Shown here: one piece after another, positions 1 to 37,448 of the stretch | How the letters are laid out: each line of letters begins with the position of its first letter | Position numbering within the stretch: the stretch's first letter is position 1 | Source of the DNA: Croceibacterium salegens | GTDB lineage: Bacteria > Pseudomonadota > Alphaproteobacteria > Sphingomonadales > Sphingomonadaceae | Length of the DNA: 37,448 nt | Reading direction: 5' to 3' | Assembly (NCBI RefSeq): GCF_009827435.1 | Contig: NZ_WTYM01000040.1 | Span: 1 to 37,448, forward strand | Notes under the pieces: generated by a model | The model's database searches: none | Told to the model about the DNA's origin: nothing | The model's input: the letters and a program-made list of their open reading frames with translations, nothing else | Position numbers and translations under genes: made by a program

Positions 1-1160
1 ACGAGCGCGGCGTAGGGCGGACCGACCAGCGCAAGGCGGCGACCGCGTTCGACCAACAGGGCCCCGTCGCGCGCGAGCTGCGCCTTGCCTCCCGCGTGGT
101 CGGCATGGGCCACACGCGGGGGCCCGAAGCGCACGAACCCGCGCCAGCCGACGACCAGTGCGGCGAGCAGCAGCGTCAGGGTGGCGGCGAGGAACGGTGG
201 CTCGAAGGCCAGCGTGAGCAGGTTCGCCTGGCTGCCGAGGCCCGGCATGGTCAGGTCGAAGACGACGGGCAGGTCGTAACCGTCGATCGTCGCTTCGACG
301 AGATCGACCGCGAGACGGGCGCGATCCTGGTCGGCCATGCCGTTGTTGTTGAGCAGGTCGGGTTCGGCGACGATGACCAGCGGCCAGTACGAGTCGGCGG
401 GGTTGTCGCTCTCTTCGTCGTCCGCTGTATCGTCATCGCCATCGACCTTCAGCAGGACGACCTGTTTCTGTGCCTGCGCCAGCGCTTCCGGATTGCGCGA
501 CGTTTCGTCGGACCATTGCTCGGGCGCCTGGTAATCGCCGCCATCGTCGCGGTAGGCGGCGAGCAGCCTGCCGTCGCTGCCGCCCACGAGCCCGGCAAGG
601 TCCGGCCCCGCGATCGTCTGGACCTGGCCCGGTTCGGGCATGGTCCCGCTCGTATCGCGCGCGCGCCAGCGGGCTTCCTTGCTGAGACTCACTTCGAGGT
701 CGCCCAGCCCGAGCTCGTCGACCCATTCGGGACTTTCCGCTTCGGACAGGAAGACCCAACCGCGCGGCGCGTCCTTGGCCGTGGAGAAGCGCTTGGCATC
801 GAAGCCGAACCACTTGGGGAGGATCAGCAGGGTGGGACCCTGGAAGCGGCGCTCCTCGATCAGGTCGGCCAGCGCATCGGCATTGAAGTAGTGCGGCGGG
901 GTCAGGACCAGCAGCGCATCGGTGTCGAGCTGGCCGCGATTGCGCGTCGTCGAAACGTCGAAGCCGCGGCGGTCGAGCAGCTGGTAGAGTGCGGAATAGC
1001 CATTCAGCGCCTTGCTCAACGCGTGGCCCGAGCCGGTCGTGCGGTCGCCGCCGGTCCACCCGGCGCCGAGGGAATAGAGGAACAGCACGAAGGCCGCCGC
1101 GCCGATCGCCAGCACGGCAAGCACCACGCGCGGGTTGAAGGGTGAAGCATTGCCGCTCAT
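1..1160 (-). CDS. DUF4350 domain-containing membrane protein (3' end outside window)
   Basis: The reading frame begins with ATG at 1160 and stays open to base 1, so the C-terminus is missing. The start overlaps the stop of the upstream DUF4129 gene as ATGA, which fixes it. The product has an N-terminal membrane segment (about residues 10-32, Val/Leu/Ala rich), then a globular region that looks like the DUF4350 fold: a 'GHALSKALNGYSALYQLL' type opening, 'LLVLTPPHYFN', 'LLILPKWFG', and 'LVIVAEPDLLNNNGMAD'. A second hydrophobic stretch lies near residues 330-350, followed by 'RFGPP'. Family knowledge: DUF4350 proteins sit in operons with DUF4129, MoxR ATPase and DUF58 genes and have no assigned reaction. 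The neighbour here (DUF4129) fits that set; MoxR and DUF58 would be expected beyond the left edge. Function unknown. Confidence 0.8.
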   Translation of the reverse strand, partial: MSGNASPFNPRVVLAVLAIGAAAFVLFLYSLGAGWTGGDRTTGSGHALSKALNGYSALYQLLDRRGFDVSTTRNRGQLDTDALLVLTPPHYFNADALADLIEERRFQGPTLLILPKWFGFDAKRFSTAKDAPRGWVFLSEAESPEWVDELGLGDLEVSLSKEARWRARDTSGTMPEPGQVQTIAGPDLAGLVGGSDGRLLAAYRDDGGDYQAPEQWSDETSRNPEALAQAQKQVVLLKVDGDDDTADDEESDNPADSYWPLVIVAEPDLLNNNGMADQDRARLAVDLVEATIDGYDLPVVFDLTMPGLGSQANLLTLAFEPPFLAATLTLLLAALVVGWRGFVRFGPPRVAHADHAGGKAQLARDGALLVERGRRLALVGPPYAAL

Positions 1161-1837
1161 GCGCCGCGCTCGCCGGGGCCGAGGGCGAAATAGGCATAGG
1201 CCTCGCGCGCCGCATGCCAGTCGCCGGAATCGAGCGGCCGCAGCGCAAAGAGACTGCGCTCGACCCGCTCGGCGATGGCGGTGAAGGCGGTGCGCGCCGC
1301 TTCGGACAGCACCGGCAGCGCGGCGATCTCGCGCGCGGTGAACGAGGGGCGCAGCGCGTCGGGCCGCAGCTCGCCGATGTGCCGGACCGAACGTTGCAGC
1401 AGCAGGTGCGCCGCTTCGCCGTAGCGGCCCTCGCTTGCGAGGCGGTCGGCGTCTTCGAGCAGGCCCAGCGCCGCCTCGCGATCGGGCGTCCACGAGCTTT
1501 CGTCTCCCGCCGCCGATTTGACCGACCGGTTGTCTCGCGGCCACCAGTTCCAGGATGCCCAGGCGACGAACGCGATCAGCAGCGCCGCGCCGATCCATGG
1601 CCATGCCGGGCCGGTCAGGCCGATGGCGTGGAACAGGCCGCCAAGCGCCCGCCCGACCGGGGCGAACAGGTCGCCGAGCCACTCGTACAGGTCCTTAAGC
1701 CATTGCGGCGTCGGCTCGGGTTCGGGCTGCTTGAGCGGGGCGAACTGGATCGAGGCGTCTTGGCGCACGGCTTCCCAGTCGTGCAGGAAGTCGCTGCCCG
1801 CGCCGCTAGCCGCATTATCCCCTCGACCCGTTGTCAC
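1157..1837 (-). CDS. DUF4129 domain-containing membrane protein
   Basis: The product has an N-terminal proline-rich segment, one clear membrane helix (Trp/Ala/Leu-rich, about residues 80-98, 'GAALLIAFVAWASW'), and a C-terminal cytosolic helical region with 'DREAALGLLEDADRLASEG', 'AAHLLLQRSVRHI' and 'FTAREIAALPVL', the usual appearance of a DUF4129 C-terminus. The frame is open upstream to about 2116, but that would run into the divergent asparaginase gene, so I place the start at the GTG at 1837 (226 residues); no good ribosome site is visible there and the exact start is uncertain. The last codons overlap the DUF4350 start (ATGA), suggesting translational coupling. Role is unknown; in the family it accompanies MoxR/DUF58 clusters. 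Confidence 0.72.
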   Translation of the reverse strand: MTTGRGDNAASGAGSDFLHDWEAVRQDASIQFAPLKQPEPEPTPQWLKDLYEWLGDLFAPVGRALGGLFHAIGLTGPAWPWIGAALLIAFVAWASWNWWPRDNRSVKSAAGDESSWTPDREAALGLLEDADRLASEGRYGEAAHLLLQRSVRHIGELRPDALRPSFTAREIAALPVLSEAARTAFTAIAERVERSLFALRPLDSGDWHAAREAYAYFALGPGERGA

Positions 1838-1910
1838 CGGGAGGTGGTGGCATGGTCGCGGCGCACGCGCAAGCTTGCCAGCGGGCCTGCCGATGGGCAG
1901 GTGTACCGGG

Positions 1911-2837
1911 ATGACGCAAATCGACTGGAGCCTCGCAATCCACGGCGGCGCGGGCACGCTCTCGCGCAAGACGATCACGCCCGACGATGAGACCGCGGTT
2001 CGCGCCGCATTGGCCGAAGCGCGCGGTGCCGGGGTGTCGATCCTTGCCGATGGGGGCAGCGCGCTCGACGCGGTCGAGGCGGCGGTGAGGGCGCTCGAGG
2101 ACGATCCCGCGTTCAACGCCGGGCGCGGTTCGACCGTCGCTTACGAAGGACATTTCGAGCTCGACGCAGCGGTGATGGACGGGCGCACCTGTGCCGCCGG
2201 GGCCGTTGCCGGCGTGCGCACGATCCGGAACCCGGTCTCGCTTGCGCGCAAGGTGATGCAGGAAGGCCCGCACGTCTTCCTCGCCGGAGCCGGGGCCGAG
2301 GAATTCGCCAGCCTGCACGGCATCGAGCCCGCACCCGATGGCTGGTTCGAGGTCGAGCGCCGCCGCCGGCAATGGGACAAGTTTCGCAAACGCAAGTCGG
2401 GCTGGTTCGACGCCGATGTAAAATACGGCACCGTCGGCGCGGTGGCGCGCGACCGGCACGGCCATCTCGCCGCCGCCACCTCGACCGGGGGGCTGACCGG
2501 CAAGCGCTGGGGCCGGATCGGGGATTCGCCGGTGATCGGCGCGGGTACCTGGGCCGACGACAGGAGCTGCGCGGTCTCGGCCACCGGCTCGGGCGAATTC
2601 TTCCTCCGCGCCGCGGCGGCGCACGTTGTCGACCAGCGCATGCGCCTGCTCGGCGAGGACCTGCAAACCGCAGCCGAGGCGGCGGTCGCCGAAGTCGCGG
2701 ACCTTGGCGGCGACGGCGGGCTTATCGCGGTCTCGGCCGACGGTGCATCCGCCTTCGCCTTCAACACCCGGGGGATGTACCGCGCCCGCTGCGACAGCAC
2801 CGGGCTCGACGAAATCGCGATTTTCGCCGGCGAGTAG
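1911..2837 (+). CDS. iaaA: Isoaspartyl peptidase/L-asparaginase (Ntn hydrolase, plant type)
   Basis: A 308-residue protein with the hallmarks of the type 2 (plant-type) asparaginase family: the N-terminal 'SLAIHGGAG' strand, 'GGSALDAVEAAVRALEDDP', 'FNAGRGS', and the self-cleavage site 'KYGTVGAVA', where Thr174 would become the N-terminal nucleophile of the beta subunit after autoproteolysis. 'GGLTGKRWGRIGDSPVIGAG' follows as in the family. It hydrolyses isoaspartyl dipeptides and asparagine and is expected in the cytosol. The ATG at 1911 matches the usual family N-terminus, although a longer open frame exists upstream. It is divergent from the DUF4129 gene with about 70 bp between, and its stop nearly touches that of convergent pheA (3 bp gap). 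Confidence 0.93.
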   Translation: MTQIDWSLAIHGGAGTLSRKTITPDDETAVRAALAEARGAGVSILADGGSALDAVEAAVRALEDDPAFNAGRGSTVAYEGHFELDAAVMDGRTCAAGAVAGVRTIRNPVSLARKVMQEGPHVFLAGAGAEEFASLHGIEPAPDGWFEVERRRRQWDKFRKRKSGWFDADVKYGTVGAVARDRHGHLAAATSTGGLTGKRWGRIGDSPVIGAGTWADDRSCAVSATGSGEFFLRAAAAHVVDQRMRLLGEDLQTAAEAAVAEVADLGGDGGLIAVSADGASAFAFNTRGMYRARCDSTGLDEIAIFAGE

Positions 2838-2840
2838 CCG

Positions 2841-3734
2841 TCAGCCCCGCGACATCGCCTGCGGATAGGTGCCGAGCATGCGCAGTTCCTTGCAGTGGAA
2901 CTCGAGCTCTTCGAGCGCGCGGTCGACCGCCGGGTCGCCCGGCGCGCCGACGATATCGGCGTAGAACATCGTCGCGGCGAAGCTGGCGCCCTTCTGGTAA
3001 CTTTCCAGCTTGGTCATGTTGACGCCGTTGGTCGCGAAGCCGCCCAGCGCCTTGTAGAGCGCGGCGGGGATGTTCTTCACCTCGAACACGAACGTCGTCA
3101 TCGCCGCTTCGCCCTGTAACACGGCTGGATCGAGCGCTTCATTCGCAAGAATCACGAAGCGCGTGGTGTTGTCGTCGGCATCGGCGACGTCCTCGGCGAC
3201 GACCCTGAGGTCGTATAGATCGGCGGCAATACGCGGGGCGATGGCGCAGGCCTTGGCGTCGTCCTGCTCCTTGACGAAGGCCGCGGCGCCGGCGGTGTCG
3301 GCATAGGTCATCGGCACGATCCCGCGCTCGCGCAGCCAGAACCGCGTCTGGCCGAGCGCCTGCGGATGCGAATAGGCGGCCTCGAACGGCCCCTCGCCCG
3401 TCGCCATCACCGCGTAGCGGATCGGCAGGAAATGCTCGCCGACGATGGCGAGGCCGCTCTCGGGCAGCAGGAAATGGATGTCGGCGACGCGGCCGTGCTG
3501 CGAATTCTCGATCGGGATGATCGCGCAGCCCGCGCGCCCGGCCTTCACCGCGTCGATCGCGTCCTCGAAGCTGAAGCACGGCAAGGGCAGGCAGCCGGGC
3601 GCCCATTCGAGCGCCGCCTTGTGCGAATTGGCCCCCGGCGCGCCCTGGAAGGCGACCGCCCGGGACGGGTTCTCGGCGGCTGCGGCGGCCATCTGCTCGA
3701 CCATTGCGAGGGCGGGAATTGGGAAGCTGTGCAT
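2841..3734 (-). CDS. pheA: Prephenate dehydratase (phenylalanine biosynthesis)
   Basis: A 297-residue monofunctional prephenate dehydratase without a chorismate mutase domain. The catalytic PDT domain starts at 'VAFQGAPGANSHKAA' (about residue 27) and contains 'PIENSQHGRVADIHFLL' and the 'NTTRFVIL' motif whose Thr-Arg-Phe is required for decarboxylation/dehydration. The C-terminal ACT domain has 'KNIPAALYKALGGFATNGVNMTKLES', the usual phenylalanine-sensing region, so feedback inhibition by phenylalanine is likely. The reaction is prephenate to phenylpyruvate in the cytosol. I chose the ATG at 3734; 39 bases more are open upstream, and internal Met codons at residues 11 and 15 are alternatives. 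It is convergent with the asparaginase gene and divergent from the cytochrome c gene. Confidence 0.94.
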   Translation of the reverse strand: MHSFPIPALAMVEQMAAAAAENPSRAVAFQGAPGANSHKAALEWAPGCLPLPCFSFEDAIDAVKAGRAGCAIIPIENSQHGRVADIHFLLPESGLAIVGEHFLPIRYAVMATGEGPFEAAYSHPQALGQTRFWLRERGIVPMTYADTAGAAAFVKEQDDAKACAIAPRIAADLYDLRVVAEDVADADDNTTRFVILANEALDPAVLQGEAAMTTFVFEVKNIPAALYKALGGFATNGVNMTKLESYQKGASFAATMFYADIVGAPGDPAVDRALEELEFHCKELRMLGTYPQAMSRG

Positions 3735-3873
3735 GGTGCAAGCGCGCGTAACCGGGCCGGGGGCAGCGTACAAGCCGCTATTGCGCCAGATTCGGGCCAG
3801 TAACGGGCTTGCGAAGCGCGACGCGCGCCACTAGAGCGGCGCGCAAAGTTTCCTAGGCAGACTTACCGCACCG

Positions 3874-4506
3874 ATGACAGACCGTTTCAACACCATCGCC
3901 GGCTGGGTTCTATTCTCCGGCATCGTCGCGCTCGGCTTCGGCAGCCTCAGCTCGCACATCTTCCACGCCGATTCGCACGAAGGGCCGGAAGTTGCCGGCT
4001 ATCCGGTCGAAGCGCCGGAAGAGGGCGCGGGCGGCGGAAGCGGTCCCGATCTCGGCACGCTCCTTGCGGCGGCCGACCCGGCTGCGGGCGAGAAGGTCTT
4101 CGCCAAGTGCACGTCGTGTCACACGATCAACCAGGGCGGCGCCAACGGCATTGGCCCGAACCTTTACGGTACGATTGGTGAACCGATTGCCAAAGGCAAG
4201 GGCGGCTTCGCCTTCTCCAGTTCGCTGGCCGACATCGGCGGGACCTGGACTTACGAGAACCTCGACCACTGGCTCGCCAGCCCCAAGGCGATGGCCTCGG
4301 GCACCAAGATGAGCTTCGCGGGCCTCAGCAAGCCGGAAGACCGCGCCAACGTCATCGCCTACCTCAAGGCCAATGGCGGCGGACCGGACTATCCGGCCCC
4401 GGCTGCTGCCGCTCCGGCGGAAGAAGCTCCGGCCGACGCTGCCGAGGGCGAAGCGGCCCCGGCCGACGCGGCTGCCGAAGCTCCGGCGGAAGCCGCTGCC
4501 GGCTGA
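3874..4506 (+). CDS. Membrane-anchored class I cytochrome c
   Basis: A 210-residue protein with one N-terminal hydrophobic segment (about residues 8-28) that looks like an uncleaved signal anchor, a short acidic/Gly linker, then a single class I cytochrome c domain. The haem site is CTSCH (79-83), 'GIGPNLYGTIG' follows, and Met146 in 'GTKMSFAGL' is the probable sixth ligand. This matches the CycM-type anchored cytochrome c of alphaproteobacteria, which passes electrons between the bc1 complex and terminal oxidase on the periplasmic side. The last 40 residues are almost entirely Ala, Pro, Glu and Asp, a low-complexity tail of unknown role. The gene stands alone between divergent pheA and convergent rlmE; no strong ribosome site is visible before the ATG. 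Confidence 0.9.
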   Translation: MTDRFNTIAGWVLFSGIVALGFGSLSSHIFHADSHEGPEVAGYPVEAPEEGAGGGSGPDLGTLLAAADPAAGEKVFAKCTSCHTINQGGANGIGPNLYGTIGEPIAKGKGGFAFSSSLADIGGTWTYENLDHWLASPKAMASGTKMSFAGLSKPEDRANVIAYLKANGGGPDYPAPAAAAPAEEAPADAAEGEAAPADAAAEAPAEAAAG

Positions 4507-4512
4507 CGCCTG

Positions 4513-4537
4513 CAAGGGGCGCTAGCCGCGCCCCTTG
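4513..4537. terminator. Hairpin between convergent cytochrome c and rlmE genes
   Basis: A perfect 10-bp inverted repeat (CAAGGGGCGC / GCGCCCCTTG, loop 4523-4527) starts six bases after the cytochrome c stop and includes the last codons and stop of rlmE. There is no U-run, so it is a hairpin end of transcript rather than a textbook intrinsic terminator. It probably serves both strands. Confidence 0.45.
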
Positions 4538-5187
4538 AATCCCTGCGCAACCACGTACCACTCCGACGAGCCCTTGCGGCTCGCCGGGGGTTTGGCGTGC
4601 TTGACCGTCCGGAAGTGCTGCTTGAGCAGCGCCAGCAGGTCGGCATCGGTCCCGCCCGCCAGCACCTTGGCGACGAAGGCCCCGCCTTCCTCCAGCGTTT
4701 CGATGGCGAAGTGCGCCGCCGTCTCGACCAGCCCCATCGTGCGCAGGTGGTCGGTCTGCTTGTGGCCGACGGTGTTGGCGGCCATGTCCGACAGCACGAG
4801 ATCGGGCGACCCACCCAAAGCCTCGGCCAGCGCTTCCGGCGCTTCGTCGGCCATGAAGTCCATCTGCAGGATCGCTACGCCTTCGATCGGATCGGTCTCG
4901 AGCAGGTCGATGCCTGCCACTGCCGCCTGCGGCGCGCGCTTGCGCACGACCTGGCTCCAGCCGCCGGGGGCGATACCGAGGTCGACCACCCGCTTCGCGC
5001 CCTTCACGAGCCCGAAACGGTCGTCGAGCTCGATCAGCTTGTAAGCGGCGCGGCTGCGATAGCCCTCGGCCTTGGCCTGCTTGACGTAGGGATCGTTGAG
5101 CTGCCGTTCGAGCCAGCGCACCGACGACGCGGTGCGCCCGCGGCCCGTCTTGACCCGGCGGTCGGAATCCTTGCCGCCGCGGCTCAT
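4522..5187 (-). CDS. rlmE: 23S rRNA 2'-O-methyltransferase RlmE (FtsJ/RrmJ)
   Basis: A 221-residue SAM-dependent ribose methyltransferase that modifies the A-loop uridine of 23S rRNA (U2552 in E. coli). The catalytic K-D-K-E tetrad is visible as Lys50 ('SRAAYKL'), Asp134 ('LSDMAANT'), Lys174 ('VAKVLAGG') and Glu209 ('[11 protein letters not shown]'). The SAM loop is '[14 protein letters not shown]'. A basic N-terminal tail of about 20 residues (RRVKTGRGR) precedes the core and could help bind RNA. Its ATG overlaps the ppx stop (ATGA), so it is the second gene of a ppx-rlmE unit and translation is probably coupled. Confidence 0.95.
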
Positions 5188-6299
5188 GCTTCACCGTTCC
5201 GCGTGCGCTTGAGTTCGGCGCGGGCATGGCTACCCTCGACGTCGGCCGCCATCAGCGAGCGCAGGATGCCCTCGCGAATGCCGCGGTCGGCGACTCCGAG
5301 CCGAGGCGCGGGCCAGATGTCGAGGATCGCTTCGAGGATCGCGCAGCCGGCCACCACCAGGTCGGCGCGTTCGTTGCCGATGCACGGCAGCGTGCGCCGT
5401 TCGGGCGGGGCCATCGACGATAGCCGCGTGGCGATGTCGCGCATCGATTCGGACGGCACGATCAGCCCGTCGATCACGCTGCGATCGTATTGCGGAAGTT
5501 CGAGGTGGACGCTGGCGAGCGTGGTCACGGTGCCGCTGGTGCCGAGCAGGCGCAGGTCGGGCGCGCGGTGCCGTTCGATCCGCGCCGCGAACTCGGCGAA
5601 GCTGCCGGATACGATCCGGCGCATCTCGGCGTAGCGCTCGGCGCGCGCCTCGTCGCTGGTGTCGTCACTCTCATGGCCGACCGTCTCGGTCAGCGAGACC
5701 ACGCCCCACGGCACGCTCTGCCAGTCGATGATCCGCGGCACCGGGCCGCCGGGTTCGATCAATACCAGTTCGGTCGAACCGCCGCCGATGTCGAAGATCA
5801 TCGCCGGGCCGATTCCGTCCTCGAGCAGGATGTGACAGCCGAGCACCGCCAGCCGCGCCTCTTCCTGCGCGCTGATCACGTCAAGCTTGATGCCGGTCTC
5901 GCGCTGCACGCGCTCTATGAACAAGCTGCCGTTCGAGGCGCGGCGGCACGCCTCGGTGGCGACCGAGCGGGCAAGGTGGACGTTGCGGCGCTTAAGCTTG
6001 TCGGCGCAGATCTTGAGCGCCCCGACCGCGCGGTCCATCGCTGCATCGGACAGACGCCCGGTCTGCGCCAGCCCTTCGCCGAGCCGCACGACGCGGCTGA
6101 AGGCGTCGATGACGATGAAATTCTCGTTGGTCGGCCGGGCGATCAGCAGCCGGCAGTTGTTGGTGCCGAGATCGATCGCGGCATAGGCCTGGCGGTAGTG
6201 AACGTGCTGCTGGAGGAGCCACCCGTCGGGCGCCTGCGCCGTACCGTTTGCCGTCGATGCAGCCATTTGCGGCTGCTCGGGCGGTGAGTGGTCCGCCAT
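5184..6299 (-). CDS. ppx: Ppx/GppA phosphatase family protein
   Basis: A 371-residue member of the ASKHA-fold Ppx/GppA family. The first phosphate-binding loop is '[15 protein letters not shown]' (about residues 40-54), 'RVVRLGEGL' follows, then '[12 protein letters not shown]', and the second loop '[15 protein letters not shown]'. Family members hydrolyse polyphosphate (exopolyphosphatase) or the gamma-phosphate of pppGpp; the sequence alone does not decide between the two, and the protein lacks the long C-terminal HD-like domain of E. coli Ppx. About 35 residues before the core are low-complexity, so the true start could be internal; the ATG at 6299 is the longest. It overlaps rlmE by 4 bp. 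If it is a pppGpp phosphatase it would connect to stringent and phosphate stress. Confidence 0.85.
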
Positions 6300-6403
6300 G
6301 GAAATTCCAACTTCTCTGTCTTTCGCGGCCCCGTGGGGGAACCGAACCTGCAGGCAGGCTAGCCGAGCCTTGCTGGCGGGGCAAGTTTGCCGCTCTACGC
6401 GAC

Positions 6404-6432
6404 TTGACGCAGGCCAAGCCCCTGCCTAAGTG
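6404..6432 (+). promoter_or_regulatory. Sigma-70-type promoter for tRNA-Gln
   Basis: TTGACG at 6404-6409, a 17-bp spacer and TAAGTG at 6427-6432 precede the tRNA by 12 bases, which puts the start site right at the tRNA leader. The -35 is near consensus and the -10 is weak, as is usual for high-GC alphaproteobacteria. Confidence 0.5.
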
Positions 6433-6443
6433 CGCCCCCTCGT

Positions 6444-6517
6444 TGCCCCGTCGTCTAACGGCAAGACTACGGACTCTGACTCCGTCAATCGTGGTTCGAA
6501 TCCACGCGGGGCATCCA
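6444..6517 (+). tRNA. tRNA-Gln (anticodon CUG)
   Basis: Full cloverleaf by eye: acceptor TGCCCCG (6444-6450) pairs with CGGGGCA (6507-6513). The anticodon stem ACGGA/TCCGT encloses CTCTGAC with anticodon CTG at 6476-6478. The T-arm CGTGG-TTCGAAT-CCACG occupies 6490-6506, and the 3' TCCA is encoded (6514-6517). The U1-A72 acceptor start is typical of bacterial glutamine tRNAs. It reads CAG codons. Confidence 0.97.
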
Positions 6518-6587
6518 GCTTTCTCCGATCCGGGCCCTGCCAAGGCGGCGCTTGTCGTGCTTCGCGTGAGCGCCTAGTCGCACGCCT

Positions 6588-7493
6588 ATGACAGAAGAAG
6601 AAAAGCGTGAGCGCGCCCTGAAGGCGCGCAAGTTCTACCGTGCGGAACAGGAAGCCGGCTTTGCCGACGCCAGCCCCACCGATACTCCGCAGACCCGCCA
6701 CCCGGCCTATCGCCTCGCCTTCCGCGACACCGACTTCCTGCTGCGCGAGGAACTGCGTCCGGTGCGCTTCCAGCTCGAGCTGCTCAAGCCGGAGATGCTG
6801 CTCGAGGAAGCAGGCGTAGGCTCCACGCTGGTGATGTACGGCTCGGCGCGAATTCCGCCGCCCGAGGCGGTCGAGACCGCGCTGGCCGGGGCCAAGGCCA
6901 TGCCCGACGAGGAGCGGATCATCGTCGAGCGGCTGGCGGCGAAGGCGAAGTATTACCGTGAGGCCTACAACCTCGCCCGGCTGGTCAGCGAGAAGTCGAT
7001 CATCGAGGACGGCAAGCGCCAGTTCGTCGTCACCTCGGGCGGCGGTCCGTCGATCATGGAAGCGGCCAACAAGGGGGCGAGCGACGCCGGGGCGGAAAGC
7101 ATCGGCCTCAATATCGTGTTGCCGCACGAACAGGCGCCCAATCGCTACGTGACGCCCTACCTCAGCTTCCAGTTCCACTACTTCGCGCTGCGCAAGATGC
7201 ACTTCCTGCTGCGCGCCCGCGCGGTGGCGGTCTTCCCCGGCGGGTTCGGGACATTCGACGAATTCTTCGAGCTGCTGACCCTGATCCAGACCGGCAAGAT
7301 GAAGCCGATCCCGATCCTGCTGTTCGGCAAGGAATTCTGGTGCCGGGTGATCGACTGGGACGCCTTCGCCGAGGAAGGGACGATCTCGAAGAAGGACCTC
7401 GACCTGTTCCGTTGGTGCGAGACCGCCGACGAGGCCTGGGGCCATATCGCCGCCTTCTACCGCATCGACGCCCCGGACCGGCCCGAATTCTAG
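6588..7493 (+). CDS. LOG family (TIGR00730-like) nucleotide phosphoribohydrolase
   Basis: A 301-residue protein with the LOG ('lysine decarboxylase-like') Rossmann fold. It shows 'VVTSGGGPSIMEAANKGA', an 'RKMHFLLRARAVAVFPGG' strand, and the signature PGGFGTFDE at 217-225, whose Glu and preceding Arg act in N-glycosidic cleavage. Characterised LOG enzymes release cytokinin bases or cleave AMP to adenine and ribose 5-phosphate; older 'lysine decarboxylase' labels are wrong. It is larger than the common ~190-residue form because of a helical N-terminal extension of about 75 residues, a recognised longer subgroup. Its stop shares bases with the convergent thiD stop. Physiological substrate is unknown. 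Confidence 0.88.
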   Translation: MTEEEKRERALKARKFYRAEQEAGFADASPTDTPQTRHPAYRLAFRDTDFLLREELRPVRFQLELLKPEMLLEEAGVGSTLVMYGSARIPPPEAVETALAGAKAMPDEERIIVERLAAKAKYYREAYNLARLVSEKSIIEDGKRQFVVTSGGGPSIMEAANKGASDAGAESIGLNIVLPHEQAPNRYVTPYLSFQFHYFALRKMHFLLRARAVAVFPGGFGTFDEFFELLTLIQTGKMKPIPILLFGKEFWCRVIDWDAFAEEGTISKKDLDLFRWCETADEAWGHIAAFYRIDAPDRPEF

Positions 7494-8245
7494 TTCACCC
7501 GCACCGCCTGGTGGCCGAGCGGGCCGCTGCCCGCGCCGAAACCTGGTGCAGCCTCGATTGCGGCGCGTACGAATTCGCGGGCGCTTTCAATGGCCTCGTC
7601 GAGCGGTAGACCCCGTGCGAGCAACGTGGCGATCGCGCTCGACAGCGTGCAGCCGGTGCCGTGGGTGTGGCGCGTCTCGATGCGCGGCGCGCTCCACATC
7701 CTGTCGGGCTGGCCGGGCCGGACGATGAGATCGGTGACTTCCGGGCCTTCGGCATCCCCTCCCTTGGCGAGAAACGTCACGCCCGCTTCCTCCAGCGCCG
7801 CCCGTCCGCCCAGCGCGGCGAGTTCGGGTACGTTGGGCGTCGTCAGCGTGGCAACGTCCATCAGCCAGCCGAACACCTCGATAGTCGCCTCGTCGGCCAA
7901 CGCCGCGCCACTGGTGGCGACCATGACCGGGTCGAACACGATGGGACGGCCAAGGTCTTCCAGCCTGTCGGCCACCACCTCGGCAATGTCGGCCGAACCG
8001 AGCATCCCGATTTTCACCGCGTCGGCCCCGATGTCGGCGAGGCAGGAATCGATCTGTGCGGCGACGAAGTCAGGCGACAGCGCCTCGACCGCCTGAACCC
8101 CACGGGTGTTCTGCGCGGTGACAGCAGTGATCGCGGTCATCGCGTATCCGCCGAGCATGGTGATCGTCTTGATGTCGGCCTGGATGCCCGCGCCGCCCGA
8201 ACTGTCTGAGCCGGCGATGACAAGGACGCGCGGCGGCCTGCTCAT
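7490..8245 (-). CDS. thiD: Hydroxymethylpyrimidine/phosphomethylpyrimidine kinase ThiD
   Basis: A 251-residue ribokinase-fold kinase that phosphorylates HMP twice to HMP-PP for thiamine synthesis. Motifs are the N-terminal 'VLVIAGSDSSGGAGIQADIKT', 'AITAVTAQNTRGV', 'VFDPVMVATSGA', and the C-terminal 'HTHGTGCTLSSAIA', where the anion hole and the catalytic base region lie (family Asp is replaced here by the 'GTGCTLSS' loop typical of ThiD, with Cys). It is the third gene of a glmM-DUF1272-thiD unit, with its ATG overlapping the DUF1272 stop. No TPP riboswitch is seen next to it, consistent with being read from the glmM promoter. Confidence 0.94.
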   Translation of the reverse strand: MSRPPRVLVIAGSDSSGGAGIQADIKTITMLGGYAMTAITAVTAQNTRGVQAVEALSPDFVAAQIDSCLADIGADAVKIGMLGSADIAEVVADRLEDLGRPIVFDPVMVATSGAALADEATIEVFGWLMDVATLTTPNVPELAALGGRAALEEAGVTFLAKGGDAEGPEVTDLIVRPGQPDRMWSAPRIETRHTHGTGCTLSSAIATLLARGLPLDEAIESAREFVRAAIEAAPGFGAGSGPLGHQAVRVN

Positions 8246-8468
8246 CCCTTGAACCGGCGCACGGTCCCCGGCGATTTATTGGCGTGGTAGCGCACGGCGC
8301 GTGTGGGCCGGTCGACCAGTTCGTCGCCGCAGTTGAGGCAGACGTCGTCCAGTGCTTCGGCGCAGGAGGCGCAAAAGGTGCATTCGAAGCTGCAGATGAA
8401 CGCGCCGGGAGCTTCGGCCGGGAGGTCGACGCCGCAGCGTTCGCAATCGGGGCGCATTTCCAGCGCCA

Positions 8469-8469
<1 letters not shown>
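8242..8469 (-). CDS. DUF1272 small zinc-ribbon-like protein
   Basis: A 75-residue protein rich in paired cysteines: C-E-R-C near residue 9, then 'FECTFCASCAEAL' and 'CLNCGDEL', followed by a basic tail. This is the DUF1272 pattern, presumably a small zinc-binding domain of unknown function. Its start overlaps the glmM stop by one base (TGATG) and its stop overlaps the thiD start (ATGA), so all three genes are probably translated in a coupled way. No function can be assigned. Confidence 0.85.
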
Positions 8470-9812
<1,343 letters not shown>

Positions 9813-9969
9813 GACGGCCCCTTGCAACAGTTTTACTTGCCCTGCCACGCGCAATGGCGCGTTGCAGCCGAGTTGTCACCAGTGCATGGCATCACGACAC
9901 GAAACCCGGCGTGTACCTTGCGCGTTGGGCAGGTGAAATACCGCAGACCACAGGAAGGACGGAACCGGA

Positions 9970-10581
9970 ATGGCTTTCTCACTCATCGACCTGCCGTACA
10001 GCAGCGACGCGCTCGCGCCGGCGATCAGCGCCGAAACGCTCAGCTTCCACCATGGCAAGCACCACAAGGCCTACATCGACAAGACCAACGCCGCGATCGA
10101 AGGCGGGGAGCTCGACAGCCAGCCGCTCGAAGCGGTCATCGCCGCCGCGCGCGGTTCCAACCAGGGCCTGTTCAACAACGCCGCGCAGAGCTGGAACCAC
10201 GGCTTCTACTGGTATTCGCTGGCCGGCTCGTCCTCGGCTCCCTCGGGCGACCTCGCGGCCAAGATCGATGCCGCCTTCGGCAGTCTCGACGACCTCAAGG
10301 CCAAGCTGGCCGACCGCGGCGTGGGCCACTTCGCCAGCGGCTGGGTCTGGCTCGCAGAGAAGGCCGGCACCCTCTCGATCGAGGAAACCCACGACGGCGA
10401 CACGCTGGCCGACAGCGGCTTCAACCCGCTGCTGACCATCGACGTGTGGGAGCACGCCTATTACCTCGACCACCAGAACGCCCGCCCGAGCTACCTCAAG
10501 GCGGTGATCGACGGTCACCTCAACTGGGACTTCGCGGCCGAGAACCTCGCGCGCGGATCGGCCTGGACCTACCCGGCCTGA
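9970..10581 (+). CDS. sodB: Iron superoxide dismutase
   Basis: A 203-residue Fe/Mn-family dismutase converting superoxide to oxygen and peroxide. Metal ligands by family position are His27 ('FHHGKHH'), His77 ('WNH'), Asp158 and His162 ('DVWEHAYYLD'). The second-sphere Gln73 in 'FNNAAQSWNH' sits where iron-type enzymes carry it, so Fe is more likely than Mn. There is no signal peptide, so it acts in the cytosol. It is monocistronic: divergent glmM lies 157 bp upstream and a hairpin terminator follows the stop. I looked for a stress-sigma (GGAAC-N16-CGTT) promoter upstream and did not see one. Confidence 0.95.
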   Translation: MAFSLIDLPYSSDALAPAISAETLSFHHGKHHKAYIDKTNAAIEGGELDSQPLEAVIAAARGSNQGLFNNAAQSWNHGFYWYSLAGSSSAPSGDLAAKIDAAFGSLDDLKAKLADRGVGHFASGWVWLAEKAGTLSIEETHDGDTLADSGFNPLLTIDVWEHAYYLDHQNARPSYLKAVIDGHLNWDFAAENLARGSAWTYPA

Positions 10582-10601
10582 GGCCTTCCTCGCTCTGAAC
10601 C

Positions 10602-10640
10602 GAAGGGCCCGCCCCGCCACATGGCAGGACGGGCCCTTTC
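10602..10640. terminator. Shared terminator hairpin, sodB / AI-2E permease
   Basis: A long inverted repeat with arms GAAGGGCCCGCCCCGCC and GGCAGGACGGGCCCTTTC (two mismatches) around a short ACAT loop. It lies 20 bases after the sodB stop and 5 bases after the convergent permease gene ends. Short T tracts flank both sides, so it can end transcripts from both strands. Confidence 0.75.
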
Positions 10641-10645
10641 GCTTA

Positions 10646-11827
10646 TCAGGGGGTGTCCGCCGTTTCGTCCTCGTCGAGACCGAGGTCGAGCGGATTGGTC
10701 GCGAAGAGCGGCTCGCCGAAGATGAATCCGATCAGGTTGGGCTTGCCGAGGTGGTCGATCAGAGCGGTCACCGCGAGCAGGATCGGGACCGAAAGCAGCG
10801 CCCCGGTCACGCCCCAGATCCACGTGAAGTAACTCAGCGCGAGCAGGATCATCACCGGGTTCATCGTGAACCGCGCGCCGAGGATCGCCGGGGTGATGAA
10901 GTTCGACTCGATGGTGTGCAGCCCGAGGTAGGCCAGCGCCGGGAGGATCCCGACGATCGGCGAGGCCGAGTTGCCGAGCCCGAACATCGCCAGCAGCACG
11001 ACCATCGACAGCGGCCCGATGTAGGGCAGGAAATTGAGCAGCATGGCAAGGCCGCCCCACATGAACGGCGCGTCCATGCCCATCGCCCAGGTGCCGAGCG
11101 TGACAATCACGCCGACCCCGAAGTTTATCAGGCCGACGGTCAGGATGTAGGCGGCGACGCGGTCCTGCACGTCGCGGATCACCCGCGCGGCCTTGACGCT
11201 CGAGCCGAAGTGCTGGCGGTCGAGCAGCAGGCGGCGGCGCATGCGCACGCGGCCCTCGATCATGAAGAACGCCATGAGGAAGGTCAGCAGGACCTCGATC
11301 AGCACGGTCGGCGTGGCGAAGGCGACCTGTTCGAGCATGGTCGGTGTCTTGAGCACGACCTCGCGCCCTTCCTCGCGCCCGGCCAGCTCGAGCAATTGCC
11401 GGTTGAGCGCGGAGACCCACGCGAAATCGGCCTGGAAGTGGCGGAAATGCTCACCGATGCGATCGAGCATCGCGGGCATGGAATCGAACATGCCGACAGC
11501 CGGGCGGAACACCGCTGTCAGCGCCAGGATGACGATGGCGAGGAACGCCACCAGCGAGAGCAGGCTGGCGAGCAGGTTGGGCAGTCCGGCCTGCGCCAGC
11601 CGGTCGGCCAGCGGCGAGAGCACGATGGTTAGGATCAGCGCGGTCACCAGCGGCAGGAACACCACCGCGCCGATCGACAGCACGAACGGCAGGGCGAGGA
11701 ACAGGCCGAGCGCGAGCAGCAGCACGAGCGAGGAAATCAGCCGCAGTTCCTGCGCCGCGAACGTCAGTGCGCGGCGCCGCGGCGGCGCGGCGGCTGGCGG
11801 AATCCCGGGCTGGTTGCTCTCTCTCAT
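10646..11827 (-). CDS. AI-2E family (PerM/YdiK-type) membrane transporter
   Basis: A 393-residue polytopic membrane protein with the typical AI-2E exporter superfamily layout: a basic cytosolic N-terminus, two pairs of membrane helices ('LISSLVLLLALGLFL', 'VVFLPLVTALILTIVLSPLAD'), a central soluble amphipathic region (residues 120-170), and C-terminal helices including 'LLNFLPYIGPL', 'LHTIESNFITPAILG', and 'MNPVMILLALSYFTWIWG', which are family signatures. Characterised relatives export autoinducer-2 or act as Na+/H+ antiporters, so the substrate is open. It ends at the shared terminator with sodB. The stress sigma factor gene lies 90 bp upstream in the same direction, so read-through from ecfG is possible. 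Confidence 0.88.
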   Translation of the reverse strand: MRESNQPGIPPAAAPPRRRALTFAAQELRLISSLVLLLALGLFLALPFVLSIGAVVFLPLVTALILTIVLSPLADRLAQAGLPNLLASLLSLVAFLAIVILALTAVFRPAVGMFDSMPAMLDRIGEHFRHFQADFAWVSALNRQLLELAGREEGREVVLKTPTMLEQVAFATPTVLIEVLLTFLMAFFMIEGRVRMRRRLLLDRQHFGSSVKAARVIRDVQDRVAAYILTVGLINFGVGVIVTLGTWAMGMDAPFMWGGLAMLLNFLPYIGPLSMVVLLAMFGLGNSASPIVGILPALAYLGLHTIESNFITPAILGARFTMNPVMILLALSYFTWIWGVTGALLSVPILLAVTALIDHLGKPNLIGFIFGEPLFATNPLDLGLDEDETADTP

Positions 11828-11917
11828 GGCGCGCTAGTTCTTTCGCGAAGAACTCTTTCGGTGGGCGCGGTTGTGCCTTGCGCGGGCTGGGCGATCAAGC
11901 CGCGGCGCGCCCGCAAT

Positions 11918-12550
11918 TCACCGCGTAGCGACGGCCTGGCCGTTCCCGGCGGCAACGTCCTCCAGCTCTTCGAGGATGGCGCGATGGGCGGAGGGATCGT
12001 CGAGCGAACGGTCGGGAATGTTGCCATCCTCGATCATCGCGGCGAGCGCGGCGCGGGCACGCCCGACGCGGCTCTTGATCGTGCCGACGGCGCAGCCGCA
12101 GATGCTCGCGGCTTCCTCGTAGGAAAAGCCGCCCGCGCCGACCAGCAGCAGCGCCTCGCGCCGCTCGGGCGGCAACGTAAGCAGCGCGCGGTGCATGTCG
12201 CTGAGGTGGATCGGCTCTTCCTGTCCCGCCGGGGCGGTGAGGATGCGTTCGGCCACGCTCTCGTCGTATTCGCCGCGGAAGCGGTTGCGGCGCATATCGG
12301 TGAGGTAGGCGTTGCGCAGGATGACGAAGGTCCAGGCGCGCATCGAGGTGCCGGGTTCGAACCGGTCCTGCGCCGCCCAGGCCTTCAGCAGCGCTTCCTG
12401 CACCAGGTCGTCGGCCATGTCCGGCCGGCCGCACAGGCCGCGGGCGAAGGCGCGAAGATGGGGGATGACCTCGGTGAGCTCGCGCTTGAAGGCGCGCCTG
12501 TCTTCCGCGCTGCGCTTGGGCAGCTCACTGTCCGGGCGTTCGTCGGCCAT
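11918..12550 (-). CDS. ecfG: General stress response ECF sigma factor EcfG
   Basis: A 210-residue sigma factor with region 2 at about residues 25-90 ('RAFARGLCGRPDMADDLVQEALLKAW', then 'MRAWTFVILRNAYLTDMRR') and region 4 at about 120-175 ('LLTLPPERREALLLVGAGGFSYEEAASICGC', 'VGTIKSRVGRARAAL'). This is the EcfG (ECF15) pattern. In the family, EcfG is held by the anti-sigma NepR and directs RNA polymerase to GGAAC-N16/17-CGTT promoters. It lies directly after nepR with no gap (the nepR TGA is followed at once by ATG). A GAGG ribosome site sits inside the last nepR codons, so anti-sigma and sigma are made together. A matching promoter is upstream of nepR, indicating autoregulation. Confidence 0.95.
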   Translation of the reverse strand: MADERPDSELPKRSAEDRRAFKRELTEVIPHLRAFARGLCGRPDMADDLVQEALLKAWAAQDRFEPGTSMRAWTFVILRNAYLTDMRRNRFRGEYDESVAERILTAPAGQEEPIHLSDMHRALLTLPPERREALLLVGAGGFSYEEAASICGCAVGTIKSRVGRARAALAAMIEDGNIPDRSLDDPSAHRAILEELEDVAAGNGQAVATR

Positions 12551-12721
12551 TCAGTCCTCGGAATCCAGCTTCGACAGCAGGTCCCGGAACGCATCCGGAA
12601 GCGGTTCATCGACGACGGAATCGTAGAGCTTCTTGAGCCCCTTGGTCCAATCCGCCTCACCGTGCGCGCTCCTGCCCCCTTGGGGCGGCACCGCGCGCTT
12701 ATCCTTTGATCTACCAGCCAT
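12551..12721 (-). CDS. nepR: Anti-sigma factor NepR
   Basis: A small gene of 56 residues. After a basic, disordered N-terminus (about 23 residues) comes the NepR core 'WTKGLKKLYDSVVDEPLP' followed by 'DAFRDLLSKLD'. This matches the two-helix NepR family (typical core: L..(V/L)YD.VV.EP.P..F..LL..L). In the family, NepR binds EcfG and blocks it until phosphorylated PhyR takes NepR away. The ATG at 12721 gives the usual length; no strong ribosome site precedes it. The stop codon is immediately followed by the ecfG ATG. It is transcribed from the symmetric EcfG-type promoter about 100 bp upstream. Confidence 0.93.
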   Translation of the reverse strand: MAGRSKDKRAVPPQGGRSAHGEADWTKGLKKLYDSVVDEPLPDAFRDLLSKLDSED

Positions 12722-12816
12722 GAACTGCAAGTCTGCCCGTCCCTATCAATGGTTCACAAGCGTTTTCGATAACTGTTGCATGCTTGCATCGAAAATGAAT
12801 CTTGCGACGTTGGGGT

Positions 12817-12843
12817 GGAACGAAACCTCCGCCATAAGGTTCC
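12817..12843. promoter_or_regulatory. Symmetric bidirectional EcfG-type promoter (nepR-ecfG / histidine kinase)
   Basis: GGAAC at 12817-12821 and GTTCC at 12839-12843 with 17 bases between. On the minus strand this reads GGAAC-N16-CGTT (CGTT at 12822-12819), an exact match to the EcfG consensus, and puts the start site about 90 nt before nepR. On the plus strand it reads GGAAC-N16-GGTT, about 100 nt before the kinase GTG. Each -35 element is the reverse complement of the bases covering the opposite -10 (GTT plus CC). Confidence 0.82.
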
Positions 12844-12949
12844 CCGAAACATCCGCCGCGGATACGGTGGCAAGAGCGCGCGGTCGATTGGGGCGTCCGT
12901 GCGGCATGTCGGGATCGCAACAGGCCGGAACGGGCGGCCGGAGGATGAG

Positions 12950-14611
12950 GTGCAGAAGCTGGAACGGAAGCAACGGCGACCGCGCCACTGGCTGGTGCAG
13001 CATCCGCGCGGTATGCCCACCGCGATCTTCCTGCTCGTCATCGCCATCACCCTGCTCAGCGTCTTCGCCATCGAGCGCGGGCAGAGCCAGCGCGAAACAG
13101 CCCAACTGACCAGCCGCGCGGTCGAGGTCGCCTCGGCTCTCGAACGGCGCGCCAACGCCAACAGCGCCTACCTGCGATCGGGGGCGGCGCTGCTCGCCTC
13201 GCTCGACGAGGTTCCCGCCGCACGTTTCCGCCGCTTCGTCAGCGAGCTGCGGCTCGATGCCGACTATCGCGGTGCGGAGGGTATCGGCTGGGCACAGGTG
13301 GTCTACCCGAATGAATTGGATGCGTTCGATGACATGATGCGGCGCGAGGCGCCGGGAACGCCAAAACTGCATCCGGCGCTGGGTGCGTCGCAGCCGTTCG
13401 CGGTCCCGGTCACGTTCCTTCAGCCCGATACCGAGCGAAATCGCCGGGCGCTTGGTTATGACATGTATTCGGAGCCGGTTCGGCGGGCGGCGATGGACGA
13501 AGCGATGCGCACGGCGCGGCCGACCGCTTCGGGACGCGTGGTCCTGCAGCAGGAAGGGAGGGGCAACGCCGCCGGCTTCCTCATCTACATGCCGGTGTTC
13601 GTGACCACGCCCACGGGCCGCGAGATCAAGGGCTTCATCTACAGCCCGTTCAACGCCGACGATTTCCTCGCCTCGGCGCTCGAGCTCGAGGAGCCCGGCC
13701 TCTACGGCGTGCGCATCTACGACGGCGAGGTGACCCCTCAGAACCTGATCGCGACCTTCGACCGCGACAGCGATTTCGGCACCACCTACAGCGAGCCGAT
13801 CGTCATCGCCAACCACAACTGGACCCTGCAGCTCGATGCGCCCGGCAACCGGACGCTTACCGGCCTGTCGATGGTCACGCTGATCTTCGGCCTGCTCGTC
13901 GCCAGCCTGCTGATGCTGGTGGTCCGGATGCTGACGCGTCAGGCGCTCGAGAACGAGGCGGCGCTGCGCTGGTTCGAGGAACAGGCCTCGATCCGCAATT
14001 CGCTGACCCGCGAACTCAACCACCGGGTCAAGAACACGCTCGCCAACGTCCTGTCGATCATCGCCCTGACGCGGCGCCGGGCGGAGAACCTCGAGGATTT
14101 CGCCGAGGGCCTCGACGGGCGCATCCGCGCGCTTTCCGCGACCCACGACCTGCTAACCCAGTCCGACTGGGGGACGACACCTATCGGCGCGGTCGTCGAC
14201 GCCGAACTGGCGCCCTATCTGCAGGCCGGCGAGGAGCGGATCGAGGTGCGCGGACCGGAAATCCAGCTCGCCCCCAACGACGCCCTCTCGCTCGGGCTGG
14301 CGATCCACGAACTGGCGACCAACGCCGCCAAGTACGGCGCGCTGGGTAGCAGCGGGGGCAGCGTCAGGGTCTCGTGGCACAAGTCCTCGCACGACCGCGT
14401 GCGGCTGGAATGGACCGAGTGCGGCGGGCCGCCGGTGCAGGGCGAACCGGCGCGCGGTTTCGGCACCGACCTGATCGAGAAGATTGTCGCACACGAACTC
14501 GGCAACCCGGTCGAACTCACGTTCCGGCCCGAGGGCGTGCACTGCGTGATGACCATCCCGGTGCGCGAACCGACCCCGTTCGCCATGCGCGCCAGGCGCG
14601 GCGCCGACTGA
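12950..14611 (+). CDS. CHASE-domain HWE sensor histidine kinase of the general stress response
   Basis: A membrane sensor kinase of 553 residues. Membrane helix 1 is at about 22-41, then a periplasmic CHASE ligand-binding domain (about 60-285: 'GAEGIGWAQVV', 'RRALGYDMYSEPVRRAAMDEA', 'GFLIYMPVF'), membrane helix 2 at about 303-328, and an HWE-type kinase core. His358 in 'RELNHRVKNTLANVLSI' is the phospho-acceptor; the N-box is 'AIHELATNAAKYGALG' and the family W-x-E is in 'RLEWTECGGPP'. HWE/HisKA_2 kinases are the known phosphodonors for PhyR, and the position between nepR-ecfG and phyR supports that role. The open frame extends to 12776 but would cover the promoter; GTG at 12950 has a GGAGG site 5 bases before it. 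Signal sensed is unknown. Confidence 0.9.
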   Translation: MQKLERKQRRPRHWLVQHPRGMPTAIFLLVIAITLLSVFAIERGQSQRETAQLTSRAVEVASALERRANANSAYLRSGAALLASLDEVPAARFRRFVSELRLDADYRGAEGIGWAQVVYPNELDAFDDMMRREAPGTPKLHPALGASQPFAVPVTFLQPDTERNRRALGYDMYSEPVRRAAMDEAMRTARPTASGRVVLQQEGRGNAAGFLIYMPVFVTTPTGREIKGFIYSPFNADDFLASALELEEPGLYGVRIYDGEVTPQNLIATFDRDSDFGTTYSEPIVIANHNWTLQLDAPGNRTLTGLSMVTLIFGLLVASLLMLVVRMLTRQALENEAALRWFEEQASIRNSLTRELNHRVKNTLANVLSIIALTRRRAENLEDFAEGLDGRIRALSATHDLLTQSDWGTTPIGAVVDAELAPYLQAGEERIEVRGPEIQLAPNDALSLGLAIHELATNAAKYGALGSSGGSVRVSWHKSSHDRVRLEWTECGGPPVQGEPARGFGTDLIEKIVAHELGNPVELTFRPEGVHCVMTIPVREPTPFAMRARRGAD

Positions 14612-14622
14612 GCCTCGATATG

Positions 14623-14648
14623 AAAACGCCCCGCTGGATGGCGGGGCG
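14623..14648. terminator. Terminator shared by kinase and phyR transcripts
   Basis: Inverted repeat CGCCCCGC (14627-14634) / GCGGGGCG (14641-14648) with a six-base loop. A run of four A on the left (14623-14626) gives a U tract for the minus-strand phyR transcript; a CTCTCTTT stretch follows on the plus side. Confidence 0.75.
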
Positions 14649-14675
14649 CTCTCTTTGCAGATCGGCGGAAAGGGC

Positions 14676-15473
14676 TCAGCCGAGCGGGCGGCCCGAGCCG
14701 AAGAACAGCGCCTGGCTGATCGCCGCGCGCACGGTCGATTCCTGGAAGGGCTTGGTGACGAGGTAGGTCGGCTCGGGGCGGTCGCCGGTGAGCAGCCGTT
14801 CGGGGTAGGCGGTGATGAAGATCACCGGGACATTGCCGATCGTCAGGATGTCGTCGACCGCGTCGAGGCCCGAGGAGCCGTCGGCGAGCTGGATGTCGGC
14901 GAGGACCAGCCCGGGCATCTCTTCGGCGACCACCTTCTGCGCCTGGGTGCGCGTGGCGGCGGTGCCGCAGATGTCGTGGCCGAGCGAGCGGACGAGGTCT
15001 TCGAGCTGCATCGAGATCAGCGGCTCGTCCTCGATGATGAGGACGTTGGTGGCGTTCTCGCGGTCGATCTCCTCGATCGCCTCGCGCACCAGCTGGTCGA
15101 TGTCGTCCTCGTCGATGTCCATGATCCGCGCCGCTTCGGCGGGCGAGAAATCCTCGACCGTGGTCAGCAGCAGCGCCTGGCGGTTGAGCGGGGTGATCTT
15201 CCTCAGCTGGTCCTGCGCCGCGAATTCGTGGAAGCCGCCCGAACCGTCGCCCTCTTCGGCGACTTCGAGGTAGGCGCTCGCCCACAACTTGTTGAACGCC
15301 GCATAGAGCGGGACCCGCCCGCCACGCAGCGAATCCGCCAGCGCCTTGTCGGCGAGGGCGGCTTCAAGGGTTGCCTTGACGAAGGCATCCCCGGTGTTCT
15401 GCGAGCCGGTGAGGGCACGGGCATAGCGGCGGAGGTACGGCAGGTGTGCGGCGACTTCGGCACCGATAGACAT
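14676..15473 (-). CDS. phyR: Response regulator/anti-anti-sigma factor PhyR
   Basis: A 265-residue PhyR. The N-terminal sigma-like domain (residues 1-135, 'HLPYLRRYARALTGSQ' to 'RIMDIDEDDIDQLVREAIEEI') mimics EcfG without DNA binding. The C-terminal receiver domain has the acidic pocket 'LIIEDEPLI', phospho-Asp193 ('LADIQLADG'), and Lys241 ('VTKPF'). It also carries 'IFITAYPE', the position of the FATGUY motif typical of general stress response receivers. When phosphorylated, the sigma-like domain binds NepR and frees EcfG. The ATG at 15473 follows a GGGAAGGGG site; 63 bases more are open upstream but overlap the promoter. The promoter is an exact GGAAC-N16-CGTT about 30 nt before the start, so EcfG feeds back on its own activator. 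Confidence 0.96.
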   Translation of the reverse strand: MSIGAEVAAHLPYLRRYARALTGSQNTGDAFVKATLEAALADKALADSLRGGRVPLYAAFNKLWASAYLEVAEEGDGSGGFHEFAAQDQLRKITPLNRQALLLTTVEDFSPAEAARIMDIDEDDIDQLVREAIEEIDRENATNVLIIEDEPLISMQLEDLVRSLGHDICGTAATRTQAQKVVAEEMPGLVLADIQLADGSSGLDAVDDILTIGNVPVIFITAYPERLLTGDRPEPTYLVTKPFQESTVRAAISQALFFGSGRPLG

Positions 15474-15507
15474 GTATTCCCCTTCCCTGGAGAGAACTGG
15501 CGGGCAT

Positions 15508-15534
15508 GGAACGGCCCAACGCCGTTCAGGTTCC
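15508..15534. promoter_or_regulatory. Symmetric bidirectional EcfG-type promoter (phyR / candidate sRNA)
   Basis: GGAAC at 15508-15512 and GTTCC at 15530-15534, 17 bases apart, the same 27-bp design as upstream of nepR. Minus strand: GGAAC-N16-CGTT (CGTT at 15513-15510), an exact match, with the start site about 30 nt before phyR. Plus strand: GGAAC-N16-GGTT (15529-15532), giving a start near 15540 in a stretch with no convincing protein gene. Confidence 0.82.
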
Positions 15535-15593
15535 ACGGCCGCTTGTAATAATCCGCCATACCGCCGCGGCCAGCCGGACTTATACCAGACCTA

Positions 15594-15610
15594 TCGTGCA
15601 GTGCAGCACA
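15594..15610. promoter_or_regulatory. PhaR-like TGCAGTGCA element
   Basis: CGTGCAGTGCAGCACA closely matches the two elements flanking the phasin promoter (shared core GTGCAGTGCAGCA with the distal one). It lies inside the candidate sRNA region, about 120 bp upstream of phyR on the other strand. If the phasin sites are PhaR operators, this would be a third. It could also be chance. Confidence 0.35.
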
Positions 15611-15735
15611 TGGCAAAAGGGGGGCGCAAAAAAAGTTGATCGGGACCGGGAACCGACTCCCGTTTTGCTCATTATCGCTATGTCACCGCCGAGACCCCCC
15701 CTCCCGTCCAAGCGGCTGGTGATACGATCCCGAAA

Positions 15736-15768
15736 GGCCCCCGTGCAGCGAGCACGGGGGCCTTTTTT
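15736..15768 (+). terminator. Strong intrinsic terminator (plus strand)
   Basis: A perfect 11-bp GC stem GGCCCCCGTGC (15736-15746) / GCACGGGGGCC (15752-15762) with a five-base loop is followed by six T (15763-15768). It is textbook Rho-independent in the plus direction. No plus-strand protein gene ends here, which is the main reason to suspect a non-coding transcript upstream. Confidence 0.88.
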
Positions 15769-15819
15769 CTGGTGTACTCGAGGCTTATGCGGTGACGCGC
15801 GGCGATGTAGTGGCGTGGG

Positions 15820-16380
15820 GAGTGGGAGTTTGGGGATTAATGCACCTGTCATCGTAATTCCACCGTAATTCAATAATGGTATCGATGATGGGCACTTTAT
15901 TGAGCAGATTTGGAAAGCGAAAATAGATGTTTCGGTATATTATCGACTCCATCCGACTTTCTAAATCACTAGTACATTTGAAGCGCAATCGGACAAATTA
16001 GGCTCACCATTATCTTGATTTAGTATTGAGTTCGAATTATGAAGAATTTTCCTTCATCAAAGCGTACGATGCCGCGGTTATGAATGCCGAAGAGCGTCTT
16101 GAGGATGCTCAAGAAAGATTTATCGAATGCAGATTGGAGAATGAGAACAAGAAGACGTCCGTAGATAGTCAATACATAGTTATCTTCTGCAAGTTATATG
16201 AATGCATTTACGCTTCTTGTGGAGAATGTAACAAATATATTTTGAGGGCGGAAAGTTTAAAGCCAAGTATATCTCTAAGACGATATTTGCAATTCTCGCC
16301 AATTGATCCAAGTTTTTTGAACAAGTAGAATTAGGAATTACGCGTATTACGGTGGCGCGTGCAATATCCCCTTAATTGAA
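15820..16380. other. AT-rich island inside the stress response locus
   Basis: Base composition changes sharply from GC-rich to AT-rich at about 15840 and back at about 16390. The stretch has many AT-only runs and stop codons in most frames, unlike everything else in the window. It holds one ORF of about 100 codons and is followed by a dead transposase gene. It looks like acquired DNA placed between phyR and the single-domain response regulator. I see no direct repeats or att sites at its edges. Confidence 0.6.
16026..16328 (+). CDS. Hypothetical protein in AT-rich island
   Basis: A 100-residue frame opening with TTG at 16026; the first in-frame ATG is at 16080 and would leave 82 residues. 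The product is mainly helical and charged at the N-terminus ('NAEERLEDAQERFIECRLENENKK', shown here only as composition) and has a cysteine cluster in the middle (C-x5-C-x4-C-x2-C in 'CKLYECIYASCGEC'). I do not recognise it. No ribosome binding site is visible before either start, and codon use is AT-rich, unlike the neighbours. It could be a real acquired gene or a chance frame in low-GC DNA, where long open frames are in fact less expected. Confidence 0.35.
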   Translation: MSSNYEEFSFIKAYDAAVMNAEERLEDAQERFIECRLENENKKTSVDSQYIVIFCKLYECIYASCGECNKYILRAESLKPSISLRRYLQFSPIDPSFLNK

Positions 16381-16391
16381 TTCCGCCAGTC

Positions 16392-16602
16392 GACCTATGG
16401 TCTCGCCATGTCGTCCTTCCCGGCATACCTCACCACGTCACCCAGCGTGGCAACCGGCGCGAGCGGACGTTCTTCGAGGATGGCGACTATGCGCTCTATC
16501 TCGACCTGCTGACCGACGCTGCCGAACAGGCCGGCGTGGAGATATGGGGTCCTATTGTCTGATGCCCAATCACGTCCATATCATCGCAACGCCGCGCGAG
16601 TT
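16392..16602 (+). pseudogene. Remnant of a RAYT/Y1 (IS200-like) transposase
   Basis: In one frame, 16404-16548 encodes 'RHVVLPGIPHHVTQRGN', then 'ERTFFEDGDYALYLDLL' and 'AAEQAGVEIWG', the classic start of REP-associated tyrosine transposases. The reading then continues in another frame as 'YCLMPNHVHIIATPRE', the family HxH metal motif region. The frames do not join (two extra or one missing base near 16549), there is no start codon in the first frame, and the sequence leaves the family just after 'IIATP' at about 16602. The catalytic tyrosine part is gone. A degraded insertion. Confidence 0.82.
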
Positions 16603-16965
16603 CCGGGGACACAATGTAAAATCGGAATCTCCGGGAACGACATGCGTTGCCGAGACACAACTCGTTCGCTTGTGACTCCAGCCGATAAACCGCTTCGCAG
16701 CGCGCACCCGACCCAACAGGATCGGCCATCCGAGAAATCGCTGTCCTACATGCGCCGCATCTGAGACAGTCCTGACGGCTCCTTCAAATTGTATCTCTCC
16801 GCCCGGCCTGATGATGCCGCCGCGACACCCGGTCGTCGGCAAGTCCGCCTCCGCCCGGGCTCCGCGAACCTCCGGCGCAAGCTTTCCATGTGCGCTATGG
16901 GCAATTTTAGCAAAGATAGGCCCTGACCCGCACCGGCATGATCCGGAGCAGTGTGCGGCGAAAGG
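16603..16965. other. Gene-free stretch downstream of transposase remnant
   Basis: No convincing gene on either strand. Just after the transposase break, GTTCCGGGGA (16600-16609) and CTCCGGGAAC (16629-16638) form an imperfect inverted repeat (8 of 10), possibly a decayed REP-like end. The rest is GC-rich with only short, non-family open frames. No clear terminator for the response regulator that ends at 16966 was seen. Confidence 0.5.
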
Positions 16966-17412
16966 TTATGCCTTGTTGCGCCGGAACCGTGCGAACAGGC
17001 CTTCCTTGCGGTCGCTGGCGAGGACCCGGGCGAGCTTGTCGGGGTCGTAGGGCTTTTCGAACACCAGCCCGAGTTCGGCGATGTGCGGGGGAATGTCCTC
17101 CGGCGAGCCGGTCGAGAAGATGATGCGGGTGTTCTTATCGCCGAGCACCGCGATGAGTTCGGCGAGCGCCCAGCCGTCGTCGCGGTCGCTGAGGTGGACG
17201 TCGAGCACGATCGCGTCGGGCACCGCCTTCTCGAGTTCGTGCATCGCCCGTTCGGTGCTCGGGCAGGTCACGACTTCGCGGGCCAGGCCTTCGGCGAGCA
17301 AGGCGTCCTCGATCGCCAGCGCCAGCAAGGCGTCATCTTCGACGATCAGCACACGGCTGAGCGGCGACCCCGCCTTGGGGCGTCGTCGTGGCTTCTCGAT
17401 CATCGAGCTCAT
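16966..17412 (-). CDS. Single-domain response regulator (SdrG-like) of the stress locus
   Basis: A 148-residue protein made of one receiver domain with a basic 17-residue N-terminal tail and a basic C-terminus. Acidic pocket 'VLIVEDDALL' (Asp26/Asp27), phospho-Asp71 ('VLDVHLSD'), Thr101 in 'IIFSTGSPEDI' and Lys120 ('FEKPY') are all present, so it should accept phosphate. No output domain. The 'FSTGS' segment resembles the FATGUY-type receivers used in sphingomonad general stress signalling (SdrG), where a single-domain regulator passes phosphate between kinases and PhyR. A GGAAC-N17-CGTT promoter lies 50 nt upstream, placing it in the EcfG regulon. Met4 is an alternative start. Role in the PhyR pathway is inference from motif, promoter and neighbourhood. 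Confidence 0.85.
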   Translation of the reverse strand: MSSMIEKPRRRPKAGSPLSRVLIVEDDALLALAIEDALLAEGLAREVVTCPSTERAMHELEKAVPDAIVLDVHLSDRDDGWALAELIAVLGDKNTRIIFSTGSPEDIPPHIAELGLVFEKPYDPDKLARVLASDRKEGLFARFRRNKA

Positions 17413-17465
17413 TGTCCTGCGGCCCTCATGCCAGGCGGTCCGGGATCGGGTCCGCGCGAGGCTTC

Positions 17466-17491
17466 AACGACGGGCGGTGGCGCCGGGTTCC
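17466..17491 (-). promoter_or_regulatory. EcfG-type promoter for the single-domain response regulator
   Basis: On the minus strand GGAAC (17491-17487), a 17-base spacer and CGTT (17469-17466). The spacer is one base longer than in the two symmetric promoters but within the accepted 16-17 range. The start site would lie about 47 nt before the ATG at 17412. It is not symmetric: no second GGAAC on the plus strand. It sits just after the end of the upstream acyltransferase gene. Confidence 0.65.
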
Positions 17492-17498
17492 CGGCGAC

Positions 17499-18653
17499 CT
17501 ATAGCGCCTTTTCGTAGATCACGTATTCCCGGTTCACCTTGCTGTCGATCGCCTCGGCAATGGCCAGCATCCCCTTGTTGTCGTCGAGGATCCAGCCGAT
17601 CTCGCCGCGCGTCGCGCCGTAGCTCTTCACCGAATTGCGGCGGATGTATTCGATCATCATGAAGGCGAGCTGGCTGGCGAGGCGCGAGTTCTGGTACTCT
17701 TTCTTCACGCCCATCAGCGGCACGCGCATGGTGTTGCACTGCGGGTCGCGCAGCCAGCGCAGCATTCTGATCCAGCCGAACGGGAACAGCTTGCCGCCGA
17801 TTTCCTTGATCGGCTCGTTGGCGTTCGACCAGGTGAGCATGAAGGCGACCGGCTCGCCGTCGAGCTCGGCGACCATGTTGAGGTCCTCGCGGATAAGCGG
17901 GGTCATCTTCTTGCCGCCGTACTTGGCCTCGGCCTCGGTGAACGGGACGAAGCCCCAGTTGCCCGACCAGGCATCGTTGAGCACGTCGATGACGATCGCC
18001 GCCTCGCGGGCGAAATGCTTGATCTCCATCGGGCGAATCTTGATGCGCGGGTTCTTCTCGCCGGCGGCGACGATGCGCTGCACGATGGGTGGGAATTCCT
18101 TGGTGATGTCGAGGTCGTAGGTCAGCAGCTTCTTGGCCTCGGTGTAGCCGGCGTTCTCGAACCATGCCTGGTAGGCCGGGTTGTGGTGCCCCATCATCAC
18201 CGTCGGCGGATGGTCGTGGCCCCTGACCAGCAGCCCGGGCTCTTCCCAGATCGACATCGAGATCGGCGCCAGCACGCGAGTCATGCCCTGTTCGCGCAGC
18301 CAGTCCTCTGCGCGCGCGATGAGGGCCTTGGCGACCTGCTCGTCCTCGGCGTCGAACAGGCCCCAGTTGCCGGTGCCCGGGCCCATGCCCTGTTCGGGCG
18401 GCTGCTTGAGCGCCAGCTCGTCTATATGCGCCGAGATGCGCCCGACGACCTTGCCGCCGCGGCGGGCGAGGAAGAACTGCACCCGGGCATGTTCGAAGAA
18501 CGGGTTCTTGCCCGGCGTCAGCAGCTCGACGGTCTCCGAGCGCAGCTGCGGCACGAAGTTCGGATAGGACGCGTTCAGTCGATAACCGAGATCGACAAAT
18601 GCATTGAAGTCCTTCTTGCCCGAGACCGGGGTGACATCTATCTGCTGGGACAC
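17499..18653 (-). CDS. YghO/BcerS-like GNAT-fold N-acyltransferase
   Basis: A 384-residue protein with the pattern of the YghO family: 'DFVDLGYRLN'-type start, 'YPNFVPQLRSE', 'NPFFEHARVQFFLAR', 'GKVVGRISAHID', 'NWGLFDAED', 'LREQGMTRVLAPISMS', 'EEPGLLVRGHDHPP', and 'YQAWFENAGYTEAKKL'. The family has a GNAT fold; its best-known member is the bacterial ceramide synthase of Caulobacter (bCerS), which N-acylates 3-ketosphinganine. Sphingomonads make sphingolipids and the neighbour is a fatty acid desaturase, so a lipid N-acylation role is plausible but the true substrate is unknown. I chose GTG at 18653 because a GAGG site lies 7 bases before it; ATGs at 18683 and 18698 lack one. Cytosolic, no membrane segments. 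Confidence 0.75.
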   Translation of the reverse strand: MSQQIDVTPVSGKKDFNAFVDLGYRLNASYPNFVPQLRSETVELLTPGKNPFFEHARVQFFLARRGGKVVGRISAHIDELALKQPPEQGMGPGTGNWGLFDAEDEQVAKALIARAEDWLREQGMTRVLAPISMSIWEEPGLLVRGHDHPPTVMMGHHNPAYQAWFENAGYTEAKKLLTYDLDITKEFPPIVQRIVAAGEKNPRIKIRPMEIKHFAREAAIVIDVLNDAWSGNWGFVPFTEAEAKYGGKKMTPLIREDLNMVAELDGEPVAFMLTWSNANEPIKEIGGKLFPFGWIRMLRWLRDPQCNTMRVPLMGVKKEYQNSRLASQLAFMMIEYIRRNSVKSYGATRGEIGWILDDNKGMLAIAEAIDSKVNREYVIYEKAL

Positions 18654-18794
18654 GTTCAGGCCTCGTTTTGCCGTATTGGGCATGGCGGGAGAAGGCACGC
18701 CGATTGCACGCCTTCACCAGGGTCGGCAAGCACCATTGTAACAGAAGCAGCTCCGCGATTTGCCTTCAGGCAGCGACGGACTTAGGATTGGACT

Positions 18795-19883
18795 ATGAAC
18801 ACGGTTGGCTCGATTGAGGCTGGCGAAACCCCCTCCGCGCAGGTCGCGGAACGCCGGGTGCTGGCCACGATCCCTGACGACAAGGCGATGATGCGCACCG
18901 CCGCCGAACTGACCCGCGATATCGCCGCGCACCGTCCGGCGGTCTATTGGGCCGACATGCTTGGCTCGGCGATGACCGGCTATGCCGCGCTCGCGGGCGC
19001 CATCCTCCTCCACGGCTGGCTCGCCTGGGCGAGCGGCATCGCCGCGGTGCTGCTGCTCTATCGGGCGCTGCTGTTCATCCACGAGATCTCGCACTTCCGG
19101 AAGAACGAGGTGCCAGGCTTCGTGCTGGGGTGGAACGCGCTGGTCGGCATCCCGATGCTCACGCCCTCGCTGATGTACGAGGCTGTGCACACGCTGCACC
19201 ACGCCCGCACCCGCTACGGCACCATCGAGGATCCCGAGTACCTGCCGCTGGCGCTGATGAAGCCGTGGTCGCTGCCGGCCTTCATCCTCATCGCGCTGCT
19301 GGCGCCGCCGGCGCTGGTGATCCGTTTCGGCATCCTTGCCCCGCTCGGCCTCATCATCCCGCCGCTGCGGCGTCTGACCTGGGAGCGGTTCTCGGCGCTG
19401 TCGATCAACCCGTCCTTCCGCCGCCGTCCGGCCCAACCTGAACTGCGCGCACGCTTCGCCTGGCAGGAAGCCGGTGCGGCACTGTGGGCGCTGTTCCTGA
19501 TTGCCAGCATTTTCTGGCTCGGCTGGCGTCCGCTCTTGATCGCGCTGGCGGTGTTCTCGGCGGTCGCGGTGTTCAACCAGTTGCGCACGCTAGTGGCCCA
19601 CTTGTGGGAGAACGATGGCGAGGCGATGACCGTTACCGGGCAGTACCTCGACAGCGTCAATGTCCCGCCGCCGTCGCCTTTCGCCGCACTGTGGGCCCCG
19701 GTCGGCCTGCGCTATCACGCCCTGCACCACCTGATCCCGTCGATGCCTTACCACTCGCTCGGCGAGGCGCACCGGCGCCTGCGTGAGCACCTCGGGCCGG
19801 ATTCGACCTTCGCGCAATCGAGCCACAAGGGAATGACGCCGCTGGTCGTTCGCATCGCCCGTTCGACGATGCGCCGCGGCTGA
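18795..19883 (+). CDS. Membrane fatty acid desaturase family protein
   Basis: A 362-residue membrane di-iron protein. The three histidine boxes are HEISH (96-100), HTLHH (132-136) and HALHH (308-312) followed by 'LIPSMPYHSL'. A fourth conserved spot is 'LRTLVAHLW' near 270. Hydrophobic segments lie at about 60-90 and 150-185 and 225-255, as in acyl-lipid desaturases/hydroxylases. It should use O2 and an electron donor to desaturate or hydroxylate an acyl chain at the inner membrane. The gene is divergent from the YghO/BcerS-like acyltransferase (141 bp between starts), suggesting shared control and possibly a shared lipid pathway. It is convergent with lptG, one base apart. Regiospecificity cannot be read from sequence. 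Confidence 0.87.
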   Translation: MNTVGSIEAGETPSAQVAERRVLATIPDDKAMMRTAAELTRDIAAHRPAVYWADMLGSAMTGYAALAGAILLHGWLAWASGIAAVLLLYRALLFIHEISHFRKNEVPGFVLGWNALVGIPMLTPSLMYEAVHTLHHARTRYGTIEDPEYLPLALMKPWSLPAFILIALLAPPALVIRFGILAPLGLIIPPLRRLTWERFSALSINPSFRRRPAQPELRARFAWQEAGAALWALFLIASIFWLGWRPLLIALAVFSAVAVFNQLRTLVAHLWENDGEAMTVTGQYLDSVNVPPPSPFAALWAPVGLRYHALHHLIPSMPYHSLGEAHRRLREHLGPDSTFAQSSHKGMTPLVVRIARSTMRRG

Positions 19884-19884
19884 C

Positions 19885-20985
19885 TTATTCCTCGGTGCGG
19901 ACCAGCACCGTCTCGCCAACCAGCAGGAACAGCAGGAACGGTGCCCAGGCCGCGAGCAGGGGCGGGTAGCCGCCGAAGCTGCCCATCGCCAGCGCGGCGT
20001 TGTCGACCACGAAATAGGCGAAGCCGAGCGCCATGCCGATCACCGCGCGGGCGAACAACTGGCCCGACCGGGCGAGGCCGAAGCCGGCCACCGCGCCGAG
20101 CAACGGCATGAGCAGCGCCGAAAGCGGGCCCGAAAGCTTATGCCACCATTTCGCCTTCAATTCCGCGGTGCGGCGGCCGGCATCGTCGAGCGCGCTGATC
20201 GAGCGCGACAGTTCGGGCAACGACTGCGCGTCGGGATCGACCTTGCTCAGCTCAACCTGGTCGAGTGTGAGTTCGGGTGCGACGGTGACGGGCCCGGGCA
20301 ATTTGCTGTCCTCGGCCTGCTGGACATCGAACAGCTCCGGCGCTGCCAGCTTCCAGCCCGGGTTGGCGAAAGTGCCGATTTCGCTGCGCACGCGGCGCAG
20401 GATCATGCCCTGCGTATCTCGTTCGTAATAGGTCACCCCTCGCAGGATCGTGGCCTTGCCGCTGCCTTCCATCAGGGTCGCTGTGAGTACGTTGTTGCCG
20501 GCGGCGAAATAGACGTTTGAGCGGGTTTCGGTCTCCTGCGGGATCGGGCCAAAGTCGGCGCCTTCCCAGGCCTTGAGCGAGGCGGTCGCGCGCGTCACGA
20601 TGAACTCGTTGAAGACGATGGAAGCGAGCGAGACCACGCCCGCGGCGAGCAGCAGCGGAGCGAGGATCTGGTGCGCCGACATCCCCGCAGCCTTCATCGA
20701 GACGACTTCGCTGTTCTGGTTGAAGGTGACCAGCGTGATGATCGTCGCCAGCAGGACCGAATAGGGCACGAAGCGGGCGATCAGCTGTGGCACTCGGTAA
20801 CCGACATAGCGCAACAGCTCGCCCTCGCCGTTGCCGGGATAAGCAAGGATGTCGCCACTGTTCGACAGCAGGTCGAGCATCATCAGCACCAGCACCAGCA
20901 TGAACAGCACCGCCAGGATGCGCACCACGAAGGTGCGTGCGAGGTAGAAGGTCAGCGTGCGCGAGGGGAAGAAGTCAAACAGCAA
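19885..20985 (-). CDS. lptG: LPS export ABC transporter permease LptG
   Basis: A 366-residue inner-membrane permease of the LptB2FG complex that extracts lipopolysaccharide and feeds it to the Lpt bridge. Features: N-terminal 'FDFFPSRTLTFYLARTF', membrane helices 1-3 in the first 110 residues ('VLFMLVLVLMMLDLLS', 'VLLATIITLVTF'), 'NSEVVSMKAAGMSA' coupling region, a periplasmic beta-jellyroll from about 130 to 265, and C-terminal helices 'LSALLMPLLGAVAGFGLA', 'FLLFLLVGE'. No ATG matches the family N-terminus; I use TTG at 20985, where a GAGGAG site lies 10 bases upstream. It overlaps the end of lptF by 11 bases. Essential gene in most Gram-negatives. Confidence 0.93.
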   Translation of the reverse strand: MLFDFFPSRTLTFYLARTFVVRILAVLFMLVLVLMMLDLLSNSGDILAYPGNGEGELLRYVGYRVPQLIARFVPYSVLLATIITLVTFNQNSEVVSMKAAGMSAHQILAPLLLAAGVVSLASIVFNEFIVTRATASLKAWEGADFGPIPQETETRSNVYFAAGNNVLTATLMEGSGKATILRGVTYYERDTQGMILRRVRSEIGTFANPGWKLAAPELFDVQQAEDSKLPGPVTVAPELTLDQVELSKVDPDAQSLPELSRSISALDDAGRRTAELKAKWWHKLSGPLSALLMPLLGAVAGFGLARSGQLFARAVIGMALGFAYFVVDNAALAMGSFGGYPPLLAAWAPFLLFLLVGETVLVRTEE

Positions 20986-22228
20986 CGGTACCGAGCTCCT
21001 CGTCGTCGCCTCGTGGGTCGAGACCGGCGCCGCGCACGTGTTCGCCGCGCTTGAGCAACTTGCGGATGCGCTTTCCGATCTTGGCATAGGCGGACTCGAG
21101 CGCGCCGATCGCCTGTCCGCCGGGGACATAGGCAACCCGGTAGAACATCCACGCGATGAGCAAGGCGAACACCACGAACGGCCCCCATAGCGCGAAGAAC
21201 GGATCGATCCGGCCCAGTTCTGCGACCGATTCCCCGTACTGGTTCACCTTGTGATAGGCTACGACCATGATGATCGACATGAAGACGCCGAGCGCGCTCG
21301 TCGATCGCTTGGGCGGGATTGCCAAGGCAACCGCCAGCAGTGGTAGCAGCGCCATCATCACCACTTCGACCAGCCGGTAGTTGAAGTTCGCCTGCTGGCC
21401 GGCGCGCTCGACTTCGGGCACCGAATTGTTCCAGCCAAGCTGCAGCAATTCGGGCAGGACGTACTCGCGAGCCTGGTCGCCGCGGGCGCGGAAACGGTCG
21501 ATCGCCGGAAGGTCCACCGGCAGGTCGTGCTGGCTGAAACTGAGCACACGCGTCTGCTTGCCGTTCACGTCCTGGACGATGGTTCCGTCGAGCAGGCGCA
21601 GGATGATGGTGTTGCGGTTTTCGCGGTTGGCGAGGAACTGGCCTTCGCGCGCCGAAATCGACAGCACCTGTCCCTTCTTGCCGGCGACGCGGGCGAAGAT
21701 GCCCTTGAGTTTGCGGCCCTCGTCCTCGCTCGATTCGATGCGCAGCGCCATGCGGTCCTTGAGCGTGGTGAACTCACCGACCTTGATCGAGGCGCCGAGC
21801 GCGCCCGAGCGCAGCTCGTAGTCGAGCTGGGCATAGGCGTATCGGCTGAGCGGCTGGAGGTAGCCGACGATCGCGAGGTTCACTGCCATCAGCACCCCTG
21901 TGATAAGGAAGGGCACCCGCAGCAGGCGCAGGTAGCTCCACCCTACCGCACGCATCACGTCGAGCTCGCTCGAGGTGGCGAGTTTGCGGAAGGCGAGCAG
22001 GATCCCGAGCATCAGGCCGAGCGGAATGGCGAGGCCGGCATATTCGGGGATCAGGTTAAGCAGCATCCGGAAGACGACCCCGACCGGCCCGCCTTCGGTC
22101 GAAACGAATTCGAACAGGCGCAGCATCTTGTCGAGAATCAGCAGCGACGCAGCGATCACGAACACCGCGAACATCGGCATCAGGACGAGGCGCAGGATAT
22201 ACCGGTCGAGGGCGGTGATGAATTTCAA
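20975..22228 (-). CDS. lptF: LPS export ABC transporter permease LptF
   Basis: A 417-residue partner of LptG in LptB2FG. It starts 'LDRYILRLVLMPMFAVFV' and has 'LIPEYAGLAIPLGLMLGILLAFRKLATSSEL' in the first membrane block (family coupling motif). A periplasmic jellyroll spans about 130-290, and the C-terminal helices include 'VVMMALLPLLAVALAIPP' and 'FVVFALLIAWMFYRV'. The basic C-terminal tail of about 45 residues ('KIGKRIRKLLKRGE') is longer than usual. It is co-transcribed with lptG, whose start lies inside its last codons. Confidence 0.94.
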   Translation of the reverse strand: MKFITALDRYILRLVLMPMFAVFVIAASLLILDKMLRLFEFVSTEGGPVGVVFRMLLNLIPEYAGLAIPLGLMLGILLAFRKLATSSELDVMRAVGWSYLRLLRVPFLITGVLMAVNLAIVGYLQPLSRYAYAQLDYELRSGALGASIKVGEFTTLKDRMALRIESSEDEGRKLKGIFARVAGKKGQVLSISAREGQFLANRENRNTIILRLLDGTIVQDVNGKQTRVLSFSQHDLPVDLPAIDRFRARGDQAREYVLPELLQLGWNNSVPEVERAGQQANFNYRLVEVVMMALLPLLAVALAIPPKRSTSALGVFMSIIMVVAYHKVNQYGESVAELGRIDPFFALWGPFVVFALLIAWMFYRVAYVPGGQAIGALESAYAKIGKRIRKLLKRGEHVRGAGLDPRGDDEELGTVAV

Positions 22229-22308
22229 GCTTTGATCGTCTGCGGCTTCGGGTGGCCGGGCTATAACCGGCGAAACCGCTCAGGTCATGTACCGAATGCG
22301 CTGGCGGT

Positions 22309-22704
22309 TCAGGCCTTTTCCAACGTGCACTGCAGGGGGTGCTGGTTCTGGCGGGCGAAATCCATCACCTGGTTGACCTTGGTTTCAGCCACTTCATACG
22401 GAAACACGCCGCACACCCCGACGCCCTTCTGGTGGACGTGGAGCATCACACGGGTCGCCTGTTCGAGGTCCATGCGGAAGAATCGCTTGAGGCACATCAC
22501 GACGAATTCCATCGGCGTGTAATCGTCGTTGAGCATCAGTACCTTGTACTGGCTCGGCTTCTTCGGCTTGGCGCGGGTCTTGGTGGCGAGACCGACCTGG
22601 CCCTCGCCGTCGCTCACGCCGATGTCGCCATCGTCGGGCGAATCACTACCCGCCGCGCGATTGGCGGCCCGGATGGGAGCATAGGAAACGTGATTCAAAT
22701 GCAT
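22309..22704 (-). CDS. clpS: ATP-dependent Clp protease adaptor ClpS
   Basis: A 131-residue ClpS, the N-end rule adaptor that delivers substrates with bulky N-terminal residues to ClpA(P). The first ~50 residues are a flexible acidic extension, then the core: '[17 protein letters not shown]' with the Asp-Asp pair that binds the substrate amino group, '[19 protein letters not shown]' (the ClpA-contact helix), and '[17 protein letters not shown]'. The N-terminal extension is longer than in E. coli (106 residues), so a later start is possible although no internal Met precedes the core. clpA is not in this window downstream. Confidence 0.95.
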
Positions 22705-22801
22705 CGGATGGCAAATATCGTATCGTGCGGGGCAACGGCAAGGTTCGATCGCCTCTATCAGGGTTAACGTGCCCCGCTAGATCGACCGGTGCAAAGGGAA
22801 A

Positions 22802-22836
22802 CGGGCCGGACGGAATACCGTCCGGCCCGCTTTTTT
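22802..22836. terminator. Intrinsic terminator downstream of the phasin gene
   Basis: A near-perfect 12-bp stem (CGGGCCGGACGG / CCGTCCGGCCCG) with a four-base loop at 22802-22829. Six T follow on the plus side (22831-22836); on the minus side, where phasin transcription arrives, the stem is followed by TTTCCCTTT. It separates the phasin gene from clpS and may stop transcripts from both sides. Confidence 0.75.
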
Positions 22837-22882
22837 GCCGCTCGAGGGAGAGGAGAGAGAACGAGCGGCGGGAGAGCTTGGT

Positions 22883-23734
22883 TCAGGCGGCCTTCGAGAG
22901 CTTTTCGGCGGCCAGGCTGACGCGGCCCGAGATCGGGGCGAAGGCGTCGGAATAGAGTTTCATGACCGTGTCGCCGGTCTTCGAGGAATAGGCGACCATC
23001 GCGTCGAAGTTGCGGCGGGCGAGCTTGCCCTGCAGCTGGAACAGCTCGGACGGGCTCTTGATCGCGGCCATTTCCTTCATGTCGGCGGTAATCGTCTCGT
23101 AAGCCGATTTGGCTTCGTCCACGGCGGTCTTGCCCATGTCCTGTACCCCGGTCGAGAAGACCTTGCCGCTTTCGACGATGGCTTCGACATTGCCCTTGGC
23201 AAAGTCGGTCATCTCGCCGGCGTAGGCAGTGCTCTTTTCGTAGGCTTCCTTGGCCTTGGATTGCAGTTCGCTCAGCGCGTCGGTCACGGTCTTCATGAAA
23301 TCGGGGGTCTTGGCGGTGGCCATGATCTTTTCCTTTAGCTCGGTAATCGTTGGCTCGGGTTTGATCGCGGCGGGCTTGGCCGCGGGGGCCGCCTGCTTCG
23401 CGAAAACTGGTTTCTTTCCTGCGACCGGCTTGTTTCTTGCTGCCGGCTTCTTGACGATTTTGGCCGGGACCTTCTTTGGGGCGGCCTTCTTTTTTACGAC
23501 CGCCTTTTTCGGGGCGACCTTGGCAACAACCGGCTTCTTGGCGGGGACGGGCTCGGCCTTCGCCGGTTCCGGGGCGCTTTCAGCAGCGGCCGGCTCGGAG
23601 GCTGGGGCAGGCGCGTCCGTCACCGGAGCGGCCACGGGCTTGGGAGTTTCGGACGCGACGGGCTTGGCCTTCTCCGCAGCAGCGGCGTAGGCCTTCTCGG
23701 CGCTTTCGGCGGCTTTGTCGGGCGACTCTGCCAT
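22883..23734 (-). CDS. phaP: Phasin with lysine/alanine/proline-rich N-terminal extension
   Basis: A 283-residue protein in two parts. Residues 1-135 are low-complexity Ala/Lys/Pro/Val, resembling histone H1-like or PhaF-type tails ('KKAVVKKKAAPKKVPAK'). Residues 138-283 are a standard Phasin_2 domain with amphipathic helices ('MKTVTDALSELQSKAKEAYEKS', 'KGNVEAIVESGKVFSTG' and 'AKSAYETITADMKEM' regions). Phasins coat polyhydroxybutyrate granules; basic tails of this kind bind DNA in related proteins. The start is ATG at 23734 with a GAGGAA site. An internal ATG at 23323 has its own AAAGGA site 8 bases before it and would give a normal-length 146-residue phasin. It follows phaC in the same direction with its own promoter. 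Confidence 0.9.
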   Translation of the reverse strand: MAESPDKAAESAEKAYAAAAEKAKPVASETPKPVAAPVTDAPAPASEPAAAESAPEPAKAEPVPAKKPVVAKVAPKKAVVKKKAAPKKVPAKIVKKPAARNKPVAGKKPVFAKQAAPAAKPAAIKPEPTITELKEKIMATAKTPDFMKTVTDALSELQSKAKEAYEKSTAYAGEMTDFAKGNVEAIVESGKVFSTGVQDMGKTAVDEAKSAYETITADMKEMAAIKSPSELFQLQGKLARRNFDAMVAYSSKTGDTVMKLYSDAFAPISGRVSLAAEKLSKAA

Positions 23735-23774
23735 CGTTCCTCGCTTCCATGCCGACCGCGCACGATTGCCGGTC

Positions 23775-23790
23775 TTGTTGCAGTGCACAA
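23775..23790. promoter_or_regulatory. PhaR-like operator, proximal to phasin
   Basis: TTGTTGCAGTGCACAA, a near palindrome around GCAGTGC, overlaps the -10 of the phasin promoter by two bases. PhaR repressors of PHA metabolism bind TGCA-rich sites of this kind and leave when granules form. Assignment is by motif and position only. Confidence 0.55.
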
Positions 23791-23816
23791 ATTAGGCGCC
23801 GCAATTGCGAAGTCAA
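23789..23816 (-). promoter_or_regulatory. Sigma-70-type promoter of the phasin gene
   Basis: On the minus strand TTGACT (23816-23811), a 16-base spacer and TAATTT (23794-23789). The start site would lie near 23782, about 50 nt before the phasin ATG. The promoter is framed by two TGCAGTGCA elements. Confidence 0.55.
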
Positions 23817-23823
23817 GGGAAAA

Positions 23824-23839
23824 TGGTGCAGTGCAGCAA
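23824..23839. promoter_or_regulatory. PhaR-like operator, distal to phasin
   Basis: TGGTGCAGTGCAGCAAAA-type element (core GTGCAGTGCAGCA) directly upstream of the phasin -35 and downstream of phaC. With the proximal site it brackets the promoter, centres about 49 bp apart, a layout suited to repression by a bound or looped dimer. Confidence 0.5.
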
Positions 23840-23877
23840 AATGACCGGCGGCGTGTCGGAGCAGTGTCCTTCTGGTG

Positions 23878-25737
23878 TCAGCGCATGGCCACGTAGCGTC
23901 CCGGTGCGTCCTCGATAACCTTGTCGCCGCGGCCCCCGGGCTTGCGCTTTCCGGTTGCCTTGACGCGTTCGCCGTCGAGCGTTGCCAGCCAGGCGATCCA
24001 GTCGGTCCACCAGCTGCCCGGATGCTCGGTCGAACCGGCGAGGAAATCCTCGAGCGATGCGGCCTGCTTCTCGTTGGTCCAGTACTGGTACTTGCGCGCC
24101 GCTGGCGGGTTGACCACCCCGGCGATGTGACCGCTGCCGGCGAGCACGAAGCGCACCGGACCCGCCAACGTGGTGGTCAGCTTCCAAACGCTGTCGGGGG
24201 GGGCGATGTGATCCTCGCGCCCAGCCTGGATATAGGCCGGGGTCTTGATCAGCGTGAGGTCGATCGGGGTCCCGTCGGCGCTCAGCGCGTCGGGCTGGAC
24301 CAGCTTGTTGTCCCGGTAAAGGTCGCGCAGGTAGGCCGAGTGCCACTTCGAGGGCAGGTTGGTGACGTCGCCGTTCCAGTGCAGCAGGTCGAAGGCCGGA
24401 TAGTCCTCGCCGAGCAGGTAGTGATTGACCACGTAGTTCCAGATCAGGTCGGACCCACGCAGCAGGTTGAAAGTCGCCGCCATGTAGCGCCCGTCGAGAA
24501 AGCCGCCCTGGCTCGCCTGCTTGATCAGCGCGAGTTGGGTCTCGTCGACGAAGTGCTTGAGTTCACCGGCGCGTTCGAAATCGACCTGCGCCGTGAAGAA
24601 GGTCGTGCTCCTGACCTTGTCGGCCTGCCCGCGCCGGGCCAGCACCGCCAGCGTTGCGGCAAGCGTCGTGCCAGCAACGCAATAGCCGATGGCGTGCACC
24701 GACGGCACGCCGAGCCGCTCGCGGATATGGTCGATCGCATCGATCTGGGCGCGGACGTAATCGTCCCAGGTTACGTCCGCCATACTCTCGTCCGCCGATC
24801 GCCAGCTGACCACAAACACGGTGAGACCCTGCTCGACCGCCCACTTCACGAAGCTCTTCTTCGGGTTGAGGTCGAGGATGTAGAAGCGGTTGATCCACGG
24901 CGGGAAGATCACCACCGGCACCGCTGCGACCTCATCGGTCGCCGGGCTGTACTGGATGAGCTGGTACAGCGGCGTTTCGTGGACGACTTTGCCCGGGGTG
25001 CAGGCGATGTTCTCGCCGAGCTTGAACTTGCTCGAATCGGTGTGCGTGAGCTGGCCCCTCTCGAGATCGGCAGCGAGCCGCTCCATACCCTTGACGAGGT
25101 TAGCTCCGTGGGTGTCAAGCGTGCGCTCGAGCACCACCGGGTTGGTCAACGGGAAATTCGACGGGCTCATCGCATCGAGCACATTGCGCAGTGCAAAGCG
25201 CAGCTGGTCGCGCTCGGCTTCGTCGATCCCGCCAACTTCTCCAACCATCTCCTGCAGCCTGTCCGCGAACAGCAGGTAGGTCTGGTGGATCAGCGCGTAG
25301 ACGGGCTGTTCGCGCCACGCCGGGTCGGCAAAGCGCCGGTCCGTGCGCGGCAGGTGCGGCTCGGCCAGCGCTTCACCCGTGCCGTCCTGGCCGATCCCGT
25401 ACTGGGCAAGGATGTCCTCCCAGAGCGCGATGCCCTCGTTCCACAGCGCCTGCTGCCGTTGGACGTCAAGGTAGGGCATCTGCTGGTACCAAGCCTGCAT
25501 CAGGCCCATCCATTGCGCCGGATCGGCAAACAGCGGGACGGGCGCGTCGACATCCTGCTCGGCAGGGACGTGAAAATCGAGCCACATCTTTTGCAGTTGC
25601 CCGGCCGTTTCGCCCCATTCGGCGACCGCCCGTTCGTCGGGGATCGTCGTCGCCAGCACCGCCCGCGCCGCTTCGCTCTGCATCTTCAGCATCTCGGCGA
25701 AAATGTCCGCCGCCGTGCCGCCCTCGGTCTCGTCCAT
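23878..25737 (-). CDS. phaC: Class I polyhydroxyalkanoate synthase PhaC
   Basis: A 619-residue PHA synthase that polymerises (R)-3-hydroxyacyl-CoA, mainly 3-hydroxybutyryl-CoA, on granules. The lipase-like box 'GYCVAG' carries nucleophile Cys353; catalytic Asp509 is in 'GREDHIAPP' and His537 in 'GSGHIAGVVNPP'. Other family marks: 'SPSNFPLTNP', 'VIFPPWINRFYILDL', 'FVVSWRS', 'FTAQVDFERAGEL', and 'FDLLHWNGD'. Length fits class I (about 590-640), which needs no PhaE/PhaR subunit. The ATG at 25737 is the first in frame. It is divergent from the aminotransferase gene and upstream of the phasin gene. phaA/phaB are not in the window. Confidence 0.95.
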   Translation of the reverse strand: MDETEGGTAADIFAEMLKMQSEAARAVLATTIPDERAVAEWGETAGQLQKMWLDFHVPAEQDVDAPVPLFADPAQWMGLMQAWYQQMPYLDVQRQQALWNEGIALWEDILAQYGIGQDGTGEALAEPHLPRTDRRFADPAWREQPVYALIHQTYLLFADRLQEMVGEVGGIDEAERDQLRFALRNVLDAMSPSNFPLTNPVVLERTLDTHGANLVKGMERLAADLERGQLTHTDSSKFKLGENIACTPGKVVHETPLYQLIQYSPATDEVAAVPVVIFPPWINRFYILDLNPKKSFVKWAVEQGLTVFVVSWRSADESMADVTWDDYVRAQIDAIDHIRERLGVPSVHAIGYCVAGTTLAATLAVLARRGQADKVRSTTFFTAQVDFERAGELKHFVDETQLALIKQASQGGFLDGRYMAATFNLLRGSDLIWNYVVNHYLLGEDYPAFDLLHWNGDVTNLPSKWHSAYLRDLYRDNKLVQPDALSADGTPIDLTLIKTPAYIQAGREDHIAPPDSVWKLTTTLAGPVRFVLAGSGHIAGVVNPPAARKYQYWTNEKQAASLEDFLAGSTEHPGSWWTDWIAWLATLDGERVKATGKRKPGGRGDKVIEDAPGRYVAMR

Positions 25738-25858
25738 TGTCCGAGACTAGCGTCCGCAAGTGGCAGTTGCGAGCAATCAATTGCGAAAGTCGCGCGTTTC
25801 CGACTATGTCCGCGGCCCGTGCGGCAATCGGGCCGCGCGCGAGCCAATAAAAGGTCCC

Positions 25859-27049
25859 ATGGACAGCGACTTCTACCGCATCAAGCGCCTGCCGCCCTAC
25901 GTCATCGCCGAGGTGAATGCGATGCGGCACGCAGCACGGCGGGAGGGGCGCGACATCATCGACCTGGGCATGGGTAACCCCGACCTGCCGCCCCCGGACC
26001 ATGTCATCGACAAGCTGTGCGAAGTGGCGCGCAAGCCGGACGCGCACGGCTATTCGCAGTCGAAGGGCATCCCCGGGCTGCGCAAGGCCCAGGCCAACTA
26101 CTACGGTCGCCGCTTCGGGGTCGATCTCGACCCGGAGACCGAGGTGGTCGTCACCATGGGATCGAAAGAAGGGCTGGCGAGCCTCGCCACGGCCATCTCG
26201 GCGCCGGGTGACGTGATCCTCGCCCCCAACCCGAGCTACCCGATCCACACCTTCGGTTTCATCCTCGCCGGCGCGACGATCCGCGCCGTGCCGACGACGC
26301 CGGACGAAAATTACTGGAAGTCGCTCGAGGCGGCGATGAACTTCACCGTGCCGCGCCCGACCGTGCTGATCGTCAACTTTCCCTCCAACCCGACGGCCGA
26401 GACGGTCGGCATCGAGTTCTATGAACGGCTCGTTGCCTGGGCGAAGGAGAACAAGGTCTGGATCATCTCCGACCTTGCCTATTCCGAGCTCTATTACGAC
26501 GGCAAACCGACGCGCTCGATCCTCGAGGTGCCAGGTGCGAAAGACGTCGCGGTGGAATTCACTTCGCTGTCGAAGACCTTCTCGATGGCCGGCTGGCGGA
26601 TCGGCTTCGCGGTAGGCAACAAGCAGCTGATTGCCGCGCTCACCCGCGTGAAGTCGTACCTCGACTACGGCGCCTTCACCCCGATCCAGGCGGCGGCCTG
26701 CGCCGCGCTCAACGGGCCCGAGGACATCGTCGTGCGCAACCGCGAGCTGTACCAGAAGCGGCGCGACGTGATGGTCGAAAGTTTCGGCCGCGCCGGGTGG
26801 GAAATTCCTCCGCCGCCGGCATCGATGTTCGCCTGGGTTCCGCTGCCACCGGCACTGAGGGAAATGGGCAGCCTGGAATTCGCCAAGGACCTGCTGACTC
26901 ACGCCGAGGTGGCGGTCGCCCCCGGCGTCGGCTTCGGCGAAAAGGGCGAAGGCTTCGTGCGCATCGCCATGGTCGAGAACGAGCAGCGCCTGCGCCAGGC
27001 CGCGCGCAATGTGAAGCGCTATCTCCAGTTGAAGGGCGTCAACGTCTAG
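25859..27049 (+). CDS. alaC: PLP-dependent aminotransferase, AlaC-like
   Basis: A 396-residue class I/II aminotransferase. PLP would bind Lys239 in 'SLSKTFSMAGWRIGF'; 'NFPSNPTAETV' (about 173-183), 'ISDLAYSELYYDG' (Asp and Tyr contacts to PLP) and 'GSKEGLASLA' (phosphate cup) complete the site. 'DFYRIKRLPPYVIAEVNAM' at the N-terminus is typical of the AlaC/YfdZ group, which transfers the amino group between alanine and glutamate; LL-diaminopimelate aminotransferases are related and cannot be fully excluded. The start at 25859 has an AAAAGG site close by; 99 bases more are open upstream. Monocistronic, divergent from phaC. Confidence 0.9.
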   Translation: MDSDFYRIKRLPPYVIAEVNAMRHAARREGRDIIDLGMGNPDLPPPDHVIDKLCEVARKPDAHGYSQSKGIPGLRKAQANYYGRRFGVDLDPETEVVVTMGSKEGLASLATAISAPGDVILAPNPSYPIHTFGFILAGATIRAVPTTPDENYWKSLEAAMNFTVPRPTVLIVNFPSNPTAETVGIEFYERLVAWAKENKVWIISDLAYSELYYDGKPTRSILEVPGAKDVAVEFTSLSKTFSMAGWRIGFAVGNKQLIAALTRVKSYLDYGAFTPIQAAACAALNGPEDIVVRNRELYQKRRDVMVESFGRAGWEIPPPPASMFAWVPLPPALREMGSLEFAKDLLTHAEVAVAPGVGFGEKGEGFVRIAMVENEQRLRQAARNVKRYLQLKGVNV

Positions 27050-27059
27050 CCCGCCGTCA

Positions 27060-27086
27060 CGGCCTGCAGGCCGCATGCGATTTTTT
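27060..27086 (+). terminator. Weak terminator after the aminotransferase gene
   Basis: CGGCC-TGCA-GGCCG hairpin (27060-27073) followed, after seven bases, by six T (27081-27086). The gap between stem and T-run makes this a weak call. Confidence 0.35.
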
Positions 27087-27229
27087 CCTGTGTTGCGCCA
27101 ACCCCGCCGGCGTGGTGAAGTGCCTGAATAAACGGGCGCAATCGGAGAATATCGTTGAAGACATTCGGATGGGTCGCGGCTGGGCGCGACCCGCCAGTAC
27201 GGTGGGATTAGCGCCGCCGCGGCTGGCGC

Positions 27230-27901
27230 TTGTGCCGCAGAGATGACGGCCGTCGCGCCGATTGCCGCCACGTCCTGCTGATCGACACGCGCAGGCTTGA
27301 GTCCGAGGCCAGACTCGGCCTCGTAGAAACTGACCCCCCGGCCTGGCGCCTGCTGATGATCGGTGTGGACGAGCCTGCCGAGCGCGCCCGCCTGCTGACT
27401 CTAGGTTGCGCAGACGCGATGTCGGCGGAGGTCGGGCTACGCGAACTCGAAGCCCGCGCCCGGCGCGTCGACGAGATGTTCGGCATGCTCCCGCGCTGGC
27501 GCACGCTCGGGGCTCTGACGCTCGACCTGTTCCACCGCGACGGGCGCCACTCGGGGCGCTGGCTTGGCCTTCACCCACGCGAATTCGGACTGCTGTGGCG
27601 GCTCGCCGACACGCCGGGCGTGAAGGTCTCGTGCAAGGCCCTGCTGCCCGACGTCTGGCGGCTGAGCCACGGGCCGGAGACCAACAGCGTGGAGCTGCAT
27701 GTCTCACGGCTGCGAACCAAGCTCGCTGCCGTGGGTTGCGCCGATCTCGTGCTGACCGATCCGCGCGACGGCTATTGCCTGTCCGAGGAGGAGCCGTTCA
27801 TGCTGGCCGTCGAAAAACCTGCGAATGAAGCGCTCGATAGCTACCTGAACGCTTCGCAGAACTGGCCGGAAACCGCTGTGTTCGAGGATGAGGAACGATA
27901 A
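27230..27901 (+). CDS. Winged-helix transcriptional regulator with degenerate receiver
   Basis: About 223 residues from a TTG start at 27230; no ATG or GTG gives a full protein and no ribosome site is seen, so the start is uncertain. Residues 14-80 look like a receiver fold without its active site ('HVLLIDTRRLESEARLG' lacks the acidic pair; no phospho-Asp at the end of strand 3; no conserved Lys). Residues 92-186 are an OmpR/PhoB winged helix ('LGLHPREFGLLWRLA', 'LLPDVWRL', 'TNSVELHVSRLRTKL', and final 'DPRDGY'). A DNA-binding regulator, probably phosphorylation-independent. It precedes the MFS-dehydratase pair in the same direction and may control it; a similar degenerate regulator is familiar to me from sphingomonad genomes. 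Target genes unknown. Confidence 0.8.
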   Translation: MCRRDDGRRADCRHVLLIDTRRLESEARLGLVETDPPAWRLLMIGVDEPAERARLLTLGCADAMSAEVGLRELEARARRVDEMFGMLPRWRTLGALTLDLFHRDGRHSGRWLGLHPREFGLLWRLADTPGVKVSCKALLPDVWRLSHGPETNSVELHVSRLRTKLAAVGCADLVLTDPRDGYCLSEEEPFMLAVEKPANEALDSYLNASQNWPETAVFEDEER

Positions 27902-27970
27902 TGCGGGTGGTGCAGCTGCGCGCACCGCGATACTGATGACTTGCTAACGATAGATGGGGAGAGATCATCG

Positions 27971-29380
27971 ATGGCCAGCAACGCGCCCAAACGGACGCTC
28001 GATGTAACGGCGTTCCTGCAGGACGCGGGGATGACCCCGTTCCACTACCGTTTGCTCATCATCTCGTGCCTCGTCACGTTCTTCGACGGGATGGACTTCT
28101 CGCTCGTTTCGGTTGCCCTGCCGGAGATCCAGGAGGGGCTGAAGCTCGAGAACGCAATGCTCGGCTATGTCAGTTCCGCGGCGTTCCTCGGACAGATGAT
28201 CGGCTCGCTCGCCGGGTCCTACCTCGCCGACGTTTTCGGGCGGCGTCCGGTGATCTTGTGGTGCACGGCGATCGGTGCGGTCCTCACCTTCGCGACCGGG
28301 TTCGCGACCAGCGCCGAGATGCTGATCGTGCTGCGCCTTTTCGGCGGACTGGCGATCGGCGGGCTGCTCGCGCCAGCCTGGGCGATCAACATCGAGGCGA
28401 TGCCCAATTCCTACCGCGCGACCGCGGTCACGATCATCATGCTCGGCTTCAGCGTCGGCGGCGCGGCGGCGGCGCAGACCACCAACCTGATCGCCCCGAC
28501 TTACGGCTGGGAGGGCGTGTTCTTCTTCGCCGGGGCGGCGACGGGCCTGCTTGCCGTGGTGCTGCAGTTCACCATGCCCGAATCCGCCCGCTGGATGGTC
28601 GCCAAGGGCAAGCCGGCGGCCGAAGTGCTACCGCTGCTGAGCCGGTTCGACCCGGGTGTCGGGCAGGAAGGCTACACCGAACTTGTGCTGTCGGATGAAC
28701 GCAAGCAGGGCGGGTCTTCGCCGTGGGCCAAGTCGGCGGCGCTGTTCAAGGGACAGCTGGCGTGGATCACCCCGATCATCTGGGTGACCTATTTCTGTTC
28801 CTCGTTCGCGATCTACATCAAAGCTAGTTTCGGGGTGAAGTTCCTCCAGGTCCTCGACGTGCCGGTCGACACGGCCCGCGACCTCTCTTCCATCGGCGGC
28901 CTGATCGGTGCGGTCGGGGCGGTGTTCCTGCTGATGTTCACCGAGAGGAAGGGGCCGATCTGGATCGCCGCGGCACCGCTCCTCGGCGTGCCGCTGGCCC
29001 TGCTCATCGGCACCGGCGCGGTACCGGTCGGGGGCGAGGCCTTCATCGCCGTAATCATGCTCGGGATGATCACGATCGGCGTCGGCCACGCTTCGGTGAT
29101 CTCGATCACCAGCATCTATTATCCCAGCGCGGTGCGCGCGACCGGCGGCGGCTGGGCCAGCTTCATGGCCAAGTTCGCTGCGGTGCTTGCCCCGATCATC
29201 GCCTCGCAGATGTTCCTCGCCAACAAGCGGGCGGTGCTCGACGGCTACAGCTTCGTCGGCCTGTGCCTCGCCGGTGTCGTGGTGGGCATCGTCGCGCTGG
29301 CGTTCTTCGCCCGCCGCCTCGGCGCCGAGCGCGATGCCGAGGCGGGCCTGTCCGGTGCGGTCGCCGAGCCCGCCGAATGA
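27971..29380 (+). CDS. MFS transporter, aromatic acid:H+ symporter (AAHS)-like
   Basis: A 469-residue protein with 12 predicted membrane helices. The first helix carries 'LVTFFDGMDFSLVSVALPEI', whose Asp pair in 'FFDGMD' is the mark of the AAHS family of aromatic acid symporters; motif A between helices 2 and 3 is 'LADVFGRRPV'; 'PESARWMVAKGK' follows helix 6. Substrates in the family are benzoate-type acids, 4-hydroxybenzoate and similar. The ATG at 27971 has a GGGGAGAG site; 30 bases more are open upstream. Its stop overlaps the dehydratase start (ATGA), so the two form an operon, which suggests uptake of a sugar acid or hydroxy acid rather than proof of an aromatic substrate. Confidence 0.85.
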   Translation: MASNAPKRTLDVTAFLQDAGMTPFHYRLLIISCLVTFFDGMDFSLVSVALPEIQEGLKLENAMLGYVSSAAFLGQMIGSLAGSYLADVFGRRPVILWCTAIGAVLTFATGFATSAEMLIVLRLFGGLAIGGLLAPAWAINIEAMPNSYRATAVTIIMLGFSVGGAAAAQTTNLIAPTYGWEGVFFFAGAATGLLAVVLQFTMPESARWMVAKGKPAAEVLPLLSRFDPGVGQEGYTELVLSDERKQGGSSPWAKSAALFKGQLAWITPIIWVTYFCSSFAIYIKASFGVKFLQVLDVPVDTARDLSSIGGLIGAVGAVFLLMFTERKGPIWIAAAPLLGVPLALLIGTGAVPVGGEAFIAVIMLGMITIGVGHASVISITSIYYPSAVRATGGGWASFMAKFAAVLAPIIASQMFLANKRAVLDGYSFVGLCLAGVVVGIVALAFFARRLGAERDAEAGLSGAVAEPAE

Positions 29381-31035
29381 CAAAACTCCGCTCGCTCGCC
29401 GCCAACACGCCGAGCCGCCGCGCCAACTGGCGCGCGCTCGGCCTGTCGAAGGAGGACATGGACAAGCCGAAGATCGCGGTGGTCAATTCCTCTAGCGAAC
29501 TGGCGATCTGCTACGCCCACCTCGACGGCATCGCGCAACAGGTGAAGGAGGAAATCCGCGCCGCGGGCGGTGTGCCGTTCGAGGTCCGTACCGTCGCCCC
29601 GTCGGACTTCATCACCGGGGCGAACAAGACCGGCAGCTACATCCTCGCCGGGCGCGACATCATCGCCAACGACATCGAGGTGCAGGTCGAGGCCGCCCTG
29701 CTCGACGGGATGATCTGCCTGACCAGCTGCGACAAGACTCCGCCCGGCCACCTGATGGCCGCCGCGCGGCTCAACATCCCGACGATCCTCGTCATCGGTG
29801 GCTACCAGCAGGCTGGCGAAATCGACGGAGAGCCGGTCGACGTCGAGGACCTGTGGTCAGGCCAGATCGGCGAGCGCTTCGGCGCCAAGCCCAAGTTCCC
29901 CGTCGCCCAAATGGCCGAAAACGCGATCATGGGCCCGGGCGTTTGCGCCGGGATGGCGACCGCCAACACCATGCATTCGGTGGTCGAGGCGCTCGGCATG
30001 TGCCTGCCGGGTCATGCCCCGGTACGCGCCAATTCGCCCAAGATGCAGGCCAACGCCCGCGCCGCCGCGCGCCGCATCGTCGAGATGGTCGCCGAGGACC
30101 TGAAGCCGCGCGACATCCTCACGCCGGGCGCGTTCAGGAACGCCGTGGCGACGGTTCTCGCCGTTTCGGGCTCGATCAACGCCATCAAGCACCTGCAGGC
30201 GACCGCGATCGAGGCGGAGAACGGCGTCGACGTCTTTGCGCTGTGGGACGAGATGAGCGACGTCCCGGTCATCTCGGCGGTGCGTCCGACCGGCGAAGTG
30301 CGGATCGAGCAGTTCGAGGATGCCGGCGGTGCGCGCGCGGTGCTCAAGCGGCTCGAAGGACGCATCGACACCGGCGCTCTGACCTGCACTGGGAAGATGT
30401 TGGCAGACAACCTCGACGGCTACGTAATTCCCGGCCCCGACGTGATCCACGCGATGGATGATCCGGTCGGACTCGGTCCTTCGATCGCCATCCTCAGGGG
30501 CAGCTTCGCTGAGACGGCCGTGGTCCGCCTTGGCATTCGCGACGGCAGCCGGCCCGAGGAGTTCTCCGGTCCCGCGCGCGTGTTCGAAAGCAGTGCCGAG
30601 TGCATGCAGGCGATCGAGGACAAGGTCGTCCAGCCCGGCGACGTGGTCGTCGCCCGCAACCAGGGCCTCAAGGGCGGTCCGGCGATGGGCGGCTCGGCCA
30701 GCGCCATCCTCTTCGCGCTCGACGCGGCGGGCCTTGCCAAGACCACGGCCTTCGTCACCGACGGGCAGCTTTCGGGCCTGTGCCTCAAGGGCCTGACTGT
30801 GGCCGAAGTCCACCCGGAGGCGGCGACCGGCGGCCCGATCGGCAAGATCCGCGACGGCGACACGATCACCATCAGCGTCGAGAACCGCAGCATCGATGTC
30901 GAGGTGCCGGCGGCCGAACTCGCGACCCGCAATGGTCCAGGTTGGAAGACGCCCGCGAGCGGCTACCTCGGTACGTTTCGAAAAGACGTGCGCGACATGT
31001 CGACCGGTGGCGTGCTGCTTCCGCCGAGCTGCTGA
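29377..31035 (+). CDS. IlvD/Edd family dehydratase (sugar acid-type)
   Basis: A 552-residue Fe-S dehydratase. Three cysteines that ligate the cluster in this family are in place: Cys45 ('ELAICYAHLDG'), Cys118 ('LTSCDKTPPGH') and Cys190 ('GPGVCAGMATANTM'). The catalytic serine is in 'TDGQLSGLCLKG' (Ser466). Relatives are dihydroxyacid dehydratase (IlvD), phosphogluconate dehydratase (Edd) and pentonate/aldonate dehydratases; 'NSSSELAICYAHL' and 'TPPGHLMAA' point toward the sugar acid branch rather than true IlvD. It removes water from a 2,3-dihydroxy acid to give the 2-keto acid. It overlaps the transporter gene by 4 bp. ATG at 29377 is the coupled start. Actual substrate unknown. Confidence 0.86.
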   Translation: MTKLRSLAANTPSRRANWRALGLSKEDMDKPKIAVVNSSSELAICYAHLDGIAQQVKEEIRAAGGVPFEVRTVAPSDFITGANKTGSYILAGRDIIANDIEVQVEAALLDGMICLTSCDKTPPGHLMAAARLNIPTILVIGGYQQAGEIDGEPVDVEDLWSGQIGERFGAKPKFPVAQMAENAIMGPGVCAGMATANTMHSVVEALGMCLPGHAPVRANSPKMQANARAAARRIVEMVAEDLKPRDILTPGAFRNAVATVLAVSGSINAIKHLQATAIEAENGVDVFALWDEMSDVPVISAVRPTGEVRIEQFEDAGGARAVLKRLEGRIDTGALTCTGKMLADNLDGYVIPGPDVIHAMDDPVGLGPSIAILRGSFAETAVVRLGIRDGSRPEEFSGPARVFESSAECMQAIEDKVVQPGDVVVARNQGLKGGPAMGGSASAILFALDAAGLAKTTAFVTDGQLSGLCLKGLTVAEVHPEAATGGPIGKIRDGDTITISVENRSIDVEVPAAELATRNGPGWKTPASGYLGTFRKDVRDMSTGGVLLPPSC

Positions 31036-31100
31036 AGCGCACTCTGGCTTGACTCGCCCCCGGGAAGCGCCAATCCCTTTGCCTTCGGGGAGGGAGCGGC

Positions 31101-34100
31101 TTGGGTTTCCTGCACCATTTGCAACGGGCCGGTATCGGTTTGGCGGGCGCTGTCCTGTTGTTGCCTGCCGCCTGCAGCGACGAGATCGCGCCCGATTACA
31201 CTGAACGGAGCGACATCAAGCCTCAGCTCGTGGTTCAGGTCGGCCATGCCGTGCCGGTCGAGGCGGTTGCCTGGGCGCAGGGCGGTGAGGGCCTGATTTC
31301 GCTCGGCATCGACGGTTCTCTGGTGGTGTGGGACGTCGCTTCGCGTTCGATCATCAGCCGGTCACAAATTCCGGTGGACTGGCGCGATAGGGGCCTGGCG
31401 ACTGACGAAGGCGAAACTGCCGAGGGATATTTCGGCCAGCGCTGCATCCGGCTCGATGAGTTTTCCCTTTCGGGTTCCGTCTTGACCGTCGCCTATCGAG
31501 AAGACCGAAGCCAGTTCGTCGAACAGGAAGGCGAGGGTGAACCTCCCGACGATCGGCTCGCCAACGCATGCTCGGGGTTCTCGGTGGGCGGCACCCGCCG
31601 CTTCGCCTTCACACTGAACGTCGAAACCTGGCAGGAAAACGCACCGATGCAGGAGACAGCGGCGGAACCGGTCCGCCGGATCAGCCTGCGGAAATTCACT
31701 ACCACCGTCGGCGATACTGAAGTCGAGGTCCCCGAACCGGATCCGAACCTGGGGGGTGCGGTGCACGTCCCTGAAACCGTCGCAGGCGGGGCCGTACACG
31801 TTCCCGAGCCCCCGCCTCCGCCGCCTTCGCTGCGCGCGCCGCCGCCAATCGATCCATCACGGGTCTATTACAAGCTCTGCCTGAGAGAAGGTCGATGCAA
31901 TTACGAGCTTGAGGACGCGGTCCGCGGCATCGACGGCTCCGACCTCACGCGCTTCTTTCCCGCTTCGCCCGACGGCAGCCGCCAGCCGCGGCCGAATTTC
32001 GATGACGGCAAGCCGGGGTATGCCTCGATCTACGCCGATCGCGGGCCGCTGCTCGATTTCTCGACCTGCCCCTCGATCAACACCTGTCGCTTCGGCGTGA
32101 CGCTGTTCGGCCCGGGCGAGGTCATCGAGCTGACCGGCGAGCCGCCAAGCTACTTCCGGGATGCCGACGTCAGCTCCGACGGTCGACAGGTCGTACGAGT
32201 GGCGCAGCTGGGCGAAGCCAGTACGGTCGACGTGCTCGACCTCGGCAGTGGGCAGGACAGCCGCACACTCACCCTCGAGAGACCTTACCATCGCGTCAAC
32301 TGGATCACGCCAGGGCGCTTCGCTCTGTTCAGCGAAGGCTCGATCGTCTCGCCGATGATGCGCGACATGATGCGGGCGTTGCCGCCCGCGTTGGTTGTCG
32401 ATCCTCAGTGCAAGGACACGGAGCGTTGCGCCGGCGTGGAAAGCTATTCAGGCATGGAGCCGGTCGATGATGTCGGCGGCTTCCTCGGCATCGCCAACCT
32501 CGATCATTGTCACGCCAGCAGGTACCCTTCGCGCTTCGCCATTTCGGGTGTGGAATGCGAGGCGGGCCTTTCGGTCGACATAGTTCATTCGGAGTTTTCG
32601 GTGACCACGCTGCCGCCGTCGGTCGATTTTCCCGACAGCCCGGTAGCCGACACTGTCTCGCTGCATTCGGCGGCCGATGGGTGGCAGCGCCTGGCCGTGC
32701 CGGGCCTGCACGCGAGGGAGACGATAACGGCGCTCAAGGTGTCGCCCGACCGGCGTTCGTTCGTGGTGGCGACGCGCACTTCCGGTGAGCCATGGATGTC
32801 GCCTGCGGAACGCAAGTTTCGCAGCGCGCCGCGCAAAGACAGCAGTCTCAGTCAGACCATAAGGATACTGGCTTTTTCGGTTTCATCCGATGGCCAGCTC
32901 GTCGAGCCTCGCTCTCTCGCCGAAATCAAGGAGACTCTGGCCCCGGCGGTTGCCCAGGCGGCGTGGTCGTTCGACCTACAGTTCGGAGTGCGCGAACTGC
33001 GCTTCACGCCGGATTCGCGGCGCGTCATTTTTTCACGCAAGCTCGATGCGACGGGTGCGACATATCTTTATGTCCTGCCAGCTGCCGACAAGGCGACATC
33101 GCTTTTTGCCACGGGAGCCGACGGAGAGCCGCAGATCTCGGGGCAGGGCCTAGCCAAGACCTACCCATTTGCTTCGGAACTCGTCGTCGCAATCGGCAAC
33201 GAGCGGGCCTTCGGGCTCGACAACACCGCGCTGATCGACCTGACCGATGGCGCAATCCTTTACGACAAGCTGGCCGACACGCCGATGGTCAAGGCCGGAT
33301 ACATCGCCCCAAGCGACATGTTGTGGGCCGCATCTTCCGACGGGGCGATCCATTACTGGGGCGCTGCCGATGGGCAGGCGCTGATGTCCCTCTATACCTT
33401 TCCCGGAAACACGTTCTTCGCGGTCTCACCGGGGGGGCGCTACGACACCAACCTGCCGCCCGACAGCAACCAGATCCGCTGGCTGATGGCAGACAAGCCT
33501 TGGCAGAGCCTCGCCCCGCAGACCTTCATGCGCGACTACTACGAACCGGGCATGTACCGCCAAATCCTCGAGTGCCGCGAGCACGCCGACACCTGCAAAA
33601 CGCCGTTCCGCAAGCCGCTGCCTTCGATTGAGAGCCTCAACCGAGTGTTGCCTGCGGTCAGGATCGCCAGCGTCCTGCAGACCGAGGTCGGCGGCTCGGC
33701 AATCGTTACCGTGGACGTCACTCCCGGGCGAGACATGGATGTGGATGGAGGCGCTCCGCAGGGCATCTACAACCTGCGCCTGTTCCGCAACGGGCGGCTG
33801 GTGGCGACCGATCCGTTCTTCATAAATCGTGTGATTGAAGGCGACGAGAAACAGGATGACAGTGTTGCGCAGTGGCGCAGCGACAACGTCCTGCCGTACA
33901 AGGGTGGCGTGCGGCCGAGCGGCCGGATGCTCGCCAATGGCGATTATCGCATGATGTTCCTCGTGCCTCTTCCGAGTGGGCTCGATCCCCAACCGCAAGT
34001 CTTTTCGGCCTATGCCTTCAACGAGGACCGTATCAAGAGCGCGACCGCCTATAGCAAGGCAGTGCGGGCGAATCCGTCCCCCAGGCGCCCGCGCCGGGCA

Positions 34101-35027
34101 TACGTCATCAATATCGGCATCGACCACTATGACCGCGAGAGCATGCGGCTGCGCTTCGCCGGCAACGACGCACGGCTCCTCTCCGACAGGCTCGACGAGA
34201 TCCCGGGATACGAGGTGCGCAAGCTGGTACTTACCGCAGAGGACCCGAAGCTGGGCACCGGGACCGCGCGGCGCATCGGCCGTTACACGATCCTGCGCGC
34301 GCTCAACCTGCTGCACGACAACCCGTTCCGCGAGACCCTGCTCAACTCGCTGCGCGAGGATGGCATCGATGCCTCAATGATCGAGCCGGCGACCCCCGAC
34401 GACATTGTCATCCTCACCTATTCGGGCCACGGCGACACCGACAAGTTCGGCAACTTCTACCTCCTCCCCAGTGACGGCACCTGGGCCTTCGGCGACGACG
34501 TCGACCTCGAATCGCTGGTCTCCGCGGCGGACCTGAGCAACGCCCTGGCGCAGAACCAGGCCGGAGAGACCGCGCTGATCATCGACGCCTGCCGCTCGGC
34601 CGCTAGCGTCGAGGCCGGCGACTTCAAACCGGCGCCGGTCGGCGACAGTGGGCTCGGCCAATTGGCCTACGACAAGGGTATCCTGATCCTGGCCGCCGCG
34701 CAGTCGAGCGAATCCGCGATGGAGGACGGCAAGCTCAAGCACGGGCTCGCGACGTTCGCGCTCGCCGCCAATGGCGAAGGGCTGTCCGCGAAGGGCGATC
34801 TCGACGCAGACGGTTCGATTCGTCTCGATGAGTGGCTGCAGTACGCAGTGGATCGAATGCCCGGACTCAACGACGATCGCCGTCACCTTCTTTATGACGC
34901 CGATGCTGGTCGCTTCGTTGCGGCAAGGGGCACGGGCGAGAAGAAGACGCAGACTCCGGCGCTGTTCGATTTCAACGCCACGGCGAGCCCGGTACTGGTT
35001 CGCCGTGGCGTACGTCAGGCGCGATAG
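31101..35027 (+). CDS. Large exported protein with propeller-like segments and C-terminal caspase (C14) domain
   Basis: A 1308-residue protein starting at TTG 31101, preceded by a strong GGGGAGGGAG site. The first 30 residues form a signal peptide with a possible lipobox ending 'LLLPAACSDE' (Cys26); Pro at -3 makes lipidation uncertain. WD40-like strands occur at about 45-75 ('EAVAWAQGGEGLISLG', 'LVVWDVASR') and 735-765. A Pro-rich stretch with tandem GGAVHVPE lies near 217-245. Residues 770-815 ('FFAVSPGGRYDTN', 'FMRDYYEPGMYRQIL') are seen in other propeller-caspase proteins. The caspase domain (about 998-1260) has His1110 ('TYSGHGD') and Cys1164 ('IIDACRSA'), the full catalytic dyad. Bacterial C14 peptidases cut after Arg/Lys or Asp. 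No partner gene is adjacent. Target unknown. Confidence 0.85.
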   Translation: MGFLHHLQRAGIGLAGAVLLLPAACSDEIAPDYTERSDIKPQLVVQVGHAVPVEAVAWAQGGEGLISLGIDGSLVVWDVASRSIISRSQIPVDWRDRGLATDEGETAEGYFGQRCIRLDEFSLSGSVLTVAYREDRSQFVEQEGEGEPPDDRLANACSGFSVGGTRRFAFTLNVETWQENAPMQETAAEPVRRISLRKFTTTVGDTEVEVPEPDPNLGGAVHVPETVAGGAVHVPEPPPPPPSLRAPPPIDPSRVYYKLCLREGRCNYELEDAVRGIDGSDLTRFFPASPDGSRQPRPNFDDGKPGYASIYADRGPLLDFSTCPSINTCRFGVTLFGPGEVIELTGEPPSYFRDADVSSDGRQVVRVAQLGEASTVDVLDLGSGQDSRTLTLERPYHRVNWITPGRFALFSEGSIVSPMMRDMMRALPPALVVDPQCKDTERCAGVESYSGMEPVDDVGGFLGIANLDHCHASRYPSRFAISGVECEAGLSVDIVHSEFSVTTLPPSVDFPDSPVADTVSLHSAADGWQRLAVPGLHARETITALKVSPDRRSFVVATRTSGEPWMSPAERKFRSAPRKDSSLSQTIRILAFSVSSDGQLVEPRSLAEIKETLAPAVAQAAWSFDLQFGVRELRFTPDSRRVIFSRKLDATGATYLYVLPAADKATSLFATGADGEPQISGQGLAKTYPFASELVVAIGNERAFGLDNTALIDLTDGAILYDKLADTPMVKAGYIAPSDMLWAASSDGAIHYWGAADGQALMSLYTFPGNTFFAVSPGGRYDTNLPPDSNQIRWLMADKPWQSLAPQTFMRDYYEPGMYRQILECREHADTCKTPFRKPLPSIESLNRVLPAVRIASVLQTEVGGSAIVTVDVTPGRDMDVDGGAPQGIYNLRLFRNGRLVATDPFFINRVIEGDEKQDDSVAQWRSDNVLPYKGGVRPSGRMLANGDYRMMFLVPLPSGLDPQPQVFSAYAFNEDRIKSATAYSKAVRANPSPRRPRRAYVINIGIDHYDRESMRLRFAGNDARLLSDRLDEIPGYEVRKLVLTAEDPKLGTGTARRIGRYTILRALNLLHDNPFRETLLNSLREDGIDASMIEPATPDDIVILTYSGHGDTDKFGNFYLLPSDGTWAFGDDVDLESLVSAADLSNALAQNQAGETALIIDACRSAASVEAGDFKPAPVGDSGLGQLAYDKGILILAAAQSSESAMEDGKLKHGLATFALAANGEGLSAKGDLDADGSIRLDEWLQYAVDRMPGLNDDRRHLLYDADAGRFVAARGTGEKKTQTPALFDFNATASPVLVRRGVRQAR

Positions 35028-35171
35028 GCCCGGACGAACGGTTCGAGGTACTCGCGGTAGGGTTCTGCCACGCCGATGCCGCGGCGGTTGATCTCTGCCC
35101 CGTCGCTTACATCGCTGTGGCTGGTAAGGTCCCGTTCGTGCGCGAAGGCGACCAACGCCGCCAAGGCGGGC

Positions 35172-36650
35172 CTACTCGGCAGCGATCGCTTCGTCCTTGC
35201 GAACCGCTGCGACGGCCGAGTCTTTGTGCAGGTGGGCGCCCTGTTTGCGAAGAATCTTGCGAACCTCGTCCACGTCGACCTCGCGCGGCTGCACGCCTCT
35301 ATTGGCCGCCACCGCTGCGCCGACGCCGGCGGCATGGCCGGTCAGCCAGCACTGCGGGATCTCGCGCATGAACCCGTGACTGTTGGCATCGCAGCTCATG
35401 TGCCGACCCGCGGCGAGCAGGCCATCGAGGTTGCGCGGGATCAGACTGCCATAGGGAACCGAGACGACCGGGAACTTGGGGCTGATCGAGGGGCTGACGC
35501 CGACCTCGCTTCCCACCGGCGTACCGTCGGACCAGCCGCTGCGTTCGATCCGCTCGATCCCGCCGAGCCGCCGCGTATGCCGCACGCCGAGCTGGCTCGC
35601 GCTCTGCAGGCTGTAGACGTTCTCGAAGCCCGGCGCGTTTTCGCGGAAGAAGCGGCAATGCCCTTCCATCAGCCGGTGGCTGCGAATCTCGACCTCGGTC
35701 ATGTCGTCGACATCAAGCGCCGAGAGGCCCGACTGGCGCGGCCCGAGGAACAGCGCGATGTCGGGCCGCCAGCTGACGTAGGGCGTCTGGAAGAAGCCGA
35801 GTTCCTTGCGCCCCTTCTCCATGAAGTCGCGAAGCTGCTCGGGGTAAAGCACCTTCCAGTTGATCCAGCGGTTCATGTCGACCCCGCCGAGCACCCAACC
35901 GGTGTTCATCGAATGGTGGACGTCGCCTTCCTCGATGTCGGTATCGAACGCCGCCCCGGCGCGGGCGAACATGTCGCCGTCGCCGGTCGTGTCGACCACG
36001 ACCTTGGCCATGATCGCCTGGCGTCCGGCCTTGCTCTCGAAGATCACGCCCTTCGCCGCGCCGTCCTTGACGATCGGCCGCGCGGCCCAGGCGTGGAACA
36101 CGATCCGCACGCCCGCCTCGAGCAGCATTTCCTGGTTGAGCAGCTTCATCCGCTCGGGATCGAGCGTCGGCGCCCACTGTACGATGCCGTGGAACGCGGT
36201 GGTACGCTGGCCCCAGTAGGCGACCTTCTTTTCGTCGGTCGAGCCCCAGTCCTCGGGCGGCGGCCCGGCGACGCCTTCCTTGGGCATGCGTTCGATGAAG
36301 TGGCGTGCGAAGCCCTGGATGACGTGGTTGCCCTGCCAGTCGGTCATGCGGTCGATCCACATGACGAGGCCGCCGGTCGAAAGCCCGCCGAGGCAGTTGT
36401 AGCGCTCGACCAGCGTGACATCGGCGCCCGCCTTGGCCGCAGCCCAGGCCGCCGCGCAGCCCGCGGGGCCACCGCCGACTACGATGACGTCGGCGCTGTG
36501 GTAGACGTCGACGTCGCGCGCTTCCTCGCGCACGGTGCCGCCGCGGCGCGAGGGCGGCAGGGCGCGACCGTCGCTCTGGAACACGTCGGAGCCGAGGAAG
36601 CGTTCTTCCCCGTGGCCCTCGACCCGTTGCAGCTTAACTTCGTCGGCCAT
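35172..36650 (-). CDS. FAD-dependent oxidoreductase (FAD_oxidored family)
   Basis: A 492-residue flavoprotein. The Rossmann motif GGGPAG (59-64) in 'ADVIVVGGGPAGCAAAWAA' binds the ADP part of FAD; 'VTLVERYNCLGGLSTGG' follows with the Cys-Leu-Gly-Gly typical of PF12831 proteins, then 'VVDTTGDGDMFARAG' and the C-terminal FAD contact 'NLDGLLAAGRHMSCDANSHGFMR'. The first 50 residues are an extra, polar segment. Family members oxidise or reduce varied organic substrates and the reaction is unassigned. ATG at 36650 has a GGAGG site four bases before it. It is convergent with the caspase gene (144 bp apart) and starts 155 bp from the tRNA-Cys gene. Confidence 0.85.
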   Translation of the reverse strand: MADEVKLQRVEGHGEERFLGSDVFQSDGRALPPSRRGGTVREEARDVDVYHSADVIVVGGGPAGCAAAWAAAKAGADVTLVERYNCLGGLSTGGLVMWIDRMTDWQGNHVIQGFARHFIERMPKEGVAGPPPEDWGSTDEKKVAYWGQRTTAFHGIVQWAPTLDPERMKLLNQEMLLEAGVRIVFHAWAARPIVKDGAAKGVIFESKAGRQAIMAKVVVDTTGDGDMFARAGAAFDTDIEEGDVHHSMNTGWVLGGVDMNRWINWKVLYPEQLRDFMEKGRKELGFFQTPYVSWRPDIALFLGPRQSGLSALDVDDMTEVEIRSHRLMEGHCRFFRENAPGFENVYSLQSASQLGVRHTRRLGGIERIERSGWSDGTPVGSEVGVSPSISPKFPVVSVPYGSLIPRNLDGLLAAGRHMSCDANSHGFMREIPQCWLTGHAAGVGAAVAANRGVQPREVDVDEVRKILRKQGAHLHKDSAVAAVRKDEAIAAE

Positions 36651-36757
36651 CAAGCCTCCCAAATTTCACTAGCATGCTAAGCTTTTTGGCGCCCGCGGGC
36701 AAGACTGACCGAAAGATAGCAGGCGAAGCCGGTGGGAAATTGGGCCGAGGAATCGGA

Positions 36758-36786
36758 TTGCACCGGTGCCGCCCTTTCGCTAGGTG
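36758..36786 (+). promoter_or_regulatory. Candidate promoter for tRNA-Cys
   Basis: TTGCAC (36758-36763), 17-base spacer, TAGGTG (36781-36786), ending 19 bases before the tRNA. Similar in spacing and weak -10 to the element ahead of tRNA-Gln. Confidence 0.4.
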
Positions 36787-36805
36787 CCCCTCTCCCCGCA
36801 CGGAT

Positions 36806-36879
36806 GGCCCGATGGCGGAGTGGTGACGCAGAGGACTGCAAATCCTTGCACGCCGGTTCGATTCCGGCTCGGGCCTCCA
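36806..36879 (+). tRNA. tRNA-Cys (anticodon GCA)
   Basis: Acceptor GGCCCGA (36806-36812) pairs with TCGGGCC (36869-36875). The anticodon stem GAGGA/TCCTT (one G-U pair) holds CTGCAAA with anticodon GCA at 36838-36840. The T-arm GCCGG-TTCGATT-CCGGC is present and TCCA is encoded at 36876-36879. Confidence 0.97.
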
Positions 36880-37107
36880 GCTTTCCTGCAGGATTCGGGA
36901 CTGCAACGGATATTTATCGCAATCCGTATGCCCCACCTATTCTCTTTGACCCCGGCCGCCATTAAGGTGTTGCGAGATGCTTCGATTTTGCTAGCAACTG
37001 CCGTTGCAGTCCTAAGATTTCGGTGTCGTCTAAACTGGCGACCCAAGGTCAAGCAAAATGGGATGATGGCCATCGGCTCGGCTCGGATGTGCGCTTTGCA
37101 CTAAGTC

Positions 37108-37448
37108 TCAGATTCCGAATGCAACGCCCACTCTTCCGCCAGTGGATTTCTTGGCAGTCGATCCAGCGAAGCCTGCCGAGACGTAGACCCGTGGGGCCAC
37201 TCGGGCGGCGATGGTGCCCGAAAAGCCCTGCTCGCCACGATAAGTCGCCGCGTTGAAGTTCACCGACAAGTTACTGTCGGGCACGACCATCGTCCCACTG
37301 AGCGCCATCGCCGCGGCGATACCGCCCCTCGTGCTCTCATTCATTTCGTCGAGCCGGAAGGAGAGCGCGTCCACATGTTCCTCGAGTGCATCGAACTGGG
37401 CGTCGGTGACGGCGAGGGTAGAGATGAGTTGCTTGGTGATCTGTTCGA
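37108..37448 (-). CDS. C-terminal end of a YadA-like trimeric autotransporter adhesin (partial)
   Basis: The frame is open to the right edge, so only about 112 C-terminal residues are seen. The last ~75 are a YadA anchor: 'GGIAAAMALSGTMVVPD', 'SVNFNAATYRGEQGFSG', 'RVAPRVYVSAGFAGSTAKK', ending 'GGRVGVAFGI', four strands that form one third of the trimeric outer-membrane barrel. Before it, 'TLAVTDAQFDALEEHVDAL' has the heptad pattern of a coiled-coil stalk. The barrel exports the passenger that lies beyond the window. The terminal residue is Ile rather than the more common aromatic residue at the end of outer membrane barrels. Confidence 0.88.
   Translation of the reverse strand, partial: EQITKQLISTLAVTDAQFDALEEHVDALSFRLDEMNESTRGGIAAAMALSGTMVVPDSNLSVNFNAATYRGEQGFSGTIAARVAPRVYVSAGFAGSTAKKSTGGRVGVAFGI

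Follow-up and report, generated by a model that had tools for sequence, protein, structure and literature searches.

The DNA upstream of phyR in Croceibacterium salegens raises the question of whether the general stress response of this bacterium includes a small RNA (sRNA) and, if so, where that RNA begins and on what it would act. The locus lies in the window considered here, i.e., the whole stretch of 37,448 nucleotides of contig NZ_WTYM01000040.1, for which a first-pass annotation had described a stress-regulon sRNA divergent from phyR, about 230 nt long, driven by a GGAAC-N16-GGTT element at 15508-15532, and carrying a C-rich loop that a G-run near 15619 could mask. In our reading, positions 15681-15768 probably represent a small RNA that acts in trans as part of the general stress regulon, is controlled by EcfG, resembles GsrN, and belongs to a new sequence family. 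Comparison between related genomes shows the putative limits of this gene, its predicted promoter and structure, and its link to phyR, as well as the fact that no reading frame is preserved. If the RNA is made, the general stress response has a post-transcriptional arm that was overlooked in the group of bacteria that bears it, and the proposed gene limits, promoter, and loop make the RNA directly testable.

The phyR locus and the limits of the putative RNA gene

The genes that frame the question are arranged in the window as follows:

11918-12550, minus strand: ecfG, an ECF sigma factor (Pfam Sigma70_r2 and Sigma70_r4_2)
12550-12720, minus strand: nepR, 56 aa, assigned by position, with similar frames in the listed named loci described below (42 match rows)
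12776-14611, plus strand: open reading frame (ORF) of a CHASE-HWE kinase
14676-15473, minus strand: phyR, sigma-like domain and receiver (Pfam PhyR_sigma2, PhyR_sigma-like, and Response_reg)
15681-15768, plus strand: putative small RNA gene of about 88 nt, between phyR and a receiver-domain gene
16966-17412, minus strand: the receiver-domain (response-regulator) gene, beyond the terminator and convergent with the RNA

We take the sigma factor to be ecfG from its position beside nepR and phyR, and the 56-aa frame, which has no Pfam match, is presumably nepR, judging from its position and its resemblance to NepR. Two tRNAs are the sole Rfam families that reach their cut-off in the whole window. 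The RNA and the response-regulator gene are separated by about 1.2 kb (15780-16950), a distance of about 75 bp in the close relative L003; the three ORFs tested in this interval have no Pfam match, and a fragment within it reads MPNHVHIIATPRE, which we take to resemble a REP-type transposase.

To delimit the RNA, phyR was searched in 40 genomes of the same genus, family, and order, the window's own genome included, and the upstream DNA was compared for the 23 best matches. A majority block, TGTCACCGCCGAGA-C(n)-TCCCGTCCAAGCGGC-GGTGAYACGATCCCGAA followed by a terminator, occurs in 15 of these 23 regions; the eight loci that lack it are those whose PhyR is more distant, at 43-64% identity, and in the family genomes among them, seven in number, the covariance model likewise found no match. 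The 15 loci referred to below are the window and 14 relatives, chosen from the 23 by the 13-mer CCCTCCCGTCCAA. The elements that can be recognized in the window are:

15510-15534, minus strand: predicted phyR promoter, GGAAC-N16-CGTT, with GGAAC-N16-NGTT on the phyR strand in 14 of the 15 loci
15628-15639, plus strand: A/T-rich block upstream of the -35, UP-element-like in its base composition across loci
15649-15673, plus strand: predicted sRNA promoter, GGAAC (15649-15653), N16, CATT (15670-15673), recognized by conservation of its sequence alone
15681-15724, plus strand: 5' hairpin of 11 pairs with one bulged T, from sequence and fold
15692-15712, plus strand: C-rich loop of 21 nt, AGACCCCCCCTCCCGTCCAAG, a conserved sequence and the likely pairing region
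15725-15731, plus strand: predicted single-stranded linker CGATCCC, within the conserved ACGATCCCG, from the comparison of loci
15732-15768, plus strand: intrinsic terminator with an 11-bp GC core stem and six T, with compensatory changes

Model matches and the fold place the predicted start of the gene at or next to 15681, and TGTCA (TATCA in one of the 15 loci) stands 7-8 nt past the -10, counted at N16. The segment 15681-15768 folds at -46.6 kcal/mol against a shuffled mean of -27.4 kcal/mol (z -6.9), and none of 200 dinucleotide shuffles folded as well, whereas the longer RNA 15535-15768 gives a z of only -2.2, with 7 of 200 shuffles as good. Both hairpins of the first-pass annotation stand: the 11-bp hairpin at 15681-15724 with its 21-nt C-rich loop, to which the fold adds a 3-bp GAC/GUC helix inside the loop, and the perfect 11-bp GC stem, with arms at 15736-15746 and 15752-15762, a loop at 15747-15751, and six T at 15763-15768. 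The terminator at 15732-15768 escaped a simple terminator scan, perhaps because an A-T extension of the stem uses up the T run; a separate inverted-repeat scan did find it.

Regarding the unpaired parts, the loop sequence CCCCCTCCCGTCCAA is kept in 15 of 15 loci, which were themselves selected by exact CCCTCCCGTCCAA, and all ten loci that the model found in other genomes keep CCCCCCTCCCGTCCA. The linker sequence ACGATCCCG is present in all 15 loci and in eight of the ten model-found loci from other genomes; the 80 listed named loci introduced below are no test of it, because the pattern by which they were found required ACGATCCCG.

Predicted promoters between phyR and the RNA

The GGAAC-N16-GGTT motif from which the first-pass annotation had started its RNA does exist on the plus strand at 15508-15532, but it is rejected here as an sRNA promoter: its plus-strand reading recurs in only two of the 15 loci, the window and L003, against 14 of 15 for the reading on the phyR strand. 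On this comparison, the site is symmetric, and 15508-15532 is the putative phyR promoter of the minus strand read in reverse. A second symmetric site of this kind lies at 12817-12843; its minus strand reads GGAAC-N16-CGTT, likely the nepR-ecfG promoter, and its plus-strand reading faces the kinase gene, just as that of the 15508 site faces the RNA.

The element that the earlier reading had overlooked is the conserved promoter at 15649-15673. GGAAC-N16-CATT stands directly before the RNA block in 14 of the 15 loci, with GGAAC-N17-GGTT in the other, and all ten model-found loci in other genomes have GGAAC-N16, followed by CATT in eight and CGTT in two. An ECF promoter is expected at such a place, with its -10 shortly before the start of the RNA. 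A wider sample came from a pattern scan of named genomes, which returned at least 118 stretches, of which at least 80 were made into loci; in the 80 of these that were listed, seven of which share genomes with loci among the 15, GGAAC stands at the expected distance in every case, and GGAAC was not part of the scan pattern. The -10 among these 80 is N16-CATT in 61, N16-CGTT in 10, N16-CGTA in four, and N16-AATT in two, with N16-CTTT, N17-CGTT, and N17-GGTT once each. All 11 CGTT loci belong to Novosphingobium, among the 17 listed loci so titled, the other six of which have CATT (four) or AATT (two). The loci with CGTA are L085, L091, L115, and L130, two of them titled Qipengyuania. Moreover, in the 79 of the 80 listed loci with enough upstream DNA, the A+T fraction at -20 to -11 from the -35 is 0.88-0.89, compared with 0.36 over whole loci.

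These counts also bear on the first-pass model of the RNA as a transcript of about 230 nt that starts from 15508-15532, in which the G-run near 15619 pairs with the loop and masks it as a switch. Such a long RNA does fold so that the G-run pairs with the C-rich loop, and the motif at 15508 is real; nonetheless, its plus-strand reading is confined to the two loci named above, a run of five or more G is found in one of the 15 loci, the window itself (15619-15624), and a better conserved promoter stands directly before the conserved RNA. The G-run lies upstream of the sRNA promoter, outside the gene, and is not a conserved switch because it exists in that one locus alone, and we regard the long transcript as scarcely credible. 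What survives of the original proposal is thus a conserved, uncatalogued gene that diverges from phyR and combines a C-rich, anti-Shine-Dalgarno-like loop with a terminator and an EcfG-type promoter, while both the place of the promoter and the length had to be revised, the conserved gene being about 88 nt long.

Whether the sigma factor that reads this promoter is EcfG depends on how its -10 is interpreted. In Sphingopyxis granuli, as reported in the available portion of the study, GGAAC is constant among EcfG promoters and the -10 is variable; EcfG1 and EcfG2 transcribe in vitro from a -10 of CGTT, TGTT, CATT, or GGTT, and transcription by EcfG2 is the stronger (PMC7083833). The promoters tested there resemble those considered here in joining GGAAC to one of these -10 sequences, and differ in that they drive coding genes, with no such sRNA mentioned in the portion available (PMC7083833). 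An alternative is that another ECF sigma factor sharing the GGAAC -35 transcribes the RNA, a reading suggested by CATT, rather than CGTT, at N16 in 61 of the 80 listed named loci and likewise in the window. Since EcfG transcribes CATT promoters in vitro (PMC7083833), CATT is compatible with EcfG; in addition, other members of the family have GGTT or CGTT, the latter being the EcfG consensus itself, and the RNA keeps its position beside phyR in 80 of 80 genomes checked. We therefore hold transcription by another sigma factor to be improbable and read 15649-15673 as an EcfG-type promoter, as in the case of GsrN.

Conservation, coding potential, and distribution

The first-pass annotation had proposed a covariance search of syntenic phyR regions, together with minimum free energy and compensatory changes, as ways to check its RNA, and both checks support the gene: promoter, C-loop hairpin, and terminator are conserved in relatives, the folding energy is as given above, and compensatory changes occur in the terminator stem. 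Two covariance models were built, R1 from the 15 loci and R2 from 88 sequences. Over 84 distinct sequences in an alignment fitted to the model, 99.1% of helix cells are paired, and 155 cells are changed on both sides, compared with a shuffled mean of 31, all of them in the terminator stem, where 12 of 15 pairs show both-side changes in this model-fitted alignment. An unfitted MAFFT alignment of the 15 loci gives 7 of 25 pairs as compensatory, also in the terminator. The 5' stem, of which 10 pairs are modelled, is paired in 99.8% of cells over the 84 distinct sequences; because it is so conserved, it yields little compensatory change, with six of its ten pairs invariant and none changed on both sides against the commonest pair. 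Its pair 2 is GU in 66 sequences, GC in 11, and AU in seven.

A reading frame kept across the region had been named as something that would speak against an RNA, and none is found: in the 80 listed named loci, the length modulo 3 is 0, 1, or 2 in 36, 33, and 11 loci, respectively, and an NTG codon is absent in six. This loss of frame and the missing codons argue against a conserved peptide, as far as sequence comparison can tell. It remains very improbable that the element is a small protein gene, the leader of a downstream gene, or a mere terminator for the convergent response-regulator gene. An NTG codon before TCAC in 74 of the 80 listed loci would suit the first of these, against which stands the frame lost by indels, and the response-regulator gene beyond the terminator at 16966-17412 (minus strand) would suit the last, which leaves the 5' hairpin and its own promoter unexplained; as for a leader, the next Pfam-positive ORF to the right is convergent.

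In 397 genomes of the family, R1 matches 160 at E<=0.001, in 45 of 96 genera, with 152 strong matches (E of 4.3e-9 or better) and eight weak ones (1.1e-5 or worse). R2, applied to 296 genomes of the order, matches 116 at E<=0.01; the 91 at 1.3e-11 or better all belong to the same family, and the other 25 are weak (9.9e-6 or worse), five of them in other families. Among 385 genomes of the class, R2 gives a strong match in four, all of the family itself, and the matches in 20 genomes outside the family do not exceed 36.6 bits. The weak loci of the class, 23 in all, have neither GGAAC in the 60 nt upstream nor PhyR in the locus and look like ordinary terminators; under strict filters, no convincing relative was found outside the family in the sampled order (296) or class (385) genomes. 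The named carriers listed include Erythrobacter, Qipengyuania, Porphyrobacter, Croceibacterium, Croceicoccus, Pelagerythrobacter, Tsuneonella, Novosphingobium, and others. Judged from these sequences, the RNA gene looks real and nearly unchanged across dozens of related genera.

The link to phyR is equally constant. In all 80 genomes checked of the 152 with strong matches, PhyR shares a contig with the RNA and diverges from it, with a gap of 133-1706 bp that is under 400 bp in 61 and 966-1706 bp in 19. Of the 80 listed named loci, 69 show PhyR, always divergent, and in the other 11 just 123-905 bases are available on the phyR side. In two named loci with longer gaps, L082 and L072, the gap contains a gene that we take to be Crp/Fnr-like, oriented like the RNA.

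Known RNAs, possible action, and candidate targets

No Rfam family reaches its cut-off in the RNA region. Since none does, the RNA is best described as a new family in sequence, though of a functional kind already known, and membership in any Rfam family is rejected. The best score below cut-off, 26.1 bits, belongs to RefA9, an Enterococcus family, and covers the terminator only. CC1840 (RF01521), a two-hairpin sRNA of Caulobacter, is more similar in design, as its whole model aligns to 15678-15763 with the C-rich loop, and scores 26.0 bits against a gathering cut-off of 50; the CC1840 model matched none of the 385 class genomes, whereas the Caulobacter vibrioides control did match. The alphaproteobacterial sRNA ar14 (RF02344) is alike in having a CCUCCUCCC loop and a terminator hairpin and scores 19.7 bits, with a gathering cut-off of 58.8.

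The closest functional parallel is GsrN of Caulobacter, for which the accessible text of the original report describes a SigT-dependent RNA with a 5' C-rich loop that is affected by Hfq and acts on katG by pairing, and predicted homologues that are typically, though not universally, near ecfG, nepR, and phyR (PMC5869019). The RNA described here shares with GsrN the predicted character of a stress-regulon small RNA, the exposed 5' cytosine-rich loop, the terminator, and the location by the general stress response (GSR) locus, the last observed in 80 of 80 genomes checked. It differs regarding katG, the target of GsrN, for which there is no support here, and the likeness is one of design, position, and predicted promoter. 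By analogy, the RNA probably works like GsrN. According to the same accessible text, Erythrobacter litoralis has no apparent gsrN-like gene, and this example species belongs to the very group that bears the RNA (PMC5869019); several named Erythrobacter genomes among those listed carry it, a result for the genus rather than for E. litoralis itself. In the open-licence full texts of PMC, no paper on this RNA was found by title or start of abstract, a scope that mostly excludes the subscription literature, and the accessible part of the Sphingomonas melonis regulon paper (PMC6599016) makes no mention of small or non-coding RNA, GsrN, CATT, or intergenic.

In the mechanism that we propose, PhyR would release EcfG from NepR, and the EcfG polymerase, once active, would transcribe phyR leftward from 15534-15510 and, as suggested by the conservation of the promoter and the published in vitro result for the -10, the RNA rightward from 15649-15673. 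The product of about 88 nt would consist of a 5' hairpin showing the C-rich loop, a single-stranded linker, and a terminator hairpin with a U tail. Its loop would most likely pair, aided by Hfq, with G-rich stretches in several mRNAs, chiefly their ribosome-binding sites, and, by analogy with GsrN in Caulobacter, this pairing would change their translation or stability.

The RNA might instead act by binding protein, as a sponge for Hfq or another RNA-binding protein, rather than by pairing with mRNAs. The near-invariant stem, loop, and linker, which exceed the needs of a short seed, would fit such a sponge, as would the fact that no clear targets were found. On the other side, C-rich loops are known to serve for pairing with G-rich ribosome-binding sites, and GsrN works by pairing, according to the text available (PMC5869019), so that protein binding as the main mode of action seems to us quite unlikely.

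Regarding targets of the pairing that we prefer, katG is not supported: for the five possible starts in this genome, 84.5-89.5% of shuffles pair as well as or better than the katG leader, i.e., the predicted duplex is no better than those of shuffled leaders. Because the prediction does not support this pairing, a feature of GsrN, the RNA is not filed as GsrN. The 9-mer complement of the loop, GACGGGAGG, occurs before ATG at six sites in this genome, compared with two for the reversed pattern, and at 19 compared with five in five genomes of the genus, one of which has none; the reversed pattern is a weak control because it is not Shine-Dalgarno-like (SD-like). Two GACGGGAGG sites occur both in G003 and in the genome of the window. 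One precedes similar frames of 103 aa (L181 and L225) with ordinary duplex energies, 23% and 62.5% of shuffles being as good, and the other precedes unrelated short frames (L182 and L222). Exact 9-mer complement sites before ATG in the five genomes of the genus thus offer no convincing conserved target.

A more specific candidate is phyR itself, before whose start GGGAAGGG forms an unusual, locus-specific ribosome-binding site (e.g., 15478-15486, minus strand). The RNA may close a feedback circuit by adjusting the synthesis of PhyR through pairing of its loop with GGGAAGGGG, the ribosome-binding site of phyR. Among the listed loci, 28 of 69 that bear both sRNA and phyR have GGGAAGGG within 32 nt before the phyR start, and under the same mechanical start-calling, GGGAAGGG occurs in 11 and GGAAGGG in 19 of the 64 phyR leaders, compared with none of 287 leaders of other ORFs in either case. 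The median predicted duplex energy is -15.7 kcal/mol for the 69 phyR leaders and -9.1 kcal/mol for the 287 others, and five phyR leaders from genomes that lack the sRNA range from -5.5 to -12.3 kcal/mol. Scrambled loops paired as well in 2 of 100 cases with 61 SD-like phyR leaders, as against 84 of 100 for the SD-like controls. However, 41 of the 69 phyR leaders lack GGGAAGGG although the loop is unchanged, and a central A-C mismatch persists in the pairing of loop and GGGAAGGG where the motif is kept. Among SD-like leaders alone, the gap shrinks to -15.9 (phyR) compared with -13.05 (controls), and pairing as good as the phyR median is seen in 16 of 54 SD-like controls; furthermore, the phyR-leader loci are related rather than independent, and the control starts are mechanical. 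The better predicted pairing of the phyR leader is only suggestive, and feedback on phyR as the main role of the RNA strikes us as unlikely.

A broader version of this idea can be entertained as a speculative and rather unlikely one, in which a lineage-specific RNA, unrelated by descent to GsrN, would occupy the equivalent place next to phyR in Novosphingobium and the Erythrobacteraceae, and its loop and linker would act on the phyR leader, and perhaps on nepR, as a timer or brake of the stress response in addition to a role as global regulator. By eye and without a control, the nepR leaders of the Novosphingobium loci L062, L064, L073, and L101 carry GGAGGGGGAGG, complementary to the loop, and some other nepR leaders (e.g., L110 and L129) carry GGGATC, complementary to the linker.

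Finally, GsrN is stabilized by Hfq and processed to a stable 5' isoform. An hfq gene is present in this genome, where two Hfq domain matches (L237 and L238), separated by 51 nt on one strand and each within a 217-aa frame, are probably parts of one tandem Hfq protein.
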